Source: Campylobacteraceae bacterium
GTDB taxonomy: Bacteria > Campylobacterota > Campylobacteria > Campylobacterales > Sulfurovaceae
Length of the DNA: 64,000 bases
Assembly (NCBI GenBank): GCA_027080995.1
Contig: JALWNT010000039.1
Coordinates: 1-64,000, forward strand
Reading direction: 5' to 3'
A program made the position numbers and the translations under genes. The notes under the pieces are model-generated. The model saw nothing but the letters and a program-made list of their open reading frames with translations, did no database searches and was not told where the DNA came from. This document shows positions 1-64,000 of this stretch, in pieces (within the stretch, counting starts at the first letter, position 1; each line of letters starts with the position of its first letter).

Positions 1-1338
1 GAGGTGATCCGTTTCATCTCCAAAAAGAAGGACGAGCCCGACTGGATGACCGAACTTCGTCTCAAAGCCTATCACAAGTGGCTGGAGATGGAGGAGCCTC
101 ACTGGGGCCATTTGGAGTACGAGCCGGTGGATTATCAATCCATCAGCTACTACGCCGCCCCCAAGAAGGGGCCCGAGAGCCTGGATGAGGTGGACCCCAA
201 GATCCTGGAAGCCTACAACAAGCTGGGCATACCCCTGGAGGAGCAGAAGCAGCTCGCCGGCGTCAAAGTCGCCGTCGATGCCGTCGTCGACTCCGTCTCG
301 GTCAAGACGACCTATCAGGAGGAGCTCAAAGAGAAGGGGATCATCTTTTGCTCCATCTCCGAAGCGATCCGCGATTATCCCGAGCTGATCAAAAAATATA
401 TGTACAGCGTCGTTCCGATGAACGACAATTACTTCGCGGCGCTCAACTCGGCGGTCTTCACCGACGGGACCTTCGTCTACATCCCCAAAGGGGTGCGCTG
501 CCCGATGGAGCTGAGTACCTATTTTAGGATCAATGCCCTCAACACCGGGCAGTTCGAGCGGACGCTCATCGTCGCCGACGAAGGAAGCTACGTCAGCTAC
601 AACGAGGGCTGCTCCGCCCCGATGCGGGACGAAAACCAGCTCCACGCCGCCGTGGTGGAACTCATCGCCCTCAAAGACGCCGAGATCAAATACTCGACGA
701 TCCAAAACTGGTACCCCGGCGATGAAGAGGGCAAAGGGGGGATCTACAACTTCGTCACCAAGCGCGGCCTCTGCGAAGAGAATGCCAAGATCTCCTGGAC
801 CCAGGTGGAGACCGGATCGGCCATCACCTGGAAGTACCCCAGCTGCATCCTCAAAGGGGACAACAGCGTGGGCGAATTCTACTCCGTCGCCGTCACCACT
901 TTGGCCCAGCAGGCCGACACGGGGACCAAGATGATCCATCTGGGCAAAAACACCAGCTCCACGATCATCTCCAAAGGGATCAGCGCGATGAAGGGGCAAA
1001 ACACCTATCGGGGCCTGGTCAAGATCGGCGCCAACGCCGAAGGGGCCCGCAACTACAGCGAGTGCGACAGCCTGCTTATCGGTGACCGGTGCGGGGCGCA
1101 CACCTTCCCCTACCTGGAGAGCAAGGATGCCCACGGACAGGTGGAGCACGAAGCGACGACGACCAAGATCAGCGACGAGCAGCTCTTCTACCTCCGCCAG
1201 CGGGGGATCACCGAAGAGGATGCGGTGAGCATGATCGTGCATGGTTTTTGCAAAGAGGTCTTCAGCCAGCTGCCGATGGAGTACGCGGTCGAAGCGAAAG
1301 CGTTATTGAATCTGACATTGGAAGGAAGTGTAGGATGA
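1..1338 (+). CDS. sufB: Fe-S cluster assembly scaffold SufB (5' truncated)
   Basis: SufB is the central scaffold subunit of the cytosolic SufBCD complex on which Fe-S clusters are built. The reading frame is open from base 1 (E-V-I-R-F-I-S), which matches an internal part of the SufB N-terminus (..EEVIRFIS..), so about 30 residues lie upstream of the window; the GTG at base 4 is not a real start. The conserved C-terminal core is intact: [17 protein letters not shown] carries the cysteine region and [12 protein letters not shown] the His-Glu pair used in cluster assembly. Its stop overlaps the sufC start (ATGA), so the two are translationally coupled. Function is certain from family identity. 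Confidence 0.96.
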
Positions 1339-2090
1339 GTACAGTAGTTATGGATATCGACAATCTCCACGCCCGTATCGGCGGAAAGGAGATCCTGAAG
1401 GGCTTGAACCTTCAACTGGAAGAGGGGAAGGTTCACGCCATCATGGGCCCCAACGGAGCGGGCAAATCGACCCTCTCCAAGGCGATCACCGGCCATTATG
1501 ACATCGAAGTCCTGAATGGCGAGATCCGCTACAAGGGACAGAATATCGTCGACTGGGAGCCCGAGGACCGGGCGCTGGAGGGGATCTTCCTCAGTTTCCA
1601 GAACCCCGTGGAGATTCCCGGGGTCAACAACGCCTATTTCCTCCGCACCGCCGTCAACGCCAAGCGCAAGCATCTGGGCTTGCCCGAGCTCAACGCCGCG
1701 GAGTTTCTGCGGGAGATGAAGAAGTTGGTCGCGGAGCTGGGGATGAAGCCCGAGATGATCAGCCGCTCGCTCAACGAAGGCTTCTCCGGCGGGGAGAAGA
1801 AGCGCAACGAAATCCTGCAGATGATGATGCTCCAGCCCGACGTCATCATCCTGGACGAGATCGACTCCGGCCTCGATATCGATGCCCTGCGGGCCGTCAG
1901 CGAAGGGATCAACAAGATGAAAGACGGCAAGCGCAGCTTCCTGGTCATCACCCACTACAGCCGGATCCTCGACTACATCGAGCCCGACTACATCCACGTC
2001 CTCAAGGACGGCAAGATCATCAAAACCGCCGGCCCCGAGCTGGTCGCCGAGCTCGAGGAGAAGGGTTACGGCGCCATCGAGGAGGCGTGA
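1335..2090 (+). CDS. sufC: Fe-S assembly ATPase SufC
   Basis: ABC-type ATPase of the SufBCD complex; ATP hydrolysis drives the conformational change that lets SufB-SufD assemble a cluster. The 251-residue product has Walker [11 protein letters not shown] (about residues 35-44), the SufC-type signature [10 protein letters not shown] and Walker [13 protein letters not shown]. The ATG at 1335 overlaps the sufB stop by four bases. A longer in-frame extension upstream exists only because the sufB DNA happens to be open in this frame. It has no membrane segments, as expected for a soluble SufC. Confidence 0.97.
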
Positions 2091-3346
2091 TGAGACCCGT
2101 ACTACTGGGGGCGATGAGCCCCGAGAGCCTGATGGAGGAGCTGCAGGCGTCTCCCAGCCGAGCCCTGGCGGCCCGCCGCCTGAGCGAACTGGGGATGCCG
2201 ACGCGCAAGAGCGAAGCCTACCGCTATTTCGAGATCGACCCGCTGATGGAGCATGACTGGGATGTGCTGCCCGTCGCTCCCACCGGCGAGATCGAGGAGA
2301 CCCAGCGGCGCATCGTCATCACCGACGGTGTCGTGACGGCGCTTCCGGCGGATGTGGAGGTACAGGTGGGATGCAGCGACGCCATCGACCTCGACGGCGC
2401 CCATTTCGATCCTCTCTACTACCTGGGGCATCTGATGAGCCGCGAAGTGATCTCCCTGCGTTTCCGCAAAGACACCAGGGTGACGATCGTCCACCGCTAC
2501 ACCCGACCGGCCAAGCTGCTGGCTTACCGGACGGCGATCTACGTCGATGCCAACGTGCACGTTCAGATCGCGGAGCGCTACGAAGGGGAGGGGGCCTGCG
2601 GGGCACTGATCCTAAGCGGCCACGACGCATTCGTCTCCCGGGACGCTACGCTGACCCTGGTCAAGGACCAGACCCTGCGGATCGGGGACTACACCCCGAT
2701 CTTTTCCCATCGGATCAAGGTCGACTCCCAGGCCTCCTGCTGCCTGCACAGCTTCGACTTCGGTGCCGGCAGCGGCTTGCAGCTGATCAAAGCGGAGTTG
2801 CACGAGCACGCCCGCATCGACGCGGACCATCTGCTCTACGCCAAGGACCACGCACGGCGCGGTACCGTCAGCCAGATCGTGCACATCGGTCAGAGTTCGC
2901 TGAGCAACCAGCGGGCCAAGAACATCCTCGCGGAGAAGGCCCGCGGGATCTTCGACGCCCTCATCAAGGTGGAACACACCGGCAAATACACCAAGGCTCA
3001 TCAGAACTCCAAGGCGATCCTCCTCAACGACGGCGCCTATATGGCCAGCAAGCCGCAGCTGGAGATCTACATCGACGATCTGGAGGCAAGCCACGGCTCC
3101 ACAACAGGGCAGCTGGACGAAGCGCAGCTTTTTTATCTGCGCAGCCGGGGCATCGCCAGGGATGAAGCGCGAAAGATGCTGATTCTCGCCTTCGCCAACG
3201 AGCTCATCGACGCCCTGGAGGACGAAGTACTCCGCGAAGAGCTCCACCGCAGCTTCGAAGAGGCGTACTGGGGAGTAACAAGCGTCACCTGCATGGAGAC
3301 TTGCCACGGATGTGAGGATTTGGCTGCGGAGAGCGCAGCCAAATAG
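2090..3346 (+). CDS. sufD: Fe-S assembly protein SufD
   Basis: SufB-like partner subunit (418 aa) that forms the SufB-SufD heterodimer on which the nascent cluster and iron are handled. The C-terminal half shows the SufD/SufB beta-helix core, with KAHQNSKAILLND and EASHGSTTGQLDEAQLFYL; the His in ASHGSTTG corresponds to the functionally important SufD histidine. The start ATG overlaps the sufC stop (TGATG); a GTG one codon upstream is possible. The C-terminus carries extra cysteines (CMETCHGCED), which is unusual and may bind metal. It is the third gene of the suf operon. Confidence 0.95.
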   Translation: MRPVLLGAMSPESLMEELQASPSRALAARRLSELGMPTRKSEAYRYFEIDPLMEHDWDVLPVAPTGEIEETQRRIVITDGVVTALPADVEVQVGCSDAIDLDGAHFDPLYYLGHLMSREVISLRFRKDTRVTIVHRYTRPAKLLAYRTAIYVDANVHVQIAERYEGEGACGALILSGHDAFVSRDATLTLVKDQTLRIGDYTPIFSHRIKVDSQASCCLHSFDFGAGSGLQLIKAELHEHARIDADHLLYAKDHARRGTVSQIVHIGQSSLSNQRAKNILAEKARGIFDALIKVEHTGKYTKAHQNSKAILLNDGAYMASKPQLEIYIDDLEASHGSTTGQLDEAQLFYLRSRGIARDEARKMLILAFANELIDALEDEVLREELHRSFEEAYWGVTSVTCMETCHGCEDLAAESAAK

Positions 3347-3358
3347 TGAGGAGTGACT

Positions 3359-3784
3359 GTGTCAACAATCAAAGAAGTCCTACAGCGTTACAAAGAAGAT
3401 TTCGACCTCTTCGAAACGCCGAATGAAAAGTTTGAATACATTTTCGATCTCGGAAAGCGCCATACGACGCTGCCCGAAGAGGAGAAAAACGACGCCACCT
3501 TCATCGAGGGGTGCGCTTCGCCCGCCTGGCTGGTGGGGGAGTGCCGTGACGGCAAACTGATCCTGAGGGGAGAAGGGACCAGCGAAATGGCCAAAGGGAT
3601 GCTGACCCTGCTGCTGGATATCTTCAGCGACAAAAGCCCCGACGAGATTTTGAATTTCAACCCCGAAGAGCTGGGGCAACTGGGAATCGTCGAGCACCTC
3701 TCGCCGGTACGCCAGCAGAGCATGGAAGCCTTTTTGAAAAAGGTCTACGACTACGCCAAAGAATGCAAGGAGAAAAACGCATGA
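3359..3784 (+). CDS. sufE: SufE-like sulfur acceptor protein
   Basis: SufE accepts persulfide sulfur from a cysteine desulfurase and passes it to SufBCD. The product (141 aa) has the SufE fold sequence, with the acceptor cysteine in EGCASPAWLVGE, corresponding to GCxSxxW of the family. A GTG at 3359 follows GAGGAG with 5-nt spacing; a GTG at 3353 lies inside that ribosome site and is less likely. It lies 12 nt after sufD and overlaps the next gene by ATGA. No desulfurase (SufS) is seen here, so its partner must be upstream of the window or elsewhere. Confidence 0.88.
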   Translation: MSTIKEVLQRYKEDFDLFETPNEKFEYIFDLGKRHTTLPEEEKNDATFIEGCASPAWLVGECRDGKLILRGEGTSEMAKGMLTLLLDIFSDKSPDEILNFNPEELGQLGIVEHLSPVRQQSMEAFLKKVYDYAKECKEKNA

Positions 3785-4134
3785 GCAAAGACCCCAGAGA
3801 GATGCCGCCCGAAGCTTCCGAGATCCGGATGATCGAGGAGCTGCAGAAGATCTACGACCCGGAGATCCCCGTCGATATCTACAACCTCGGCCTGATCTAC
3901 GACGTGCATTGCGAAAAAGATCCGGTCAGTAAACTGAACCGCTGCAAAGTGGTCATGACCCTGACGTCGGCCACCTGCTCGATGTCGGAGATCCTCGTCG
4001 ATCTGGTCAAATCGATTCCCTCCCGCGTGGAGGACCACTCCATCGAAGAGGTGGATGTAGAGCTCGTCTTCGATCCCCCCTGGGATCAGTCGAAGATGAG
4101 CGATGAAGCGAAACTGCAGCTGGGTCTTTTGTGA
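3781..4134 (+). CDS. sufT: SufT-like MIP18/DUF59 family Fe-S maturation protein
   Basis: A 117-residue MIP18 (DUF59) family protein of the SufT/PaaD type, which aids delivery or maturation of Fe-S clusters. The family core is visible: IYDPEIPVDIYNLGLIYDV near the N-terminus and the cysteine-containing MTLTSATCSMSEIL, followed by VELVFDPPWDQSKMS. It starts within the sufE stop (ATGA overlap) and is the last gene of the suf operon. The assignment to the family is firm; the exact client proteins are unknown. Confidence 0.85.
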   Translation: MSKDPREMPPEASEIRMIEELQKIYDPEIPVDIYNLGLIYDVHCEKDPVSKLNRCKVVMTLTSATCSMSEILVDLVKSIPSRVEDHSIEEVDVELVFDPPWDQSKMSDEAKLQLGLL

Positions 4135-4283
4135 TACGGGGTTGCAAGTCGGAAGTTATAAGTTTAAAGTTTGAGGTTTTGAATTTGATTCAGAATCCTA
4201 GAGACTCTACCGTTATTGAAAAGTGACGTTCAAGATAGATAGGTAGGGGAGTCCCGCGGAGGTGCGGGAGATATCAGAGACTC

Positions 4284-4625
<342 letters not shown>

Positions 4626-4684
4626 TCATTTACTCCTGTTTTCTTTTTTTTCGGATGTATTTTAGCGCAAAAGCGCCGATGCCT

Positions 4685-5851
4685 TTAGAGGCTCTGTTTG
4701 AATTCGGGATAGGATTCCATTCCGCATTCGACGTAGTCGAGCCCTTCGAGTTGTTCGTCGTCGCTGGCGCGGAAAGGTGCGAAAGCATTGATGATCCGCA
4801 GCACGATGTAGGAGCTGACAAAAGCGAAGATCGCGACGACCAGGATTCCTTTGATCTGGGCCCAGAGAGAGACGTCGGCGAAGAATGCGACGGCGAGCGT
4901 CCCCCAGATGCCATTGACGAGATGAACGGAGAGGGCTCCGACCGGGTCGTCGATCTGTAGGCGGTCGAAGAAAGGAACGGCCAGCATAACCAGCAAAGCG
5001 GCGACGGCTCCGATAAGGATCGGAGAGTAAATGTCGAAGAGGTCGGCTCCGGCGGTGATGGCGACCAATCCGCCGAGCGCCCCGTTGAGAATCATCGTGA
5101 TGTCGAGTTTTCGGTAGCGAAGGTAGAGGACGATCATCGCGGTGATCGCTCCGGCGAGACCGGCGGTGTTGGTGTTGAGGATTGTCAAAGCGACCGTATC
5201 GGCTGCTTCTTTGCTGCTGATGGATCCCACGCTGCCGCCGTTGAATCCGAACCAGCCGATCCAGAGCAGAAAGGCTCCCAGAGTCACGAGCGGTATGTTG
5301 GAAGCGGGGATGACTTTGATTTTGCCGTTTTTGTAGCGGCCTTTGCGGGGGCCGATGATCAAAATCGCCGCCAGCAGTGCCCACGCGCCGGTGGAGTGAA
5401 TGACCGTCGATCCGGCCAAATCATGCATCGAAGAGATGTCGAGAAAGGTTCCTTTCAGGAAATCGGCTCCCCAGGTGATATTGACGACCAGGGGATAGAT
5501 GATCGCCGCCATAGCGATCGTGAAGATCGTCAGAGGGAAAATCCGGGTGCGTTCGCTGACCCCGCCGCTCATAATGTTGACGGTTTTCCCGACGAAAGCC
5601 ATCTGAAAAAGAAACGCGGCCCATTTGCTCATCGAACTGTTGTCCCAGCTTCCGAAGGCGACGCTGTATCCCACGAGAAGGAAGGCCATCGAGGCGACCG
5701 AATAGATCATCGTATTGGCCATCAATACCGCCGAGACGTTTTTGGTGCGAACCAGACCGGCTTCGAGCATCGCGAAGCCCGGTACCATAAAGATGATCAA
5801 CGTCATCGCGAAGAGGGCGAAGAAGGTGTTTAGGATATAGGAAACATCCAT
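4685..5851 (-). CDS. amtB: Ammonium transporter Amt
   Basis: Inner-membrane ammonium channel of the Amt/Mep/Rh family, 388 aa with about eleven hydrophobic segments. The pore twin histidines are present in AGSTVIHSTGAWALL and GALSVHLVNGIWGT. The start at 5851 (MDVSYILNTFF) follows a good AAGGAG site; the open frame extends 21 residues upstream but without a ribosome site. It is first in an amtB-glnB unit. A 9-bp inverted repeat lies 110 nt upstream and may be a control site. Confidence 0.95.
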   Translation of the reverse strand: MDVSYILNTFFALFAMTLIIFMVPGFAMLEAGLVRTKNVSAVLMANTMIYSVASMAFLLVGYSVAFGSWDNSSMSKWAAFLFQMAFVGKTVNIMSGGVSERTRIFPLTIFTIAMAAIIYPLVVNITWGADFLKGTFLDISSMHDLAGSTVIHSTGAWALLAAILIIGPRKGRYKNGKIKVIPASNIPLVTLGAFLLWIGWFGFNGGSVGSISSKEAADTVALTILNTNTAGLAGAITAMIVLYLRYRKLDITMILNGALGGLVAITAGADLFDIYSPILIGAVAALLVMLAVPFFDRLQIDDPVGALSVHLVNGIWGTLAVAFFADVSLWAQIKGILVVAIFAFVSSYIVLRIINAFAPFRASDDEQLEGLDYVECGMESYPEFKQSL

Positions 5852-5960
5852 CGAAAGACTCCTTGTTCTGAATTTGATGCGGTAATAAATTTTATCGATC
5901 TCTTCTGTCTTCAATATAAAAATTCTTTTCGGGAGTGATCAATAAATGTGCTACCTCCTG

Positions 5961-5993
5961 AGCATATTTTAATAATAGAAGGTCAAATATGCT
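5961..5993. promoter_or_regulatory. Inverted repeat upstream of amtB
   Basis: AGCATATTT (5961-5969) and AAATATGCT (5985-5993) form a perfect 9-bp dyad with a 15-nt AT-rich spacer, 110 nt upstream of amtB and about 150 nt upstream of the divergent DUF89 gene. The rest of the 288-nt gap holds no gene. A hexamer dyad GTTCTA/TAGAAC lies closer to the DUF89 gene near 6087-6102. A regulator-binding role is inferred only from symmetry and position. Confidence 0.35.
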
Positions 5994-6139
5994 TAAAAAA
6001 TGAGCAACGAGGCCGTATTGATTCTTCCTCATGATGAATCCTGTTTGAACATTCTGAAAAAGCTCTCTTGGACATTATTGAGAAGGTTCTATTCATAGAA
6101 CGATTGGATAGACTGTCAAAAAAATTCAGGAGCGATTCG

Positions 6140-7015
6140 ATGAATATGAAACCCGACTGCCTTGCGTGCCTTTATACCCAGATGCTGCGGGTGACAAAGG
6201 CGGTGGAGTGTAGCGAGAGCTGTGCGACGGAGGTGATGGAGGAGAGCGCGGAGCGTCTCGCGCATCTGCGGATGGATCAGACGCCTCCGGAAGCGGCGGC
6301 GATCCTCTATCCGGCCGCTTCGGAGGCGGTGGGGGAAGCGGACCCCTACCGGAAGAAAAAGGCCGAATCGATCGCAAAGGCGCAGCGGCTGCTGCCCGGT
6401 GTGAGGGAGCGTATCGACCGCTCCGCGGATCCCCTCGATGCCGCGCTCAGAGCGGCAGTGGCGGGCAACGTCATCGACTTCGCGACCGAAGTGAGCTTCG
6501 ATCTGGAGGAGGAGATCGACCGGATCTTCGAAGCGGAGTTCGGATGGGACGACAAAGCGGAATTCCTCGAGCGGCTCGGGCGTGCGCGGCGCCTGGCGGT
6601 GATCGGCGACAACGTCGGGGAGCATCTCTTCGACAAAGTGATGATGGAGCGTTTTCGTGCCGCGTACCCCGATCTGGCGATCGACTATTTCGTCCGGGGG
6701 CGACCGATCATCAACGACGTCACCGTCGCCGAAGCGCGTGAAGCGGGGATCGACGAAGTGGCCCGGATCGTCGACAGCGGAGTCGATACCCCGGGCTTCC
6801 TCCTTGAACGTGCCTCGGAAGAGGGGCGTGCGGCCTTCGAAGACGCCGATTTGATCCTCGCCAAAGGAATGGGAAATTTCGAATGCATGGAGTCCTGGGC
6901 CGATGCACGGGTTTTCTTCCTCTTCAAAGTCAAATGCTCCGTGGTCGCGGCCAAAGTCGGGCGGGAAGTGGGTGATCTGGTCTGCCTGGCCGCCGAGCAT
7001 TATGCCCGGATGTGA
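6140..7015 (+). CDS. DUF89/ARMT1-like damage-control phosphatase domain protein
   Basis: A 291-residue DUF89 protein; characterised relatives are metal-dependent phosphatases that remove damaged sugar or cofactor phosphates. Visible family features are the N-terminal CLACLYTQ cysteine motif, VIGDNVGEHLFDKV, the GRPIINDVT motif and ILAKGMGNFECME, together supplying the Asp/Asn metal ligands. ATG at 6140 follows CAGGAG; an in-frame ATG at 6068 would add 24 residues but lacks a ribosome site. It is a single-gene unit; the physiological substrate cannot be told. Confidence 0.85.
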   Translation: MNMKPDCLACLYTQMLRVTKAVECSESCATEVMEESAERLAHLRMDQTPPEAAAILYPAASEAVGEADPYRKKKAESIAKAQRLLPGVRERIDRSADPLDAALRAAVAGNVIDFATEVSFDLEEEIDRIFEAEFGWDDKAEFLERLGRARRLAVIGDNVGEHLFDKVMMERFRAAYPDLAIDYFVRGRPIINDVTVAEAREAGIDEVARIVDSGVDTPGFLLERASEEGRAAFEDADLILAKGMGNFECMESWADARVFFLFKVKCSVVAAKVGREVGDLVCLAAEHYARM

Positions 7016-7097
7016 GATGGCAGGGAAGCTCTCAGCATTTTTCCCGTAATTTCCAGAAATATTTCCCTTCTTCATTCTTCTTTCCACTCCACAGCGT

Positions 7098-7103
7098 TAT
7101 AAT
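7098..7103 (+). promoter_or_regulatory. -10 element of ppk2
   Basis: A consensus TATAAT in the context GCGTTATAATCGG lies 37 nt upstream of the ppk2 start. As at other genes here, no clear -35 box is seen, which fits Campylobacterota vegetative promoters. Confidence 0.6.
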
Positions 7104-7139
7104 CGGTCATATTGCAAGTCATAAGAAAGGAAGAAAAAA

Positions 7140-8030
7140 ATGGAAGCGATCGGCCAAGAAAAAATCGACATCGACGGAGAGGCGGTAGAACTCTCTCAAC
7201 TGGTGGAAGCCTACAAAAAGAGCAAAAATCCCATCGAGAGCAAAGCGAAGCGGAAATACAGAGAGGCGCAGGAGCTCAAACCCTACCAGGCGGAGTTGAT
7301 CAAACTCCAAAAGCACTTGGAGCAGACCAACGAAAAAATGATCATCCTCTTCGAAGGAAGGGACGCCGCCGGCAAGGGCGGGACGATCCGCCGGGTGACC
7401 CGCTATATGAATGAAAAGCACTACCGGGTCGTCGCCCTGGGCAAGCCCACCGAGGAACAGCGCACGCAGTGGTACTATCAGAAATACGTCAACCACTTCC
7501 CCCGCGGCGGCGAGATCGTCCTTTTTGACCGCTCCTGGTACAACCGCGCGATGGTGGAGTCGGTCTTCGGCTTCTGTACTCCCAAAGAGTATGAAGATTT
7601 CATGCAAGGAGTCAAGGGGTTTGAGAAAGATCTGATCCGGCAGGGAATCAATCTGATCAAACTCTACTTCAGTGTCACGAAAGAGGAGCAGGCCCGCCGT
7701 TTCGAAAAGCGCAAGACCGATCCTCTGCGCCAGTGGAAACTGAGCGAGATCGACGTGCAGGCGCAGGAGCGCTGGGATGACTTCACCAACACCAAATACG
7801 AAATGCTGCGCCGTACCCACAGCCACGAAACCCCCTGGACGATCATCCGATCCGACGACAAGCACAAAGCACGCCTGGAGGCGATCAAAGTGATTCTCAA
7901 CAGTGTCCGCTACGAAGGCAGGGACCCCGAGATCGATTATGTGACCGATCCCGAAATTGTCGTTTCCGGATCGCGCGAACTCGAACTGATGGAAGCCGAA
8001 CGGATCAAGGAGGGGAAATTCCTGGGATAA
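7140..8030 (+). CDS. ppk2: Polyphosphate kinase 2 family protein
   Basis: Cytosolic PPK2 enzyme (296 aa) that transfers phosphate between polyphosphate and nucleotides; members of this size class usually use polyP to make NTP or NDP. Walker A GRDAAGKGG is at residues 73-81 and the Walker B/lid motif FDRSWYNRA at 129-137, both complete. ATG follows AAAGGAAG. It is a single-gene unit between the DUF89 gene and ruvA, each with its own -10 element. Whether the favoured direction is nucleotide or polyP synthesis is not visible from sequence. Confidence 0.93.
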   Translation: MEAIGQEKIDIDGEAVELSQLVEAYKKSKNPIESKAKRKYREAQELKPYQAELIKLQKHLEQTNEKMIILFEGRDAAGKGGTIRRVTRYMNEKHYRVVALGKPTEEQRTQWYYQKYVNHFPRGGEIVLFDRSWYNRAMVESVFGFCTPKEYEDFMQGVKGFEKDLIRQGINLIKLYFSVTKEEQARRFEKRKTDPLRQWKLSEIDVQAQERWDDFTNTKYEMLRRTHSHETPWTIIRSDDKHKARLEAIKVILNSVRYEGRDPEIDYVTDPEIVVSGSRELELMEAERIKEGKFLG

Positions 8031-8136
8031 ACGCAAAGCTTTGATTGAACTCTCTCAAAATTTGAGGTATTTTGGGGGTGCGGTGATAAAAATCTTTCTT
8101 TTCGCCATTGAAATGGCTGCATAGCGTAGAATGGGA

Positions 8137-8142
8137 TAGAAT
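8137..8142 (+). promoter_or_regulatory. -10 element of ruvA
   Basis: TAGAAT in the context GGGATAGAATTTTAGAC, 33 nt before the ruvA start, is a good extended -10 candidate. A short hairpin (GCCATT/AATGGC) just upstream near 8105-8118 has its T-run on the left side, so it does not look like a terminator for ppk2. Confidence 0.5.
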
Positions 8143-8175
8143 TTTAGACAAATTTACCGGAATCAAGGAAGCCTC

Positions 8176-8733
8176 ATGCTTGTAGGGATCGAAGGAAAGA
8201 TCGAAGTCAAAGAGCCGACCTATCTGCATTTGAACGTCGGAGGATTGATCTATGAAGTGAATGTCTCGGTGAACAGCTCCAATGCCATCGAGGGGAAAGA
8301 GGTCCGCCTCTTCGTGACGCAGATTTTGCGTGAAGATGCCGATCTGCTCTACGGATTCGTCGATCGCAACGAAAAGAAGATGTTTGATACCTTGTTGAAG
8401 ATCAACGGAGTGGGCCCCAAGGTCGCTCAGGCGGTTTGCTCCACGTTCACCCCCGAGACCTTTGCGAGGATCGTCGCCTCCAAAGATGTCGGTCTCTTGA
8501 AACGGGTTCCGGGGATCGGCCCCAAAGCGGCGAGTCGAATTCTCGTAGAATTGGCCGATTTTATCATCGAGAGCGGGGAGACAAAGCAGGGTGCGACGGA
8601 GCAGAACGAAGCCGTCTTGGCCTTGGAGAGTCTCGGATTCAAAAAAGAGGCGATTCGCAAAGCACTGTCCGGAGAGAGCGGCGATACGGCGACTCTTGTC
8701 AAGATTGCGTTGAAAAAACTGCAGAGACTGTAA
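8176..8733 (+). CDS. ruvA: Holliday junction branch migration protein RuvA
   Basis: RuvA binds Holliday junctions as a tetramer and loads the RuvB motor. The 185-residue product is close to the usual 190-205. It starts with the oligonucleotide-binding domain ([10 protein letters not shown]), has two helix-hairpin-helix motifs ([12 protein letters not shown] and [13 protein letters not shown], about residues 76-125) and ends with the C-terminal RuvB-contact domain ([16 protein letters not shown]). ATG follows AAGGAAG. No ruvB or ruvC is adjacent, as is common in this phylum. Confidence 0.95.
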
Positions 8734-8823
8734 AGAGGTCTTTCCGAGTACTCCCTTCCTTGCACTTCTTGGATATTTGGGAACTCCGAAGAGAGAGTCT
8801 CTCCGGCAGAGGAGAGGAAGCTC

Positions 8824-9873
8824 TTAGCGCTTCTCGTCTTTGCGCACTTCTTTGAAGAGTGTGTCGAATTTGTTTTGCAGTTCTTTGTAGAGTTTCGCGG
8901 GCTCGTTTTTGCCTTTGATCTCTTTTTCTATGGCGTTGATTTGATCGGTCAGCGCTTTGTACTCGGGAGCGTGTCTTTGGGTGTATCCCAGAAGTTCGGC
9001 ACGCTTGAGTTCGTTTTTGGCACTTTCAAGCAGCTTGAGGGCTTCTTTTTTCTTCTCTTTGGCCAGTTTGGCTGCTTCCATCGTCATATCCTGTGCCAGC
9101 ATGAGGGGAATGGGCACGACGTCGGTGACGGCGACGAGAGTACCGAAGCCCTCGGAGAGGACCATCAGAGCTTCACGCGCTTTTCCTTTTTTCAGGAGTT
9201 CGGCGGCTTTTTTGGTGACAAGAGGATAAGTTTTCATCGGCAGATATTGCACAGTAAAATCCATCTCGTCACGCAGAGGCATTAGCAGGTCACGTGCATC
9301 CTGTGTTGCGTGTTTTTTGATCAATTCATCGGCCAGCTCGAGCGCTTTTTCGATGGTGGCGGTGCTGCCGGCAAACGTCTTGATCTGGATCGCCTGAGCG
9401 ACGGGAAGCAGGTCGAGTTTTGGATTGGCCTTCAGCGCTTTGTCGAAATCTTTCGACGCAATCTCCAAGTCTTTGGCTGCCTCTTTGAGTTTGTTCATCC
9501 GAATATCCTGCGCCGCTTTTCCGGTCAGTCGGATCGCTTCCATGACCTCTTTGGGGGTCTTTTTGAGCAAATCTTTTTCCTGGTGGAACGCGGCTTCTCG
9601 GCGGAAAATCCGCTGCAGACGCTTCATCCGATCCATCCGGGCTTCCTGGGCGAATTTGGGTGCATCCATTTTACTCAGGAAGAGATCTTTCTCCTGCAGC
9701 TCCTCTTCGGTGGCTCTGGCGCTACTTTCACCGGGGACTCCGTTTTTCTGCAGCGCCTGGGCTTCTTCTTTGGCGACGGTATCCTTCATCCCCCCGCCCG
9801 CTTGCAGACTCATTGTCCCCAGTCCGAGGATCAGCGCGGATGCTACCAGTGACATTGTCAGACGTTTTTTCAT
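8824..9873 (-). CDS. YfdX family exported protein
   Basis: A 349-residue protein with a clear signal peptide (MKKRLTMSLVASALILGLGTMSLQA cut near residue 25) and a helical C-terminal half with the YfdX signature DEMDFTVQYLPMKTYPLVTK followed by AREALMVLSEGFGTLVAVTDVVPIPL. YfdX-type proteins are acid- or stress-induced and often periplasmic; their molecular role is unclear. ATG follows AAAGGAAG. The gene converges with ruvA; the 90-nt gap contains a CTCTCC/GGAGAG hairpin near 8799-8816 without a T-run. The N-terminal ~120 residues are charged and helical and are longer than in typical YfdX proteins. Confidence 0.75.
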   Translation of the reverse strand: MKKRLTMSLVASALILGLGTMSLQAGGGMKDTVAKEEAQALQKNGVPGESSARATEEELQEKDLFLSKMDAPKFAQEARMDRMKRLQRIFRREAAFHQEKDLLKKTPKEVMEAIRLTGKAAQDIRMNKLKEAAKDLEIASKDFDKALKANPKLDLLPVAQAIQIKTFAGSTATIEKALELADELIKKHATQDARDLLMPLRDEMDFTVQYLPMKTYPLVTKKAAELLKKGKAREALMVLSEGFGTLVAVTDVVPIPLMLAQDMTMEAAKLAKEKKKEALKLLESAKNELKRAELLGYTQRHAPEYKALTDQINAIEKEIKGKNEPAKLYKELQNKFDTLFKEVRKDEKR

Positions 9874-9958
9874 TTTTCTTCCTTTGAAAAGTTTTGTTTC
9901 AATCTGAATTATGACTTTTATAAATAAATGGAAGTTAAATGTTGAACATCGATTCGGT

Positions 9959-9964
9959 TATAAT
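9959..9964 (+). promoter_or_regulatory. -10 element of the 9993 membrane gene cluster
   Basis: Perfect TATAAT in the context GGTTATAATCTC, 29 nt before the 9993 start. It probably drives the cluster that includes the 11273 gene and the NnrS gene, since spacings downstream are short. Confidence 0.55.
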
Positions 9965-9992
9965 CTCTTTTTGAAAAGGGAAAAGGAGAGCA

Positions 9993-11201
9993 ATGATCGC
10001 CAACATAATCGTCATATTTACGACACTCGTACTGACACTTCTGCTTTTTTCCAAGCCGGTGGAGAAGAGCTCCTGGTGGGCGGCCACCGTCATCCCTCTG
10101 GCGTCGATCATCGGCAGCGGCTTTCTCGTCGTGGCCCCGATCCTGCAAATGAGTATGGGGCGATTCGCCGCCTTCGCGATGACAGGCCTGGTCATTGTCG
10201 CCTACCTGATCGGCGCGGCGATCCGCTTCAACATCCGCTGGGTGGAGCCCAAGCTCGCCGCCGGGACACTGCACCGTGCTCCCTGGAGCCTTGAGAAGCT
10301 CTCCCAGTGGGCGCTCTCCTTCGCCTACATCGTTTCCGTGACCTATTATCTTTCGCTTTTCGGCGATTTTGTCCTGCGAGGGGTCAACGTCGTCGATCCT
10401 GTGCTCTCTCATACGATCACTAGCGCCGTATTGATCTTTATCGCTGTTTATGGACAGCATCGGGGCTTCAACTTTTTGGGGCGTTTCGAAGCGCTCAAGC
10501 TGGGAATCATCGGCGGCTTGCTCGCGGGTTTGGCTTGGGGCAACTGGAAAGCCTGGGAGGCGGGGATCTGGCATCTACCGCAGACGACGGAGCCGAGCCT
10601 GCATGATTGGCGGATCGTTCTGGGGATGCTGATCGTCGTCCAGGGGTTCGAAACCTCCCGCTACCTCGGCGATAAATTCCCGCCCAAACTTCGAATCCGA
10701 ACCATGCGCTACGCCCAGTGGATCAGCGGGGGGATTTATGTGGTCTATCTGACGCTGATGCTCTATTATTTCAACTATCCTCTTCCTCCGCACGGTCAAG
10801 ATACCGCTATTATCACGTTGACGAAACATGTCGCGACGGTCCTGCCGGTGATGCTGCTGGTGCTGGCATTGATCGCCCAGTTCGATGCGGCCATCGCCGA
10901 TGCTCAGGGGGGCAGCGGGTTGATGGAAGAGCTGAGTGCCCGGAGGATCACTTTGGGAATGGGGTATGCGATCATCGCCGTAGGCGGCTTGCTCATCGTC
11001 TGGACTTCCAACATTTTTCAGATCATCACCTATGCTTCACAGGCGTTTGCCGTCTACTATATGCTTCAGAGCATGGTGGCGGCCTTGACGGCGGCAGCTC
11101 ATGAGGATATTTCCTGGCGTTGGCCGAAATTTTTCGGTTTCACATTGGTCGCTTCCATTGCTGCAGCCGTCGTCTTTTTCGGTGTGCCTGCGGGTGGATG
11201 A
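9993..11201 (+). CDS. Polytopic membrane protein, APC-transporter-like
   Basis: A 402-residue integral membrane protein with about eleven hydrophobic helices. Short stretches resemble amino acid/cation (APC-fold) permeases: IIGSGFLVVAP after the first helix, FEALKLGIIGGLLAGL and VQGFETSRYLGDKF. I cannot name a substrate. ATG follows AAAAGGAGAG. The next gene is 71 nt downstream, with a possible 23-codon ORF (11205-11276) in between that overlaps its start. It could be a transporter or a sensor-like orphan; only membrane location is well supported. Confidence 0.6.
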   Translation: MIANIIVIFTTLVLTLLLFSKPVEKSSWWAATVIPLASIIGSGFLVVAPILQMSMGRFAAFAMTGLVIVAYLIGAAIRFNIRWVEPKLAAGTLHRAPWSLEKLSQWALSFAYIVSVTYYLSLFGDFVLRGVNVVDPVLSHTITSAVLIFIAVYGQHRGFNFLGRFEALKLGIIGGLLAGLAWGNWKAWEAGIWHLPQTTEPSLHDWRIVLGMLIVVQGFETSRYLGDKFPPKLRIRTMRYAQWISGGIYVVYLTLMLYYFNYPLPPHGQDTAIITLTKHVATVLPVMLLVLALIAQFDAAIADAQGGSGLMEELSARRITLGMGYAIIAVGGLLIVWTSNIFQIITYASQAFAVYYMLQSMVAALTAAAHEDISWRWPKFFGFTLVASIAAAVVFFGVPAGG

Positions 11202-11272
11202 TGCATGACTTGGAATGAAAAATCCAAAGAGGAGAAACAGGTGAAAGAACGATCGAAGCAGCGGAAAAACCG

Positions 11273-11845
11273 ATGATTGACCGGGCCAAAGTGCAGGAGC
11301 TGGTCGAGAGGCTTCAGGAGACGGAAGCGGAACTCTATCGGGAACTGCGGGATGAGAAAGAACGGGTTACTTGTGATTTCGCCGAGGAGCGAATCGGCCT
11401 GTGGGAGTATATTCGCAGAGGGAAGATCCGCTACGGGATCAGTGCGCCGATCATTTATGCGATGATCATCCCGGCAGTGATCCTCGATCTATGCGTGACG
11501 ATATATCAAGCGACCTGTTTCCCCCTCTACGGCATTCCCAAAGTACGGCGTCGGGATTACATCGCAATCGATCGACACCGGCTCCCCTATCTCAATGCTC
11601 TTCAGAAGCTCAATTGCGTCTATTGCGGCTATTTCAACGGCTTGATCGATTATGTCCGGGAGATCGCTTCACGGACTGAGCAATTTTGGTGTCCGATCCG
11701 TCACGCCCGACGTATCAAGGGCGTCCCTTCGCGTTACTGGCATTTTTTACGTTACGGTGACGGAAAAGATTTGAACAAACGCTGGAAAAAGCTGCGCCAG
11801 GAAGTGATCGAAGATTCTGATGAAATGTCACGGGGGTTCCGATGA
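11273..11845 (+). CDS. Conserved hypothetical protein with C-x2-C motif
   Basis: A 190-residue protein I do not recognise by function. It has an N-terminal charged helix (VQELVERLQETEAELY), one or two central hydrophobic segments (ISAPIIYAMIIPAVILDLCV, about 56-75, and ATCFPLYGI) and a cysteine motif LNCVYCGYFNGLIDYV near residue 117, then CPIRHARRIKGVPSRYWHFL. The cysteines and histidines could bind a metal or heme. It overlaps the NnrS gene by ATGA, suggesting they are made together. Association with denitrification stress is inferred from that neighbour only. Confidence 0.7.
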   Translation: MIDRAKVQELVERLQETEAELYRELRDEKERVTCDFAEERIGLWEYIRRGKIRYGISAPIIYAMIIPAVILDLCVTIYQATCFPLYGIPKVRRRDYIAIDRHRLPYLNALQKLNCVYCGYFNGLIDYVREIASRTEQFWCPIRHARRIKGVPSRYWHFLRYGDGKDLNKRWKKLRQEVIEDSDEMSRGFR

Positions 11846-13023
11846 ATAGCCCTTTTTTTTCCCAACCCCATCGTCCTTTTTTCGTGTTGGGAATCCTCAA
11901 CGCCGTTGTCTTCATGCTCCTCTTCCGACTGGCCTATACCGGAGTCTTGGGGATTGATGCGAAACTGTTACATGCCTACAGCATGTTTTTCCTTGTTTTT
12001 ACGAATTTTTTCTACGGGTTTACCTACACGACCTTTCCCCGTTTCTGTGCCACGGCTCCCATCGATTCTCGGCGGTACCTGCGGGTTTGGGTTTTGCAGG
12101 TTTTGGCGACGCTCAGTTTTCTTGCGACGTTTTGGCTTCCCTTCGCTTTTTATGCGACGGTGCTCTTCGTTGCCACCTCTTTGGCGTATACACTGCGAAT
12201 TTTTCTCGGGATTTATCGGCGGGCTTCCGCACCCAGGGAAGATCCCTACTGGATCATCGTCGCCTACGGGATGGGGGCATTGGCCAATCTGCTCTTTTTG
12301 TTGGCGGAGATCCCCTGTACGCATTGTCGGGCGGGAATCTTCTTTGAGTATGCGGTCTCGGTGGGGCTCTATCTTTATCTGATTTTTCTTCCTACGGTTA
12401 TCGCTTTTCGGATGGTTCCTCTTTTTAGTCGGGTCATGGGATATCGCAAAAGTCCCTGGCTTTCACGGGCGGTTATCGGCTTGCTTTTGTTGCATGTCCT
12501 TGTCGGGGGATATGCTTCCCGCTGGCTCTTTGGAGTGGATCTGATTTTGGCGGGAGTGCTCGGGCGGGAGATTTTACGCATGGAGCCTCCCTTTCCCAAT
12601 CGGGATCCGCTGCTTTGGGGGCTTCATTTGGCGATCTTCTGGCTCCCTCTGGGCTTTTTCCTGGGGGCGCTTTCGGAATTGGCCGGGGCATGGTTCTCAG
12701 TACCGATGTTGCGTCTGCCGCTGCATCTGTTGGCTTTGGGGTTTCTGACGACCATCCTTGTCGCTTTCGGGGCCCGGGTGACGCTGGGACACGGAGGAGC
12801 TTCTCTGCGGTCGGGACGAGGGAGCTCTTTGCTTTTTGCCTCGACCCAGCTTGTGCTGCTCGGACGACTGATCTTGAGTTTTGCGGTGGGAAGCGGAGCT
12901 TTTTTCCTCCTTTTCGATTTGAGCGTCGCACTCTGGATCGCACTCTTCCTCTTTTGGAGTGTTTTGTACGGTAGAATCCTTCTTTTCGGGGCACGCGTCG
13001 GGGCACGCGGTCCCGGAGAGTGA
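11842..13023 (+). CDS. nnrS: NnrS family heme-copper membrane protein
   Basis: NnrS is a heme- and copper-containing inner-membrane protein that helps cells tolerate nitric oxide during denitrification. The 393-residue product has about twelve hydrophobic helices, the N-terminal signature HRPFFVLG and the conserved late motif RVTLGHGG, where the histidine is a likely metal ligand. It starts in the stop of the 11273 gene (ATGA). A methyltransferase follows 28 nt later. The presence of NnrS fits a nitrate-respiring organism. Confidence 0.88.
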   Translation: MNSPFFSQPHRPFFVLGILNAVVFMLLFRLAYTGVLGIDAKLLHAYSMFFLVFTNFFYGFTYTTFPRFCATAPIDSRRYLRVWVLQVLATLSFLATFWLPFAFYATVLFVATSLAYTLRIFLGIYRRASAPREDPYWIIVAYGMGALANLLFLLAEIPCTHCRAGIFFEYAVSVGLYLYLIFLPTVIAFRMVPLFSRVMGYRKSPWLSRAVIGLLLLHVLVGGYASRWLFGVDLILAGVLGREILRMEPPFPNRDPLLWGLHLAIFWLPLGFFLGALSELAGAWFSVPMLRLPLHLLALGFLTTILVAFGARVTLGHGGASLRSGRGSSLLFASTQLVLLGRLILSFAVGSGAFFLLFDLSVALWIALFLFWSVLYGRILLFGARVGARGPGE

Positions 13024-13051
13024 ATGTAGCATATTTCAAAAGGCAGATAGA

Positions 13052-13723
13052 ATGAGTGAAGAGCAGGAGCGTCAATATCGACAGGAGGACTCCAAGGTCG
13101 AAGTGAGCGGATTCGAGGCGAAATATTACGATACGCTAATGAATCTAATCACCCTGGGTTGGTATCCCTCTTTCATTCGTAGGGCGATTGACGATTTGGA
13201 GTTAAAGCCCGGGCAGCGTGTTTTGGATCTGGGAGCGGGGACGGGGCGCAACGCACTGCTGATGCATGAACGGATCGCTCCCGGAGGCGAAATTGTCGCT
13301 CTGGAGATCGGAGAGGAGATGAAAGCGCAGTTTGTGAAAAAAACGCGGGAATATCCCGAAATTCGCCTCGAAGAGCGTCGGATCGATGAACCTCTGCCTT
13401 ACAAAGAGGAGTTTGACACGGTTTTCATCTCTTTTGTACTGCACGGATTTGTCCAGGAGCGACGTGAAACCATTTTGACCAATGCATGGCGGGCGCTCAA
13501 ACCCGGAGGGAGATTCGCTATTCTCGACTACAACAATTTTGATCTGGATACGGCACCGGCTTGGATCCGTTTTGCCGTTCGTCGGGTGGAGTGCCCCCTG
13601 GCGGAGGATTTCATCCGCAGAGATACCCGGCAGATGCTGAGCGCACACGGTTTCGGAAATTTTCGGCAGCACGGATATTTCCGCGGATATCTGCGTCTTC
13701 TAACGGCCGAAAAACTTTTTTAG
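13052..13723 (+). CDS. Class I SAM-dependent methyltransferase (UbiE-like)
   Basis: A 223-residue methyltransferase with a complete Rossmann core: motif I VLDLGAGTGRNALL near residue 56, the acidic end of strand beta-2 at IVALEIGEEM, and motif III AWRALKPGGRFAILDYNNFD. The fold is closest to UbiE/COQ5-type small-molecule methyltransferases, but the specificity is not visible. ATG at 13052 is chosen because the upstream open frame overlaps the NnrS gene. It probably belongs to the same transcript as NnrS. Confidence 0.8.
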   Translation: MSEEQERQYRQEDSKVEVSGFEAKYYDTLMNLITLGWYPSFIRRAIDDLELKPGQRVLDLGAGTGRNALLMHERIAPGGEIVALEIGEEMKAQFVKKTREYPEIRLEERRIDEPLPYKEEFDTVFISFVLHGFVQERRETILTNAWRALKPGGRFAILDYNNFDLDTAPAWIRFAVRRVECPLAEDFIRRDTRQMLSAHGFGNFRQHGYFRGYLRLLTAEKLF

Positions 13724-13759
13724 GAAGAGAGGACGGGGGAGTTCTCCAGAATCTTACGT

Positions 13760-13765
13760 TAAAAT
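13760..13765 (+). promoter_or_regulatory. -10 element of accD
   Basis: TAAAAT in ACGTTAAAATTGAATG, 28 nt before accD. It is a weaker match than the TATAAT sites elsewhere, and no -35 box is visible. Confidence 0.4.
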
Positions 13766-13792
13766 TGAATGAAGAATTTTAGAAGGATCGAT

Positions 13793-14638
13793 ATGAATTT
13801 CGGCAATCTCTTCAAAAGCATGCGCAAACAAGGAGAGCAGCAAGAAGCCCCCAGCCATTGGATCAAATGCCCCGAGTGTCTCTCGTTGATGTATTACAAA
13901 GAGGTGGAATCCAAGCACAATGTCTGTCCCAAATGCGGTCATCATTTCCGCATCGGAGCGCAGGAACGCATCGCGCTTCTGGCGGACGAGGGGAGCTTTG
14001 TCGAGCACGACGCGGGGTTGGTCCCTGTGGATCCTTTGAAATTCGTCGATAAGAAGAGTTACAAGAAACGCATCGACGAGAGCCGAAACAAGACGGGAGG
14101 CCGCAGCTCTTCGGTCATCAGCGGTTCGTGTACGATCGGCGGCAATCCCGCGGAGCTGGTTGTTTTTGATTTTGCGTTCATGGGCGGATCGTTGGGCTCC
14201 GTGGAGGGCGAAAAGATCGTTCGGGCGGTTCATCGTGCGATGGAGAAGGAGTGCGGTGTGGTCATCGTCTCAGCGAGCGGGGGTGCACGGATGCAGGAGA
14301 GTACCTATTCGTTGATGCAGATGAGCAAAACCTCAGCGGCTCTCCATCGTCTGCATGAACGGGGCTTGCCGTTTATCTCCGTATTGACCGATCCGACAAT
14401 GGGCGGGGTGAGCGCCTCTTTTGCGATGCTGGGAGATATCATCATGGCCGAACCCAATGCCTTGATCGGTTTTGCGGGCCAGCGGGTCATCAAGCAGACC
14501 ATCGGTGCCGATCTCCCCGAAGGCTTCCAGCGGGCGGAATTTCTTCTCGAACACGGTCTCATCGATATGGTCGTCGACCGCAGCGCGATGAAAAAGAGTA
14601 TCTCCGACTTCCTCCGTCTTTTCCGGAAGCGTGATTGA
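13793..14638 (+). CDS. accD: Acetyl-CoA carboxylase carboxyltransferase subunit beta
   Basis: Beta subunit of the carboxyltransferase half of acetyl-CoA carboxylase, which makes malonyl-CoA for fatty-acid synthesis. The 281-residue product has the N-terminal zinc ribbon (CPECL..CPKCGHHFR) and the crotonase-like core (SASGGARMQES, PTMGGVSASFAMLGD, IGFAGQRVI). The start at 13793 follows AAGGA; an in-frame ATG eight codons upstream sits before that site. The two-component genes begin 14 nt downstream and may share the transcript. Confidence 0.96.
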   Translation: MNFGNLFKSMRKQGEQQEAPSHWIKCPECLSLMYYKEVESKHNVCPKCGHHFRIGAQERIALLADEGSFVEHDAGLVPVDPLKFVDKKSYKKRIDESRNKTGGRSSSVISGSCTIGGNPAELVVFDFAFMGGSLGSVEGEKIVRAVHRAMEKECGVVIVSASGGARMQESTYSLMQMSKTSAALHRLHERGLPFISVLTDPTMGGVSASFAMLGDIIMAEPNALIGFAGQRVIKQTIGADLPEGFQRAEFLLEHGLIDMVVDRSAMKKSISDFLRLFRKRD

Positions 14639-14652
14639 TCCCCTGACGGACG

Positions 14653-15330
14653 ATGAACGGTAGAAAAATTCTTTTGCTCGAAGACGACGCTTCGTTGCAC
14701 GAAACGATTCGGGAAGATCTGGAAGAGCAGGGATATATCGTGATCTCCGCTTACGACGGTTACGAAGCGCAGGATCGCCTCTACGAACATCGTTTTGATC
14801 TGCTGCTTTTGGATGTCAATGTTCCGGAAGTGGACGGCTTCGCTCTGCTCGAAGCCGCACGCAAAGAGGGTGTGGAAACGCCTGCGATCTTTCTGACGGC
14901 CCGTGAGAGTGTAGATGATCTGGAAAAGGGATTTCGCAGCGGGGCCGACGACTATCTACGCAAACCCTTCGCATTGCGGGAGCTCAGAATCCGGATCGAA
15001 ACTCTGCTCAAGCGTTCCTATTCACCCCAGCGTACCGAGACGATCGATCTGGGGAAAGGAGTGCATTACGATCTGAAGGCTCAACGCCTCGAAACACCGA
15101 AAGGTACGGTGACCTTGGGCAGGAAAGAGGGGCGACTGCTGGAGCTTTTCCTCCGTCATCCGGGAGAGATCCTCAGTCACGAGCGGATCTACGATGCCCT
15201 CTGGGAGTATCCGGAAGAGCCCAGTGACGACTCCTTGCGCACGTACATCAAAAAGCTTAGAAAACTTTTGGGCAAAGAGCGTATCGTCAGCATCAAAAAG
15301 CAGGGGTATCGTTACGTTGCTTCGGAGTGA
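14653..15330 (+). CDS. OmpR/PhoB-type response regulator
   Basis: A 225-residue DNA-binding response regulator. The receiver has the acidic pair (LLEDDASLHE), phospho-acceptor Asp in LLLLDVNVPEVDGF near residue 54 and the lysine in YLRKPFALREL. The winged-helix effector follows (GRKEGRLLELFLRHP, LRTYIKKLRKLLG, IVSIKKQGYRYV). Its 3' end overlaps the kinase gene, so the two form a cognate pair. The downstream cytochrome genes suggest control of electron transport, which is inference. Confidence 0.92.
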   Translation: MNGRKILLLEDDASLHETIREDLEEQGYIVISAYDGYEAQDRLYEHRFDLLLLDVNVPEVDGFALLEAARKEGVETPAIFLTARESVDDLEKGFRSGADDYLRKPFALRELRIRIETLLKRSYSPQRTETIDLGKGVHYDLKAQRLETPKGTVTLGRKEGRLLELFLRHPGEILSHERIYDALWEYPEEPSDDSLRTYIKKLRKLLGKERIVSIKKQGYRYVASE

Positions 15331-16486
15331 ACGTAGCACGCTGCGGCGCTTTCTGGCGCTATATGCGTTCTTGACTCTGGCGTTGGTTCTTCTCGTCTCT
15401 GTGTTCTACTACCGCTCCGAAGAGAGGATCATGCTCCTCCGACGCAAAGCCCAGGTGGCCGACTACGCCGCCGATCAAATCAAACGGTTACGCAGACTCC
15501 ACGAACATTTTCCCCGGGAGCGTACCTACCCCCGTGATCCTCGATTTCGCAGTGCCATCTACGACCTGGAACATGTGCAAATTTTTTCGACGATGCGCAA
15601 CAACGTCGTAGATTTCAGACGGGACATCTACCGACACGACGGAGTGATCCATTTCGTCAAACTTCTTGATAGTTATTATCTTGGAGCCAAATACCTCTTT
15701 ATCGAAATCCCCGACGATCGCACCTGGTTCTGGACAACATTGGGCAAGACGGCCCTGGGAGCCGGAGTCGCACTCTTTTTTCTGGCTCTGGCAGGACTCT
15801 ATCTCGCTCGCCTTTTCCTGAGTCCTATGCGACGCTCCATCGAGCTGCTGGATCGTTTCATCAAGGACACCACCCACGAACTCAATACTCCGCTCATGAC
15901 GATCCTGGCCAATGTGGAAGGGCTTGATCCATCTGCGCTTGATGCTCGTCAGCGGAAAAAACTGGAACGGATCGATCTTGCGGCTCGGACGGTTTCGACA
16001 CTCTACGATGATTTGAAATACGTTACGTTGGAGAGTGAACGCCCCGCCCGGGATACCGAATTCAATCTGAAGGAGCTGATCGAAAAGCGCATACTCTTTT
16101 TCGAGACGATGTTTCGGGCCAAAAACCTTGAACTGCACACGGATCTACGCCCGGTCGTGATACATGCGGATCGTCGTCTCATCGCACGGCTTGTAGACAA
16201 CCTGCTTTCCAATGCCGTGAAATACAACCGAAGGGGTGGATCGATCGAGATCACTTTGCGACCGGGAGAACTCTCCATTCGTGACAGCGGGCGGGGGATT
16301 CCGCCCGAGGCTTTGCGGGAGATCTTCGATCGTTATGCCCGCTTTGACGAGAGTGAAGGAGGCTTTGGTCTGGGCTTGGACATTGTCCGCCGTATTGCAC
16401 AGCGCTACGGCTTGAAGCTTTCCCTCGACTCGGAACCGGGAAAAGGGACGGAAGTTAGAGTGATGTGGAAGGATGTAGAGTCATGA
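15317..16486 (+). CDS. Sensor histidine kinase
   Basis: Membrane sensor kinase of about 389 residues, cognate to the preceding regulator. It has an N-terminal membrane helix (LALYAFLTLALVLLVSVFYY), a periplasmic domain of about 110 residues, a second helix near residues 145-165, then HisKA with the H-box HELNTPL and a complete ATPase (N-box NLLSNAVKYN, G1 RDSGRGIPPE, G2 GFGLGLDIV). No HAMP domain is apparent. There is no ATG near the regulator's stop; TTG at 15317 inside its last codons is the best start. It overlaps the next gene by ATGA. Confidence 0.88.
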   Translation: MLRSERSTLRRFLALYAFLTLALVLLVSVFYYRSEERIMLLRRKAQVADYAADQIKRLRRLHEHFPRERTYPRDPRFRSAIYDLEHVQIFSTMRNNVVDFRRDIYRHDGVIHFVKLLDSYYLGAKYLFIEIPDDRTWFWTTLGKTALGAGVALFFLALAGLYLARLFLSPMRRSIELLDRFIKDTTHELNTPLMTILANVEGLDPSALDARQRKKLERIDLAARTVSTLYDDLKYVTLESERPARDTEFNLKELIEKRILFFETMFRAKNLELHTDLRPVVIHADRRLIARLVDNLLSNAVKYNRRGGSIEITLRPGELSIRDSGRGIPPEALREIFDRYARFDESEGGFGLGLDIVRRIAQRYGLKLSLDSEPGKGTEVRVMWKDVES

Positions 16487-16827
16487 GACGGATCGTTTTT
16501 TTACTATTGGTTTTTATCGGTTTTGGGATGATACTCTCTGCCAAGACGACGATTTTCGATCGCAACTGTGTCTCCTGCCACCGACGCAAAGGAGTCTCTT
16601 TGCGTCGGACCTTCATGAATGCACTGTTGATCTACAGCGGAGAGAAAAACATGAAAGCCGGATTGAAATATTTTCTTCGCCACCCCAGCAAAGAGACCTC
16701 CGTCATGGGTGAGGAGTATTTTCGCACTCACCGCCTAAAGGCACCGACAACCTTGACGGATTCGGAACTCGATGCCGCCCTTGATACCTATTGGCAACGC
16801 TACAAAGTGATTGGAAATCTTCGATAA
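16483..16827 (+). CDS. Exported monoheme c-type cytochrome-like protein
   Basis: A 114-residue protein with a signal peptide (MRRIVFLLLVFIGFGMILSA) and one heme-binding motif CVSCH near residue 32. The rest (LKYFLRHPSKETSVMGEEYF) supplies methionines that could be the sixth heme ligand. It starts inside the histidine kinase stop, so it is translationally coupled to the two-component genes, an uncommon arrangement that may link signalling to an electron carrier. A role as a small periplasmic electron carrier is inferred. Confidence 0.75.
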   Translation: MRRIVFLLLVFIGFGMILSAKTTIFDRNCVSCHRRKGVSLRRTFMNALLIYSGEKNMKAGLKYFLRHPSKETSVMGEEYFRTHRLKAPTTLTDSELDAALDTYWQRYKVIGNLR

Positions 16828-16885
16828 AGAAGCTGTTTTCTCCGAAAGATGACTCAAATACACAATGGTTTCACAATTTTCTTGC

Positions 16886-16891
16886 TATAAT
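16886..16891 (+). promoter_or_regulatory. -10 element of the cytochrome c gene
   Basis: TATAAT in CTTGCTATAATTGC lies 34 nt before the 16925 start, so this abundant-looking cytochrome has its own promoter in addition to any read-through from the two-component operon. Confidence 0.6.
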
Positions 16892-16924
16892 TGCTTTGTC
16901 ACTAAATTATCACAAGGAGACAAA

Positions 16925-17224
16925 ATGAAAAAAATTGCATTGACAATGATCTTCGCCGGTGCCACTCTGATGGCGGCTGACGGAGCGGCTCTCTTCGCCA
17001 AATGCGCGGGATGCCACGGTCAAAACGGTAAAACCAAAGCGCTGGGTAAATCTGCTCCCATCGCCGGTCTGCCTGCTGATACCATCATGAAAGACCTTGA
17101 AGGTTACAAAGCCGGTACTCTGAACAAGCACGGTATGGGTGGCGTCATGAAGGGTCAGGCTGCCGCTCTGAGCGCAGACGACATGAAAGCCCTCGCCGAC
17201 TACATCAGCAAACTCGGCAAGTAA
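16925..17224 (+). CDS. Periplasmic cytochrome c (class I, monoheme)
   Basis: A 99-residue small c-type cytochrome with a cleavable signal peptide (MKKIALTMIFAGATLMAA), heme motif CAGCHGQNGKTKALGK near residue 27 and a C-terminal helix LSADDMKALADYISKLGK. The pattern is that of cytochrome c-553/c6-like periplasmic carriers, which shuttle electrons between the bc1 complex and terminal oxidases or reductases. ATG follows CACAAGGAGACAAA, a strong ribosome site. A strong terminator follows 11 nt after the stop, so it ends a transcript. Confidence 0.9.
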   Translation: MKKIALTMIFAGATLMAADGAALFAKCAGCHGQNGKTKALGKSAPIAGLPADTIMKDLEGYKAGTLNKHGMGGVMKGQAAALSADDMKALADYISKLGK

Positions 17225-17235
17225 TTATCGTCACA

Positions 17236-17271
17236 GCGTTCGCCGGATGTCCGGCGGAACGCCTATTTTTT
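17236..17271 (+). terminator. Rho-independent terminator after cytochrome c
   Basis: GCGTTCGCCGG pairs with CCGGCGGAACGC across an ATGT loop (one bulge), followed by CTATTTTTTC. The 259-nt gap to the next gene otherwise shows no gene or motif I can name. Confidence 0.85.
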
Positions 17272-17483
17272 CTTTCCACAATATTCTTCATATCCATTTA
17301 TGTCAACGTTTTATATACTCAGTTGAATCCTCTGAAAGATTCTCAAAAGACAGCCTCACAGCAAAGAATTGACGCATTATGTGAAGCAGAGTGTTTTTCA
17401 GAAGATTTATCAAGCAAACATCGATTTGGATAAAAGCCACTTAGATGTCGTACGATATCCCCATATCACGCATTGGAGAAAAA

Positions 17484-18248
17484 ATGCAGGAAAAAAAACG
17501 CCACATCGCTATGCTGATCGATTGTGACAACGCCAGTCCCTACGCGATCAAAGGAATCCTCAAAGAGCTTTCGAAATACGGAGAGGTGATCGTACGTCAG
17601 GCCTACGGTAACTGGAACAATCCGCAGTTGACCCCCTGGATGGATCGTCTGCTCGAACACTCCATCAAGCCGATCCAGCAGTTTGACTACACCAAAGGCA
17701 AGAACGCTACCGACATCGCCATGGTGATCGACGCGATGGATCTGATGTATACCCGGGATCTCGACGGTTTTGCACTCGTCACTTCCGACAGTGATTTCAC
17801 CCCGCTCGCGCAGCGACTCATGTCCAACGGCCTGACAGTCTACGGCTTTGGAGAGAAAAAAACTCCCAAAGCGTTCATCAACTCCTGTAGCCAATTCATT
17901 TATACCGAGAATTTGGAACGGGAAGAGAAAAAATCCAAAAGCCGAACCGAAGAGGTCGTAAAGAAAAAGCGGGGGAAAAAGAATCCTCCCAGCGAAGCCG
18001 AAAGCAAAATCGATACAGTGCTGGAAGATGAGGAATTTATCGATCTCCTTCTGACGGGTCTGCAAAAGACCGCCGGAGAGAACGGCTGGGTCAATGTCTC
18101 TGATCTAGGGCAGTATCTGAGCAACAACTCCGCGTTCAGTCCCGTCAACTACGGGTATGAAAAGCTCGGTGCGCTTCTGCGTAACATTCCTTTCTTGGAG
18201 AGTAAGTTCGAGAATAACAATTCAATCATGTATGTGCGTGAAAAGTGA
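17484..18248 (+). CDS. NYN-domain (LabA-like) nuclease with C-terminal LOTUS/OST-HTH domain
   Basis: A 254-residue protein. The N-terminal NYN/PIN-like domain has the acidic residues expected of a metal-dependent RNase: AMLIDCDNASPYAI, ATDIAMVIDAMDLM and ALVTSDSDFTPLAQRL. A lysine-rich linker (about 145-175) leads to a winged-helix-like module (GWVNVSDLGQYLSNNS..YGYEKLGALLRNIPFLE) typical of LOTUS/OST-HTH, an RNA-binding fold. The start follows TTGGAG; the open frame extends 13 residues upstream. This architecture suggests RNA processing or turnover; the target is unknown. Confidence 0.82.
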   Translation: MQEKKRHIAMLIDCDNASPYAIKGILKELSKYGEVIVRQAYGNWNNPQLTPWMDRLLEHSIKPIQQFDYTKGKNATDIAMVIDAMDLMYTRDLDGFALVTSDSDFTPLAQRLMSNGLTVYGFGEKKTPKAFINSCSQFIYTENLEREEKKSKSRTEEVVKKKRGKKNPPSEAESKIDTVLEDEEFIDLLLTGLQKTAGENGWVNVSDLGQYLSNNSAFSPVNYGYEKLGALLRNIPFLESKFENNNSIMYVREK

Positions 18249-18274
18249 GCGGCACCTCTCTTTTTTTAAAGATT

Positions 18275-18412
18275 TCAATCCGGAGGCTGATCGGAAAAAA
18301 GAGCGACGAGAAAGAGAATCACCGAAAGCAGCATTAGAAGTGGTAGAAGGTTGATCGGATCGGAAAAGTCCAGAGTCAGAAGTTCATTCCATACTTTTAT
18401 CACTTTCTCCAT
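18275..18412 (-). CDS. Possible 45-residue membrane peptide
   Basis: On the minus strand an ATG at 18412 opens 45 codons ending with TGA at 18275, convergent with the NYN gene. The peptide has a charged N-terminus (MEKVIKVWNELL), a single hydrophobic stretch NLLPLLMLLSVILFLVALF and a short polar tail. The shape is that of a small inner-membrane protein. The ribosome site is poor (ACATTTCAGT), so this may be chance. It occupies most of the 270-nt gap between 18249 and 18518. Confidence 0.33.
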   Translation of the reverse strand: MEKVIKVWNELLTLDFSDPINLLPLLMLLSVILFLVALFSDQPPD

Positions 18413-18518
18413 ACTGAAATGTTATCATTAGTATGTATTTAAGTGAATAAAATGTATCCCGATTGTAGATAAATAAACTGTGGAGTCGGGAAACAAATAA
18501 AGAGGAGGGAGAGGCAAA

Positions 18519-19118
18519 ATGCAATTTGATTATGGAAAAATTACAGCCTCAGATCGTTATAAATTGATGGCGCAGAGCGTAGTACCTCGCCCCATCGCCT
18601 GGATCGTCACCGAAGATGAAGGTGTGCTCAATCTTGCACCGTTCAGTTATTTTACGCCGCTCTCTTCCGAACCTCCGACGCTGATCGTTTCGGTCGGGCA
18701 TCGCCCCGACGGAACGCCCAAAGATACCTTGGACAATCTCCGCAAAAGAGGTCGTTGTACCCTTTGTCTTGTCTCTCCTGAGTTGCTTGAACCGATGCAT
18801 TACAGCTCGAAGTCGCTGAGTCACGAGGAGAGTGAAGCGGAACGCTTCCGGATTCCGATGATTGAAGTTTTTGAGAATTATCCTCCGATGGTCGAAGGGG
18901 CGCCCAGTGCTTTCGCCTGTACGCTTTTGCAGGAGGTCGATCTCTCCGGCAGTTTGACCCGTCCTCTGATTTTGAAAATAGAACGGCAGTATCTCGACGA
19001 TCGATGCATCACTGATGCTGAACATCTCCGTCTCGACTGTGCACTTCTCTCACGGGTTGGGGCATCCTATGCGCGACTCGGGACAGTGATTGACGCTCCG
19101 GATTTTCCTAATCTTTGA
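18519..19118 (+). CDS. Flavin reductase-like domain protein
   Basis: A 199-residue member of the flavin reductase-like (DIM6/NTAB, FMN-binding split barrel) family: SVVPRPIAWIVTEDEG near residue 21 and LAPFSYFTPLSSEPPTLIVSVG are the typical FMN-contacting segments, followed by KDTLDNLRKRGRCTLCLVS. Such proteins bind FMN and reduce flavin or act in small redox systems. ATG follows AAGAGGAGGGAG. The next gene (GGDEF-EAL) starts 20 nt downstream, suggesting a shared transcript, though no functional link is evident. Confidence 0.85.
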   Translation: MQFDYGKITASDRYKLMAQSVVPRPIAWIVTEDEGVLNLAPFSYFTPLSSEPPTLIVSVGHRPDGTPKDTLDNLRKRGRCTLCLVSPELLEPMHYSSKSLSHEESEAERFRIPMIEVFENYPPMVEGAPSAFACTLLQEVDLSGSLTRPLILKIERQYLDDRCITDAEHLRLDCALLSRVGASYARLGTVIDAPDFPNL

Positions 19119-19138
19119 GTGACGGTGGGAACGTAGTT

Positions 19139-21526
19139 ATGAAGTGGAAGAGAATAAAGCAAAAGATAGGAGAACTCTTTTCCTGTAGCGAAGAGCAAAG
19201 GAATGCTCAGGATCCTTTCATCGTAGAGATGCTGTTTCGGCAGTCGGTAGGTACGCTGCGTTTTTTGTTGTTGGCTTCCTTGGTTGTAGCCATTGTCCTA
19301 TTCGTCGAGAGTGATATACCGACTTACATTATCGTCGGATGGATGGGGATTCTTTTCCTGGTGGTCCTTTCCCGCATTCGGTTGCAAAAGAATTTTTTCA
19401 AGACCGTCGTAGATCGTGGAAAAGATCTGGAATGGATCGAAGCACAGTATCGTCGGTTTTTCGTTCTGGCACTTTTGACCGCCATTTTCGCAGGAGTGTC
19501 TATTCCTCTCTTTATTCCGTACCTGCATAGTTCCTATTACGTTTTCGGGCTATTCGTTTTTGTCGTGGGTATTGCTGCCGGTGCGATAGCATCGCTTTTT
19601 CCTTCGCCGGCACTTGCGACACTCTATACATTTTTTCTCACGTTCCCTCTGGTCATTTTTCTCCTGGAGAAAAAAGAGATTGGAGCAACGGTCGATGCTT
19701 TGGGCATTCTCCTCCTGATCGTCATGCTAACATTTATCGCTCAAACGACGAGAAAATTCATGCAGCGTACCCGTGCTCAAAAACGGACGATTGACAGGAA
19801 GGAGGAGGAACTTCGAGCTCTTTTCGAACAGACCCCGATCCCTGTGTTCTATTTTGATCGCCATCTTCATATCAAAAAGTTCAATCAGGCGTTCAAAGAG
19901 TTTTTCGGTGATCCTGCAGATTTTGAATTGAGAGATTTCGATATCCACAAGATCCAGGACAAGAAAATGGTTGCGCTTTTGGAGTCGGTGATCGAACAGG
20001 GAGAGGAGATCGAATACGACGGTCCCTATCATAGCAGCTATCAAAATCAGGAGTTTCGAGTTCTTGCAAAAATTGTCCCTCTTTATAATGATGAGAAGCA
20101 AATCATAGGAGGAATCGCCAGTTTCCTGGATAAAACGTTGGAGATTGAAAGCATCAAATACTTGGAAAAACTCGCTGCGCATGATCCTTTAACAGAACTT
20201 GGCAATCGTCGAAGTCTGATTCAGTCTCTTCGTCAATTGGTCTCCACCACGGGGAAAGAGGCGAAATTCTCACTTCTTTATTATATGGATCTCAATCAAT
20301 TCAAGCCGATAAACGATACCCTTGGGCACAATTTCGGCGACCGTGTTTTGCAGGAAGTCTCAAAACTCCTTCGCTCCATGGCTCCGGAGGAGGGGAACGT
20401 TTTTCGCTACGGCGGTGATGAATTTGTTATTCTTTATCCCCACTGTTGTCAAACAGAGGAAGATGCTCGGAAAATGGGAGTTTCCTTTGCAAGAGAGATC
20501 AACCGTCGGCTCCGGCATGAGATTTTTGTGGATCAATATCATTTGAGTATGCATGCAAGCATCGGCATCATCGTTATTACAGACGAAATGAAAGAACCTG
20601 ATGAAATTATCCGTCATGCCGACATAGCTATGTATCAGGCAAAGACTCACAAATCTGATTATACGTTCTATAATTTTGATATGGATCGACGGAGGAAAAA
20701 ATCGTTTTTTCTTCGACAGAGTCTCAGTTCTCCGCAATTGACGGAACAGTTGGAACTCTATTATCAGCCGATTTATGCGATGGAGTGCCACCAACTGATC
20801 GGTGCCGAAGCTCTGGTGCGCTGGAAGCATCCGGAATTGGGAAGATTGATGCCCAAAGAGTTTATTTCACTCGCAGTGGAGTGTGGAGAGATCGGCCGTA
20901 TCGGTGATTGGGTGCGTGAACAAGTCTGTCGAATCCTTGAACGTACCAAATCAAAAGCAGATTTGATTCGTTTCATCTCTATCAATGTCGATGCTCATGA
21001 ATTGGGAAACAAAAATTTTACCCGACGCTTACAGCAACAGATCATACATCATGGTATTGATCCTTCGCGTATTGTGCTGGAAATCACTGAAAATTCACTT
21101 GTTGACAATTTCAACCTTCTACAAAGCAATATCTCTCTCTTGAAAGAGATGGGTATTCGCTGGGCAATTGATGATTTCGGAGTGGGGTACTCGTCTCTTT
21201 CATATCTGCAACGCCTCTCTTTTTCTATCCTAAAAATAGATCGGAGTTTCATCGCTTCACTTCTCGACGATCCGCATACAGCTTTCCTTGTAGCTCATAT
21301 CGGACAGATAGCGACACATCTGGGATACAAAATTATCGCGGAAGGGATCGAAACTGAAGCCCAGTTAAGGAAGCTTCTAGAGATCTATCCAGAGATCATG
21401 TGTCAGGGGTTTTTCTTTGAAAAGCCGATGGATGAGAGCCATTTCCTTGAATTGCTTGAAAGGGAGCGTCAGGGCATAAAGGATCGAAATAGATTTCGAT
21501 CGGATTCGGAAAAAACGAGCATATGA
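19139..21526 (+). CDS. Membrane GGDEF-EAL protein with PAS domain
   Basis: A 795-residue c-di-GMP turnover protein. The first ~205 residues hold about six membrane helices, followed by a PAS domain (LFEQTPIPVFYFDRHLHIKK, about 220-335), a GGDEF domain with intact RYGGDEFVILY, and an EAL domain with intact GAEALVRWKHP, EITENSLV and IDDFGVGYSSL. All key catalytic residues are visible, so it could act as cyclase, phosphodiesterase or both. ATG at 19139 is preferred; a TTG eight codons upstream is possible. It overlaps the next gene by ATGA. A GEMM-like riboswitch at 59121 is a plausible downstream target of its signal. Confidence 0.93.
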   Translation: MKWKRIKQKIGELFSCSEEQRNAQDPFIVEMLFRQSVGTLRFLLLASLVVAIVLFVESDIPTYIIVGWMGILFLVVLSRIRLQKNFFKTVVDRGKDLEWIEAQYRRFFVLALLTAIFAGVSIPLFIPYLHSSYYVFGLFVFVVGIAAGAIASLFPSPALATLYTFFLTFPLVIFLLEKKEIGATVDALGILLLIVMLTFIAQTTRKFMQRTRAQKRTIDRKEEELRALFEQTPIPVFYFDRHLHIKKFNQAFKEFFGDPADFELRDFDIHKIQDKKMVALLESVIEQGEEIEYDGPYHSSYQNQEFRVLAKIVPLYNDEKQIIGGIASFLDKTLEIESIKYLEKLAAHDPLTELGNRRSLIQSLRQLVSTTGKEAKFSLLYYMDLNQFKPINDTLGHNFGDRVLQEVSKLLRSMAPEEGNVFRYGGDEFVILYPHCCQTEEDARKMGVSFAREINRRLRHEIFVDQYHLSMHASIGIIVITDEMKEPDEIIRHADIAMYQAKTHKSDYTFYNFDMDRRRKKSFFLRQSLSSPQLTEQLELYYQPIYAMECHQLIGAEALVRWKHPELGRLMPKEFISLAVECGEIGRIGDWVREQVCRILERTKSKADLIRFISINVDAHELGNKNFTRRLQQQIIHHGIDPSRIVLEITENSLVDNFNLLQSNISLLKEMGIRWAIDDFGVGYSSLSYLQRLSFSILKIDRSFIASLLDDPHTAFLVAHIGQIATHLGYKIIAEGIETEAQLRKLLEIYPEIMCQGFFFEKPMDESHFLELLERERQGIKDRNRFRSDSEKTSI

Positions 21527-22359
21527 AAATTTCGACAAAATCCGCTAGAGGTTCTGTTATTGTTATTACCGGATGTTCCAGCGGGATAGGTCGAGTGACG
21601 GCCGGTTATCTAAAAGAGCGCGGCTGCCGCGTCTATCCGACGGCACGGACCGAGGAAGAGGTCGCCGAGTTGCGCGAAGAGGGCTTCGACAATCCTCTGC
21701 GTCTCGACGTACGCAAGTCCGAAGAGATCGCCAACGTCATCGAAACGGTCCTGGATAAGGAGGGACGCATCGATGTCTGGTTCAACAACGCCGGCTACGG
21801 CCAGATGGGAGCTGTGGAGGATTTGCCTACCAAGATGCTTCGGGAACAGTTCGAGACCAATGTCTTGGGCCTGCACGAGTGTACCCGGCAAATTTTGCCG
21901 GTGATGCGTCGTCAAGGCAGCGGTAAGATCATCCAGCATAGCTCAGTTCTGGGGTTGATCGCCTTGCCGATGCGGGGTGCCTACAATGCCAGTAAATACG
22001 CGATCGAAGGGCTCACCGACACACTGCGGCTGGAGCTGGCGGGCAGCGGGATCTATGTCTCACTGCTCAATACCGGCCCCGTCATAAGCCGCTTCCGTGC
22101 CAACGCCCTCGCGACACTGGACAAAATCGACATCGAGCACTCCCGCTGGAGGGAGACCTACCGTGCAGCTTTGGCGGGCAATGCAAAAAAGGTCCCTTTC
22201 AACCTTCCCCCCGAGGCCGTGGCGGAAGTGGTGCATCGCATCGTCCTCGCCGAACGTCCCGCCCCGCGCTACTACATCACCAAAGCGACTTGGATGCTCG
22301 GCATCGCCAAGAGGCTTTTGAGTACACGCTTGCTCGATCGACTGCTGTTGAAGGTATAA
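21523..22359 (+). CDS. Short-chain dehydrogenase/reductase
   Basis: A 278-residue classical SDR. It has the cofactor motif TGCSSGIGRVTAGYL near residue 17, NNAGYGQMG, catalytic Ser in HSSVLGL and YNASK (Y-x3-K). The C-terminal extension (YYITKATWMLGIAKRLLSTRLLDRLLLKV) is amphipathic and suggests peripheral membrane attachment, as in SDRs acting on lipids or retinol-like substrates. It starts within the stop of the GGDEF-EAL gene. Substrate unknown. Confidence 0.85.
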   Translation: MKISTKSARGSVIVITGCSSGIGRVTAGYLKERGCRVYPTARTEEEVAELREEGFDNPLRLDVRKSEEIANVIETVLDKEGRIDVWFNNAGYGQMGAVEDLPTKMLREQFETNVLGLHECTRQILPVMRRQGSGKIIQHSSVLGLIALPMRGAYNASKYAIEGLTDTLRLELAGSGIYVSLLNTGPVISRFRANALATLDKIDIEHSRWRETYRAALAGNAKKVPFNLPPEAVAEVVHRIVLAERPAPRYYITKATWMLGIAKRLLSTRLLDRLLLKV

Positions 22360-22431
22360 TAAATTAGTAGTATTAAGTGCTATGTGCTAAGTGTAAAGAA
22401 GAAAATTATTAAGTGAGAGGGAGAAGTTGGA

Positions 22432-22965
22432 ATGGACAAGATAAATATCGGAGTCGTGACGACGAGCGATCGGGCCAGCCAGGGGATTTACGAGGACGAA
22501 TCGGGAGTCGCCATCATCGAGACGATGAAAGAGTATCTAAAGAATGAGTTGGAGTTTCACTATCGCTGTATTCCCGATGAACGGCACATCATTGAAGAGG
22601 CGCTGCTGGATCTTTCCCGGGATAAGAAGTGTGATCTAGTGGTTACCACAGGAGGGACGGGACCGGCACCCCGTGATGTCACCGTGGATGCGACCCTCAC
22701 GGTCTGCGATAAGATTCTTCCCGGTTTTGGTGAACAAATGCGGGCGGTGAGCCTCCAATACGTTCCCACGGCGATCCTCTCTCGCCAGACCGCGGGGATC
22801 TGCTGCAATACCCTGATCATCAATCTGCCGGGCAAGCCCAAATCGATCCGGGAGTGCCTCGATGCGGTCTTTCCGGCAGTTCCCTATTGCCTCGACCTGA
22901 TCGGAGCCGGATATATGGAAGTCAATGAAGAGGTGATCAAGGCTTTTCGGCCGAAAACAAAGTGA
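22432..22965 (+). CDS. mogA: Molybdopterin adenylyltransferase MogA
   Basis: MogA adenylates molybdopterin before molybdenum insertion, in molybdenum cofactor synthesis needed for nitrate reductase and formate dehydrogenase. The 177-residue product shows VVTTSDRASQGIYEDESG at the N-terminus and the substrate-binding TTGGTGPAPRDVT near residue 77, plus a C-terminal INLPGKPKSIRECLDAV. ATG follows GAGGGAGAAG. The gap upstream holds low-complexity near-repeats (TAAGTGCTATGTGCTAAGTG). No other moa/moe gene is nearby. Confidence 0.93.
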   Translation: MDKINIGVVTTSDRASQGIYEDESGVAIIETMKEYLKNELEFHYRCIPDERHIIEEALLDLSRDKKCDLVVTTGGTGPAPRDVTVDATLTVCDKILPGFGEQMRAVSLQYVPTAILSRQTAGICCNTLIINLPGKPKSIRECLDAVFPAVPYCLDLIGAGYMEVNEEVIKAFRPKTK

Positions 22966-23026
22966 TGAATGATTAATGATGAATGGTGAATGATTTTGGT
23001 TGGGATTTATTAGAAGGAGTAACGGC

Positions 23027-23239
23027 GTGGAAATTGAGTTTATCGAGGAGAAGTTCAACGAGATATTCCGGGAGCTGGAGAAGGAGGTGATGGAGATCCT
23101 CGAAGATCAGAGCCTGGATAAGAAAAACACCAATCTGCGGATGAAGCCCCTGAGCTCTACCAAACAGATTTTGGGGAATGCGCTGGAGAGTATCCGGATG
23201 GTTCATCGGTTGGATCAGGAAGCGCAGGACAAGAGCTAA
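23027..23239 (+). CDS. Small conserved helical protein
   Basis: A 70-residue acidic helical protein that I do not recognise (EIEFIEEKFNEIFRELEKE.., LRMKPLSSTKQILGNALES). It is likely to form a coiled coil and lacks a signal peptide. GTG at 23027 follows AGAAGGAG; the earlier in-frame ATG lies before that site. Its stop is immediately followed by the DUF389 start (TAAATG), so the two are coupled, suggesting that it is a partner of that membrane protein. Confidence 0.6.
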   Translation: MEIEFIEEKFNEIFRELEKEVMEILEDQSLDKKNTNLRMKPLSSTKQILGNALESIRMVHRLDQEAQDKS

Positions 23240-25162
23240 ATGTCTCGAAGCGTTGAAGAGAAAGAGGAGCAAAGCGGCGCTCTTTACTTTGTCTATGAAG
23301 GGGCGCGCGAGGAGCTGCCCGAGGCGTTGCTGCAGGAGATCGAGGCACAGAAATTGGAGTGGCTCGATGCCGGGGAGTTTTTCGAAAGCTCTTTTGAGTC
23401 CAAAGATCGCATCATCGCCCACGGCTCTCTTCTCTTTTTGAAAAAAGTCCTGCGCAAAGCGGAAGCGGAAAGCTTCAGCCTGGCGATTTTGCCCACACCC
23501 AAGCAGCCAAAGCTGGCCCGGCTTTTGGGGCTAAGCGGTGTGGAGGGCTCTCTCCTGGCCTTTTTGGGGAGCGTCGAGCCCCAGCCTCTCGATCTGCTCT
23601 ATGCCGAAGAGGAGCCGGTCTTTTTCAGTGCGCTGGTGGGTGAGGCGCCGCCGCTGGGTCTGCAGAATATGGCGCTCAACGAAGATCTGGAGCGCGGCAG
23701 TCGTCTGGGGCTCTTCTTTCGTGCCTTCTGGAGCTTGCGGGGGTTGCGCCGCGTTCTGGCCGAGGTGACGACCGCCAAAGGACAGACCCTCAAAACCGCC
23801 ATCACCGGAGCGCTCATCTTCAACCGCGAGGCCAACAGCTTCGCCGCCAATCTTCTGCAGGAGTCGAGCTACAACGACGGGCAGCTGCGGGCTCTGCTGA
23901 TCTCTCCGCTTTCCGTGGTCTCCTATCTGCACCATCTGACGGTCTCCATCTACGCCCGTTTCCGTCAGCCCTCTCTGCCCGATTCGGTGGGTCTGATCAA
24001 GAGCGAATCGCTGACGATCGAGTGTGATCCGCCCCTGAAAATTTCCGTCGACGGGGTGGAGCGGGGAGAGACACCGATGAGCTTCCGGGTCCATCCCAAA
24101 GCGATACGCTTCTGCGCCTCCGAGAGCTTCTGGGAGCGCAACCACCCCACCCAAAGTGACAAAGAGACGCTCAGAGTCGATCACCTCCCCAAAGAGGACG
24201 AGGCCAAAGAGGTGATCCGCAAACACTTGCCGATTTTGACCCATGCCAGCGAAGAGGAGTACAAAGAGCTCTTTACCACGCTTAGGGCCGACGGAAAGCT
24301 GAGCAGTACCTTTGTGATCCTGATGATCCTCAGCACTCTGCTGGCAACGGTGGGGCTTTTCCTCAACAGTGCCTCGGTGGTCATCGGCGCGATGCTCCTG
24401 GCACCGCTGATGCAGCCCATCGTCACCTTCTCCATGGGGCTGCTGCGCTGGGACGGCTCGCTGGCCTACGGAGCGCTGCGGACGGTGAGTGTGGGGGTGG
24501 TGTTGGTGCTGCTCAGCGCCCTGATTCTGGCGGCACTTCTGCCTTTTAGGGAGCTGACCGCCGAAATGGCGGGACGGCTCCATCCCAGCCTCTTGGATCT
24601 GTTGGTGGCGGTGGTCTCCGGTATCGCCGCGGCCTACGCCAAAAACAATCCGAAAATCAGCGGCTCTCTCGTCGGTGTGGCCATCGCCGTGGCCCTGGTG
24701 CCGCCCCTCTCTACGGCGGGGATCGGACTGGGCTGGGGAGATTGGATGATGTTTTATCACGCCTTTCTCCTCTTTTTGACCAACTTCGCCGGGATCGTCT
24801 TCGCTGCGGCGTTGATGTTTATGCTTTTGGGGTTTTCGCCCCTGCATCGGGCCCAAAAGGGACTGATCTACGGAGTCATGATGGTATTGATCGTGGCGAT
24901 TCCTCTGACACTGACCTTTCGCCAAATGGTCCGTGATGCCGATCTGCTTCAACGTCTGGAACGCCAAGAGTTTCGGGTGGAAGGCACTCGCGTCGCCTTG
25001 AACAACATGCTTTTGCACCACGACAAAATCGACCGTCTTTTATGCGACTTGCTGGTCTCCCGCCCTCTGACGACCTCGGCGCTCAAACGGCTCAAAGATC
25101 GGATCGAGCGCATCGCCGGCGAGCCGCTGGAAATGGAGTGCTCCCAACGGATTCGTTTTTAG
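23240..25162 (+). CDS. DUF389 (TIGR00341-type) membrane protein with lipid-kinase-like N-terminal region
   Basis: A 640-residue protein. The C-terminal half (about 350-560) is a DUF389 membrane domain with about six helices and the family motifs SVVIGAMLLAPLMQPIV and SLVGVAIAVALVPPLSTAGI. The N-terminal ~330 residues are soluble; ITGALIFNREANSFAANLL, YNDGQLRALLISPLSV and SLTIECDPPLKISVDGVE resemble the diacylglycerol-kinase/sphingosine-kinase catalytic fold, especially its C-terminal beta sandwich, although I see no intact GGDGT nucleotide loop. The final ~70 residues are soluble. Function is unknown; a degenerate lipid-kinase module fused to a channel-like domain is my reading. Confidence 0.78.
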   Translation: MSRSVEEKEEQSGALYFVYEGAREELPEALLQEIEAQKLEWLDAGEFFESSFESKDRIIAHGSLLFLKKVLRKAEAESFSLAILPTPKQPKLARLLGLSGVEGSLLAFLGSVEPQPLDLLYAEEEPVFFSALVGEAPPLGLQNMALNEDLERGSRLGLFFRAFWSLRGLRRVLAEVTTAKGQTLKTAITGALIFNREANSFAANLLQESSYNDGQLRALLISPLSVVSYLHHLTVSIYARFRQPSLPDSVGLIKSESLTIECDPPLKISVDGVERGETPMSFRVHPKAIRFCASESFWERNHPTQSDKETLRVDHLPKEDEAKEVIRKHLPILTHASEEEYKELFTTLRADGKLSSTFVILMILSTLLATVGLFLNSASVVIGAMLLAPLMQPIVTFSMGLLRWDGSLAYGALRTVSVGVVLVLLSALILAALLPFRELTAEMAGRLHPSLLDLLVAVVSGIAAAYAKNNPKISGSLVGVAIAVALVPPLSTAGIGLGWGDWMMFYHAFLLFLTNFAGIVFAAALMFMLLGFSPLHRAQKGLIYGVMMVLIVAIPLTLTFRQMVRDADLLQRLERQEFRVEGTRVALNNMLLHHDKIDRLLCDLLVSRPLTTSALKRLKDRIERIAGEPLEMECSQRIRF

Positions 25163-25226
25163 ATTCTAGAAGATTAAGCTAAACAATACTACACTAATAA
25201 TATAATTATTTTATAAGGAGGATTTT

Positions 25227-25427
25227 ATGAAAAAAATAATTGCAATTAGTGTGGGATGGGTGATAGCAACAGGCGTCTATGCTTCTGTGGGTGGAAAAGT
25301 GGCTAAGAGTGTGGTCAAACATGAGATGAAAGAGAGCGGTAAAAACAAAGTGGAGAAGAAAGTGGACAAAGCGTTAAAAAAAGAGAAAAGGAAGGTTGAA
25401 GCCAAAGCGATTAAAGCCGTTTTCTGA
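25227..25427 (+). CDS. Small exported lysine-rich protein
   Basis: A 66-residue product with a signal peptide (MKKIIAISVGWVIATGVYAS) and a mature part dominated by lysine, glutamate and valine (KVEKKVDKALKKEKRKVEAK). ATG follows the very strong TAAGGAGG, and an AT-rich stretch before it (TAATATAATTATTTTATAAGG) offers a promoter, so it is probably well expressed. It starts an exported-protein cluster with the lipoprotein and amide hydrolase genes. Function unknown. Confidence 0.6.
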   Translation: MKKIIAISVGWVIATGVYASVGGKVAKSVVKHEMKESGKNKVEKKVDKALKKEKRKVEAKAIKAVF

Positions 25428-25446
25428 AGTAAAAAGGTAAAGATTT

Positions 25447-25734
25447 GTGAGAATGAGTAGAGTAATAGCAATTCTTTTCATATCATTGACATTTGGTGCC
25501 TGCAATCAGCAAAAAAAGGAGATTCAAAGTCAACAAAAAGCAGCGAGTACGTCACAGAGTGCGCTTGGGATGGATCGTAATATGCACGGCTGCATCGTAA
25601 GCGCCGGCTATCGTTGGTGCGCATACCTCGAAAAATGTGTCCGTCCCTGGGAGTTGGCCAAAGAGAGAGGCTTCAACCAGGAGAAACAAGCTTTCGAGAA
25701 ATTCTGTCAACCCAAAAAAAAGGAGAAACAATGA
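25447..25734 (+). CDS. Small cysteine-containing lipoprotein
   Basis: A ~95-residue predicted lipoprotein: hydrophobic leader ending in the lipobox LTFGAC (Cys near residue 19), then a polar Gln/Ser linker, then a compact domain with GCIVSAGYRWCAYLEKCVRPWE. I have seen this G-Y-x-W-C...C-x-R-x-W-E pattern in other small proteobacterial lipoproteins but cannot name a function; the three cysteines may form a disulfide. The start is GTG at 25447 or ATG at 25453. It overlaps the amide hydrolase gene by ATGA, so a joint role at the cell envelope is likely. Confidence 0.6.
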   Translation: MRMSRVIAILFISLTFGACNQQKKEIQSQQKAASTSQSALGMDRNMHGCIVSAGYRWCAYLEKCVRPWELAKERGFNQEKQAFEKFCQPKKKEKQ

Positions 25735-26840
25735 ATCTGAAAAAACGAAGCGTCGCCATGGTGGCGGCATTGGCCCTGACTCTGGGCATCACGACGGCGG
25801 ATGCCTGTACCGGTATCCGCCTCAAGGCCAAAGACGGCACGGTCGTCCACGCACGGACCCTGGAGTTCGCCGTGGATCTCAAATCCAACGTCGTGATCAT
25901 CCCCCGCAACTATCAGCGCAGCGGTACCACCCCCGACGGCAAGAAGGGGATGCAGTGGAAGACCAAATACGCCACCATCGGTGCCAACGGCGTGGAACTC
26001 CCCTATATCTTCGACGGACTGAACGAAAAAGGGCTGGCGGTTGGAACCTTCTATTTCCCCGGTACTGCCAAGTATATGCCTTACAGCGACGCCGTAGCTT
26101 CCAAGACCATCGCTCCCTGGGAGTTCGGCTCCTGGGTACTGGAGAATTTCGCCACGGTCGACGAAGTCCGCAAAAACATCGACAAAGTGGTCGTTCCTTC
26201 CGTCGTACTCAAGGCCTGGGGATTTGCTCCTCCGGTACACTATGTCGTCCATGACGCCAGTGGCAAGAGCATCGTCATCGAGTTCGTCAACGGCAAGCCT
26301 GTGATCTACGACAATCCACTGGGGGTTATGGCCAACTCTCCCACTTTCGACTGGCACATGACCAACCTGCGCAACTATATCAACGTTTCACTCAAGCCGG
26401 TCAAAGAGCTCAAACTCGACGGCGTCGTTCTCAAACCCTTTGGAATGGGAGCGGGTATGCACGGAGTTCCCGGTGACTTCACGCCTCCCTCCCGTTTTGT
26501 CCGCGCCGCGCTCTTCAGCCACGCGATCTTCCAGCCCAAGACCGGCAACGATGCCGTTCTGGAAGCTTTCCACATCCTCAACAACTTCGACATTCCCCGC
26601 GGATCGGTCCGGGAAGAGAAGAAAGACGAGCATGGCAACGTGGAGGCAGACTACACCGTCTGGACTAGCGCCAACGACCTCAAGCGCAAGCGCTTCTATT
26701 TCCGCACCTACAATGACTCACGGATCCGTATGGTCGACCTGACCAAATTCGACCTCAACGCCAAAAACATCGTTGTCATCCCCATGGACAGCAAGGAAGA
26801 GATCAAAGAGCTGACGATCAAAGACGCCGTCAAAAAATAA
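25731..26840 (+). CDS. Exported linear-amide C-N hydrolase (choloylglycine hydrolase/penicillin acylase family)
   Basis: A 369-residue Ntn hydrolase of the conjugated-bile-acid-hydrolase/penicillin V acylase family. The signal peptide (MNLKKRSVAMVAALALTLGI.., cut after TTADA) is followed by CTGIRLKAKDGTVVHARTLEF: removal of the leader would expose the catalytic N-terminal Cys. Further family features are ANGVELPYIFDGLNEKGLAVG, the substrate-contacting Asn in NSPTFDWHMTNLRNY and the late Arg/Asn region. Natural substrates in non-gut bacteria may be N-acyl homoserine lactones or other acyl amides. ATG follows AAAGGAG and overlaps the lipoprotein stop. Confidence 0.88.
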   Translation: MNLKKRSVAMVAALALTLGITTADACTGIRLKAKDGTVVHARTLEFAVDLKSNVVIIPRNYQRSGTTPDGKKGMQWKTKYATIGANGVELPYIFDGLNEKGLAVGTFYFPGTAKYMPYSDAVASKTIAPWEFGSWVLENFATVDEVRKNIDKVVVPSVVLKAWGFAPPVHYVVHDASGKSIVIEFVNGKPVIYDNPLGVMANSPTFDWHMTNLRNYINVSLKPVKELKLDGVVLKPFGMGAGMHGVPGDFTPPSRFVRAALFSHAIFQPKTGNDAVLEAFHILNNFDIPRGSVREEKKDEHGNVEADYTVWTSANDLKRKRFYFRTYNDSRIRMVDLTKFDLNAKNIVVIPMDSKEEIKELTIKDAVKK

Positions 26841-26896
26841 AGGATAAACTCCTGTTTGTCGCGGGCTTGTCCCGCAATCCCTTCGAAATTAAGTCT

Positions 26897-27013
26897 TCTG
26901 AAAAATCGAATTGATTCTATACCGTCATCCTGAACTCGATTCAGGATCCACGCTTTCACAGGGATTATGGCCCTGGATTCCGGATCAAGTCCGGAACGAC
27001 GAGGTTTTTCAGA
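26897..27013. repeat. Dispersed inverted-repeat element, copy A
   Basis: About 117 bp bounded by TCTGAAAAA (left) and TTTTTCAGA (right). Inside are two hairpins, CCTGAA-CTCGA-TTCAGG and TTCCGGA-TCAAG-TCCGGAA, and the left half is similar to the reverse complement of the right half (GTCATCC.. versus ..GGAACGAC). Related copies are at 31941, 38123, 43109 and 55976, with a fragment at 56156. No coding capacity. It fills most of the gap between the amide hydrolase and amidohydrolase genes; a small GCGGG/CCCGC hairpin lies just upstream near 26863. Confidence 0.8.
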
Positions 27014-27046
27014 GTGCTTACAAATCCATATCGAAAGTGAGAATAG

Positions 27047-29023
27047 ATGAAACGTAGAACCTTCCTCCAGGGGACCCTGGGAATTCTAGCCGGCAGCGCG
27101 CTCCTTAGCGCCCAGGATAAAGCCAAAAGCGTCACCCTCCAGGAGGTGGCGATGGGGATGAAAGCCCTGCCGGAAGTGCAGATATACACCGCCGGCAAGA
27201 TCCATACGATGGATCCCGCCAACCCCAATGCCGAAGCGATCGCCGTGCAGGGGGATCGGATATTGGCGGTGGGCAAACTCAAAGAGCTGCAGCAGGCGCT
27301 CAAAGACCAGCCCTACCGCATCGACCGCCGCTTCGAGGACAAGGTGATCGTCCCGGGTTTCATCGCCCAGCACGTCCACCCCTTTCTGGGGGCACTCTCC
27401 ATGGAGTCGACGATCATATCCATCGAGGATTGGGCGCTGCCCAGCGGCTACGTGAAAAAAGCCGAGGGGCACGAGCAGTACATCGAGCGCATCAAAGAGG
27501 CTCTGGCCAAACTGGACAAAGAAGATCCCGAGAAGAAAAAACCTCTCTTCACCTGGGGATTTCATCAGACCTTTCACGGGGCGCTCAACCGCGGAGTTCT
27601 CGACCAGGTCGAAAAGAAACGCCCCATCTTCGTCTGGCACCGCTCCTGCCACGAGTTCATCCTCAACAGCGGCGCGATGGAGCTCTCGGGGATCACGGAG
27701 AAGTTTATCGCGACACTGCCCAAAGAGGCCCAGGCTATGTGCAGCTACAAAGAGGGCCACTTCTGGGAGCAGGGGCTCTTCGGGGTGCTGGGCAAGCTCT
27801 CGCCCTACGTGGCGACTCCCGAGCAGTTCCGCCACGGCCTGCGCACCTTCGCCGACTATATGCATATGCAAGGCATCACCGCCGCCTCCGAGCCGGGAGG
27901 CGTGCTCTCCAAGCCTATGACCGAAATCATCAACGACGTTCTGGGGGATCCCAATACCCCGTTTCGTTTCTATTTTCTCCCCGATGGCAAGAGCCTGGCG
28001 GAGAAGTACATCAAAGGCGACCTGATCGGCGAAACCGAAAAGCTGCTCAGCTGGGGCAAGGGCAAGTGCTCCTACCAGCCCAAGCAGGTCAAACTCTTCG
28101 CCGACGGGGCGATCTACTCCCAGCTGATGAAGCTGCGGGCGGGTTATACCGACGGCCACAAGGGCGAGTGGATGATGGAGCCCAACCTCTACGCCGCGGC
28201 GTTTCGCAAATACTGGGAAGCAGGCTATATGATCGTCACCCACGTCACCGGCGACGGCGGCCTGGATATGATGCTGGAGAACCTGGAGATCAACATGCGC
28301 CGCACCCCCCGCTACGACCACAGGACCACGGCGGTGCACTTCGGCGTCGCCCAGCCCGACCAGATCGAGCGGATCAAGCGCCTGGGCGCCATCGTCAGCG
28401 CCAACCCCTACTACGTGACAGCCCTGGCGGACAACTACGCCCAGCACGGCATGACTCCCGAACGGGTCAAGCGGATGGTCCCTCTGGGGGATGTCAAGAA
28501 GGCGGGGATCCACTTCTCTTTGCACTCCGATATGCCGATGGCTCCGGCCCAGCCCCTTTTCCTCGTCGACTGTGCCGTCAACCGCATCTCCACTTCGGGC
28601 AAAGTCTCGGCTCCCGAGCAGTGCATCGACCGGATGTCGGCCCTGCGTGGAGTCACCTGGGAGGGGGCCTACTCCTGGCGGATGGAGGATCAGTTCGGCA
28701 GCATCGAGCCGGGCAAACTGGCCAACCTGACGATCCTGGAGGAGGACCCCCTCACCGTCGATCAGCGGAAGATCAAAGACATCAAAGTCTGGGGTACCAT
28801 CGTCGAAGGGGACATCCTGCCGGTCAAGCGCAAACAGAAAGAGCAAAGAAGTGTCGCGCGCAATACCGCCTTCCCCGGAAAGCCTCTGGAGGCTACGGAG
28901 CTGGAAGAGGCCCTCAGAAGCACCCCGGGCAATCACACCGCCCACAACGGCTGCGTCTGCTCTTTGAACCGGAAATTCGCCGCGGCGATGATCGCAAACA
29001 GCCTGGATACGGTGAGGGATTGA
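27047..29023 (+). CDS. Tat-exported amidohydrolase (YtcJ/Amidohydro_3 type)
   Basis: A 658-residue metal-dependent amidohydrolase. It begins with a twin-arginine signal (MKRRTFLQGTLGILAGSALL), so it is folded before export. The TIM-barrel metal residues are visible as AQHVHPF near residue 112, ADGAIYSQL, VTHVTGDGGLDM and SLHSDMPM, and the C-terminal beta domain as EPGKLANLTILEEDPL. It is longer than usual, with a C-terminal extension holding GCVCSLNRKF. The substrate is unknown; relatives act on amide, ester or urea bonds. The next gene follows within 3 nt. Confidence 0.87.
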   Translation: MKRRTFLQGTLGILAGSALLSAQDKAKSVTLQEVAMGMKALPEVQIYTAGKIHTMDPANPNAEAIAVQGDRILAVGKLKELQQALKDQPYRIDRRFEDKVIVPGFIAQHVHPFLGALSMESTIISIEDWALPSGYVKKAEGHEQYIERIKEALAKLDKEDPEKKKPLFTWGFHQTFHGALNRGVLDQVEKKRPIFVWHRSCHEFILNSGAMELSGITEKFIATLPKEAQAMCSYKEGHFWEQGLFGVLGKLSPYVATPEQFRHGLRTFADYMHMQGITAASEPGGVLSKPMTEIINDVLGDPNTPFRFYFLPDGKSLAEKYIKGDLIGETEKLLSWGKGKCSYQPKQVKLFADGAIYSQLMKLRAGYTDGHKGEWMMEPNLYAAAFRKYWEAGYMIVTHVTGDGGLDMMLENLEINMRRTPRYDHRTTAVHFGVAQPDQIERIKRLGAIVSANPYYVTALADNYAQHGMTPERVKRMVPLGDVKKAGIHFSLHSDMPMAPAQPLFLVDCAVNRISTSGKVSAPEQCIDRMSALRGVTWEGAYSWRMEDQFGSIEPGKLANLTILEEDPLTVDQRKIKDIKVWGTIVEGDILPVKRKQKEQRSVARNTAFPGKPLEATELEEALRSTPGNHTAHNGCVCSLNRKFAAAMIANSLDTVRD

Positions 29024-29025
29024 GA

Positions 29026-29913
29026 GTGAAAAGAGTCTGGAAACAGGGCGTGTTGACGTTGCTTCTGGCCCTTGGCGCTGTTCCGGCGCAGGCCGGCGAA
29101 AAAAATATGGAAGAGCTGAGCAAGGAGCTGGCCAACCCTCTGGCACAGATCTGGAACCTCTCCTTCCAGCACAACCATACCCGTATCAAAGGAGACGCGG
29201 TCAAAGGGCATCACTATGTGGATACGACGCTCTTCCAGCCGGTGCTGCCCATACCCCTGGAGGGTGGATACACCTTTTTTGCCCGCCCGGTGATCACCTA
29301 CATCCACGGCCCCACCTCCGTGGAGTACACACCTTCGGGGTTCGTCAGCCGGGAGGACAAATCGAGCTTCGGCGACACGATCCTGCCGGTGGGGATCGGT
29401 AAGGTCAACAACACCGGATGGTCCTGGGGTGCGGGGGCGACTTTTATCTTTCCTACCTCCAACAACGATTTTCTAGGGTCGCACCAGTATCAGGCGGGGC
29501 CGACGGCGTTGCTGCTCTGGGCCAACGAAAAATGGACCGTCGGCACCCATATCCAGCACTGGTGGGGCATCGCCGACGACGGCAAATCGGATGACGACCC
29601 AATCATCAAAGCCGCTCACAAGAAGAATATCAACCACACCGATATGCAGTATTTCATCGTCCGCAACCTTCCCGATGCCTGGCAGATCCGCACCTCGCCA
29701 CACATCACCTACGACTGGAGCGCCAAGGCGGGAGAGCGCCTGACGCTGCCCATCGGCATCGGCATCGGCAAAATGGTCAAACTGGGCAAAATGCCCGTAA
29801 TGCTGATGATGGAGTATCAAAAGAGTATCGTCAAACCTGACCACGTGGGCAACGATACGACACTGATGCTTCAGGTGAACTTCATCATCAAAAACCCTTT
29901 TGGATCGATGTAA
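29026..29913 (+). CDS. Putative outer-membrane beta-barrel/transporter-like protein
   Basis: A 295-residue exported protein with signal peptide (MKRVWKQGVLTLLLALGAVPAQA) and alternating hydrophobic strands ending in an aromatic/hydrophobic C-terminus (LMLQVNFIIKNPFGSM). The opening LANPLAQIWNLSFQHNH and LFQPVLPIPLEGGYTFFARP resemble proteins usually annotated as outer-membrane transporter-like or phenol MetA-like. GTG at 29026 follows GGTGAGGG; a TTG two codons upstream also exists. It is coupled to the amidohydrolase and probably serves its substrate at the outer membrane, which is inference. Confidence 0.72.
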   Translation: MKRVWKQGVLTLLLALGAVPAQAGEKNMEELSKELANPLAQIWNLSFQHNHTRIKGDAVKGHHYVDTTLFQPVLPIPLEGGYTFFARPVITYIHGPTSVEYTPSGFVSREDKSSFGDTILPVGIGKVNNTGWSWGAGATFIFPTSNNDFLGSHQYQAGPTALLLWANEKWTVGTHIQHWWGIADDGKSDDDPIIKAAHKKNINHTDMQYFIVRNLPDAWQIRTSPHITYDWSAKAGERLTLPIGIGIGKMVKLGKMPVMLMMEYQKSIVKPDHVGNDTTLMLQVNFIIKNPFGSM

Positions 29914-29931
29914 AACAAGCTCTCTGTGCCA

Positions 29932-29961
29932 AGAGGTTTGACGGCTGTCAAGCCTCTTTTT
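29932..29961 (+). terminator. Rho-independent terminator
   Basis: AGAGGTTTGAC pairs with GTCAAGCCTCT (one T-G pair) around a GGCT loop and is followed by TTTTT. It ends the amidohydrolase/barrel transcript 18 nt after the stop. Confidence 0.9.
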
Positions 29962-29973
29962 ATCCCAGCGGGG

Positions 29974-29987
29974 TAGAATAGTACAAT
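29974..29987 (+). promoter_or_regulatory. -10 region of the PAS gene
   Basis: TAGAAT (29974-29979) and TACAAT (29982-29987) lie in tandem, 20-33 nt before the PAS gene start; either can serve as -10. Confidence 0.45.
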
Positions 29988-30006
29988 CGTACCCGAAGGA
30001 GAAAGC

Positions 30007-30495
30007 ATGGATACCAGCTTCGATATGTTCATCGAAACGGAAGTGCCCGAAAACGAGTTGATCATTTCCAGAACCGATCTAAACGGCGTCATCACCTACG
30101 TCAACGAAACCTTCGCCCACATCTCCGGCTACGAACCCGAAGAGCTCATCGGCAAACCCCACAGCATCATCCGCCACCCCGATATGCCCAGATCCGCCTT
30201 CGCCGACCTCTGGGAGACGATACGCTCCGGCAAAACCTGGGAGGGCTACGTCAAAAACCTCCGCAAGGACAAAGGCTATTACTGGGTCTACGCCCGCATC
30301 TCCCAGGTGATCAAGGACGGCAAGGTCGTCGAGTACAAGTCCCTGCGCGAACCGGTCCCCAGAGAGAAGCGGATCGAGATGCAGAACCTCTACGACCGGA
30401 TGCGCGCCGAAGAGGAGGGGACCAGCCGGGTGGTACTCTACACCAAAAACGAGAATCTCGAAGAGCTGAAAAAATACGATCTATTGTCCAAGTGA
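30007..30495 (+). CDS. PAS-domain signalling protein (Aer-like)
   Basis: A 162-residue cytosolic protein made of one PAS domain (residues ~15-130) with the Aer-type pattern ISRTDLNGVITYVNETF, ISGYEPEELIGKPHSIIRHP and DMPRSAFADLWETI. In Aer this fold binds FAD and senses redox state. It has no transmitter or methyl-accepting domain, so it must act through a partner; stand-alone Aer-like PAS proteins in Campylobacter (CetB) pair with a separate transducer. ATG follows CCGAAGGAG. The short downstream gene overlaps its stop. Confidence 0.85.
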   Translation: MDTSFDMFIETEVPENELIISRTDLNGVITYVNETFAHISGYEPEELIGKPHSIIRHPDMPRSAFADLWETIRSGKTWEGYVKNLRKDKGYYWVYARISQVIKDGKVVEYKSLREPVPREKRIEMQNLYDRMRAEEEGTSRVVLYTKNENLEELKKYDLLSK

Positions 30496-30776
30496 ATGGC
30501 ATCATCCTGATCGTGAAAGAAAATAGCGCGGAAACGATGATTCTCAAAATGGTTGAGGGCTTTCATTTCCGTCAGAATTATTTGATCCAGCCGTTAGATC
30601 TGAGTAAAAGTGGGATGATCCATTGTTCGGTTACATCAGATAATACTGCATTGGAAGGTGAGAAGTTGCACCGTCGGTTCAAAAAAGCTTCATTGAAGGT
30701 GTGTGAAGCCAACGACGAAGTGATTCGCGATTTCGACAATGCCGTAGCGGACGGGTTGGATGATAGAGTGGCGTAA
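30492..30776 (+). CDS. Hypothetical 94-residue protein
   Basis: An open frame of 94 codons from a GTG that overlaps the PAS gene stop. The product has a hydrophobic start (MNGIILIVKENSAETMILKM) and a charged remainder; no domain is recognised. It lacks a clear ribosome site and could be a decayed remnant next to the broken locus downstream. The reading frame bias is weak, so it may not be translated. Confidence 0.35.
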   Translation: MNGIILIVKENSAETMILKMVEGFHFRQNYLIQPLDLSKSGMIHCSVTSDNTALEGEKLHRRFKKASLKVCEANDEVIRDFDNAVADGLDDRVA

Positions 30777-30827
30777 CAATTGTCAAACTGATTCTCGAAT
30801 TCCAGGATTGAAAAAGCGGATCGAGAG

Positions 30828-31655
30828 ATGAAAAAGATGACTCTCCTCAAGCAAGCCCTCAAACTCCGTGACAATCCCCCCTTCGGGGAAGTCAAATCCT
30901 TGTTAACCCTTGCACGGGAGTATCAAGCCGAAACGGGAGAGCTCTTTTTGCTAGGGCGTCGCGGGGAGAGGGTGCGACTATTGGATGAGGTGGCCTTATT
31001 TCGCTTTTTGAGTGAAACGGTGTGGATGCCGCTGGAGAGTTTCGAGGCGATCGAGCGGGCGTTGAAGGCTCAGACGCGGGTTGAAAATATCACCGCTACA
31101 GGAGATAGCAAGAGTAGCGCGGTAGCTCCTTTCGCCAAAACCCTCCTCTTGCGCCGTGCCGGGGATCTTCCCATACTTTATCGTGAGCAGGATGTTGAGA
31201 AACTCTCCGATATTCGGCACGTCGTGGCCGTGGAAAACGCCGAGAGTTTTCTCGATTTCGACACCCTGGATCGACACTTCGATACTCAGGCATTCCTCTA
31301 TCTGGGCGGGCAGCCCAACGCCTTGAGCCGGGAATTTTTGTCGAGCAGGGAAGTGCTATTTTTCATCGACTGGGACATCGTTTCGCTCAATTTCTACGAG
31401 GACTTTCATTGTAAGAGCAAAATGCTTTTTGTCCCAGAGAATTTCGATAGACTTTTGGAACGTTGCGGTAACGAAGCGCTCTTTCTGAAGCAGCGCTACG
31501 CTTTGCGAGAGGACATAGAAGATTTGCGAGAGGACATAGAAGAGTGGCAGCATGCTGCTCAAAATCGCCATCGCCATCGCGATCCTCAAAGTCTACATCA
31601 AAAACGCCGAGAATATCTTCTTCCTCATCGTCGACGAGGTGGCGAGGCTGCATAG
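30828..31655 (+). CDS. JetD/MksG-like Toprim protein, frame-broken at its 3' end (putative)
   Basis: The first ~238 residues look like a real protein: the pattern HVVAVENAESFLDFDTLD, FLYLGGQPNALSREFL and LFFIDWDIVSLNFYEDF resembles the DUF2220 Toprim domain of JetD/MksG, the nuclease subunit of Wadjet/MksBEFG systems (conserved V-E-N, G-G and D-x-D). From about base 31545 on, the frame (AAQNRHRHRDPQ..) is only the out-of-frame reading of the SMC-like sequence that follows. A 21-bp tandem duplication sits at the junction. Family assignment is by eye and moderate; the gene is probably not functional as a system member here. Confidence 0.48.
   Translation: MKKMTLLKQALKLRDNPPFGEVKSLLTLAREYQAETGELFLLGRRGERVRLLDEVALFRFLSETVWMPLESFEAIERALKAQTRVENITATGDSKSSAVAPFAKTLLLRRAGDLPILYREQDVEKLSDIRHVVAVENAESFLDFDTLDRHFDTQAFLYLGGQPNALSREFLSSREVLFFIDWDIVSLNFYEDFHCKSKMLFVPENFDRLLERCGNEALFLKQRYALREDIEDLREDIEEWQHAAQNRHRHRDPQSLHQKRREYLLPHRRRGGEAA
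31502..31543 (+). repeat. 21-bp perfect tandem duplication
   Basis: Two exact copies of a 21-bp unit (31502-31522 and 31523-31543, beginning TTTGCGAGAGGACATAG) encode the repeated LREDIED/LREDIEE. It lies exactly where the JetD-like frame gives way to the SMC-like fragment. Confidence 0.9.
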
Positions 31656-31812
31656 CGAAAACCAGCGACGGCTCAAGAATTTCGCCAACGAAAGCGGCTT
31701 TCGGATCATCTTCGTCACTCCCGAGCCGGTCTTCGCCGATCCCGAAGTGCTGCTGTATTATAAGTTCGAGAAAAGGGGAGAGAAGTTCCGCGTCATCGCG
31801 CTGAATCGGTGA
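31540..31812 (+). pseudogene. C-terminal fragment of a MukB/JetC-type SMC ATPase
   Basis: This frame encodes about 90 residues matching the end of an SMC-like ATPase of the MukB/MksB/JetC group: KSGSMLLKIAIAIAILK (signature-like end), a Walker B region FFLIVDEVARLHSENQRR and the D-loop/switch strand GFRIIFVTPEPVFADPE. The rest of the ~1000-residue protein is absent. The fragment lies downstream of, and one frame away from, the JetD-like gene, so a deletion or rearrangement has removed the body of the operon. Translation from ATG 31552 would yield an 86-residue piece. Confidence 0.5.
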
Positions 31813-31940
31813 AGGGGGTGTTCATATTTTGAAGACGAGGTTTCGTGAGGGGCGACAGAATGTTTTGATAAACCCAAAATTTGAATTAGACTTCGCGCCA
31901 TCTGTGTCGATCGTCGGTGAGATGAAAATTCGGGACAATA

Positions 31941-32069
31941 TTGAAAAAGTACGATTTTGTCATTCCGAACTTGATTCGGGATCCACGGCATCATAGGCAT
32001 TCCAAGCCCCGGATTCCGGGTCGAGCCCGGAATGACGAAATTACTTTGACTTGTGCCACTTTTTTCAGA
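31941..32069. repeat. Dispersed inverted-repeat element, copy B
   Basis: About 129 bp from TTGAAAAAGT to ACTTTTTTCAGA, with GTCATTCCGAACTTGATTCGG and GGATTCCGGGTCGAGCCCGG hairpins. It fills half of the 261-nt gap between the SMC remnant and the ICMT-like gene; the other half (31813-31940) shows nothing I can name. Confidence 0.78.
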
Positions 32070-32073
32070 CTTT

Positions 32074-32625
32074 TTAATCCGATTTCTTTGCTCTCTTTGC
32101 CGCACCGAAAAGCTTTCGCCAACACTCCCGGCTGCGGGGGATGAGCGGAGTGTTCTCTCGATATTTTCGATACGCGTCTGCGAATTTCCGCACCGCCTCA
32201 CGCTCTTCGAGGGTGAGAATCATTACGAGTATGAAAAGCGCTTCGAGGGGAGCGACGATAAAGATGAAAGTCGGTGATCCCAGTAGGAGTGCGACTCCTT
32301 CGGGCAGGAGCATCAGGCCGAAGAGCATCGGATGGCGGGTGCAGGCGTAGATACCGCTCGTGACGAGCCGGTTGGTCTCCAGGCGGGGGAGATCCCCCTC
32401 GCGTCCCTGGCGGGCGAGTTCCCGTCCTCCGGCCGCCGCTGCCCGAAAAGCCAGGCAGAGAAGCACCAATCCCAAAGGCAGACTCAAAAGATGAAAGGAG
32501 AGACGTCCGAAAAGCTCCGGAAAGTAGTGCAGATCGAGACGGATCGAGAGCAGAGCACCGCCGACGAGAAGAATCAGCCACAGCACGATCCGTATGACGA
32601 CGGAGGGAGTGGTGGAGATATTCAT
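32074..32625 (-). CDS. Isoprenylcysteine carboxyl methyltransferase (ICMT)/PEMT family membrane protein
   Basis: A 183-residue integral membrane methyltransferase-like protein with about four helices. The family motif LVTSGIYACTRHPMLFGLMLL near residue 90 and the C-terminal EEREAVRKFADAYRKYRENTPLIP form the SAM-binding region of the ICMT/phospholipid methyltransferase group. Bacterial members methylate small or lipidic substrates; the substrate here is unknown. It lies 16 nt downstream of corA on the same strand. The charged C-terminus (LFGAAKRAKKSD) is specific to this protein. Confidence 0.82.
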   Translation of the reverse strand: MNISTTPSVVIRIVLWLILLVGGALLSIRLDLHYFPELFGRLSFHLLSLPLGLVLLCLAFRAAAAGGRELARQGREGDLPRLETNRLVTSGIYACTRHPMLFGLMLLPEGVALLLGSPTFIFIVAPLEALFILVMILTLEEREAVRKFADAYRKYRENTPLIPRSRECWRKLFGAAKRAKKSD

Positions 32626-32641
32626 CGCGGACGCTTTGTGC

Positions 32642-33577
32642 TTAGATCCACTTTTGCTTTTTGAGCCAGCGGTAGATGAACCAGCCGATGGCGATGTTGA
32701 GCCCCCAGACCAAAGCGTATCCGTATTTCCACTCCAGCTCCGGCATGTATTTGAAGTTCATCCCGTAGTTGCCGACGATAAAGGTCAGAGGCAAAAAGAT
32801 CAGGCTGATGGCAGCCAAGCGTTGCATCGCCTGGTTCATTCGGTTGCTCAAAAAACCCATGAGGAGGTTCTGCAAGTAGCCGGTACGATCAAGGTAGGTT
32901 TTGGATTCGTTGATCGAAAAAGAGAGGTGTTCTTTGAGATCGATGAATTCGTACTTGAGCTTTTTGCGAACTTCCACGGGAAAGTGATTGTAGATTTTGT
33001 TGACTACGTCGGTGGATTGTACCGAGAGTTTGGCGATGCGGTTGAGAGTGCGTCGAGCGAAATAGAGGTCTTTTTGGACGGTCTCCTCGTCCAAGTCCTC
33101 GGCGAAGATTCGGTCCTCGATTTCCTCCAGACGATCGTCGATGCGGTCGATGATCCACATGGTGTGGTCGACCATGATGTCGATGACGGTGTAGGTGATG
33201 TATTCGAGGCTGTCGCTCTGTTTGTAGCGTTTGTAGAGCTTGGCGGTGATGTTGCGGATCGTCGCGGGATCGCGGCCGAGGAAGATAAAAGTGTTTTCGG
33301 TGACGATGATGACGACGTTTTCGTCATGGTAGAGCAATTCATCCTCTTCATCCGCTACAAAATATTTCAAAATGATGAGTTGAAATTTTTCGTTGGCTTC
33401 GTAGGCGATGCTCTGATCTTCGTTCTGGATATCTTCGATGAAAGTCACGGGAAAATCGTGTTTTTTCAGCCATTCGAGGATCGTATCGTTGTCGATGGTG
33501 GTGAAAATCACCTGCTTTTTACTGTCATCGAGGACAATCTCGTCCTTGCGGTAGAGACGATCGGAGAAGAGATACAT
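32642..33577 (-). CDS. corA: CorA-type magnesium/divalent cation transporter
   Basis: A 311-residue CorA family channel. The large cytosolic N-terminal domain is followed by two C-terminal membrane helices joined by the selectivity motif YGMNF (GMN), with LSNRMNQAMQRLAAISLIFLPLTFIVGNYGMN intact in the gating region. Start at 33577 (MYLFSDRLYRKDE) follows AAGGACA; an in-frame ATG 31 codons upstream overlaps the mscS promoter. It is divergent from the mscS gene and followed by the ICMT-like gene. Confidence 0.93.
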   Translation of the reverse strand: MYLFSDRLYRKDEIVLDDSKKQVIFTTIDNDTILEWLKKHDFPVTFIEDIQNEDQSIAYEANEKFQLIILKYFVADEEDELLYHDENVVIIVTENTFIFLGRDPATIRNITAKLYKRYKQSDSLEYITYTVIDIMVDHTMWIIDRIDDRLEEIEDRIFAEDLDEETVQKDLYFARRTLNRIAKLSVQSTDVVNKIYNHFPVEVRKKLKYEFIDLKEHLSFSINESKTYLDRTGYLQNLLMGFLSNRMNQAMQRLAAISLIFLPLTFIVGNYGMNFKYMPELEWKYGYALVWGLNIAIGWFIYRWLKKQKWI

Positions 33578-33693
33578 GATATTGTCCTTACGAATATTTA
33601 TCCAAGAATCGTTAACTTTGTATCGGATCGGCATCCTTGGCCACGCGATCCGCCTGTTTCCAGCCGTCATCTGTTCGACGCATTCTAACGGAA

Positions 33694-34926
33694 ATGGACT
33701 TTGGATACAATCATGAAATGGAAGCTCTTATCCAAGCGATCAATCACAGAATGCCCGAAGAGTTCATCCGCATCAGCGCCTATTTGCATGCATCTCCGGG
33801 AGAGTTGATTATGGCGATGCTCCTGCTTCTGTCGGCGTGGGGAGTAAATGCCTGGATGCGCGGTCCTTTGCTGCGTACGCTCAAACGAATGCTTTATCGC
33901 AAGCGGCGCGAAGAGTTTTACCGTCTGCTCTTCGGACGGCTGGAAAAGATCGGTCGACCGCTTCGACTCTTCGTCCTACTCTACCTTTTGCGTAAAGTGG
34001 TCGATATTTTCTTTATGACGCGGGCACTGGATACCTTTTTTTATGCGCTGTATTGGTTCTTTTTTCTCTGGTTTATCTACGAATCGATCAAGTTTCTCCT
34101 TTATGCGACATTGACGGCGAAGATACGCAAGCAGCGAATGGCGAGACGGGAGCTTTTCAATCTTTTTCTCAACATCACACGGGTTTTTATCGCTTTCGTT
34201 CTTTTGGTCCTGATCCTAGCGAAGTTGGGGGTTGATCTGACGGCGTTGATCACTTCGCTGGGAGTCGGCGGCGCGATCGTCGGCCTCAGTGCCAAAGATA
34301 CGCTGACCAACTTTTTCGACTCCATTCGCCTTGTCAGTGAGGACGCCTTTCGGCAGGGGGATTGGATCGAGACATCGGAAGTGGAGGGGATCGTTACGGA
34401 GATGGGATTGACATCGACCAAACTGCGAACTTTCGACAATGCGCTGGTGACGGTCCCCAACACGAAACTTGCGGGAGGTTACATCAAGAACTGGACCCGC
34501 CGAATGGTCGGGCGTCGGATCAAATTTCATCTGCGGATCAAGCCGACGAGTGATACGAAAGAGATCGATCGCGTACTCTATGAAATCCATGAAATGCTTC
34601 ATCGCCATCCCGACATCGTCAACGTCAACAAACTCCGCTATCTACTGAAAATGAAAAAGACCTACGAAGATGGTCTGTTCAATCTGGAGGACAAATACGG
34701 TGTTCGACGGACGCTGCTGGTCTATTTGGACGAGATCGGCGAATACTCGATGAACATTCTCATCTACGCCTTTTCAATCTCCGTCGATTGGGAGGAGTGG
34801 TTGCGGGTCAAGCAGGATGTCATCGAAAAGACACTGAAGATTCTCGAAGAGTCGCAGCTCGAGTTGGCCGTTCCCCGTCAGGAGATTCTCCTCGAGAGGA
34901 GAGACATCGTATCCGGAGAGGGTTGA
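33694..34926 (+). CDS. MscS-family mechanosensitive channel
   Basis: A ~410-residue MscS-type channel. Extra N-terminal helices precede the conserved pore helix and beta domain: ALITSLGVGGAIVGLSAKDTLTNFFDSIRL, then FRQGDWIETSEVEGIVTEMGLTSTKLRTFDNALVTVPN. It protects against hypo-osmotic shock. The start is uncertain: ATG 33694, 33718 or 33751 are all in frame. A TTGGATACAAT element (33706-33711) sits inside the longer form; if it is the promoter, 33718 would be leaderless and 33694 impossible. Confidence 0.9.
   Translation: MDFGYNHEMEALIQAINHRMPEEFIRISAYLHASPGELIMAMLLLLSAWGVNAWMRGPLLRTLKRMLYRKRREEFYRLLFGRLEKIGRPLRLFVLLYLLRKVVDIFFMTRALDTFFYALYWFFFLWFIYESIKFLLYATLTAKIRKQRMARRELFNLFLNITRVFIAFVLLVLILAKLGVDLTALITSLGVGGAIVGLSAKDTLTNFFDSIRLVSEDAFRQGDWIETSEVEGIVTEMGLTSTKLRTFDNALVTVPNTKLAGGYIKNWTRRMVGRRIKFHLRIKPTSDTKEIDRVLYEIHEMLHRHPDIVNVNKLRYLLKMKKTYEDGLFNLEDKYGVRRTLLVYLDEIGEYSMNILIYAFSISVDWEEWLRVKQDVIEKTLKILEESQLELAVPRQEILLERRDIVSGEG
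33706..33711 (+). promoter_or_regulatory. -10 element at mscS
   Basis: TACAAT in TTTGGATACAATC, the same sequence found before tolB (34963) and the slyD-like gene (37177). It lies 7 nt before the ATG at 33718, which makes the N-terminus of MscS ambiguous. Confidence 0.5.
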
Positions 34927-34962
34927 TACTATTTAATATTGTATAGTTTCAGGGCTTTTGGA

Positions 34963-34968
34963 TACAAT
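34963..34968 (+). promoter_or_regulatory. -10 element of tolB
   Basis: TACAAT in CTTTTGGATACAATCGC, 34 nt before tolB. It is near-identical to the elements at 33706 and 37177. Confidence 0.55.
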
Positions 34969-35001
34969 CGCATCAGTTAAGTTCCGTACCAAAGGTCACA
35001 A

Positions 35002-36255
35002 ATGCGTGTAATGTTCCTGCTGCTAACGTTTCTACAGTTCGTTTCTGCTCTTGATGCCACCATGAAGATCGAGAAAGATGTGGATCAACGGGTGAGGATC
35101 GCAGTGGTGGACGGCGGCGCTTCCGGCAGTGAACTGGGAGGAGAGGGTTTCAAAATCTTTCGGGACGATTTGAAGATCACCGGCCATTTTCTTCCGGCAA
35201 AGGAATACCGTCAGGAGGCTTTCGGAGGTGGGACTTTTGATCCTGCGCTGCGGGCGATGGAGTATGTACTCAAATACCGGATCTCTTCGGAGAACAACGG
35301 CGCGGTGTTGCACGTCAAAGTCCTCAAAGGGGGTGACTCTTCCTTGTTGATGGAACGGAGTTATCGTGTCGCCTCCCGGGCACGCTACCCCTTCTTGATC
35401 CACAAAGCGGTCAGTGAGCTCAATGCCAAGCTTGGGTTTTCTCCGGTCCAATGGATCAACCGATACGTCCTTTTCGCCCGCTATACAGGAAAAAAAGAGA
35501 GTGAAATCGCGGTAGCGGACTACACTTTCCATTACGTCAAGACGATCATCCATGGAGGATTGAACCTTTTTCCGGTCTGGGGGGATCCTGCACAAAAGAG
35601 TCTCTACTATACCGGCTATAGCGGCAAGTTGCCGACTCTCTATCGACTCGATCTGCGCACCGGGAAACTCAAAAGAATCATGAGTTCCCAGGGGATGCTG
35701 GTCTGTTCCGATGTAAGCCGTGACGGGAGTCGACTGCTGCTGACGATGGCACCCCAGGGTCAACCGGACATCTACGAATACCGGATCGCCGATGGATCCC
35801 TGAAACGTTTGACACAGTTCGGCGGGATCGATGTGGGTGGGAAATACGCAGACAAAGAGAAGACGCTGGTCTTTATCTCCAACCGGCTAGGGTATCCCAA
35901 TGTTTTCAAAAAGCCGATCCAGGGCGGGCCCATTTCCCAGCTCGTCTATCACGGACGCAACAACGACTCCTGCGACGCTTACGATGAAAAAGTGGTCTAT
36001 TCGAGTCGTGAGGGGGATAACAGCTTCGGAGGCAAAGCGTTCAATCTCTACCTGACGACGACCGAGGGGGATTATGTCCGTCCTCTGACCGCCGGGGGAA
36101 TCAATCAGTTTCCCCGTTTTTCTCCCGACGGGAATACGGTGCTTTACATTAAAAGGGGAGAAGAAGGAAATTCCATCGGCTACATCGGATTGACAACCAA
36201 TACGACGATGCTTTTTCCTCTGGGGATTCGTCGGCTTCAATCGATTGATTGGTGA
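35002..36255 (+). CDS. tolB: Tol-Pal system protein TolB
   Basis: TolB is the periplasmic beta-propeller of the Tol-Pal machine that constricts the outer membrane at division. The 417-residue product has a short signal peptide (MRVMFLLLTFLQFVSALD), an N-terminal domain and propeller repeats such as LRTGKLKRI, DVSRDGSRLLLTMAPQGQPDIYEY, VFISNRLGYPNVFKK and NQFPRFSPDGNTVLYI. The next gene is a CpoB-like protein 31 nt downstream; in Campylobacter and Helicobacter pal lies between them, and it is absent here. Confidence 0.93.
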   Translation: MRVMFLLLTFLQFVSALDATMKIEKDVDQRVRIAVVDGGASGSELGGEGFKIFRDDLKITGHFLPAKEYRQEAFGGGTFDPALRAMEYVLKYRISSENNGAVLHVKVLKGGDSSLLMERSYRVASRARYPFLIHKAVSELNAKLGFSPVQWINRYVLFARYTGKKESEIAVADYTFHYVKTIIHGGLNLFPVWGDPAQKSLYYTGYSGKLPTLYRLDLRTGKLKRIMSSQGMLVCSDVSRDGSRLLLTMAPQGQPDIYEYRIADGSLKRLTQFGGIDVGGKYADKEKTLVFISNRLGYPNVFKKPIQGGPISQLVYHGRNNDSCDAYDEKVVYSSREGDNSFGGKAFNLYLTTTEGDYVRPLTAGGINQFPRFSPDGNTVLYIKRGEEGNSIGYIGLTTNTTMLFPLGIRRLQSIDW

Positions 36256-36286
36256 AACGATCCAAAAAGTCATGAGAAGGAGTTAC

Positions 36287-37132
36287 GTGAAGAGAACAAA
36301 GAGAGTAGGGGTGCTACCGGTTTTTCTTCTTGCCGGGGGAATTCTCCTGGCCGAACCGTCGGTCTATGGACACAGTTACAGTGCCGGTAGTGCCCAGGTC
36401 AAACGCAACAGCAATCTGATCTATTCGCTCAAGCAAAAAATCGCGAGACAACAGGAAGAGATCGACGGACTAAAGAGCTTGATCGAAAGTCTTTCGCAGC
36501 AGGTCAATCGGCTCTCTTCAGCCGGAAAGAGATCTTCGTCGAGTGTTTCGGAGAGTGAATCGAAAAAGATCCGGGCGCTGGAGGATCGAGTCGCCCGTTT
36601 GGAAAAACGTCTCGCCGCTTCGCCGGCTGCCTCGTCCCGCCGCGCTACTGTGCACGGTGTGAAGAAGAGTTCTTCCAAACGCTCGACCCAAAGAGGGGAA
36701 AGCCGTTCCGCAGTCGCCCATGCCGCAAAGAGTGTTCAAAGAGCAAAAAGTTCCGGCGGCTCTTCACTGCAAAAGGCTGCCTCGAACAAACTCTTCAGTC
36801 GCGGGGTCCGGCTGATCAATCAAAAACGATACTCCGAAGCGAAGTTGCGTTTCGACATTCTGCTCAAACGCAACTATAAACCGGCTTCGTGCAATTTTTA
36901 TGAGGGAGAGGTCGCTTACCGGACCGGGCATTACGACGACGCGATCAAGTATTACCAAAAGAGTGTGGAACTCAACGAAAATGCCGCTTACATGGATCGG
37001 CTGCTTCTGCACACCGCTTTCGCTCTCGAAAAAAGCGGAGAGAAAGCGCAGGCACGCAACTTTTTCCAGGCCATTGTCGACGGCTATCCGGGAACCGCCA
37101 GCGCCAGGGTGGCGAAAAAACACCTCAAATAG
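36287..37132 (+). CDS. cpoB: CpoB/YbgF-like periplasmic TPR protein
   Basis: A 281-residue exported protein: signal peptide (MKRTKRVGVLPVFLLAGGILL), an N-terminal coiled coil (IYSLKQKIARQQEEIDGL, LEDRVARLEKRLA), a Ser/Lys-rich linker (~105-170) and TPR-like repeats (LFSRGVRLINQKRYSEAKLRF, EGEVAYRTGHYDDAIKYYQKS). This is the CpoB/YbgF layout, which couples Tol-Pal action to peptidoglycan synthesis. GTG at 36287 follows AGAAGGAG; an ATG five codons upstream sits before that site. The linker is longer than in E. coli CpoB. Confidence 0.82.
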   Translation: MKRTKRVGVLPVFLLAGGILLAEPSVYGHSYSAGSAQVKRNSNLIYSLKQKIARQQEEIDGLKSLIESLSQQVNRLSSAGKRSSSSVSESESKKIRALEDRVARLEKRLAASPAASSRRATVHGVKKSSSKRSTQRGESRSAVAHAAKSVQRAKSSGGSSLQKAASNKLFSRGVRLINQKRYSEAKLRFDILLKRNYKPASCNFYEGEVAYRTGHYDDAIKYYQKSVELNENAAYMDRLLLHTAFALEKSGEKAQARNFFQAIVDGYPGTASARVAKKHLK

Positions 37133-37176
37133 TCTCAAAAAACCGGACTTCCAAGCTCCGATTAACGTAGCTTGGA

Positions 37177-37182
37177 TACAAT
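37177..37182 (+). promoter_or_regulatory. -10 element of the slyD-like gene
   Basis: TACAAT in GCTTGGATACAATGCC, 28 nt before the peptidyl-prolyl isomerase gene, allowing its transcription apart from tolB-cpoB. Confidence 0.55.
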
Positions 37183-37210
37183 GCCGCAAACTCAACAAAG
37201 GATAACCATT

Positions 37211-37717
37211 ATGGCAATTGAAAACGAAAACAGTGTTGTCGGGATCGAGTACGAAGTCAAAGAGGCCGGTACCGATACCGTCATCGACAGCAACAAAGGC
37301 TCTCAGCCTCTCGAGTTTATCACCGGCAAAGGACAGATCATCCCCGGCCTGGAGAAAGCGCTCGTCGGTATGAAGCCCGGCGAAAAGAAAACCGTCACCG
37401 TCAAAGCGGCCGACGCTTACGGCGAAGTGAATCCCGAAGCGCGCCAAACTCTCCCCAAAGAGCAGTTTGAAGGGATCGATCTCAAAAAGGGAATGAGCCT
37501 CTACGGTCAAGGCGAAAACGGTGAAACCGTCCAAGTTACCGTTGTCGATTTCGATGAAAACGGTGTCACCATCGATTTCAACCATCCTCTCGCGGGGAAA
37601 GATCTGGTCTTTGACGTTACCGTGACCGAAGCCCGCCCCGCTACCGAAGAGGAAGCTGCCACCGGTCAAGTCGGCGGTGCACACTGTGCCGACGGCAGCT
37701 GCGGCTGCGGCCACTGA
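37211..37717 (+). CDS. slyD: SlyD-like FKBP-type peptidyl-prolyl cis-trans isomerase
   Basis: A 168-residue cytosolic isomerase/chaperone of the SlyD type. The FKBP part has LEFITGKGQIIPGLEKALVGM and the long insert-in-flap domain (YGEVNPEARQTLPKEQFEG), followed by VTVTEARPATEEEAA. The tail HCADGSCGCGH is a Cys/His-rich metal-binding end as in SlyD proteins, which deliver nickel to hydrogenases and urease. This gene follows tolB-cpoB in the same order as in Campylobacter and Helicobacter. Confidence 0.9.
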   Translation: MAIENENSVVGIEYEVKEAGTDTVIDSNKGSQPLEFITGKGQIIPGLEKALVGMKPGEKKTVTVKAADAYGEVNPEARQTLPKEQFEGIDLKKGMSLYGQGENGETVQVTVVDFDENGVTIDFNHPLAGKDLVFDVTVTEARPATEEEAATGQVGGAHCADGSCGCGH

Positions 37718-37739
37718 TCGGATCGTCGATTCTTTGCCG

Positions 37740-37770
37740 GACGTCCGGGATTCGGACGTCGCTCTATTTT
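37740..37770. terminator. Terminator between the slyD-like and HTH-like genes
   Basis: Perfect 8-bp stem GACGTCCG/CGGACGTC with a GGATT loop, followed on the plus strand by CTCTATTTT. It sits between convergent genes and may serve both. Confidence 0.65.
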
Positions 37771-38081
37771 CCCCCTCTTTCTTCGCAACATTTTTCGATT
37801 ATTTTTCTTAACGCACGTATCTCCTCCTTCATCGACTCCAGCTGTTTGTAGAGTCTTGTTTCGTCGAAGCCTTTTCCCTCTTGTGGTGTATCGGACTTTT
37901 TTGTCTGTTGATTCTTTTCTTTGGAGGATTTTCCCTCCTCTTCGAGGAGGATGTAGGTGACTTTGCGTCCTTTCTCCTCGACAATTTCGCTTAGTAGCTC
38001 TTTGCGATTGGCTTTTTGGATCACTTCAAAGAGGCTGATTCGATGCTCTCTGGCGTAGTCGCGGGCGGTAATTTTTTTCAC
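37764..38081 (-). CDS. Small helix-turn-helix-like protein
   Basis: A 105-residue protein with an N-terminal helical motif ITARDYAREHRISLFEVIQK resembling a helix-turn-helix, then IVEEKGRKVTYILLEEEGK and a C-terminal coiled coil (LESMKEEIRALRKIIEKCCEE). It may bind DNA or act as a small regulator. GTG at 38081 follows AAAGGAG; the open frame extends into repeat copy C, which is not coding. Target unknown. Confidence 0.6.
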   Translation of the reverse strand: MKKITARDYAREHRISLFEVIQKANRKELLSEIVEEKGRKVTYILLEEEGKSSKEKNQQTKKSDTPQEGKGFDETRLYKQLESMKEEIRALRKIIEKCCEERGGK

Positions 38082-38122
38082 GGTCAAACTCCTTTCGACA
38101 AAAGATCTAGAAAGTGAGTGTT

Positions 38123-38240
38123 TTGAAAAACCGAAACGATTTTTTTCCGTCATCCCGAACTAGATTCGGGATCCACGGTACGATGGGCATTGCAAGCCCC
38201 GGATTCCGCATCAAGCCCGGAATGACAAAGGTTTTTCAGA
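38123..38240. repeat. Dispersed inverted-repeat element, copy C
   Basis: About 118 bp from TTGAAAAACC to GGTTTTTCAGA with GTCATCCCGAACTAGATTCGG and GGATTCCGCATCAAGCCCGG arms. It fills most of the gap between two genes on the minus strand. Confidence 0.8.
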
Positions 38241-38303
38241 GCCTTCAAGTGGAAAAGGGTGCGGTAATAATAAGCGAGGAGAGTCCTCCTTATGTAAGGG
38301 CTT

Positions 38304-39065
38304 TCACTCCGAGAGCGCCTGGGCTGCGAAAACGTAGATTGCGGCATTGTAAAGTGCGACGCAATAAAGCAGAATCAGCGCGACGGGAGAGAGGAAGATC
38401 GAGGCGAAGAGCCAGGAGGCGACGAGTCCTGCGACGAAGACGACGATGGACCAGATGAGGACGAGGAGGAAATACTCCTTGGTAAAGGTGCGTTTCCAGA
38501 ACGATGGACTGAAAAAGAGGAAGCTGCGGCGCAACGCTTGTCCGAAATTTTCGGAGAGAATCACCTCTCCCATGACACCGGGCATTAGATATCCCAACCA
38601 CATGACCAAAAGCAGCATGACCGTCAGGCTGCCCATCATCGCCCCGATGTTGACGGAGGCCATGAAGGCTTCTGTGTTGTCGGTGGCCAGAGCATTCATA
38701 TCGACGGATCCGCTGAAGAGGAGTACAAAGAGCAACCCCAGCAGCAGCATGATCGTGAAAAAGCCCAGGAAGGCTCCCGCTGCAATGTCGAGGTGCTTGA
38801 TAAAGAGATCGGAGAGGGTACTGCGGGCGGCCACAGCTCCCATCTCCCGGTCATCTTCGACTTCAGGGATTTGGCGCCCTACATAGACCTGCACGGCGAG
38901 ACTAAGGATCGGATAGGCAAAAGCGAAGATGACTCCTACAGCCGGGACGAGCTGGAGCAGGGCAACGGCGATGAGAATTCCGATCGCTCCCAGGGAGAGA
39001 GCGATATTTCCTTTGAAAAATTCTATGGCAAGAGCAAACGCCTCTTTGTTTCCTCCTTTTGACAT
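38304..39065 (-). CDS. Integral membrane protein of unknown function
   Basis: A 253-residue protein with about six hydrophobic helices (NIALSLGAIGILIAVALLQL, FLGFFTIMLLLGLLFVLLF, SLTVMLLLVMWLGYLMPGVM, FLLVLIWSIVVFVAGLVASWLF, FLSPVALILLYCVALYNA) and a soluble loop QIPEVEDDREMGAVAARSTL. It resembles the broad class of small glycerophosphoryl-like or DUF4013-like membrane proteins but I cannot place it. ATG at 39065 follows AAAGGAG. It has no coupled neighbour. Confidence 0.65.
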   Translation of the reverse strand: MSKGGNKEAFALAIEFFKGNIALSLGAIGILIAVALLQLVPAVGVIFAFAYPILSLAVQVYVGRQIPEVEDDREMGAVAARSTLSDLFIKHLDIAAGAFLGFFTIMLLLGLLFVLLFSGSVDMNALATDNTEAFMASVNIGAMMGSLTVMLLLVMWLGYLMPGVMGEVILSENFGQALRRSFLFFSPSFWKRTFTKEYFLLVLIWSIVVFVAGLVASWLFASIFLSPVALILLYCVALYNAAIYVFAAQALSE

Positions 39066-39222
39066 CACAAACTCCTTTAAACGGTTATTTTACTTCTCAA
39101 GAGGAGATTGTAGCATAGAGGCCATCTTGAGCAATTTTTTTCGATACCCTATTCGGAAACCGGAGTCCACAACGATTCATGTTTTGGGAATATTCTCACA
39201 AAAACAACCTCGGAAACAGTCA

Positions 39223-41100
39223 TTACCAGGAGCCGCCGCCCCCTCCGCCGCCGCCTCCGCTGGAGAAGCCCCCGCCGCCGGAGAAGCCGCCGGTGTCGCT
39301 GGGCGGGGGAGAAGCAGCGGTGCCCATGTCCCGCGTGAAATCCCCCAGATCGTCGAAATCGCCGACGAACCAGACGGGGGTGGGGACCTGGAACTCTTCG
39401 TAAAGTTCCCGCCATGCGTCGGTGACCCCGAAAAGGATCGCATAGGGCAGTAATCGGTCCAGATAGTGGGGATCCTGCTTCAAAAAGCGTCGGATCCGGT
39501 CCTTTTCGACCCGGGTGACGAACTCTTTGAGCCCCAGGAGATGGTTGTGGATCCGGGCCCCTTCGGGAGTGTAGGGGCCGACTCGGCGATAGAAATGGGC
39601 GATGCCGAAGAATAGGAGTATCAGGTAGCCTACCGGTCCGAAAATGAGCCCCCTCCACCCGTCGAATATCGAAACGAGCAACTGGGAAAATACGAATACG
39701 ACGACGGTGAGCCAGATTGCGGCGAAGATCCCTTGAACGATGCTGCGTTCGCGCCAGGCTTTCAAAACGGCTCCGAAACCGACACTGAAAAAAGCGCCGG
39801 CAAAAAGAATCAAAACAATATTTTCGCTGCCGTACTTTTGGGCGATGTCGTAGGAGATCAGAGCGAGAATCGGCAGGGCGAAAAGGATCGCTTTGATCAG
39901 AAAGTTTTTCCGCGCTTTGGCGGGATTTCGGTTGAAATAGCCTTTTTGCACCGACCACTCATAAAGGGTGTCGTTGAGTTCATCCAGTGCCGTGGAGAGT
40001 CGCTCTCTGCGATCCCGATCGGTTGTACTGATCGGGAACGTGGATGCCGTGGGGAAAAGGATCTGCCTGAGAAGGATGCGCTGATCTTCGGTGAGTTTGG
40101 ATTCATCGGCACTTTCGACACGGTGCAAAACGGTTCCGTTTGGGGTCTCCTCGATCGTCAGATATCCTTTTTGGGCCAGTTCGACGATCGCCGGGGCGAT
40201 GTCCTGGCGATCGGCGTAGGCATCCAGGAGGAGCCCTGCCTCGAGGAGGCTCAGCCCCTTGGGGGGATAGTATTGGGGGGCCACGGAGGTCCGCTTCGTC
40301 CCCGGATCCTCCCCCTTTCGAGCGAGTCTGCCGATGAAAAAGAGATAGAGGATCGCGAGCGGCAGCGGCAAACTCTCGATGAGGCGCTCGGAAAGCGGTA
40401 CGGAGACATTGGCTTTGCCGCTTTGTCCCAGGAGCCCTTCGGGGTAGATCACTTCGACGGTGATTCCCTCGTGGGGGAAGAGGGCTTCGTCTTCTAAAAC
40501 GAAGCGATGTGCATCGAGCCACCGTACAGGGGAGCGCACACTTCGCGTCGATCCGTAGCGTCCGGCGTAACTTCGCACCCTGACATTGTCCCGGGAAAGA
40601 ACCGGCGGCAGGATCACCTCGATATGCGCCCGTCGAATCGGGACGTTCCAGCCGGTGCCGATGGCGTTCCAGCGGATCGCGTCACCGCTGCCGTCGGAAG
40701 CGGGGAGGACTCCTTTTTGAACCCGGTAGAGGAGGGTATAGCGGTGTACGCCGGTTAGCGTATGGTCGGGATCTCCGATCTTGAGTCGGACCATCGAGCC
40801 GGCCTGGTCGGAGCGGATCCCCTCACGTACCCAACGGACGGGTCGGCCGTCCATCGTAACCTCAAAGTCTCCGAGTCCCAAATCGACGGGGCGGGAGTGG
40901 GGGGTGAGGCGGATCGTTTCGGGGATGTCGCGGAAGATCCCGTGGCGCCAGGCTCCTTCGAAATCGTAATCGATGGTTTCGTTGATCTCCAGACTTCCAC
41001 TTGTTTCGACACGGATGGTGACATCATACTGTGTGATCCGTTCGGCCAGTAGCGGTCCCCACAGTCCAAGAATCAGAAAAAAGGTAACAAGCCGGCGCAT
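39223..41100 (-). CDS. DUF2207 domain membrane protein
   Basis: A 625-residue protein: signal peptide (MRRLVTFFLILGLWGPLLAE), an exported DUF2207 beta domain with ITQYDVTIRVETSGSLEINE and DYDFEGAWRHGIFRDIP, then a membrane helix (PLPLAILYLFFIGRLARKG), a cytosolic winged-helix-like section (PAIVELAQKGYLTIEETPNG) and two further helices near residues 415-500. It ends in a glycine-rich tail (SGGGGFSSGGGGGGGGGSW), which is typical of these proteins. It lies 4 nt downstream of lemA, and the DUF2207-LemA pair is a common arrangement; its role is unknown. Confidence 0.87.
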   Translation of the reverse strand: MRRLVTFFLILGLWGPLLAERITQYDVTIRVETSGSLEINETIDYDFEGAWRHGIFRDIPETIRLTPHSRPVDLGLGDFEVTMDGRPVRWVREGIRSDQAGSMVRLKIGDPDHTLTGVHRYTLLYRVQKGVLPASDGSGDAIRWNAIGTGWNVPIRRAHIEVILPPVLSRDNVRVRSYAGRYGSTRSVRSPVRWLDAHRFVLEDEALFPHEGITVEVIYPEGLLGQSGKANVSVPLSERLIESLPLPLAILYLFFIGRLARKGEDPGTKRTSVAPQYYPPKGLSLLEAGLLLDAYADRQDIAPAIVELAQKGYLTIEETPNGTVLHRVESADESKLTEDQRILLRQILFPTASTFPISTTDRDRRERLSTALDELNDTLYEWSVQKGYFNRNPAKARKNFLIKAILFALPILALISYDIAQKYGSENIVLILFAGAFFSVGFGAVLKAWRERSIVQGIFAAIWLTVVVFVFSQLLVSIFDGWRGLIFGPVGYLILLFFGIAHFYRRVGPYTPEGARIHNHLLGLKEFVTRVEKDRIRRFLKQDPHYLDRLLPYAILFGVTDAWRELYEEFQVPTPVWFVGDFDDLGDFTRDMGTAASPPPSDTGGFSGGGGFSSGGGGGGGGGSW

Positions 41101-41104
41101 CGGA

Positions 41105-41671
41105 TCAGTCGAACTTGATCTCGGGCATCTTTTTGACCGCCGCTTTCTCCGATTCGTCCAATTCGAAGAAATCTTTGGGTTGGAAATGGTAGCGCTGGGC
41201 GATCAGCACATCGGGGAAAGACTCCAACCGGGTGTTGTAGTCCCGAACGACGGCGTTGTAGTAGCGACGGGCGTTTTGGATGGCATCCTCGATCTCGGCC
41301 AGCTGCTGCTGAAGGTTGAGAAAGTTCTCGTTGGCCTTGAGATCGGGATAGGCTTCGGCCAGGGCGAAGAGTTTGCCCAGGGCCTGGGTGAGCATATTGT
41401 CTGCCTGCTCATGCTCTTTGACGGTTGTGGCGCTCAGTCCCAGAGAACGGGCCTTGATCACCTTTTCCAGGGTGTCGGCTTCGTAGTTTTTGTATCCCTT
41501 GACCGTCTCCACCAGGGCGGGGATGAGGTTGTAGCGACGTTTGAGCTGCACATCGATGTCGGACCAGGCCGCATCGGCGGACTGACGCAGGGACACCAGC
41601 CGGTTGTAGATATAGATCAGATAGAGGATTACCCCTACTGCAATCAGGAGAATAATGAGAATCGTATTCAT
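41105..41671 (-). CDS. lemA: LemA family protein
   Basis: A 188-residue LemA protein with one N-terminal membrane helix (TILIILLIAVGVILYLIYIY) and a long helical domain with LVSLRQSADAAWSDIDVQLKRRYNLIPALVETV, ANENFLNLQQQLAEIEDAIQNARRYYNAVVRDYN. LemA proteins are of uncertain function and often occur with DUF2207 membrane proteins, as here. ATG at 41671 follows AAAGGGG; eight upstream codons are open but precede that site. Confidence 0.92.
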   Translation of the reverse strand: MNTILIILLIAVGVILYLIYIYNRLVSLRQSADAAWSDIDVQLKRRYNLIPALVETVKGYKNYEADTLEKVIKARSLGLSATTVKEHEQADNMLTQALGKLFALAEAYPDLKANENFLNLQQQLAEIEDAIQNARRYYNAVVRDYNTRLESFPDVLIAQRYHFQPKDFFELDESEKAAVKKMPEIKFD

Positions 41672-41699
41672 TCGAACCCCTTTTTGATTATTCACTTAT

Positions 41700-41744
41700 A
41701 TTTTAGCATTAAAATAGATTCCCAGAGTTATTTCTCGATAAAAT
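41700..41744. promoter_or_regulatory. Divergent -10 elements between lemA and the MgtC/DUF4010 gene
   Basis: On the minus strand TAAAAT (reverse complement of 41700-41705) lies 28 nt before lemA. On the plus strand TAAAAT (41739-41744, in GATAAAATTG) lies 28 nt before the 41773 gene. No other control sequence is visible in this short gap. Confidence 0.45.
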
Positions 41745-41772
41745 TGTGAAGATTCGGAGCACAGGAGAGTCA

Positions 41773-43038
41773 ATGGATTATTCACTTGTTCAATCGTTGG
41801 CGACGGTTCTGGTACTGGGCTTTGCTATCGGAATGCAGCGGTCTTTGACCTATCGCCGTGCGCAGGAGAGGAGTTTCGCCGGAAGCCGTACCTTCGCCTT
41901 GATCGCCCTGGCGGGATTTTTGGCGGCATGGCTGGATGGGAGTTACCGCGGGATTACGGTCGCTGTGACGGCGGGGATTGTTTTTTTGCTGGGAGTGGCC
42001 TACTATCTGAAAGTGCGTGAAAGCCGACGCTGGGGAATGACGACGCAGGTCGCGGCATTGGTGACTTTCCTTCTGGGGGTTTTGGCGTACCGGGGAGAGA
42101 CACTTTGGGCAGTTTCCATCGGCGTATTGGTCATCATTCTGTTGGAGATCAAACCCAGGCTCCAGGCTCTGGAACGTCACATCGGTCCCAACGATGTCAA
42201 TGCGGTGATTCTGCTGCTGGCGATGAGTTTCGTGATTTTGCCGATTCTTCCGGATCGGATGATCGGACCTGGGCATCTATTCAATCCCTACAAAACCTGG
42301 CTGATGGCGGTGATCATCGCGGCGATCTCCTTTATCGGTTATGTCGCGATCAAACTCTTCGGTCAGAAGTACGGGGTCTTTCTGACCGGGGCCGCTGGAG
42401 GGCTCATCTCCTCCACGGCGGTTTCGATTTCGTTGTCGCGGATGTACCGGGGAGAGTCGGCACTTATCGCCAACTACGCCGGAGGGATCGCGATCGCTTG
42501 TACTTTTATGTTTTTGCGGGTACTTTTCGAAGCTTTCGTCATCCATCCGGAACTGGCGTGGCGTTTGAGCCCTGCCTATCTTGGGGCGACGATGGGTGGA
42601 CTGCTCTACAGCGGATGGTTCTATCGCCACGCAGAAGCGACCGAGATCGATCTACAAAACAGTACCATCAGCAAAAACCCGCTACAGCTCAGTGAAGCGA
42701 TCAAATTCGGCATCCTTTTCGGGATCGTTTACGGTGCCGTCGCTCTGGTCCAGGCCCGTTACGGGGATATCGGGGTCTATCTTGTCTCCTTTTTTTCCGG
42801 TTTGACCGACGTGGATGCCATCACTCTCTCTTTGAGTGAAATGGCCAAAGAGGGCAAATTGGAACCCTTCGCCTCCATGACGGGCATCGTCATCGCTTCG
42901 GTGACCAATTCGTTGGTCAAGCTCGGAATAGTTTATTGGCTTGGAGGAGTGCGCCTGGGATGGGAATTGACGAAATTTTTCTTTGTGACCCTTGGGCTGA
43001 TGGGGGCGGGGCTTGCGGCGATGGGGCATTTGGGGTGA
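41773..43038 (+). CDS. MgtC/SapB and DUF4010 membrane protein
   Basis: A 421-residue membrane protein with ten or more helices. The N-terminal part matches MgtC/SapB (LVLGFAIGMQRSL, FAGSRTFALIALAGFLAAWL), the C-terminal part DUF4010 (TGAAGGLISSTAVSISLSRM, FFSGLTDVDAITLSLSEMA, VIASVTNSLVKLGIVYWLGG). MgtC-like proteins help cells cope with low magnesium or membrane energy stress; the fused form is poorly characterised. ATG at 41773 follows CAGGAGAGTCA. Confidence 0.88.
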   Translation: MDYSLVQSLATVLVLGFAIGMQRSLTYRRAQERSFAGSRTFALIALAGFLAAWLDGSYRGITVAVTAGIVFLLGVAYYLKVRESRRWGMTTQVAALVTFLLGVLAYRGETLWAVSIGVLVIILLEIKPRLQALERHIGPNDVNAVILLLAMSFVILPILPDRMIGPGHLFNPYKTWLMAVIIAAISFIGYVAIKLFGQKYGVFLTGAAGGLISSTAVSISLSRMYRGESALIANYAGGIAIACTFMFLRVLFEAFVIHPELAWRLSPAYLGATMGGLLYSGWFYRHAEATEIDLQNSTISKNPLQLSEAIKFGILFGIVYGAVALVQARYGDIGVYLVSFFSGLTDVDAITLSLSEMAKEGKLEPFASMTGIVIASVTNSLVKLGIVYWLGGVRLGWELTKFFFVTLGLMGAGLAAMGHLG

Positions 43039-43108
43039 TGGAGAATATAGGATGATGGAAGATGGAAGATGGAGGATTTTGGATTGCGTTGCGGTGCAAC
43101 GCTCCTTT

Positions 43109-43188
43109 TTTGAATAAAATTGGTTTGCGTCATCCTGAACTTGTTTCAGGATCCAGGGGCAAGCCTGAAATGACGGAGTTTGTTCAGA
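43109..43188. repeat. Dispersed inverted-repeat element, copy D (shortened)
   Basis: About 80 bp: TTTTTTGAATAAAATT..GTCATCCTGAACTTGTTTCAGG ATCC.., then GGGGCAAGCCTGAAATGAC and TTTGTTCAGAG. The inner part of the second arm seen in other copies is missing. It is preceded by low-complexity DNA (GATGGAAGATGGAAGATGGAG, 43050-43070). Confidence 0.65.
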
Positions 43189-43248
43189 GTGCCATTACCT
43201 GTACCACGGCTTCGGGACCAATCGACAAATAACTTTGTAGCGGTGGAG

Positions 43249-43289
43249 GCGGGACTTCAGTCCCGCATTGTGCGGGGTTGAAACCCCGC
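43249..43289. repeat. Paired palindrome (REP/BIME-like)
   Basis: Two perfect hairpins follow each other: GCGGGACT-TC-AGTCCCGC (43249-43266) and GCGGGGTT-GA-AACCCCGC (43272-43289); outer bases (GGAGGCGGG/CCCCGCCTCT) allow both to fold as one larger stem. It occupies the 324-nt gap 43039-43362 together with copy D, with no gene seen there. It is of the type associated with RAYT transposases, though none is in this window. Confidence 0.7.
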
Positions 43290-43362
43290 CTCTAAAAGCT
43301 GATGTGAATTGTGTAACGTGGGATTGCCATCGCACGATTTACCTGAAAAAAAGGAGGAACCG

Positions 43363-44016
43363 ATGGATCTTGAAGAGTTTATGCAAGGACAAGATGAGAT
43401 TTTCATCCGCTACGACGGGGTCGTTCTGCCGGGGCGTTTGGCGGTCCCGGAGGGGACCGAAGGGATCGTGCTTTTTGCCCACGGCAGCGGTAGCAGTCGT
43501 CTGAGTCGGCGCAACAATTACGTCGCTTCGGTGTTGCATGAGGCGGGGATAGCGACGCTGCTTTTCGATCTGCTGATGGAGTCCGAAGCGTCGGATCGAC
43601 GCAATGTTTTCGATATCGATCTGCTTGCGTCACGCCTACTGCTGGCCACGAAGTGGGTGGATCTCCAGCCTATGTTGAAGTCTTTGGCGATGGGATATTT
43701 CGGGGCGAGTACCGGCTCCGCGGCGGCACTCAAGGCTTCGGTCTTTTCGCCGGTTCCGATCCGAGCTATCGTATCGCGGGGCGGTCGGCCGGACATGGCG
43801 GCGGATATCTTGGATCGGGTGACGGCGCCGACTCTGATCATCGTCGGAGGCAACGACTACGGAGTCATCGAGCTCAACGAAGCGGCTTATCGGGCTCTGC
43901 GTTGCGAGAAGGCCTTCGAGATCGTCCCCGGGGCGACCCATCTTTTCGAAGAGCCGGGGACGTTGGAGAGGGTGGCGGAGCTGGCGCGGGATTGGTTCGT
44001 GGACCATCTACTCTAA
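43363..44016 (+). CDS. Alpha/beta hydrolase (dienelactone-hydrolase-like)
   Basis: A 217-residue cytosolic hydrolase. The fold markers are IVLFAHGSGSSRLSRRNN near residue 35 (oxyanion loop), the nucleophile elbow MGYFGASTGSAAALK (G-x-S-x-G with Ser near 111), the acid in TLIIVGGNDYGVIELNE and the histidine in VPGATHLFEEPG. All three triad residues are present. ATG follows AAAGGAGG. The substrate is unknown; relatives are often encoded with phosphoribosyltransferase domains, but none is seen here. Confidence 0.83.
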   Translation: MDLEEFMQGQDEIFIRYDGVVLPGRLAVPEGTEGIVLFAHGSGSSRLSRRNNYVASVLHEAGIATLLFDLLMESEASDRRNVFDIDLLASRLLLATKWVDLQPMLKSLAMGYFGASTGSAAALKASVFSPVPIRAIVSRGGRPDMAADILDRVTAPTLIIVGGNDYGVIELNEAAYRALRCEKAFEIVPGATHLFEEPGTLERVAELARDWFVDHLL

Positions 44017-44027
44017 GGAGGGAAAAG

Positions 44028-44531
44028 ATGCTCGGAAAAATATTGTTTATCGGATTTGTGATGGCCTTTCCCCTCTTTGCTGAAATACAAGAGGGGCTCT
44101 ATATACTGCCGTCAGAGAAAACAATGCAGCTTTCACTCAAAGACGGTACGTATCGAGTGCGCTACGAAGATGCGCAGGGAAACCGCGTGGTGCTTCAGGA
44201 GGGAGAGTATCGGGTCGACGGTGATCGCATCCGTTTCATTCGGAAAGTCGACAGGCTCAAAGAGATGGGATTTCAGGAAGAGGGGTTGGAAGAGGGGGAG
44301 ATTCTCGGTGTGTGTCGCTTGCGCTGGGGCGGAGATATTTTCGTCAAAAAAGGATGTACTGAAGTCTCTGATGAAATGTCCGAAAACGAAAATTTCGAAG
44401 AGATAACGGAGGAGAACGGAGAAGACGAAAATCAAATTCGGCCAACGCCTTTTTTCAGGATCTGGCTTCCCGATACGGGATCCTCTTTCCCGGGATGCGC
44501 ATCGATCGTCTGGGCCACGATGTTGAAATGA
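44028..44531 (+). CDS. Exported protein of unknown function (3' end may be shifted)
   Basis: A 167-residue product with signal peptide (MLGKILFIGFVMAFPLFAE) and a small beta-rich domain (YILPSEKTMQLSLKDGTYRV, VVLQEGEYRVDGDRIRFIRK, LRWGGDIFVKKGC). After about residue 116 comes an acidic stretch (MSENENFEEITEENGEDEN) and then IRPTPFFRIWLPDTGSS, which is the out-of-frame reading of DNA that in the next gene's frame gives FFQDLASRYGILFPG. A one-base slip at the T6 run (44450-44455) could join the two. ATG follows TAAGGAGG. Confidence 0.55.
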   Translation: MLGKILFIGFVMAFPLFAEIQEGLYILPSEKTMQLSLKDGTYRVRYEDAQGNRVVLQEGEYRVDGDRIRFIRKVDRLKEMGFQEEGLEEGEILGVCRLRWGGDIFVKKGCTEVSDEMSENENFEEITEENGEDENQIRPTPFFRIWLPDTGSSFPGCASIVWATMLK

Positions 44532-45190
44532 GTCGGCGTTTGACGATGGAGACGGCGAATTTTCTGCGGCGATACGGGATTGCGGCTACGGATCAATACC
44601 GTGTCTGTCGAGGAGAGGGTCTCTTTTCGCCGCAGGAGACTCCTCTTCGATTGGAGATCCTCGGTGTTTTGGCGTATCGGTCACGTCCGCTTTACGGCGG
44701 GGCGGGGATGACTCTGTGGGGACCCGAGCCGGCCATGATCACTTACGCTCCGCAGCGGGAGATCACAGCGTGGAACGCATTTCTCTTGAAGCTGGCCGAG
44801 ACGTGGCGACCCGATCCCCGCTGGTTGGCGAGGCATCACCAGTACGCGGCGCAGGATGCCCGGAGTGTTTTGGCGCATTTTCAAAAAATCCGTCAAATTA
44901 TCCAGGAACATGAAACAGCGATGGAGCAGGCGGCGGCCGAGCATGATCGACAGGAACATTTCGAAAACGAACTCTTTTGGGATACCTTCTATGCGTTGGG
45001 GGGAGAAGATCGTTACGACGATCCCGATACCGGTGAAGAGATCGACGTTCCGACCGGAGCCGACAAATACCTTTACGATCAATACTCCCAAACCTGGGTC
45101 GGATTGCATGACGATCAACCCGACGTGCAGGAGCTCGAAGAGGCCTTGCGGGAAAAGGGATTTCGGGAATTGGTCCCTCATCGCTACTAA
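44495..45190 (+). CDS. Hypothetical protein, uncertain start
   Basis: Up to 231 residues with no recognised domain; the body is helical and charged (LRRYGIAATDQYRVCRGEG, SVLAHFQKIRQIIQEHETAM, ELFWDTFYALGGEDRYDDPD). Protein-like sequence in this frame continues upstream of the first ATG (..FFQDLASRYGILFPG), back to a stop at 44372-44374. ATG 44495 has no ribosome site; ATG 44528 overlaps the stop of the previous ORF (ATGA). Its 3' end overlaps the convergent permease gene by 4 bases. Confidence 0.55.
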   Translation: MRIDRLGHDVEMSRRLTMETANFLRRYGIAATDQYRVCRGEGLFSPQETPLRLEILGVLAYRSRPLYGGAGMTLWGPEPAMITYAPQREITAWNAFLLKLAETWRPDPRWLARHHQYAAQDARSVLAHFQKIRQIIQEHETAMEQAAAEHDRQEHFENELFWDTFYALGGEDRYDDPDTGEEIDVPTGADKYLYDQYSQTWVGLHDDQPDVQELEEALREKGFRELVPHRY

Positions 45191-45999
45191 GTAGCGCTGA
45201 TTTCCCGTTGATTTGCCCGATCTTGCAGCCAGTCGGAGATCTGGATCAGGCTGAAGGTCACCAGAAAGATCATCAATCCCGGAAAGAAGCTCACCCACCA
45301 AGCGATCTCCATCACTGCTTTGCCGTCGCTGAGGATGCTTCCCCAGCTCATATCGGGAGGGGTGATCCCCAGGCCGAGGTAGCTCAGGCCGCTTTCGGCC
45401 AGGATGGCGCCGCTGACGCCGAAAGTGAAGCTGACGTAAAAAATCGGCGCTAGCAGGGGAAGGAAGTATTTGAAGATGATGGTCCGGGTGGGGACATGGG
45501 CGAGGCGAAGGACTTTGACAAAGGGCTGAGAGGCGATGCGGTAGCTTTCGCTGCGGATCAGACGAGCGGTGCCCATCCAGCCGGTGATGGAGATGACGAT
45601 GATGAGGATCAGCGAGGAAGCGGGGATGTAACTCACCAGTGTCAAGAGCAGAAAAAAGGTGGGGAAGGTCAAAAAAAGATCCACGACGAAGACAAAACTC
45701 TTGTCCCACCAGCCTCGGAAGTAACCGGCCGTCACCCCCATCACCAGGCCGATGAGCGAGGCGATCACCGCCGAACCGACGCCGATGAGCAGCGAGGCGC
45801 GTCCCCCCTCCATCACCCGGGCCAGCAGATCGCGCCCCAAGCGGTCGGTGCCCATCGGATGGGCCCAGTCGGGGGCGTGGAGGATCAAATCTTTGTGAAA
45901 AGTATAGGGGTCCTGAGCGTAAAAAATGGGTCCCAGAAAGCTTAGCAGAAAGAGGACAGCCAGGATCCCCAGGCTCAGAAAGGGGACGCTACGCCTCAT
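45187..45999 (-). CDS. OppC/DppC-type ABC transporter permease
   Basis: A 270-residue inner-membrane permease of the peptide/nickel importer family: PMGTDRLGRDLLARVMEGGR, six helices and the EAA-type loop GVSGAILAESGLSYLGLGIT. Such permeases work with a second permease (OppB), two ATPases and a binding protein, none of which is in the window, so its partners must be elsewhere or it recruits shared ones. It starts inside the rsmD gene's 3' end (11-nt overlap). Confidence 0.9.
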   Translation of the reverse strand: MRRSVPFLSLGILAVLFLLSFLGPIFYAQDPYTFHKDLILHAPDWAHPMGTDRLGRDLLARVMEGGRASLLIGVGSAVIASLIGLVMGVTAGYFRGWWDKSFVFVVDLFLTFPTFFLLLTLVSYIPASSLILIIVISITGWMGTARLIRSESYRIASQPFVKVLRLAHVPTRTIIFKYFLPLLAPIFYVSFTFGVSGAILAESGLSYLGLGITPPDMSWGSILSDGKAVMEIAWWVSFFPGLMIFLVTFSLIQISDWLQDRANQREISAT

Positions 46000-46621
46000 C
46001 GGACTCCGCCGGTCGGTAGTAGCTCAGGGTGCTTTTGCCGAAGCGTCGTTTTTTCTCCAGGCACAGGGAGCCGATGCGTTCGGGGAGATCCACGCCGGTC
46101 ATATGTTCCACGATGGCCAGCTCACAATGAGGCGGGCGTATCTTTTCCAGGAGTCCCAGCGTCTGCTCGTAGATCTCTTCCATTCCCTCCCGGATGCTGA
46201 AAGGCGGATCAAAATAGAAGTAGGCTTTCTCTCCCGTCTCTTCCAGTCGGCGGTAGATCCGGTCAAACTCTTCGAAGCTGTCGCCCCAGACGGTTTCGAT
46301 GCGGCCCGGGGCGATGCGTTCGACATTGTCACGGAGGATTTCATAGACTTCACGGTTTTTTTCGATGCACCACGCTTTCGAGGCGCCCCGGCTGAGCGCT
46401 TCGAGCGCCACGGAGCCGCTCCCGGCGAAGACTTCGACGAAGGGCTTGCCCACGAGGTCGAACTGGAGGGTGTTGAAGAGGGATTCTCGAAGAATCGCTT
46501 TGGAGCTACGGGTTGTGGAGACGGAGGGGATTTCGATCACTTTGCCCTTGAACTCTCCGCCGATGACGGTGGCGGCGTGCGTTTTCATCCGCTTGCGTCG
46601 CGGTCGTCTTTCTGCTCTCAT
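45989..46621 (-). CDS. rsmD: 16S rRNA (guanine966-N2)-methyltransferase RsmD
   Basis: A 210-residue rRNA methyltransferase that modifies G966 of 16S rRNA. It has VIGGEFKGKVIEIP and the RPTS-like TTRSSKAILRESLFNTL of RsmD, motif I FVEVFAGSGSVALEALSRGA and the catalytic DPPF (FYFDPPFSI). ATG at 46621 follows GAGAAGTG; ATG 11 codons later (MKTHAATVIGG) is an alternative. It overlaps the permease gene. Confidence 0.9.
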   Translation of the reverse strand: MRAERRPRRKRMKTHAATVIGGEFKGKVIEIPSVSTTRSSKAILRESLFNTLQFDLVGKPFVEVFAGSGSVALEALSRGASKAWCIEKNREVYEILRDNVERIAPGRIETVWGDSFEEFDRIYRRLEETGEKAYFYFDPPFSIREGMEEIYEQTLGLLEKIRPPHCELAIVEHMTGVDLPERIGSLCLEKKRRFGKSTLSYYRPAESDEA

Positions 46622-46759
46622 CACTTCTCTTTTTTGAGCGATATTATACATGAATCGTATTTCGCGTTTCGTTTTTTTTGACTCTTTTTCGAAAAGAGCT
46701 GTTATGCGGCTGCCAAACTACGAAAAACGAACGTCGAATAACGAAAGGGGCAAATTGGA

Positions 46760-46765
46760 TATGAT
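46760..46765 (+). promoter_or_regulatory. -10 element of gmhA
   Basis: TATGAT in AAATTGGATATGATTTC, 29 nt before gmhA, resembling the TTGGATACAAT elements elsewhere. Confidence 0.4.
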
Positions 46766-46793
46766 TTCAGCGATACCATCAGGGAGAAGAACA

Positions 46794-47369
46794 ATGGACG
46801 AAAGCATAAAGAGGATTATCGAAGAGATCGAGGCTCATCGAACCACACTGCAACAGGTATTTGAGACCCTGCCTCCACGAATCGCCGAAGCGGCCGAGAT
46901 GATCGTAAGGACGTTGAACGAAGGAGGCAAAGTGTTGCTCTGCGGCAACGGGGGAAGTGCCGCGGATGCCCAGCATATCGCGGCGGAATTGACCGGACGT
47001 TTCAAGAAGGAGCGCAGGGCTCTGCCGGCCGTCGCTTTGACGACCGATACTTCGGCGCTGACCGCCATCGGCAACGACTACGGCTACGAGCGGGTTTTTG
47101 AGCGGCAGGTGGAAGCTCTGGCGCGCAAAGGGGATCTGCTCATCGGGATCTCTACAAGCGGCAACAGCGAAAACGTCCTGCTTGCTCTGGAGGCGGCACG
47201 GAGGCTGGAGTGCATGACGCTGGGTCTCAGCGGTCGCAACGGCGGACGAATGAACGAGCATTGCGATTTGAATCTCATCGTCCCCTCCGACGATACCGCC
47301 CGCATCCAGGAGATGCACATCATGATCGGGCATCTCCTTTGTCAGCAGGTGGATGAGACGTTTGGTTAG
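46794..47369 (+). CDS. gmhA: Sedoheptulose-7-phosphate isomerase GmhA
   Basis: GmhA makes D-glycero-D-manno-heptose-7-phosphate, the first step to ADP-heptose for the lipopolysaccharide inner core. The 191-residue SIS-domain protein has [31 protein letters not shown] and the C-terminal [14 protein letters not shown] with metal/catalytic residues. ATG at 46794 follows AGGGAGA. It stands alone here; other heptose genes (hldE, hldD) are not in the window. It converges with pgsA across a 110-nt gap in which I see nothing. Confidence 0.93.
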
Positions 47370-47479
47370 AGTTGCGTGTTTCGCATTCTTGTTTTGTTGT
47401 CCGGAAGTCGATTTGTCAACCTCGTGTTCTCAATGATAAATGGTCTATGGTATTGCAACGGTCCGCGGGCAAAGGCATT

Positions 47480-48022
47480 CTAAAGAGCGGTTTTTTTGAA
47501 GAAGTCTCGTACGTATTCGTAGCCGCTGTAGAGCGTCAGCGCGACGGCGATCCACAGAAGGAGGGTGCCGCCTGGCCACTCCATCAGCAAAAAGCCGATG
47601 GCGAACATTTGGCTGACGGTTTTGACTTTGCCCATCCAGCTGGCGGAGATGTCGATCCCCTGGCTGACGGCGGAGACCCGCAGCCCGGTGATGAAGAGTT
47701 CGCGGGTGAGGATGAGGTAGATCGCCCACGGTGAGGCGCGATCGAGCATCATCAGGCCCAGGAAGCCCGCGAGGGTGAGCATCTTGTCGGCCAGCGGATC
47801 GAGGATTGCTCCCAGTGTCGTCACCTGGTTGAAGGTCCGTGCGATGTAGCCGTCAAAAAAGTCGGTCGCACTGGCCAGGACGAAGAGAAAAGCTGCCCCG
47901 TAGTCGAGCCAACTGTAGTGGATCCCGGCGAAGATGCTCCAGTCACGGTCGACCAGCAGCATATACATCAACGGCGCCATCAGCAGGCGGATGAAAGCGA
48001 GGAGGTTGGGCACGTTATACAT
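47480..48022 (-). CDS. pgsA: CDP-diacylglycerol-glycerol-3-phosphate 3-phosphatidyltransferase PgsA
   Basis: PgsA makes phosphatidylglycerol phosphate, the committed step to phosphatidylglycerol. The 180-residue membrane protein has the complete CDP-alcohol phosphotransferase motif DGYIARTFNQVTTLGAILDPLAD (D-G-x2-A-R-x8-G-x3-D-x3-D; residues near 63-85) and about four to five helices. ATG at 48022 follows AGGAGTGCGA. The ribosome site and start lie in a perfect 17-bp palindrome, which may make translation depend on RNA folding. It is last in the pyrD-M16-dapA-fabL-pgsA run. Confidence 0.94.
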   Translation of the reverse strand: MYNVPNLLAFIRLLMAPLMYMLLVDRDWSIFAGIHYSWLDYGAAFLFVLASATDFFDGYIARTFNQVTTLGAILDPLADKMLTLAGFLGLMMLDRASPWAIYLILTRELFITGLRVSAVSQGIDISASWMGKVKTVSQMFAIGFLLMEWPGGTLLLWIAVALTLYSGYEYVRDFFKKTAL

Positions 48023-48049
48023 TCGCACTCCTGTGCGAATGTATAACGT
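48012..48049 (-). promoter_or_regulatory. Perfect 17-bp hairpin over the pgsA ribosome site and start codon
   Basis: In the pgsA sense strand, ACGTTATACATTCGCAC and GTGCGAATGTATAACGT are perfect 17-base inverted copies separated by AGGA. The AGGA loop is the likely Shine-Dalgarno sequence; the ATG start (48022) lies in the 3' arm. It could sequester the start codon while leaving the ribosome site exposed. It has no U-run, so it is not a terminator. Confidence 0.8.
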
Positions 48050-48050
48050 A

Positions 48051-48082
48051 GATTTTGGATTTTGGATTTTGGATTTTGGATT
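48051..48082. repeat. Heptamer tandem repeat
   Basis: Four and a partial copies of ATTTTGG in the gap between pgsA and the FabL-like gene. Non-coding on both strands. Confidence 0.9.
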
Positions 48083-48128
48083 GAAGGATTATAAATTGAA
48101 GTTTATAGCTTGGAAAAAGCTTCTCAAG

Positions 48129-48160
48129 CCAATATACCAATACACCAATATACCAATACA
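48129..48160. repeat. 16-bp tandem repeat
   Basis: Two exact copies of CCAATATACCAATACA (itself two near-copies of CCAATAYA), 46 nt from the heptamer repeat, in the same pgsA-fabL gap. Confidence 0.9.
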
Positions 48161-48202
48161 CAAAAATCTTCATCCTCAATCCTCCATTTCGCTGATTGAA
48201 GA

Positions 48203-48985
48203 TCAGCGGAACGTCGTTCCTCCGTCGACGACCAGGGTGTGCCCCGTGACCCAGCTTGCGTCGTCGCTGCAGAGGAAGAGGACAGCACCCGCGAGGTCTT
48301 CGGGGGTGCCCATGCGGTTGAGTGCGGAGCGTTTGATCGTTTCGGCTTTGACCTCTTCGTAGTTGGTGAAAGCGCGCAGGGCGTCGGTCTCGATGGGGCC
48401 GCCGCTGACGGCGTTGACCCGGATGTTCCATTCGCCCAGTTCCACGGCGGCGTAGCGGGCCATCGCTTCGACGGCGGCTTTGTTGGTGCCGTGGCCGGCG
48501 TAGTTTTCGATGTAGATGCGGTTGCCGGTGGAGCTGAGCGTCACGATGGCGCCTCCGCCGACCTCCTTCATCCGTTTGGCCGCCTCCTGGCTGCCGGCGA
48601 CGAAGGCCCCCACGGTGGCCATATAGATGTTGGCTAGGCCCTTTTTGGGGCGCAGCTTCATGAACTTTCCGTAGCCGCCGACGACGGGGCGGCCGTAGAT
48701 CATCGCGTTGGAGACGAAGAAATCGACCCGGTCGAAATCCTCGTCGATGGCCTGGAAGAGGGGCTTGAACTGGTCGGTGTCGAGAATATCCAGAGGATAG
48801 CAGCGGGCTTTGACGCCGTAACTCTTTTCGAGCTCTTCGGCGAAGCTTTCGGCCGCCTCTTTGTTGGAGTTGTAGGTCAGCGCGACGTTGACGCCGTTTT
48901 GGGCGAATTTCTCGGCGGTCGCTCTGCCGATCCCTTTGGTCGCCCCGGTGATGACCAGGGTTTTGCCTTTCATCGATTCGTACAT
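48203..48985 (-). CDS. FabL-like enoyl-ACP reductase (SDR)
   Basis: A 260-residue SDR resembling the NADPH-dependent enoyl-ACP reductase FabL: cofactor motif TGATKGIGRATAEKF, then VSNAMIYGRPVVGG, the catalytic pair in IENYAGHGTNKAAVEAMARY spaced as Y-x6-K (as in enoyl-ACP reductases, rather than Y-x3-K), VNAVSGGPIETDALRAF and the C-terminal VVDGGTTFR. It would reduce the enoyl-ACP double bond in fatty-acid elongation; a hydroxysteroid-dehydrogenase-like SDR is the usual database label for the orthologue at this position. Its ATG overlaps the dapA stop by one base. Confidence 0.8.
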   Translation of the reverse strand: MYESMKGKTLVITGATKGIGRATAEKFAQNGVNVALTYNSNKEAAESFAEELEKSYGVKARCYPLDILDTDQFKPLFQAIDEDFDRVDFFVSNAMIYGRPVVGGYGKFMKLRPKKGLANIYMATVGAFVAGSQEAAKRMKEVGGGAIVTLSSTGNRIYIENYAGHGTNKAAVEAMARYAAVELGEWNIRVNAVSGGPIETDALRAFTNYEEVKAETIKRSALNRMGTPEDLAGAVLFLCSDDASWVTGHTLVVDGGTTFR

Positions 48986-49881
48986 TATTTCACTCCCGGA
49001 ATGCTGTAGTTTTTCAGTGCCGCTTCGATTTTTTTCATATTCTCAGCCGAAGGGGCGACGAGCGGCAGGCGGTACTCCAGGGTCGGCAGCAGGCCCGCGA
49101 GGTACATCGCGGCTTTGACCGGGATAGGGTTGGATTCGACGAACATCGCCTTGTTGATCGGGTAGAGGGAGTCGTTGATCGCCTTGGAGGCGGCCAGGTC
49201 TCCCTCCAGAGCGGTGTGGACCAGCCGGGACTTGAGGTCGGGCAGGAGATTGGCGGTCACGGAGATGATCCCCTTGGCGCCGTTGGCCAGCAGGGGATAG
49301 TCGATGGCGTCGTCGCCGCTGACGAGGCAGAGCTCAGGGCGGGCGGCCAGCAGGTCCACGGCCCGCTCCATCGAGCCGGTCGCCTCTTTGATGGCGTAGA
49401 TGTTGGGGACTTCGTCGAAGAGGCGGAAGACGGTGGCGGGCAGAAGATCGACGGAGGTACGGCCCGGGACGTTGTAGAGCATCACGGGGATCTCCACCGC
49501 TTCGGCGAGGGCTTTGTAGTGGCGGTAGAGCCCCTCCTGGGAAGGTTTGTTGTAGTAGGGGGTGACGGAGAGCAGGGCGTCGGCGCCGCACTCCTGGGCG
49601 TGGCGGGCGATGTCGATCGCTTCGTGGGTGGCGTTGGAGCCCGCGCCGGCGAGGACTTTGACGCCGGTACCGCGGCAGACTTCGACGGCGATTTCGATGC
49701 AGCGCTTGTGCTCGTCGTGGCTCAGCGTGGCGCTCTCACCGGTGGTGCCGACGGGGACGACGGCGTCCATTCCGTGGGTGATCTGGCGTCGGATCAGCTC
49801 GGCGAAAGTCGCTTCGTCCAGCCGCCCGTCTCGAAAGGGCGTGATCAGGGCGGTCATCGCCCCGCATATCGTTTGGCTCAT
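48985..49881 (-). CDS. dapA: 4-hydroxy-tetrahydrodipicolinate synthase DapA
   Basis: DapA condenses pyruvate with aspartate semialdehyde in lysine and diaminopimelate synthesis. The 298-residue product has [14 protein letters not shown], the tyrosine in [13 protein letters not shown] near 133 and the Schiff-base lysine in [10 protein letters not shown] near 161. It overlaps the M16 protease gene by ATGA and the FabL-like gene by one base. This order is the same as in Helicobacter pylori as I recall it. Confidence 0.96.
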
Positions 49882-51158
49882 TGCTCGTTGCTCCTGAGGA
49901 TGATGGTGGTCGACCGGGTGTTGTCGAAATACTTTTTCGCCACCTTTTTGACCATTTCGGGGGTAATTTTATCCAAATCTTCCTCATACTCCAGCAGAGG
50001 CTTCAGGTCGCCCCGGGCGAGGTAGGAGCCAAAAAGCGTCGCTGTGGAGGAGGAGCTCTCCAGCTCGTGGATGAAATCGACCTTGGTATTGAGGCGGATC
50101 TTTTTGAGCTCCTCCTCGCTGACCCCTTCGCTCTTTATCCGCTCGATCTCGGCCAGGATCGCCTTTTCGAGATCTTCGGCCTTGACGCCGGGGTTGGCTA
50201 CGGCGAGGAAGAGGAAGATCCCCGGATCCTTGAGCTCCATATTGTAGCCGTAGACCTGGGTGGCGAGGCCGCGTTTTTGGACCAGTTGGCTGTAGAGGCG
50301 CCCGCTCTTGCCGCTGCTGAGGATTTCGGAGATCATCGAGAGGACGACTTGATCCTTGTCGCGGAAGTCGGGGATGGAGTAGGCGATGGCGACGGTTTCG
50401 GCGGTATTGTTCTCCTTGTGCAGGATGACCCGCTTGGCTCCGTCGGAGGGGGGCTCGTAGGGTTCGTTGGTGGTGATGAGCGAGCAGGGGCAGTCGGCCT
50501 TGGGGGCCTGGACTTTTCCGAAGGTCTCCTCGGCGGTTTTGAACACCTCCTCGGGCTTGACGTCGCCGGCGACGATGAGGATGGCGTTGTCGGGGCGGTA
50601 GAAGCGGCGGTGAAACTCCCGGATATCCTCGATGTTCCAGTGCTGGATGTCGTGCATGAAACCGATGGGGGTCCAATGGTAGCTGTGCTCGACGTAGTGG
50701 GTGTTGAAGAGGCGGAAGTAGAGGTAGCCGATGGGGTTGTTGTCGGTGCGCCAGCGCCGCTCCTCGGCGACGACTTTGCGCTCTTTTTGGAACTCTTCGT
50801 CACTGAGATTGAGGTTGGCCATCAGCTCGGCGTAGAGCTGCATCGCCATTTTCATATTGGGGGTGGAGGATTTGATGAAGTAGTGGGTGTAGTCGAAGCC
50901 CGTGGAGGCGTTGTTGACCCCGCCGTGGGATTTGACGATCTTGTCGAACTCCCCCTCTTTGAGATGCTTGGTGGATTTGAAGTTCATATGCTCCAGCATA
51001 TGGGCGATTCCGGTTTTGCCGAGGATCTCGTCCCGGCTGCCGACTTTGTAGAAGATGTCGGTGGTGATGACTCCGGTGCCGTTCTCCAGCGGGATCGCGT
51101 AGACCTCCAGCCCGTTGGCCAGGGTCTTGTGAAAGTATTTGGGTAGAGAGTTTGCCAT
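49878..51158 (-). CDS. M16 family zinc peptidase
   Basis: A 426-residue M16 (pitrilysin/processing peptidase-like) protein. The inverted zinc motif [14 protein letters not shown] (H-x2-E-H) near residue 52 and the distal Glu in [11 protein letters not shown] are present; the inactive-type C-terminal domain with [17 protein letters not shown] follows. ATG at 51158 follows CAGGAG; the frame stays open 55 codons upstream through low-complexity DNA (51180-51230), which I regard as non-coding. It is coupled to dapA. Confidence 0.9.
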
Positions 51159-51348
51159 AAGTGCTCCTGAGAGCAGCAGCGCGAGCGCTGCCGCAGTGGG
51201 TAGTGGATAGTGGGTAGTGAGTAGATTTTTGGTGAATTTTTTACAAAATTCTTTCAATTTTATAAACATTTTCCGACTTTTGATGGTGTAATTAAGAAAC
51301 AAAAACTTCGCAAGGCGAAGCATACCGAAATTCCTAACTCCTCACTCT

Positions 51349-52425
51349 CTATTCCTCACTCTTTTTCCAGTCCGCTCCCACCGCTTCGGAGATGTTTTCG
51401 AAGCCGTCGCTGCGCAGCAGGCGGACGAGACCCCGGTTGATGCGCTCGATGAGGGCGGGGCCTTCGTAAATCAACAGGCTGTAGACCTGTACCAGGCTGG
51501 CGCCCATGCGGATGCGGCGGTAGGCCTCTTCGGCGCTGTCGATGCCGCCCACGGAGATGAGCAGGGTCTTGTCGTGAAACTCCCGGCCGATGGCGGCGAA
51601 GAGTTCGCGGGACTTTTCGGTGAGCAAAGCGCCGCTGATGCCGCCGAATTTCCGGGCGTGGGGAGTCAGGGAGTAGTCGACGGTGGTGTTGGTGGCGATG
51701 ATCCCCGCCGCTCCGGCTTCCACGGCGACGCGGCAGAGTTCCAGGGCCTGTTCGGCGCTCATATCGGGAGCGATCTTCAGAAAGATCGGCTTCTGGGTGA
51801 TGGAGCGTCCGATACGGAAGACTTCGCGGATGAACGTTTCGTTTTGCAGGTCGCGCAATCCCGGGGTGTTGGGGGAGGAGATGTTGATGACGATGTAGGT
51901 GCCGTAATTTCGGAAGGCCCTGAAGAGGGTTTCGTAGTCGCTCAGGGCTTCTTTCTCGGGCGTGGTCTTGTTCTTTCCGATGTTGATGCCGATGGGATAG
52001 TCGAAAAAGCGAAGCCGTTTGAGGCGTTTGGCCATATGCCAGGCCCCTTTGTTGTTGAAGCCCATGGCGTTTTGGATGGAGCGGTCCTCCACCAGGCGGA
52101 AGAGCCTGGGCTTGGGGTTGCCGGGTTGGGGGCGGGGGGTGACGGTGCCGATCTCGGTAAAGCCGAAGCCCAAAGCGGGGGTGGCGCGGACGTAGTCGCC
52201 GTTTTTGTCGAAACCGGCAGCCAGACCCACCGGATTGCGAAAGAGGCGCCCGAAGAGGGTCTGATGCAAAGCGGGATGGTCGACGAAATAGCGCTCGATC
52301 ATCGCGTTCCAGGCCGGGGGGCAGCAGGGCAGAGCCCGCAGGCCGAAGCCGGCCAGGGTATGGGCGGTCTCGGGATCGAGACGGAAGAGCATGGATTTGA
52401 GAGTGTCGTAGCTGAAAAAGGACAT
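51349..52425 (-). CDS. pyrD: Dihydroorotate dehydrogenase (quinone), class 2
   Basis: Membrane-associated flavoenzyme (358 aa) that oxidises dihydroorotate to orotate with quinone as acceptor in pyrimidine synthesis. It has the class-2 N-terminal extension (LFRLDPETAHTLAGFGLRAL), NPVGLAAGFDKNGDYV, INISSPNTPGLRDLQ with the catalytic serine, and LISVGGIDSAEEAYRRI, LVQVYSLLIYEGP. ATG follows AAAAGG. It heads the conserved pyrD-M16-dapA-fabL-pgsA run; the 190-nt gap to the M16 gene holds low-complexity repeats (GTGGGTAGTGGATAGTGGG..). Confidence 0.96.
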   Translation of the reverse strand: MSFFSYDTLKSMLFRLDPETAHTLAGFGLRALPCCPPAWNAMIERYFVDHPALHQTLFGRLFRNPVGLAAGFDKNGDYVRATPALGFGFTEIGTVTPRPQPGNPKPRLFRLVEDRSIQNAMGFNNKGAWHMAKRLKRLRFFDYPIGINIGKNKTTPEKEALSDYETLFRAFRNYGTYIVINISSPNTPGLRDLQNETFIREVFRIGRSITQKPIFLKIAPDMSAEQALELCRVAVEAGAAGIIATNTTVDYSLTPHARKFGGISGALLTEKSRELFAAIGREFHDKTLLISVGGIDSAEEAYRRIRMGASLVQVYSLLIYEGPALIERINRGLVRLLRSDGFENISEAVGADWKKSEE

Positions 52426-52539
52426 CAGCAGCCTTTTTTAACGGGATTATACCCTATGGAAAGGAATGGAGGATGGAGAATTGTTTTGGACGTCGGGCTC
52501 AGCCCCTTTTGATACATAACACGTAGCACGTAACACGAG

Positions 52540-52830
52540 CTACTGATCGTCGCGGTAGACGTCGGTGATGTCGAAATCGTAGTCGGGTTTGATGGTGGGG
52601 ACGTCGTCGAGCTCTTTGGCGTCGACTTTGTGTTCGCTGAGGTTGTACTCTTTGCCCTCGTAAAATTTCTGCTCTTTGGCGTATTTTTTCTCCCGTTCCA
52701 TCTGCTCTTTTATGTGCTGCTGCTCCAGACGGGCTTTAGTACTGAGGTTGGCGTCGCTGCGATTGTTTTCACCGGCATCGAGTTGGAGGGCCGCGAAAAG
52801 AATGGAGACGAGGATCAGAAAAATTTTCAT
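52540..52830 (-). CDS. Small exported acidic/helical protein
   Basis: A 96-residue product with signal peptide (MKIFLILVSILFAALQLDAG) and a charged helical middle (TKARLEQQHIKEQMEREKKYAKEQKF), ending LDDVPTIKPDYDFDITDVYRDD. No domain recognised. ATG at 52830 follows AAAGGTCTGTG. Between pyrD and msrAB; both neighbours are separate units. Confidence 0.6.
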   Translation of the reverse strand: MKIFLILVSILFAALQLDAGENNRSDANLSTKARLEQQHIKEQMEREKKYAKEQKFYEGKEYNLSEHKVDAKELDDVPTIKPDYDFDITDVYRDDQ

Positions 52831-52880
52831 CACAGACCTTTCTATTTGTATGAATTATGAAAATCATAACATATTTTGAG

Positions 52881-54173
52881 TTATCGTTCCTCCGTTTTCG
52901 CAGTGCTTTTAGAAGAGCTCTCCCTCTCCCGCCGGGGCAACTCGGAGCGGGGGACGAACTCCAGGACGTTGGCATTGATACAGAAGCGGCGCCTCCCGCC
53001 GGGGGCGTCGTCGAAGACGTGGCCCAGATGCGCGCCGCTGGTTTTGGCGATCACTTCGGTGCGGTGCATGCCGTAGCTGTTGTCGGGCCGCTCGACGACA
53101 GCTCCGGGTTGCGCCCGGTAGAAGCTGAGCCATCCCGAATGGGAGTTGAAGCGATCCCGGGTATCGAAGAGGATATCTCCCGAGAGCTTGTCCACGAAGA
53201 CCCCGTCGCCGGTGTTTTTGAAGAGGGCGTACTTTTTGCAGAATCTCGGCTCGGTGCCGCGCTTGAAGGCGATGTCGTACGCTTCGCTGTTTTCCCCGAG
53301 CTTGAAGGCCCCCAGGGCCTTGTAGAACTCCTTGGGGCTCAGATAGCCGGTATGGGCGGCCACCTCTTTGCCGTTTTGGATGAAGTAGATCGTGGGCGTA
53401 CCGATGACGGGAGTTTTGAGCTTGAAGCCCCTGATCTGCTCTTCACGGGCGAAGCGCAAGGGGATCGTTCCGTGGTAGCCTGAAGCGACCTTTTTCTTGA
53501 AGGCTTTGCAGTAGGGGCAATTCTCGGCGTCGATGACCAGGATCTCCTTGCCTTCCAGCGGGGTGATGGCTTTGGTGTTTTGGACCTTTGCTTTGGCCTT
53601 GGCCGGGAATTTGACTCCCGTGGCGTGGTTGGGGCAGTAGCCGCTGGGGTTTTTCTTGAGATAGTCCTGATGGAAGGCTTCGGCGGGGTAGAACTTTTTC
53701 AGCGGTCGGATCTCGGTGACGATTTTTCCGTAGCCGGCTTTGGAGAGCAGCTTCTGATACTCGGCTTTGGTTTGCAGGGCGATCACTTTCTGCTCGGGGG
53801 TGGTGTAAAAGATGGCGCTGCGGTAGTTGTTGCCCCGGTCGTTGCCCTGGCGATCTTTCTGGGTGGGGTCGTGGAGCTCCCAAAAAGATTTGATGAGATC
53901 TTCGGTGGAGATTTTGGCGTCGTCGTAGGTGACTTTGACCGATTCGGCGTAGTTGACGATCCCTTTGGGAGTGTCGTAGCGGTAGGAGAGAACCTTGTGG
54001 TAGGTCGGATCGGGATAGTTCCCTCCGGCGTAGCCCGACTGAGCGTCGATCACTCCCGGGAGGTTTTCGAAATGCTTCTCCACTCCCCAGAAACAGCCGG
54101 CGGCGAAGACGATGGTCTGGGGCTTGGCCAGCAGGCCCAGGGTGAGGGCGAAGATAAAAGCGAGGAGTTTCAT
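52881..54173 (-). CDS. msrAB: MsrA-thioredoxin-MsrB fusion methionine sulfoxide reductase
   Basis: A 430-residue exported fusion. After the signal peptide (MKLLAFIFALTLGLLA) comes MsrA with the catalytic VFAAGCFWGVEKHF, and LKKFYPAEAFHQDYLKKNP. Residues ~205-300 form a thioredoxin-like domain with a CPYC redox site (VIDAENCPYCKAFKKKV) and cis-Pro GTPTIYF. The C-terminal MsrB has FVDKLSGDILFDTRDRFNSHSGW and the catalytic Cys in RRRFCINANVLEFVP; the zinc CxxC pairs are missing. It repairs oxidised periplasmic proteins, the central domain probably recycling both catalytic sites. ATG at 54173 follows AAAGGTGACCG. Confidence 0.92.
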   Translation of the reverse strand: MKLLAFIFALTLGLLAKPQTIVFAAGCFWGVEKHFENLPGVIDAQSGYAGGNYPDPTYHKVLSYRYDTPKGIVNYAESVKVTYDDAKISTEDLIKSFWELHDPTQKDRQGNDRGNNYRSAIFYTTPEQKVIALQTKAEYQKLLSKAGYGKIVTEIRPLKKFYPAEAFHQDYLKKNPSGYCPNHATGVKFPAKAKAKVQNTKAITPLEGKEILVIDAENCPYCKAFKKKVASGYHGTIPLRFAREEQIRGFKLKTPVIGTPTIYFIQNGKEVAAHTGYLSPKEFYKALGAFKLGENSEAYDIAFKRGTEPRFCKKYALFKNTGDGVFVDKLSGDILFDTRDRFNSHSGWLSFYRAQPGAVVERPDNSYGMHRTEVIAKTSGAHLGHVFDDAPGGRRRFCINANVLEFVPRSELPRRERESSSKSTAKTEER

Positions 54174-54315
54174 AACGGTCACCTTTTAGATAATTTTTTC
54201 TATTTGAGAAGTTATAGCATAAATAGGTGCAGTTTTCTCCTCATCGAATGAGAATGCCTAACGGAACTCTGCGCTGAAGCAGGGTAAAATGGAGAAAAAA
54301 TTCGGAGTGTATGTG

Positions 54316-55023
54316 ATGAAGCTGACGATTCTTTTCGACAATGTCCCCGGGCGGGAGGGGATGACGCCGCTGTGGGGCTTCGCCTGCTGGGTGGAGCCGG
54401 AAGCAGGGGAGCCCTGGCTCTTCGATACCGGGAGCAACGGCCGGGTCTTGCTGCAAAACGCTCGGGTGGCCGGCGTGGACCTGAGCCGGGCCAAGGAGCT
54501 GGTGCTCTCCCATCCCCACTGGGATCATGTGGGCGGGCTCGATACGGTGTTGGAAATCGCTCCCGAAACGCATCTCTATCTGACGGAAAGCTTTTCCAAA
54601 CTCTGGGTCCGTGATCTGGAGAAGATGAGCGGCGGGGTGAAGGTGGTAGGGAAGGATCCGATGCCGCTTTTTGATGGAGTGGAATCCACGGGGATGATGG
54701 CCGAGATCGGAGAGCAGTCGGCCCTGGTCCGAAGCCCTGCCGGGCCGATACTGCTGACGGGCTGCGCCCATGCCGGCATCGTGGAGATCGCCGCCCGGGC
54801 TATGGAGATGGTCGAAGAGCCCCTCGCCCTGGCGATAGGGGGCTTCCATCTCTTTCGCAGCGAAGAGTGGGAGATCACCGAAGCGATCGAAGGCCTGTCT
54901 GCCCTGGGGGTTCGGCAGGTCTGCCCCACCCACTGCACGGGAGAACGCGCGACGGAGATGTTCAAAGAGGCCTTTGGAGAGGACTGTATCGCTGGAGGAG
55001 TGGGTACGATAGTAGAGCTTTGA
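54316..55023 (+). CDS. Metallo-beta-lactamase-fold hydrolase (COG1237-like)
   Basis: A 235-residue MBL-fold protein with the metal site LVLSHPHWDHVGGLDTV (H-x-H-x-D-H near 73-78), a further histidine in LTGCAHAGIVEIAAR and GGFHLF, and PTHCTGERAT near the end. The pattern is that of COG1237-type hydrolases related to the enzyme acting on dihydropterin derivatives in methanogens; the bacterial substrate is unknown. ATG at 54316 follows GGAG; an upstream in-frame ATG at 54289 overlaps a TAAAAT promoter-like element. Confidence 0.85.
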   Translation: MKLTILFDNVPGREGMTPLWGFACWVEPEAGEPWLFDTGSNGRVLLQNARVAGVDLSRAKELVLSHPHWDHVGGLDTVLEIAPETHLYLTESFSKLWVRDLEKMSGGVKVVGKDPMPLFDGVESTGMMAEIGEQSALVRSPAGPILLTGCAHAGIVEIAARAMEMVEEPLALAIGGFHLFRSEEWEITEAIEGLSALGVRQVCPTHCTGERATEMFKEAFGEDCIAGGVGTIVEL

Positions 55024-55064
55024 GGTATTTACGTGGTGAGGTAAAAACAGTGGAAAGGATTTCT

Positions 55065-56066
55065 GTGAAAGCTCTCTTCCTCTTTCTCGGTTTGTCTCTG
55101 GCTCTTATGGATGCCGGTTCCCTAACGGACAAAGCCTATAGAGCATATCGTGCCAAAAATTATATCAGGGCATTCAAGCTATACCGAGAGGGATCCCGGG
55201 AGGGTGATCTCAAAGCCATCTACAATCTTGCCGTCATGTACGAAAAAGGATTGGGAACAGAGAAAAACCTGGAAAAGGCTAATGTTTTATATGGAATGGT
55301 CATTATGGCATTGCAGGATAACGACCGTTTGAATGATCCTGCCGTCTGCAAAAGTAAAATGCTTCCCTATTACTATAAAGCGCTCAGCAAATTGTCAAAC
55401 TATGAAGAAAACCTGGAGTATATGCAAAAAGAGCGGAGTTTGAAAGATCTCTGTTGCGAATCCTATACCGATCCTTTTCTCCGGAAGTGTCCTGCTGCGA
55501 GAGTGGTGAAAAAAGAGGATCGATACCGCCTAGAAAATTTCAAATGTCACCTATATCGAAAATATCCACAGACAATGAAAAAACTATTGGCTCTTCATTC
55601 GAAATACAGGGAAGCTCTGACCGGATACAGACCGGAAGACGAACGGTTAAGAAGAGAAAAAATCAAAAAAAACAAAGCTCTCAAAATGCAGATCAAAACG
55701 ACTGCGCGTCCGATCATCGAAGCATACCTCAAGGAAGCGGAAACTTGTGTCGAAAAAGCTGAAACCAGAGGAGAGCTCAAACGCTGTACAGGGCTATTTT
55801 ATAGTAGAGCCGCTGATCTTCTACAACCGGGACCGAAACCCATCGTGGAATCGGAATGGTTTTTTGCCTCTCCGGAAAAGAAAAAAAGAATGGCAAAAGA
55901 GAACAGAAAAAAAGCCACCCCCGATGACAAACAGGAATATCTGGAAAAAATCAGAAGATATTTTCGATCGAGTCCTCTGAAAAACCCTCGTCATTCCGGA
56001 CTCGCTCCGGAATCCAGGGCCACAAATACCCATGAACCCGTTAATCTTGAATCAAGTTCAGGATGA
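55065..56066 (+). CDS. Sel1/TPR-like exported protein with a repeat-derived C-terminus
   Basis: A 333-residue protein with a short signal peptide (MKALFLFLGLSLALMDAG) and a Sel1-like repeat (NYIRAFKLYREGSREGDLKAIYNLAVMYEKGLGTEKNLEKAN). The remainder is charged and cysteine-containing. The last ~30 residues (LKNPRHSGLAPESRATN..) are encoded by inverted-repeat copy E, so the original end was probably near residue 300. GTG at 55065 follows GAAAGGA; an earlier GTG (55050) is possible. Confidence 0.6.
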   Translation: MKALFLFLGLSLALMDAGSLTDKAYRAYRAKNYIRAFKLYREGSREGDLKAIYNLAVMYEKGLGTEKNLEKANVLYGMVIMALQDNDRLNDPAVCKSKMLPYYYKALSKLSNYEENLEYMQKERSLKDLCCESYTDPFLRKCPAARVVKKEDRYRLENFKCHLYRKYPQTMKKLLALHSKYREALTGYRPEDERLRREKIKKNKALKMQIKTTARPIIEAYLKEAETCVEKAETRGELKRCTGLFYSRAADLLQPGPKPIVESEWFFASPEKKKRMAKENRKKATPDDKQEYLEKIRRYFRSSPLKNPRHSGLAPESRATNTHEPVNLESSSG

Positions 56067-56095
56067 CGGAATCGCGTCGTTTCGGTTTTTTCAAA
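55976..56095. repeat. Dispersed inverted-repeat element, copy E
   Basis: About 120 bp from TCTGAAAAACC to GGTTTTTTCAAAG with GTCATTCCGGACTCGCTCCGG and AATCAAGTTCAGGATGACGG arms. It overlaps the last 30 codons of the 55065 gene, the only copy seen inside an open frame. Confidence 0.8.
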
Positions 56096-56155
56096 GTATT
56101 CGATCAGAAATGTGAGGGTGCAGATGATCCTCTTATCAGATAGGGATTTCGTACT

Positions 56156-56197
56156 CCGGATTCTGGGGTGAGCCCACAATGACATTGGTTTTTCAGA
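56156..56197. repeat. Dispersed inverted-repeat element, fragment F
   Basis: Right half only: CCGGATTCTGGGGTGAGCCC then AATGACATTGGTTTTTCAGA. It adjoins copy E with 60 nt of unassigned sequence between. Confidence 0.55.
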
Positions 56198-56216
56198 ATG
56201 ATTAAAAGGAGCATAA

Positions 56217-56867
56217 ATGGCGAAGATCGAACCTTTCGAAAAACATGCCCGGCGCTACGAGGAGTGGTTTGAGGAACATCCCGATCTCTACCGTTGGGAG
56301 CTCAAGGCGATTGAACACCTTTTGCCGGATTTTTCCGAGGGGGTGGAGATCGGGATCGGTACGGGACGCTTCGCTCTGCCGTTGGGGATCCGGCGGGGAA
56401 TCGAACCTTCACCCAAGATGGCTATGATCGCTATGAAGAAAGGGTTGGAGGTTATTCCCGGAATCGCCGAAGAGATTCCTCTGCCCGATGAAAGTGTCGA
56501 TTTCGTCCTGATGGTGACGACGATCTGCTTCGTCGACGATCCTTTGCAGGCATTGAAGGAGATTTATCGGATTTTGAAGCCGGACGGAACGGTCATTGTA
56601 GGCTTTGTGGATCGCGATACCCCTCTGGGGCGCCACTATCTGGAGCATCGAAACGAAAGCCGCTTCTATGCGCCGGCGATCTTTTTCTCAGCGGATGAGG
56701 TAGCCGGCTTGCTGCGGGAAGCCGACTTTGGGGAATTGGAGGCGGTGCAGACCCTCTTCGGTGAGCGGCTGGAGTCGATGGAGGGCGGGGTCCGTCTCGG
56801 CTGGGGCGAAGGGGCCTTCGTGGTGATCCGGGGGTGCAAAGTTGAGAATCGGGAGAGTAAGGAGTGA
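56217..56867 (+). CDS. Class I SAM-dependent methyltransferase
   Basis: A 216-residue small-molecule methyltransferase of the UbiE-like group. Motif I is VEIGIGTGRFALPLGIRRGIEP near residue 43, motif II DESVDFVLMVTTICFVDDP near 96, motif III LKPDGTVIVGFVDRDTPLG. The N-terminal FEKHARRYEEWFEEH is typical of this group. ATG follows AAAAGGAG. It overlaps the DUF434 gene at its stop. Substrate unknown. Confidence 0.83.
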   Translation: MAKIEPFEKHARRYEEWFEEHPDLYRWELKAIEHLLPDFSEGVEIGIGTGRFALPLGIRRGIEPSPKMAMIAMKKGLEVIPGIAEEIPLPDESVDFVLMVTTICFVDDPLQALKEIYRILKPDGTVIVGFVDRDTPLGRHYLEHRNESRFYAPAIFFSADEVAGLLREADFGELEAVQTLFGERLESMEGGVRLGWGEGAFVVIRGCKVENRESKE

Positions 56868-57571
56868 GGAAACATCGGGGACCGGCACCGGAGGATGAGC
56901 TCTTTCGCGACCCTCGGAGGTTGTGGCGGCTGCGGGAGGCGGTAGCCGACCTGAGTTGGTTGCTACGTCGGAACTACTCGGCCAAAGCGGCGGGAGAACT
57001 GGTGGGCAACCGCTATCAGCTGACGGGGAGGGAGCGGCTGGCTTTGAGCCACGCCGCCTGGGATCGGCGTGAGCGGTCCGGTCGGCTTCAATCCGATGAG
57101 TTGAAGGGTAAAATAGTCTGCGTAGACGGCTTCAATTTGCTGATCACACTGGAGACGGCCCTGGGCGGCGGAGTATTGATTAGGGGAGTGGACGGGAGAC
57201 TACGGGATTTGGCATCGGTACATGGCCATTACACGTTGCGGGCCGAAACGGAAGCGGCGATTCGTTTGGCCCTGGAAGGATTACGGGAAATAGGAGTGCG
57301 GCGAAGTCATTGGCTTTTTGACCGTCCCGTCTCCAACAGCGGACGATTGGCATCTTTGGTGGAGTCTATAGCCCGGGAGCTGGGAGTCGAAGCAGAGGCC
57401 GAGGCGGTGGATGGAGTGGATAGCCGGCTTAAACACTGCGATGGAGTGGTGCTCAGCGCCGATACCGCGATCCTGGATAGTAAGGGGGTGCAGTGGTATG
57501 ATCTGGTAGAGTATCTGATCGAACGAAAGATTCCAAACGCGTGGATTGTGGATTTGGAAGATAAAGGTTGA
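56864..57571 (+). CDS. DUF434 domain protein
   Basis: A 235-residue protein of the DUF434 family. The N-terminal helical region (LREAVADLSWLLRRNYSAKAAGELVGNRYQLTGRE) and the PIN-like core ELKGKIVCVDGFNLLITLETAL, then DGVVLSADTAIL near the end, place acidic residues as in metal-dependent nucleases. The biochemical role is unknown. GTG at 56864 overlaps the methyltransferase stop and follows GGGAGAGTAAGGAG. It is the end of a two-gene unit. Confidence 0.75.
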   Translation: MRKHRGPAPEDELFRDPRRLWRLREAVADLSWLLRRNYSAKAAGELVGNRYQLTGRERLALSHAAWDRRERSGRLQSDELKGKIVCVDGFNLLITLETALGGGVLIRGVDGRLRDLASVHGHYTLRAETEAAIRLALEGLREIGVRRSHWLFDRPVSNSGRLASLVESIARELGVEAEAEAVDGVDSRLKHCDGVVLSADTAILDSKGVQWYDLVEYLIERKIPNAWIVDLEDKG

Positions 57572-57659
57572 ATCTTTTGTAAATGACGCATTTATAGCCG
57601 AAAAGTCATTACCGTACCAACAATACACCTTAAACATTTAGAGAAGGAGACGAGGTGAG

Positions 57660-57713
57660 ATGTGTGTAAAGAAACCTGAAGAACTCCCCGTCGGCAATTC
57701 GATGATCTGGTAA
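57660..57713 (+). CDS. Possible 17-residue peptide ORF
   Basis: ATG at 57660 follows AGAAGGAGACGAGG and opens MCVKKPEELPVGNSMIW, then two stops (TAATAA). The ribosome site is unusually good for a chance ORF. It lies between the DUF434 gene and the convergent aspartate aminotransferase; a CTTCG/CGAAG hairpin follows at about 57721-57743. No homology claim is made. Confidence 0.3.
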   Translation: MCVKKPEELPVGNSMIW

Positions 57714-57744
57714 TAAGCCTTCGGCCGATTCCGGGCGAAGATCT

Positions 57745-58917
57745 TTAAGCGCGAAGTTCTCGAACAAATTTCTCGATCCGGCGGATGCCTTCACGGATTG
57801 TGACGATATCGCTGGCGAAAGAGAAGCGGAAATAGCCTTCGGCCCCAAAACCGATTCCGGGAACCACCGCCACACCGTAGCGTTCAAGTAGATCGGAGCA
57901 AAACTGCATCGAATCGTTGCTCAATTCCCGGATGTTGACGAAGAGATAGAATGCTCCCTGAGGACGGCTGACACTCAAGCCTTCGATGGCATTGATAAGC
58001 TCTGTGGCTTCGTGGGCCCTGGCTTCGAAAGCTTGGCGCATCCGCTCAATCTCGTCATCCACTTCTCCCAAGAGGGCCGGGATGGCGGCTTTTTGAGTGA
58101 TGGAACAGATGTTGGAGGTACTTTGGGATTGCAACGAGGTCATTTTCTTGACCAACTCGACATTTGGGCAGGCAAGATAACCGAATCGCCAACCTGTCAT
58201 AGCGACCGATTTGCTCAGACCGTTGATGGTGACGGTACGACGATAGAGGTCGTCACTGACGCTGGCTGTGGCTGTAAACTCTGTACCGTCGTAGACCAGT
58301 TTTTCATACATTTCGTCACTGGCCACGATGACATCGGTCCCTTCGAGGACTTTACCGATTGCTTCGATCTCTTCGCGACTGTAGACTGCCCCCGTGGGAT
58401 TGGAGGGGCTGGTAAGGATCAGAAGTTTTGTGCGGGGAGTGAGGGCGGCTTTTAGCTGCTCCGGTGTCATTTTCAGGCCGTTCTCTTCCGACGTTTCGAT
58501 GATCACGGGAACGCCGCTTGCATATTTGACCTGTTCGGGATAGGTGACCCAGTAGGGGGCGGGGATGATCACTTCATCCCCTTCGTCGATCAGGGCCTGT
58601 GTCAAATTGAAGAGAGACTGTTTTGCACCGTTACTGGTAAGGATCATTTCACGTCTGTAGCTTAGTCCATTGTCCCGTTCGAGTTTCTGACAAATCGCGT
58701 CGAGCAGTTCAGGGATGCCTGCGACTGCCGTGTAACGGGTAAATCCGGCTTCGATCGCTTCGATTGCAGCCTCTTTAATCCTGCGAGGGGTGTCGAAATC
58801 AGGTTCTCCGGCCGAAAAACTCAATACGTCCTTTCCTTGCTCCTTAAGTTCTCGGGCCAAGGTGGAAATCGCGATTGTCATCGAGGGAGACAATGCGTTT
58901 ATTCGCTTCGAAAACAT
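57745..58917 (-). CDS. aspB: Aspartate aminotransferase (class I/II fold)
   Basis: PLP-dependent aminotransferase (390 aa) interconverting aspartate and oxaloacetate. Visible features: FSAGEPDFDTPRRIKEAA, SNGAKQSLFNLTQAL, PAPYWVTYPEQVKYASG, LTSPSNPTGAVYS, SDEMYEKLVYDG and the PLP lysine in TINGLSKSVAMTGWRFGY, with the carboxylate-binding Arg in GYFRFSFASD. ATG at 58917 (MFSKRINALSPSMTIAIS) lies 11 nt after AAAAAGG; a GTG four codons earlier abuts that site. Close relatives may also be prephenate aminotransferases. Confidence 0.92.
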   Translation of the reverse strand: MFSKRINALSPSMTIAISTLARELKEQGKDVLSFSAGEPDFDTPRRIKEAAIEAIEAGFTRYTAVAGIPELLDAICQKLERDNGLSYRREMILTSNGAKQSLFNLTQALIDEGDEVIIPAPYWVTYPEQVKYASGVPVIIETSEENGLKMTPEQLKAALTPRTKLLILTSPSNPTGAVYSREEIEAIGKVLEGTDVIVASDEMYEKLVYDGTEFTATASVSDDLYRRTVTINGLSKSVAMTGWRFGYLACPNVELVKKMTSLQSQSTSNICSITQKAAIPALLGEVDDEIERMRQAFEARAHEATELINAIEGLSVSRPQGAFYLFVNIRELSNDSMQFCSDLLERYGVAVVPGIGFGAEGYFRFSFASDIVTIREGIRRIEKFVRELRA

Positions 58918-59120
58918 AATTTTATTCACCTTTTTTAACTAAGCTCTGTTCAAATTCCCGCATTCGAATCGTCGTCGGTGCACCTTCCCACTTTCTCTGA
59001 TCCAATCGGTTTCCTGAACAGGCGTAATTATATCAGAGCTTTCCCGAAGACGTCTAGAAAAGAGCTCTTCTCTTGTGCATAATAATCTTTTAATCTAGTG
59101 TGTGTCATGATAAAGCAAGA

Positions 59121-59200
59121 CAAGATAAAGCCAAACCCGCCGTGAGACGGGGACGGAAAGCCATGGATCTCCCCAAAAGGAGATTGCCAGGTTACCTAAC
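59121..59200 (+). promoter_or_regulatory. Cyclic di-GMP-I (GEMM) riboswitch
   Basis: The 80 nt contain the GEMM-I core in the right order: AAAGCCAAACC (usual GGGCAAACC), a stem with a GTGA tetraloop (59142-59145), GGGGACGGAAAGCC (usual GGGACGCAAAGCC), a second stem CTCCCC-AAAA-GGAGA, and TGCCAGGTTACC, which matches the conserved 3' end (..GGGTTACC). It lies 124 nt before the first PilJ-type gene. The tail region 59265-59315 holds a possible stem (GGACG/CGTCC) without a T-run, so control may be translational. A weak -10 (TTTAAT, 59089-59094) sits just upstream. It is the main content of the 407-nt gap 58918-59324. Confidence 0.82.
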
Positions 59201-59324
59201 GAAAAGGATTTTCATTTCAAGAGTTGGGAAAAGAGTGATGATCAGTTCGCTTCATCTTGTCAAAGTCAGGGAAGGGGGACGAAGAGACGACGTCCTTCTC
59301 AATCATAAATTCAAAGGAGCGAAA

Positions 59325-60104
59325 ATGAGAATTATAAGTAAAATCGCCAGGATTCTTCTGTTTGTTCTGGCAATGGGAGGAGCTTCTTACGCCGTCGAAA
59401 TCAAAAACCTCGCTCAGGCGGTCAACGAAGCGGGTCGCCAACGGATGTTGACACAAAGGATGTTGAAAGACTACGCCATGATTGGAATGAAAAACAGTTT
59501 TGGAAATCCGCAGGAGGACCTAAAAAAAGTAGTGAATACTTTCGAAGATCATTTGGTTGCACTTACGACTTTTGCTAAAGATCCGGAGACGAAGAAGAGT
59601 CTGGAGGCACAGAGAAAACTCTGGAATCCGATTCGAAAGATGCTTCAAGAGCCTCCCACCAAGGAGCGAGCGGAAGTACTGCAAAAGAAGCTGGATGCGC
59701 TGCTTAAAGCTGCAGATACGACGACAAAACTGTTTGCCAAGCAGACCGGGAAAAAGTCTGGAGCTATTATCAACATATCCGGGCGGCAGCGTATGCTCTC
59801 CCAAAGGATGGCCAGCCTCTATATGCTGAGAGTGTGGGGGATCAAAGATCCGCAATTCAAAAAGAAAATGGATGACGCGATGCAACTCTTCTCAAGCTCA
59901 CTCGACAAACTTATGCACTCGGATTTGAACACCGATAAAATCAACAAGCTGCTGATGCGTGTCAAAAACAATTTTATGTTTTTTCAGGTCATGAACCGGG
60001 CGCAGAACCACTATATCCCTTCACTGATCTATAAGAAGTCGAATGAAATTCTCAAAGACATGAATACGATCACCGGTCTTTATGCAGCCGAAAAGGTGCA
60101 ATAA
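59325..60104 (+). CDS. Exported double PilJ/NarX-like domain protein (1)
   Basis: A 259-residue periplasmic protein: signal peptide (MRIISKIARILLFVLAMGGASYA) and two copies of the PilJ-type helical sensor motif, AGRQRMLTQRM at residues 36-46 and SGRQRMLSQRM at 152-162. The motif resembles the P-box of nitrate sensors NarX/NarQ and of PilJ. No other domain or membrane anchor is present, so it probably binds a ligand and works with another protein, the likely one being the kinase at 61778. ATG follows AAAGGAGCGAAA. First gene of the operon behind the GEMM riboswitch. Confidence 0.85.
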   Translation: MRIISKIARILLFVLAMGGASYAVEIKNLAQAVNEAGRQRMLTQRMLKDYAMIGMKNSFGNPQEDLKKVVNTFEDHLVALTTFAKDPETKKSLEAQRKLWNPIRKMLQEPPTKERAEVLQKKLDALLKAADTTTKLFAKQTGKKSGAIINISGRQRMLSQRMASLYMLRVWGIKDPQFKKKMDDAMQLFSSSLDKLMHSDLNTDKINKLLMRVKNNFMFFQVMNRAQNHYIPSLIYKKSNEILKDMNTITGLYAAEKVQ

Positions 60105-60171
60105 GGTGAGTGGGTATATGATGGTGGAAAATTATAGTGGACGAACAATTCAAAATAAGAAGGAGACAGCG

Positions 60172-60990
60172 ATGAAAAAATGTGTACGGAACCTGGCACT
60201 AACTGTGTGCATACTTGCAGGGTTCGGTGGGGTGATGGGGACCCAAGCCGAAGCGGCAAAAACGACGGTAAATCCTCTTGTCAAGAAAGATGCGATTCGT
60301 TTGATCGATATCGCCGGAAAGCAGAGAATGCTTTCTCAAAGGATTGCGAAGGATTATCTCTATATCGGCAAAAAAGTGGCGGTGGACAAAGCCAGAAAAG
60401 AACTGAAAGCATCGATCACGGAGTTCAAAGCCAATCAGGCTAAACTGGAGGAGATGATCAACGATCCCGAGATCAAGAATCTCCTTGCTTTCGTCAATAT
60501 GAGTCTGAATGAATTGGAAGGGATCGTTCAAAAACCCTTTTCACTGGACAATGCCCAACTGGTTCTGGACCTGAGTGAATCGATGCTTGAGGGAAGCCAG
60601 TATGTTGTTGATTCCCTTAAAAAGATTGCCAACGTTAAAGAATCCAGGATTATTGCCATCTCCGGTAAACAGCGAATGCTCGCACAGCGGATTGCTAAAT
60701 ATTACATTGCCTATCAGGCGGGAATCAAAGACAAAAATACCGTCGATCAGATGAAAGCTGCTGTCAATGAGTTCGCCAAAAATCACAAAATTCTCATGGA
60801 GAATAAAGACAATACGGCGACGATCAATCAAAAACTAGCCCAGGTCGATCGGCTCTGGAAGATTGTATATAAGTTCTATCTGAATATTGAAAAAGGCGGA
60901 CTGCCCTTTATCGTCTACACGACAACGAATGATATTACAAAAAAGATGAACGAGATTACCGAACTTTATGTACAGCTCTATAATAAATAA
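60172..60990 (+). CDS. Exported double PilJ/NarX-like domain protein (2)
   Basis: A 272-residue paralogue of the preceding gene with signal peptide (MKKCVRNLALTVCILAGFGG..AEA) and two intact PilJ motifs, AGKQRMLSQRI (48-58) and SGKQRMLAQRI (164-174), each heading a helical bundle of ~115 residues. Tandem arrangement and related repeats point to local gene duplication. ATG follows AGAAGGAGACAGCG. It lies 67 nt after the first paralogue and 10 nt before the third. Periplasmic ligand binding is inferred. Confidence 0.85.
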   Translation: MKKCVRNLALTVCILAGFGGVMGTQAEAAKTTVNPLVKKDAIRLIDIAGKQRMLSQRIAKDYLYIGKKVAVDKARKELKASITEFKANQAKLEEMINDPEIKNLLAFVNMSLNELEGIVQKPFSLDNAQLVLDLSESMLEGSQYVVDSLKKIANVKESRIIAISGKQRMLAQRIAKYYIAYQAGIKDKNTVDQMKAAVNEFAKNHKILMENKDNTATINQKLAQVDRLWKIVYKFYLNIEKGGLPFIVYTTTNDITKKMNEITELYVQLYNK

Positions 60991-61000
60991 GGAGAGAGAG

Positions 61001-61759
61001 ATGAAAGTTATTCTCTGGATCCTGCTTCTCCTGACGGGGATTCAGCAGACAGCATCAGCGGCGACCCGTGCCGAAGTCAATGTTCTGGAGGCGACGGAAA
61101 ATATCCGGTATCTCAGTCAACGCCTAAGCAAGAACTACCTCTATCTCTATGCAAATCCTCTGAAAAAGGAAATTAGAAAAGAGATTCAATCCGATTTGGC
61201 AGGGCTTGTCAAAAATATTCGAACTATTTCAATGACGACCAGTGACGAAGATACGAAAAATATTCTGGAGTTTCTTACCTACAGCAAAGATCAGATTACT
61301 CAATTGATCAAAGAAAAACCAACGAAAGAGCGGGCGGCTTTGATGCTTGATTACAGTGAAACCCTGCTGGAAGGCGCCAATTCAATTGCCAAAGAGCACA
61401 GTTATCTTTTCAGTGAAAGTGAACAGATGCTGATGATAGGCAAAAGCATCGATTATCTGCTTGAACGGAGTGCTAAGTACTATCTTGCACTCGGTATCGG
61501 TCTGGGAACGGAAGTCAATCGGAAACAGATGCAAGAAAGTCTCGATGCACTCGAAGAGAAGATTGGAATTCTTGAAAAGTATAGTTATCCGAAAGAGATG
61601 TCGGTTTCAAAAAAAGATTTAAAGAGTTTTTGGAAAGTAACAAAGAGTTTCTTTGATCGACAGAAGAAAATCTTTGTCTCGAACCTAATGGTCCTCGCGA
61701 CAAACGAGTTGGAGAAGATCGATTCTCGATTCATTCTCTACCATAGAAAAAACCAATAG
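61001..61759 (+). CDS. Exported PilJ-like protein with degenerate motifs (3)
   Basis: A 252-residue paralogue with signal peptide (MKVILWILLLLTGIQQTASA). The PilJ motifs have decayed: TENIRYLSQRLSKNYLYL near residue 34 keeps LSQR but loses the G-x-QRM start, and SIDYLLERSAKYYLALG near 155 keeps little but the spacing. The rest follows the same helical layout. Loss of the conserved motifs suggests loss of ligand binding or a structural role. ATG follows AAGGAGAGAGAG. Confidence 0.75.
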   Translation: MKVILWILLLLTGIQQTASAATRAEVNVLEATENIRYLSQRLSKNYLYLYANPLKKEIRKEIQSDLAGLVKNIRTISMTTSDEDTKNILEFLTYSKDQITQLIKEKPTKERAALMLDYSETLLEGANSIAKEHSYLFSESEQMLMIGKSIDYLLERSAKYYLALGIGLGTEVNRKQMQESLDALEEKIGILEKYSYPKEMSVSKKDLKSFWKVTKSFFDRQKKIFVSNLMVLATNELEKIDSRFILYHRKNQ

Positions 61760-61777
61760 AGTCAGGAGAACAGCCTC

Positions 61778-64000
61778 ATGAAAAAGACCAATCAGAAAAT
61801 CCTTTTTTATCTGTTGATGCTCCTGACGATTGCCATCATCGCCGCACTTGGATGGTTTGGGTTCAAAGCCTACAATGCTTATGAAAAAGATCGTATCAAT
61901 GTGGATCGTTTTTCGGTAATGACCGAAACTGAGCAGTTGATCGAGAATGTAGGAGCTGAAAGACTTGCAAGTGCGGCTTTCCTCGCAAGTGGAGAAAAAT
62001 GGAGACAACAGGAACTCAAAAAAAGACGTCAGAAAGTCGATACAGGTCTGTTAAATCTGCGTCATGCACTTCAGCGTTACAAACTGAAAAACGATCTTTC
62101 ACTTCTCAACAATGTAGCCAATGAAGTCAAAGCGGTACGATCGCGAATAGATGCGATGAGCCAGGAGTATCGCGATCTGTTTGTCGGAAGTTTTCAAAAG
62201 CGTATTGCCGATCCGCTTTTGAAAATCTATACAAACACGACAGGACTTTTCAAACGTTTGGGACGTGTGAAAGAGCTGAAATTCAACGAAGGGTTGATGC
62301 GTCTTTACATTGATGAAGATTTAGAGAGAAGTTACATCGCCTATCTTCTTTCTGTCGAAAAAACGATGAACAATGAGGATTTGAAGATTTGGGATCAGGT
62401 GATCAGTCAGGATGCACTCCCCACTTTTGTCGACATTAAAGACATACTTCTACGAAGTCGTTTGAAAGACATTCTCGTACCTGACCGCTTTTCAGTAATG
62501 ATCAATCCTCTGCGTCAATCAGTGCTCTACGGTATCAACAACGGCAAATATCCCATCAAACCGAAGAAGTGGATCGACGGAAACAATGATCGGATCAAAA
62601 AGATCATCGTAGCGGCTTCAATGGTAAACAAACAGCTCCGGACTCAGATGCTGAACAAACTGGAAAAAGAAAAGAGACTGATGATCCAGTACGGAGTCGC
62701 CGTACTCTTTTTCCTTATTCTGTTGATCATTTTCATCGTTATTTTCTACAACATCAACAAAGAGTCGAAACTGCTCGACGAAACTCTTAAAAATATTGAA
62801 TTCGAGCTGGATCCTCATCGGAAACGCCAGTTGCAAGAGATCGTACAAAGACGGGATCTTCCCGCGATCTACAATTTTCTTGCACAGACAATTCGGGAAG
62901 CCAATGAAACAAAGGATCTCTTTCTGGCCAATATGTCGCACGAGATTCGTACTCCTTTGAACGGGATTGTCGGGTTTACTCAGCTCCTGAAGAACACTCC
63001 GATGACACCGGATCAGGAAGAGTTCATTTCTGTCATTGAAAGCAGTTCGGAAAATCTTCTCTCGATTGTTAATGACATTCTCGATCTCTCGAAGATCAAT
63101 GCCGACAAAGTAGAGTTGGAAGAGATCACATTTAACGCACTGGAGAAGTTCGAAGATGCTGTCGAATCCTATGGAGCAAAAGCGGCTCAGAAAGATGTGG
63201 AGTTCAGTGTATTTGTCGATCCTTCGCTCCCAAAAACACTTATCGGGGATCCGACGAAAATTTCACAAGTTATTGTCAACCTGGTCAGCAATGCGATCAA
63301 ATTTACAAGTTCCCACGGACAGGTAGATGTAATTATTGAGAAACGGGAAGAGACAGAAACGGATGCTACCGTCTACTTCGCGGTACGGGATACAGGAATC
63401 GGTATCAGCGAAGAGCAGAAAGAGAAAATTTTCGAAGCCTTTTCACAAGCCGATGCCGGTACGAGTCGAAAATACGGAGGCACAGGTCTCGGTCTGGCTA
63501 TTTCGAGCAAATTGGTCGAACGGATGGGCGGACATCTAGACATCGATAGTACAATCGGAGAAGGCTCGACTTTCTTCTTCGAATTGACTCTACCCAAAGG
63601 TGAAGATCAGGAGAAATATATTCCGGATGTCAGCGGTCTGCAGACGGCGATCGTCCTCCCCAAAAAAGATATGGTGCGTCAGACAGATATCAATCTCAAG
63701 AGATACGTGGAGTATTGCAGTGCAGAGTTCGAGGTTCTAAGTTACGATGACATTTTTGATCGGACTGATCTTGAGATGCCTGATATCCTGTTCGTTGATC
63801 ACAAATATTGCCGTCGTGCACGTGAACTCGATATGTTCCTAGAATTGAATACGCGCATCGTCCTGCTGACAACCGGTGAATTGAAAAAAGAAGCTGAGGC
63901 GGTGATGGATCGACTTAGCAAAATTATCTACAAACCAGTCAACTTTTCGAAAACGGTTCGAGCGCTTGAGAGCATTCATGAAGTTGTCGCAGAAGGGGCG
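61778..64000 (+). CDS. Sensor histidine kinase with NIT (nitrate/nitrite-sensing) domain, 3' truncated
   Basis: Open from ATG 61778 (after GTCAGGAG) to the window end, 741 residues visible, no stop reached. A first membrane helix ([20 protein letters not shown]) leads to a periplasmic domain of ~270 residues with the NIT-type start [22 protein letters not shown], then a second helix ([20 protein letters not shown], ~308-327), HisKA with [14 protein letters not shown] and a complete ATPase ([37 protein letters not shown]). After it, residues ~625-740 look like a degenerate receiver ([22 protein letters not shown]). More receiver or HPt domains may lie beyond the window. It is the likely signalling partner of the three PilJ-type proteins. 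Confidence 0.88.

Follow-up and report, generated by a model that had tools for sequence, protein, structure and literature searches.

The 64,000-nt stretch of DNA analysed here (the window) holds a perfect inverted repeat at the start of pgsA, which raises the question of whether this structure serves the mRNA or was left behind by DNA copying. The repeat spans positions 48012-48049, with 17 of 17 positions complementary between two arms (48012-48028 and 48033-48049) around a 4-nt spacer. On the minus strand the order is heptamer array, ACGTTATACATTCGCAC, AGGA, GTGCGAATGTATAACGT and the remainder of pgsA. The gene-side arm (48012-48028, minus strand) comprises the end of the pgsA 5' leader and the first codons (GTGCGA ATG TAT AAC GT), and its codons N(V/I)PN are common to relatives in the leader comparison. 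The copy arm (48033-48049, minus strand) is its exact reverse complement and sits between pgsA and the array. The ATG (48022-48020) lies inside the stem, and a GTG at 48028-48026 is in frame with pgsA. Four bases of the likely Shine-Dalgarno (SD) sequence AGGAG make up the loop (48029-48032, minus strand), and its fifth and last base is in the stem. The exact palindrome, its AGGA loop and the placement of SD and AUG given in the preliminary description are thus borne out, and so is its view that the repeat is too long for chance. No other perfect inverted repeat in the window has arms longer than 11, arms above 11 did not arise in any of 10 re-samplings of the window under a first-order Markov model, and the chance expectation, roughly calculated as 64000 positions x 11 loop sizes x 4^-17, is about 4e-5.

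Both genes flanking the palindrome were identified with NCBIfam profiles. pgsA (47480-48022, minus strand) encodes CDP-diacylglycerol--glycerol-3-phosphate 3-phosphatidyltransferase and matches the equivalog TIGR00560 with 149.7 bits (cut-off 109.1) when the frame is started at 48019, and the upstream gene (48203-48985, minus strand) encodes an enoyl-ACP reductase-like SDR (NF006267, 468.9 bits, cut-off 369). The gap between them is a cassette of repeats. A heptamer array of 4.6 copies of GATTTTG (48051-48082, plus strand; AATCCAA in mRNA sense) adjoins the copy arm, and a second array with period 8/16 (TGTATTGG/TATATTGG on the minus strand) occupies 48129-48161. A further hairpin lies on the SDR stop codon (48185-48213, minus strand); it is imperfect in the window, with a 7-bp core CGCTGAT/ATCAGCG, and perfect in the relatives L002, L003, and L006. 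Rfam gave no match over the gathering score in 47900-48300, the sole match being a miRNA model with E 0.37 and 18.1 bits against a required 195. A second cassette is present in the window at 51195-51224 and 51332-51361, between the ORFs 51349-52425 and 49878-51323; because its array runs into the N-terminal end of ORF 49878-51323, the start of that ORF is doubtful.

The pgsA leader was compared among 60 relatives, of which 51 had pgsA and 30 had their leaders fetched and compared. Seven of the 30 leaders carry a hairpin around the pgsA start, all in the genus Nitratifractor, and by eye it is absent in the other 23. Among 13 genomes of the genus, pgsA was found in 10, with a second copy in G006, and all 8 copies from the 7 heptamer-bearing genomes have a near-perfect hairpin at the pgsA start; it is absent in the remaining three with pgsA (G003, G004, and G007). 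The two G006 copies, on contigs C31 and C173, are 99% and 95% like the query, and as this genome has 7% contamination they perhaps stem from two organisms.

While the shape of the palindrome is kept in all cassette-bearing copies, its letters are not, as the 8 copies contain at least five unlike hairpin sequences: L001, L005, and L051 align together, L003 aligns with L004, and L002, L006, and L007 each stand alone. Mismatches are few, with one A.G in L003 and one G.U in L002. The second hairpin on the SDR stop is likewise found at all 8 copies, in imperfect form in L001, L004, L005, and L051. Gaps with the hairpin are built alike, from the SDR-stop hairpin through a G-rich repeat stretch, a core and a C-rich array to the pgsA-start hairpin, and the seven that were measured are 126-183 nt long, compared with 27 nt in G007 and 47 nt in G003. 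The reductase genes of L051 and L003 are 97.4% identical, yet their cassettes are unlike, whereas L001, L005, and L051 have like cassettes though their reductase genes are only 87-89% identical, which indicates that cassettes turn over or are exchanged.

These comparisons also bear on an assembly or library artefact in the form of a fold-back chimera. Fold-back palindromes are a known type of artefact. By the preliminary description, its reading would fall if relatives lacked the palindrome and reads showed an assembly artefact at this point; the same architecture was found at pgsA in other genomes, including G011, a single contig of 2,101,285 bp. Independent assemblies, among them the complete chromosome of an isolate, have palindromes at the same places and with compensating changes in sequence, so that an artefactual origin is extremely improbable.

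In RNA thermometers and other structured ribosome sites the SD and AUG lie in a stem-loop, as they do at pgsA, and the preliminary description had proposed a thermometer-like or protein-controlled switch of translation. Folding of the window's leader predicts a stable stem (-27.3 kcal/mol at 37 C; z = -5.8; 0/200 shuffles as stable), with predicted energies across seven leaders ranging from -16.5 to -35.8 kcal/mol. In all seven, the stem is still the minimum free energy structure at 60 C in the model. A stem of such stability should hinder translation initiation, and it probably forms in the mRNA and lowers initiation of pgsA, as judged from the predicted folds; pgsA is nonetheless retained in spite of the predicted stem. 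The pgsA stem thus differs from RNA thermometers in a stability that keeps it from melting in the model and in not being gene-specific. For a protein-controlled switch, the hairpin sequence is not conserved and offers no fixed protein site, and hairpins of the same type occur on starts and stops of unrelated genes with differing sequence and SD/AUG placement. A stem-loop over the ribosome site, kept in shape among close relatives, is real, and neither a thermometer nor a protein-controlled switch as its specific function is supported; despite the SD and AUG in or beside the stem, a switch specific to pgsA seems highly unlikely.

The wider occurrence of such hairpins was assessed by a gene-edge scan of stretches of five genomes (1673 starts and 1678 stops), in which an edge counted as array-bearing if a heptamer run lay within 75 nt and in which the flank of another gene was swapped in as a control. 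Gene starts were taken from a home-made caller, and score thresholds were set after G011 had been inspected. Hairpins were found at 17 of 78 array-bearing starts versus 3 of 1595 starts without an array, and at 5 of 99 array-bearing stops versus 19 of 1579 stops without one. Pooled, this is 22/177 versus 22/3174 edges (Fisher p 1.7e-17), a figure in which orthologous hairpins are counted more than once because the genomes are related. The array effect is large at starts and moderate at stops. Hairpins with a score of at least 9.5 numbered 20 among the 1673 starts and 24 among the 1678 stops, against swapped-flank expectations at a score of at least 10 of about 2.6 and 1.6, respectively. At that latter threshold, observed and expected numbers were 8 and 1.0 for starts in G001, 10 and 0.6 for starts in G011, 11 and 0.8 for stops in G011, and 0 and 0.2 for starts in G008; G007, a genome without arrays, had 2 stop hairpins, which are A+T-rich, where 0.2 were expected.

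Position strengthens this association. A period-7 run directly adjoins 16 of the 20 start hairpins, with no intervening base, and lies within 33 nt of 19 of them. At stops, 8 of 24 hairpins are followed immediately by the array, and 13 of 24 have no recognised run; by eye, several of the latter, such as that on the SDR stop, continue into degenerate seven-base units. Among 45 intergenic arrays of G011, hairpins with a score of at least 9 were seen seven times at the outer side and never at the inner side (0/45), compared with 4/600 random places and 2/600 random intergenic places. The palindrome at pgsA is thus one of a genus-level set of gene-edge palindromes, mostly located where coding sequence borders a heptamer array. 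As hairpins occur at stops as well as starts, translation initiation is not their common factor. Stop-side hairpins were also considered as intrinsic terminators and rejected, as they have no U run and, by eye, TTTT occurs in the 8-nt flanks only within heptamer units (attttgga, gattttgg).

Among tandem runs, period 7 prevails in G011. In 800 kb of this genome there are 70 runs with at least 12 matches at period 7, the next most frequent being 11 at period 14, with at most 11 at any other period from 4 to 20. Period-7 runs number 9 in 239 kb of G000, 56 in 407 kb of G001, 11 in 190 kb of G008, 7 in 40 kb of G009, and 83 in 1 Mb of G011; they are few in G007 (1 in 98 kb) and none were seen in 50 kb of G003. 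Across the five genomes, 139 of 162 arrays are intergenic, and their units are many (AATGAGG, AGGAGTG, AAGATGG, ATTTTGG, and others). Arrays are oriented, in that the gene 5' of the G-rich strand is the nearer one in 119 of 132 (median 24 vs 130.5 nt), and neighbouring pairs are convergent (n = 22) or run in the same direction (n = 19) but are never divergent.

This orientation, together with hairpins at both ends of the SDR-pgsA gap in all 8 copies (imperfect on the SDR side in the four named above) and the short gap in genomes without the cassette, could be taken to mean that the whole cassette arises in one event. A break or stalled fork between genes would be healed by fold-back of both 3' ends and extension with G-rich heptamers, after which the ends would be joined; we find this quite doubtful. 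The product, equally doubtful in our judgment, would read hairpin-array-core-array-hairpin. Most arrays lack a hairpin, no intermediate was seen, and Xanthomonas arrays show similar placement and pairing, with gene-edge hairpins unmentioned in the accessible part of that account (PMC4692102).

The window holds two further repeats. At 43050-43110 a GGAAGAT array leads into a GCGTTGC/GCAACGC hairpin with a T run behind it, a motif which recurs at the inner end of many G011 arrays, and 43240-43300 contains a palindromic repeat of the type GCGGGACTTCAGTCCCGC / GCGGGGTTGAAACCCCGC, with similar letters in L110 and L118.

Gene-edge hairpins were found on the unrelated genes tsaD, trpF, mqnC, nadB, purE, and the enoyl-ACP reductase. 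Five other orthologous sites were picked because G011 has a hairpin there, and calls were made by eye, with a subset of arms confirmed by script. At the tsaD start, 8 of 12 fetched loci have the hairpin (L072-L078 and L080); it is absent in L079, L081, and L083, and L082 stops short of the start. The trpF start shows 0-2 mismatches in L084, L085, and L087-L091 (short in L090), is irregular in L086 and lacks the hairpin in L092-L094. The hairpin at mqnC is clear only in L108. At nadB, L095 and L104 have a long hairpin, L096, L097, L099, and L100 have short SD hairpins, and L098 and L101-L103 have none. The purE stop hairpin is perfect in L121, L122, L124, L127, and L129, has three mismatches in L128 and is absent in L123, L125, L126, and L130, while L131 falls short. 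Within nadB, at about codons 100-125, an in-frame heptamer array stands at the same place in L095, L096, L097, L099, and L100 with differing units, and that of G011 also includes a GGTATCAC/GTGATACC hairpin.

Covariation in a stem usually counts as the best evidence that an RNA is functional. The pairing was examined for a signature of RNA or of DNA. Across 8 ortholog sites, 378 of 395 cells are Watson-Crick, and the 109 pairs contain 12 extra Watson-Crick types from two-sided changes next to 14 non-Watson-Crick states. Some two-sided types change amino acids, including Tyr/Val at codon 2 of pgsA and three in a gene reading ..DWI in G001 and G011. In tsaD, a 3-nt codon indel between G011 and L073 (gene arm CTCCTGTTGAGTATCG vs CTCCTGAGTATCG) is mirrored in the copy arm. 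Templated copying accounts for both the two-sided changes and the mirrored indel in a single step. The arms are thus Watson-Crick reverse-complement copies that are closer than flanking divergence allows, with multi-base and indel changes matched on both arms, as expected of template switching.

A pair broken by a transition becomes G.U or A.C equally, and only RNA pairing distinguishes the two, so that selection on RNA would favour G.U. Among 26 array-side hairpins of the genome sample, 16 are perfect, and the mismatches in 400 pairs are G.T (n = 5), A.C (n = 4), and others (n = 12). In the ortholog set, G.U and A.C count 6 and 4 by state and 11 and 5 by cell, where cells partly reflect one ancestral change; the G.U in the pgsA hairpin of L002 comes on top of these. 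Any lean toward G.U over A.C is at most weak, and the mismatch counts are small. Allowing G.U in the scan at a score of at least 12 gave 17 start hairpins versus 14 without it, and 9 versus 2 at stops, where the swapped-flank expectation was 4.1.

The slight G.U lean in orthologs makes some RNA-level selection possible, and it is one of several observations that would fit selected mRNA structures capping the ends of cistrons, with pgsA damped and not switched; overall we hold this to be possible but rather unlikely. At a start, SD and AUG would be held in the stem, preceded by an unstructured heptamer tract rich in C and U, perhaps an S1-type standby site, to which we give similarly modest credence, and the heptamers of the 5' leader are indeed unpaired in the predicted fold. 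The unfolding of structured mRNAs by ribosomal protein S1 in E. coli is the topic of PMC3858243. At a stop, the stem would guard the 3' end, which we likewise think unlikely though conceivable. The stem is kept in all 8 cassette-bearing pgsA copies despite unlike sequences (L051 by eye), and among the 6 genomes having a purE copy arm, that arm is fully paired in 5, while the sequence beyond it is replaced. Against capping, G.U is not in excess in the genome sample, permitting it adds few start hairpins, most genes have no hairpin and the mirrored codon indel is easier to obtain by templating. The SD/AUG geometry is also variable: in 19 start hairpins with a recognised SD, it lies in the copy arm in 12 and in the loop in 7. 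Such varied stem positions, and the presence of hairpins on stops as well as starts, are a poor fit to a translation switch.

The alternative already raised in the preliminary description, an inverted duplication of the first codons of pgsA, is well supported and appears to be a recurrent process. By its sequence, the pgsA palindrome duplicates the first part of the gene in inverted orientation, the copy standing between gene and heptamer array. We consider it moderately probable that gene-edge palindromes in general arise by fold-back template switching at the edges of heptamer arrays, with the mRNA hairpin as a by-product, a mechanism that we infer from its end products. On passing from the gene into the array, a polymerase would stall, and the nascent 3' end would fold back and copy itself for about 10-20 nt before returning to the array, where repeats allow easy re-pairing. 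As a result, the gene edge and the array would come to be separated precisely by a reverse-complement copy of that edge. Further switching of this sort at later times (quasipalindrome correction) could restore perfect pairing, the non-coding arm being rewritten to match the coding arm, which protein-level selection would retain. The need for a usable ribosome site may decide which fold-back events survive, the copy arm itself often supplying the SD as the complement of CTCC-type early codons; the SD in the copy arm in 12 of 19 hairpins suggests that survival depends on leaving such a site. The resulting mRNA hairpin may damp translation. Some observations speak against template switching: selection would equally explain why the purE copy arm is kept while the sequence beyond is replaced, and the excess of hairpins at array-bearing starts over array-bearing stops requires of a blind DNA process either selection or more decayed arrays at stops.

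Fold-back template switching resembles the quasipalindrome-associated template-switch mutation of E. coli (PMC7202029) and the template switching that creates and maintains hairpins (PMC8794818), with which it shares the reverse-complement copying of a neighbouring stretch, perfect stems and several compensations at once. Unlike the systems covered in the accessible text of these sources, the present one is genus-wide, situated at protein-gene edges including start and stop codons, and tied to heptamer arrays. These arrays are like the intergenic period-7 arrays of Xanthomonas and Nostoc, those of Xanthomonas also sharing convergent pairing and a G-rich strand that points away from the closest gene (PMC4692102), and like the TAACTGA heptamers of Beggiatoaceae, which have period 7 and lie close to start codons (PMC4679880). 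They differ from both accounts, as far as the accessible text goes, in having inverted gene-edge copies and many units. Mitochondrial coding palindromes of Nematomorpha are also perfect inverted repeats involving coding sequence, but there both arms are protein-coding within genes (PMC6649704), whereas here one arm is mostly coding and the other is not. A coupling of gene-edge palindromes to heptamer arrays in Nitratifractor was not found described in a non-exhaustive literature search.

The proposed mechanism, template switching, is of a known type, and the setting and scale are new. In a naturally occurring set of stems, at both ends of protein genes in a single genus, covariation lacks a clear G.U excess, which points to DNA copying. 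Gene-edge palindromes give an opportunity to quantify evolutionary template switching, point to one way in which SD sites may originate and provide a clue to the behaviour of seven-base arrays. A stronger version, which we put forward as speculative and think unlikely, is that a lineage-specific process in Nitratifractor writes inverted gene-edge copies and oriented heptamer arrays as one unit. The complement of a gene's earliest codons would then become the ribosome binding site, the non-coding copy would evolve in concert with the coding arm, and translation starts would both originate in DNA fold-back copying and be rewritten by it.

In a wider search, arrays of the same heptamer, GGATTTT, were found in at least 117 stretches, and the 80 listed records came from Cyanobacteria, Acidobacteria, Chloroflexi, and others, 76 of them with usable arrays. 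Hairpins with a score of at least 9 among these listed records were present at the outer side of 1 of 139 arrays, the inner side of 3 of 139 and 10 of 960 random places, a count that retained the Campylobacteraceae record L253 and the Nitratifractor record L266. In 116 of the at least 117 stretches, leaving out only L266, hairpins were found at 2/81 array-bearing starts and 3/97 array-bearing stops, compared with 6/643 starts and 3/630 stops without an array; of the five array-bearing ones, three are array-with-array, one is the purE stop of L253 (Nitratifractor type), and one is weak. Arrays alone are thus insufficient, a generic property of heptamer arrays is rejected as sufficient cause, and the hairpin feature is lineage-bound.

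Loss of the hairpin nuclease SbcCD was considered as a cause. No hairpin-bearing genome has SbcD over the cut-off, whereas G007 and G004 do, but it is also missing from the hairpin-free G003 and reaches the cut-off in only 12 of 60 relatives. As its absence is this common, the loss is rejected as the cause; it may permit hairpins without explaining them. An origin as REP/BIME elements with RAYT was rejected as well, since PF01797 (Y1 transposase), present in 7 of 13 genomes, has no match in G000, G002, G005, G006, G009, and G004. While G000 has none, G011 contains seven equal-scoring copies of a Y1 transposase with a 143-aa frame.

Follow-up and report, generated by a model that had tools for sequence, protein, structure and literature searches.

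At the downstream end of the 64,000-nucleotide stretch analysed here (the window, taken from the start of a contig of 139 kb in a genome of 1.97 Mb), a c-di-GMP-I-GGC riboswitch is followed on the plus strand by the genes for three exported proteins, PilJ1, PilJ2 and PilJ3, and then by that for a hybrid histidine kinase (Table 1). That soluble sensory modules are encoded apart from a NIT-domain kinase, and behind a c-di-GMP-type riboswitch, was the core of the preliminary description of this DNA, and sequence, orthologs and predicted folds all bear it out. As to what the four genes do together, it is quite possible, and we put it forward tentatively, that the operon is a split periplasmic nitrate-sensing system, with PilJ receptors, a PilJ3 adaptor, a NIT kinase and c-di-GMP control of their supply. 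Gaps of 67, 10 and 18 bases separate PilJ1 from PilJ2, PilJ2 from PilJ3 and PilJ3 from the kinase, respectively, and a Shine-Dalgarno-like sequence stands ahead of every start codon in the four-gene operon; the aptamer lies 124 bases upstream of PilJ1, and the kinase gene extends 849 bases past the window.

Table 1. The riboswitch, the four genes behind it and the main features that they encode (positions in the window unless stated)
Feature	Position	Strand	Basis
c-di-GMP-I-GGC type riboswitch aptamer, RF03167	59121..59200	+	cmscan, 69.3 bits
5' leader / expression platform, Shine-Dalgarno AAAGGAG	59201..59324	+	
PilJ1, exported 259-aa double-PilJ protein	59325..60104	+	PF13675 twice; AlphaFold; NasR 4AKK fold
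PilJ1 N-box 1, VNEAGRQRMLTQ, key Arg40	59421..59456	+	fits published N-box pattern (PMC6381276)
PilJ1 N-box 2, INISGRQRMLSQ, key Arg156	59769..59804	+	N-box pattern with one deviation
PilJ2, exported 272-aa double-PilJ protein	60172..60990	+	PF13675 twice
PilJ2 N-box 1, IDIAGKQRMLSQ, key Arg52	60304..60339	+	strict N-box match
PilJ2 N-box 2, IAISGKQRMLAQ, key Arg168	60652..60687	+	relaxed N-box
PilJ3, exported 252-aa divergent double-PilJ relative	61001..61759	+	BLAST and tree
Hybrid histidine kinase, 1023 aa	61778..64000 in window; complete at 61778-64849 of contig	+	TM-NIT-TM-HisKA-HATPase-receiver
Kinase periplasmic NIT-type sensor domain, about aa 36-298	61883..62671	+	PF08376; AlphaFold; NasR 4AKK fold
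Kinase HisKA (aa 379-442) and HATPase_c (aa 490-606)	62912..63595	+	79.7 and 105.5 bits

Three proteins built of PilJ-type repeats had been proposed, and for two of them this holds. In a Pfam profile search both PilJ1 and PilJ2 have two stretches that match PF13675 (77.7 and 67.4 bits, against a curated cut-off of 26.6 bits), and each contains the motif G[RK]QRML[STA]QR twice, whereas PilJ3 has no PF13675 match above threshold in that search, no other Pfam match and not a single instance of the motif; BLAST relates it to PilJ2, and in our tree it forms a clade of its own (support 100/99). The accompanying claim, of signal peptides without a membrane anchor, is right for all three, each of which has a single N-terminal hydrophobic stretch and no further membrane-like segment. 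The N-box, [IVL]-[ND]-x-A-G-x-Q-R-M-L-[ST]-Q, which includes a nitrate-contacting arginine, is matched exactly in the first repeat of both PilJ1 and PilJ2, the second repeats carrying one to three deviations and the arginine being present in all four. Among 27 PilJ1 orthologs Arg40 and Arg156 are invariant, as are the G, Q, R and M of the box in both repeats, positions that are near-invariant in PilJ2; in 16 orthologs of PilJ2, the best conserved of the three families (mean column identity 62%), R52 is invariant and R168 nearly so. PilJ3 does not contain the N-box pattern: the arginine of its first repeat is kept (R36, invariant in 17 sequences), and that of the second is replaced by D in the window protein and by other, often acidic, residues among its orthologs. 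With the N-box kept in PilJ1 and PilJ2 and half-lost in PilJ3, the three proteins are therefore not equivalent, and PilJ3, judged by its sequence, is a divergent relative of the other two that retains half of the putative site.

The AlphaFold2 model of PilJ1 (pLDDT 93.2, pTM 0.89) consists of eight helices, forming two four-helix bundles. Over the whole length its best match in the PDB is NasR, the NIT-domain nitrate receptor of Klebsiella oxytoca (4AKK; TM 0.67-0.72 and probability 1.00, with a weak Foldseek E-value of 0.045), likewise a single eight-helix chain. McpN of Pseudomonas aeruginosa (6GCV), which has both the PilJ fold and the N-box, fits one half of the model (TM 0.75), and is the only significant match when the PilJ1 sequence profile is compared with solved structures (E 9e-6). 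The two N-box arginines sit in helices 1 and 5 of the model and would presumably face each other, and the proposed pocket residues of NasR, E175/R176, are also found in helix 5. PilJ1 and PilJ2 would, in our proposal, be secreted soluble nitrate receptors with two PilJ four-helix bundles per chain, packed like the NIT domain of NasR; since the bundles of one chain would pack in this way, their two N-box arginines could form a single nitrate site, the one-chain counterpart of the site for which NarQ, NarX and McpN must form a homodimer. Both NasR and McpN differ, however, from the proteins described here. NasR, a one-component antiterminator, works in the cytoplasm and has an ANTAR domain, whereas the receptor part in the present operon is exported without any output domain; McpN, a chemoreceptor of the membrane, has a single PilJ domain and binds nitrate at the homodimer axis.

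The kinase is indeed, as had been described, a membrane protein of the same operon with a NIT-like periplasmic domain. Its sensor region matches NIT (PF08376) with 31.4 bits against a cut-off of 24.9 bits, in a partial alignment (1-83 of 239) that becomes near full-length in orthologs such as that of locus L030 (51.6 bits), and 17 of 21 ortholog sensor regions have the match at E<=0.01. Membrane segments at aa 4-32 and 299-330 flank the domain, and the C-terminal part comprises HisKA, HATPase_c and one canonical receiver domain, the receiver lying beyond the window. The model of the sensor domain (pLDDT 88) also has NasR 4AKK as its best solved fold (E 4e-5); a profile comparison between PilJ1 and the NIT domain gives no significant similarity (probability 3.5%), so that the kinship of the two is one of fold alone. 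The kinase contains neither a PilJ match nor a G-x-x-R-M P-box, and this sets it apart from NarX and NarQ. Like the present system, those two have a helical bundle in the periplasm that bears a G-x-x-R nitrate motif and is associated with a kinase, but they carry that sensor, with its P-box RMQSYR, within the kinase chain, whereas in this operon the N-box belongs to separate proteins and the sensor domain of the kinase itself is of the NIT type. Its presumed pocket arginines are R62 and R184, which we infer to be equivalent to the NasR residues. R62 and E183-R184 are present in the window protein, and of 12 aligned sequences from the genus 10 have them; outside the genus the R62/R184 pair is missing from eight of nine kinases, in whose loci the PilJ1 and PilJ2 boxes mostly persist, and the kinase's own pocket arginines may be dispensable in many lineages.

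The c-di-GMP element claimed for this operon is genuine, scoring 69.3 bits (E 2.5e-14) with the RF03167 covariance model in cmscan, above the gathering score of 59, and 67.6 bits with RF01051; what 'GGC' means in the name of the variant was not found in the literature searched. There is a riboswitch upstream of PilJ1 in 13 loci, the window included. It precedes PilJ1 in seven of the 12 cassettes of the genus (our own counted), and thus not in all, and also in G021, G026, G030, G034 and L052, with PilJ1 alone showing in G021 and G030. A c-di-GMP-I riboswitch likewise heads a PilJ1-2-3 trio in L060, a MAG deposited as gammaproteobacterial. The operon is very probably under c-di-GMP control, going by its sequence, and the riboswitch would then set the amount of the system and tie nitrate sensing to the attached or motile state. 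The leader folds of nine loci have no shared terminator, no common Shine-Dalgarno sequester and no consistent ON/OFF mechanism, and a UUCGCUUC/GGAGCGAA pairing that might conceal the start in the G000 leader was dropped, the minimum-energy fold of G005 not keeping it. Other riboswitch-preceded genes in the window genome encode large secreted proteins.

The preliminary description had staked its case on conservation of the gene order in related genomes, and this is what we see in Campylobacterota of the vent type, the relatives of Sulfurovum. In a survey of 60 relatives, 37 of which have PilJ matches, the cassette occurs in 11 of 12 relatives from the genus (it is absent only from G004, and in one piece everywhere except in G010, where it is split over two contigs), and the order PilJ1-2-3-kinase recurs in other genera of the family, as well as in Sulfurovum and Campylobacterales MAGs (L050, L052, L055-L059), which hold the nearest loci among named genomes. 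About 25 loci keep this order, in varied genomic contexts: in the window genome trxA/rplI/hslV lie downstream, and elsewhere a UPF0093/DUF2231 pair lies upstream and a pseudouridine synthase gene downstream. Since neighbourhoods differ between genomes, the four genes travel as a unit. One or more extra PilJ1 copies are found in L030, L031, L035, L050, L052 and L055. In a maximum-likelihood tree of 91 proteins, where support is weak for the branching order at some deeper nodes, the PilJ1, PilJ2 and PilJ3 types separate, each with members from both Campylobacterota and Gammaproteobacteria. Indeed, two gammaproteobacterial MAGs (L060, L062) have the trio with no kinase after it, though both contigs are short, and PilJ1 and PilJ2 occur without PilJ3 or the kinase in L024, L026 and L063. 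The kinase is therefore not the trio's only possible partner, and such loci would suit a self-contained periplasmic module that is unrelated to the kinase and merely co-transcribed with it in Sulfurovaceae. We regard this as distinctly improbable, given that the four-gene order is kept across genera amid differing neighbourhoods and that the divergence of PilJ3 tracks the kinase.

Mean distances between loci are 0.45 for PilJ1, 0.42 for PilJ2, 0.56 for PilJ3, 0.73 for the kinase sensor domain and 0.33 for the kinase core. Of the sensory parts, PilJ1 and PilJ2 are thus the most constrained, PilJ3 less so and the kinase sensor domain least, while the kinase core is conserved. Where the NIT protein has no recognisable kinase core, as in four loci, PilJ3 identity is 25-30% and that of PilJ1 and PilJ2 45-67%, and the partial correlation with the kinase sensor domain, computed over locus pairs that are non-independent, is highest for PilJ3 (0.38, versus 0.23 and 0.10 for the others). 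The trend is no more than suggestive, but it is the one expected of a system in which the ligand is bound by PilJ1 and PilJ2 and the kinase is contacted by PilJ3. On balance we lean slightly towards the PilJ proteins signalling to this kinase; more tentatively, PilJ3 could serve as the adaptor, reporting the state of PilJ1 and PilJ2 to the NIT domain now that half of its own site is lost. The kinase would in turn phosphorylate its own receiver and a downstream regulator, and beside the kinase we found no conserved dedicated response regulator.

Bacteria of the Sulfurovum type, from vents and sediments, use nitrate as a major electron acceptor, and nitrate is probably the ligand here. The idea of nitrogen-oxide sensing with which this locus was introduced may be narrowed to nitrate, because the motif is nearer to that of the nitrate-specific McpN than to those of NarX and NarQ. 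McpN binds nitrate and not nitrite, with R61 essential for binding, while PilJ of P. aeruginosa, which has two PilJ domains and no N-box, does not bind nitrate, and nor does the NIT domain of PA4520 (PMC6381276). A double-PilJ or NIT fold alone is thus no proof of nitrate binding, and the same architecture might serve another ligand (nitrite or another small anion, or else a cue from redox state or from a surface), with the N-box retained for structural reasons. Such a reading would accommodate G026, whose full cassette without a clear match to NapA, the periplasmic nitrate reductase, tells against a strict tie to nitrate respiration, as well as the several genomes with NapA and no cassette, and the large secreted proteins encoded behind the other riboswitches of the window genome. 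We nevertheless think it unlikely, as the N-box agrees almost exactly with the one in a nitrate-specific receptor, the remote relatives cluster with nitrate assimilation, and in another, more distant Campylobacterota genus (L041, L042) a membrane protein that has one PilJ domain and a motif resembling the N-box adjoins a CRP-type regulator and napA. Co-occurrence with NapA was set aside as a discriminator, NapA being so common in the order that it hardly separates genomes.

The remote relatives just mentioned are exported double-PilJ proteins encoded between nirB and nirD with nasA adjoining, in five Burkholderiales loci (L103, L108, L112, L116, L117), or between nirBD and nrtABD, in two Azonexaceae loci (L106, L107). 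Betaproteobacterial neighbours once taken for NarG/NarH were rejected as such, and are YhdP and PmbA/TldD. That these operons lack a kinase, as the gammaproteobacterial trio does, and that NapA is encoded in the window genome, would be in keeping with exported PilJ proteins that act as nitrate carriers or buffers, handing nitrate to a periplasmic reductase or to transporters while the kinase senses alone. This, too, seems to us unlikely: PilJ and NIT folds are known only as sensory domains, what the genes are linked to in Campylobacterota is a kinase bearing a domain of that kind and not nap genes, and PilJ3, with half of its site lost, would make a poor carrier.

The reading that we prefer, of separate receptors feeding a kinase, has precedents in part. 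In TorT-TorS, LuxP-LuxQ and XylFII-LytS, the membrane kinase is under the control of a soluble protein that binds the ligand in the periplasm; the likeness is one of proposed logic only, to which operon order and the co-divergence of PilJ3 and the kinase speak no more than indirectly here, and those accessory proteins have periplasmic-binding-protein folds, in contrast to three all-helical NIT-like proteins in series. NreA differs in being a cytoplasmic GAF-fold protein. The NreA-NreBC system of Staphylococcus is nonetheless alike in having a soluble nitrate receptor apart from the kinase, whose activity it modulates (PMC8199190). The operon is an arrangement of known parts (PilJ, NIT, hybrid kinase and c-di-GMP-I riboswitch) in which putative ligand-binding modules are secreted apart from the kinase under c-di-GMP-type control, a combination that we did not find in the literature searched, many subscription papers being outside its reach. 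To our knowledge, nor is there any account of nitrate sensing that is shared out between a kinase and free proteins of the periplasm. The fullest form of the proposal is a more speculative possibility, namely a relay under c-di-GMP control whose free, NIT-like covalent pseudo-dimers in the periplasm would capture nitrate and drive the kinase via a half-degenerate sibling adaptor, an arrangement with no described example and partly common to two phyla.

If this is true, the operon would be a nitrate-sensing kinase system for Campylobacterota, the NIT/PilJ fold could serve as a secreted receptor, and nitrate perception would be linked to c-di-GMP, the biofilm messenger. In the sections that we drew on, a review of respiratory regulation in the phylum gives Nss regulators for nitrate in Wolinella, and those sections name no nitrate-sensing kinase for Campylobacterota. 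The findings also draw attention to exported double-PilJ proteins elsewhere, in Proteobacteria and Bacteroidota, which make up a larger set that seems not to have been characterised; some are encoded within nitrate-assimilation operons, and several of the latter have twin-arginine-like signal sequences.

Exported proteins made of two PilJ domains also occur within nitrate-assimilation operons: in Burkholderiales the gene lies between nirB and nirD, with nasA following (locus L103; also L108, L112, L116 and L117), and in Azonexaceae (L106, L107) it is flanked by nirBD and nrtABD. We think that this embedded protein is probably a component of nitrate assimilation that has so far gone unrecognised. 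Exported proteins of about 560 aa consist of four PilJ domains apiece, with PilJ scores of 219 and 238 bits, and their gene often adjoins one whose secreted product is about 215 aa long (L130–L134).

A single PilJ domain is found in membrane proteins of about 330 aa that have no kinase domain and are encoded beside a CRP-type regulator. In L041 napA is adjacent, and L042 carries it on the same contig; such a protein could possibly supply the nitrate input of a regulator like Nss of Wolinella.

In four cassettes the fourth gene keeps its NIT-type region and has no recognisable HisKA, and it is in these that PilJ3, the proposed adaptor, diverges most. In a Desulfocapsa MAG a different kinase type, a PAS-type hybrid kinase, adjoins the same soluble PilJ proteins, following PilJ3-like and PilJ1-like genes.

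Elsewhere in the cassette's own genome, two further c-di-GMP-I riboswitches each precede a gene for a large secreted protein, one of 1621 aa (contig C95) and one of at least 550 aa (C67), the latter with calcium-binding-type repeats by eye; for a fourth, near dnaJ, the target gene is not evident. Downstream on the cassette contig lies a receiver-domain protein whose C-terminal part looks Hpt-like by eye, its histidine apparently absent; partnership with the hybrid kinase is possible but unsupported. Finally, a 433-aa ORF with a signal peptide resembles, only by eye, a methionine sulfoxide reductase A/thioredoxin-like/B fusion.

Positions of the features discussed, by locus
Feature	Position
Double-PilJ gene with nirB, nirD and nasA, Burkholderiales	L103:5421-11955
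Four-PilJ proteins	L130:3896-5608; L131:3833-5515
Single-PilJ/CRP-type pairs	L041:4154-8748; L042:5249-6872; L027:6181-7833
Fourth genes, HisKA not recognisable	L040:4750-6288; L051:4072-5700; L053:2256-4010; L054:4621-5613
Desulfocapsa genes	L061:6961-11609
Riboswitch, C95	L046:7753-7827
Riboswitch, C67	L048:2009-2085
Riboswitch near dnaJ	L047:7502-7595
Receiver-domain protein	L005:13429-14532
433-aa ORF	window:52881-54182
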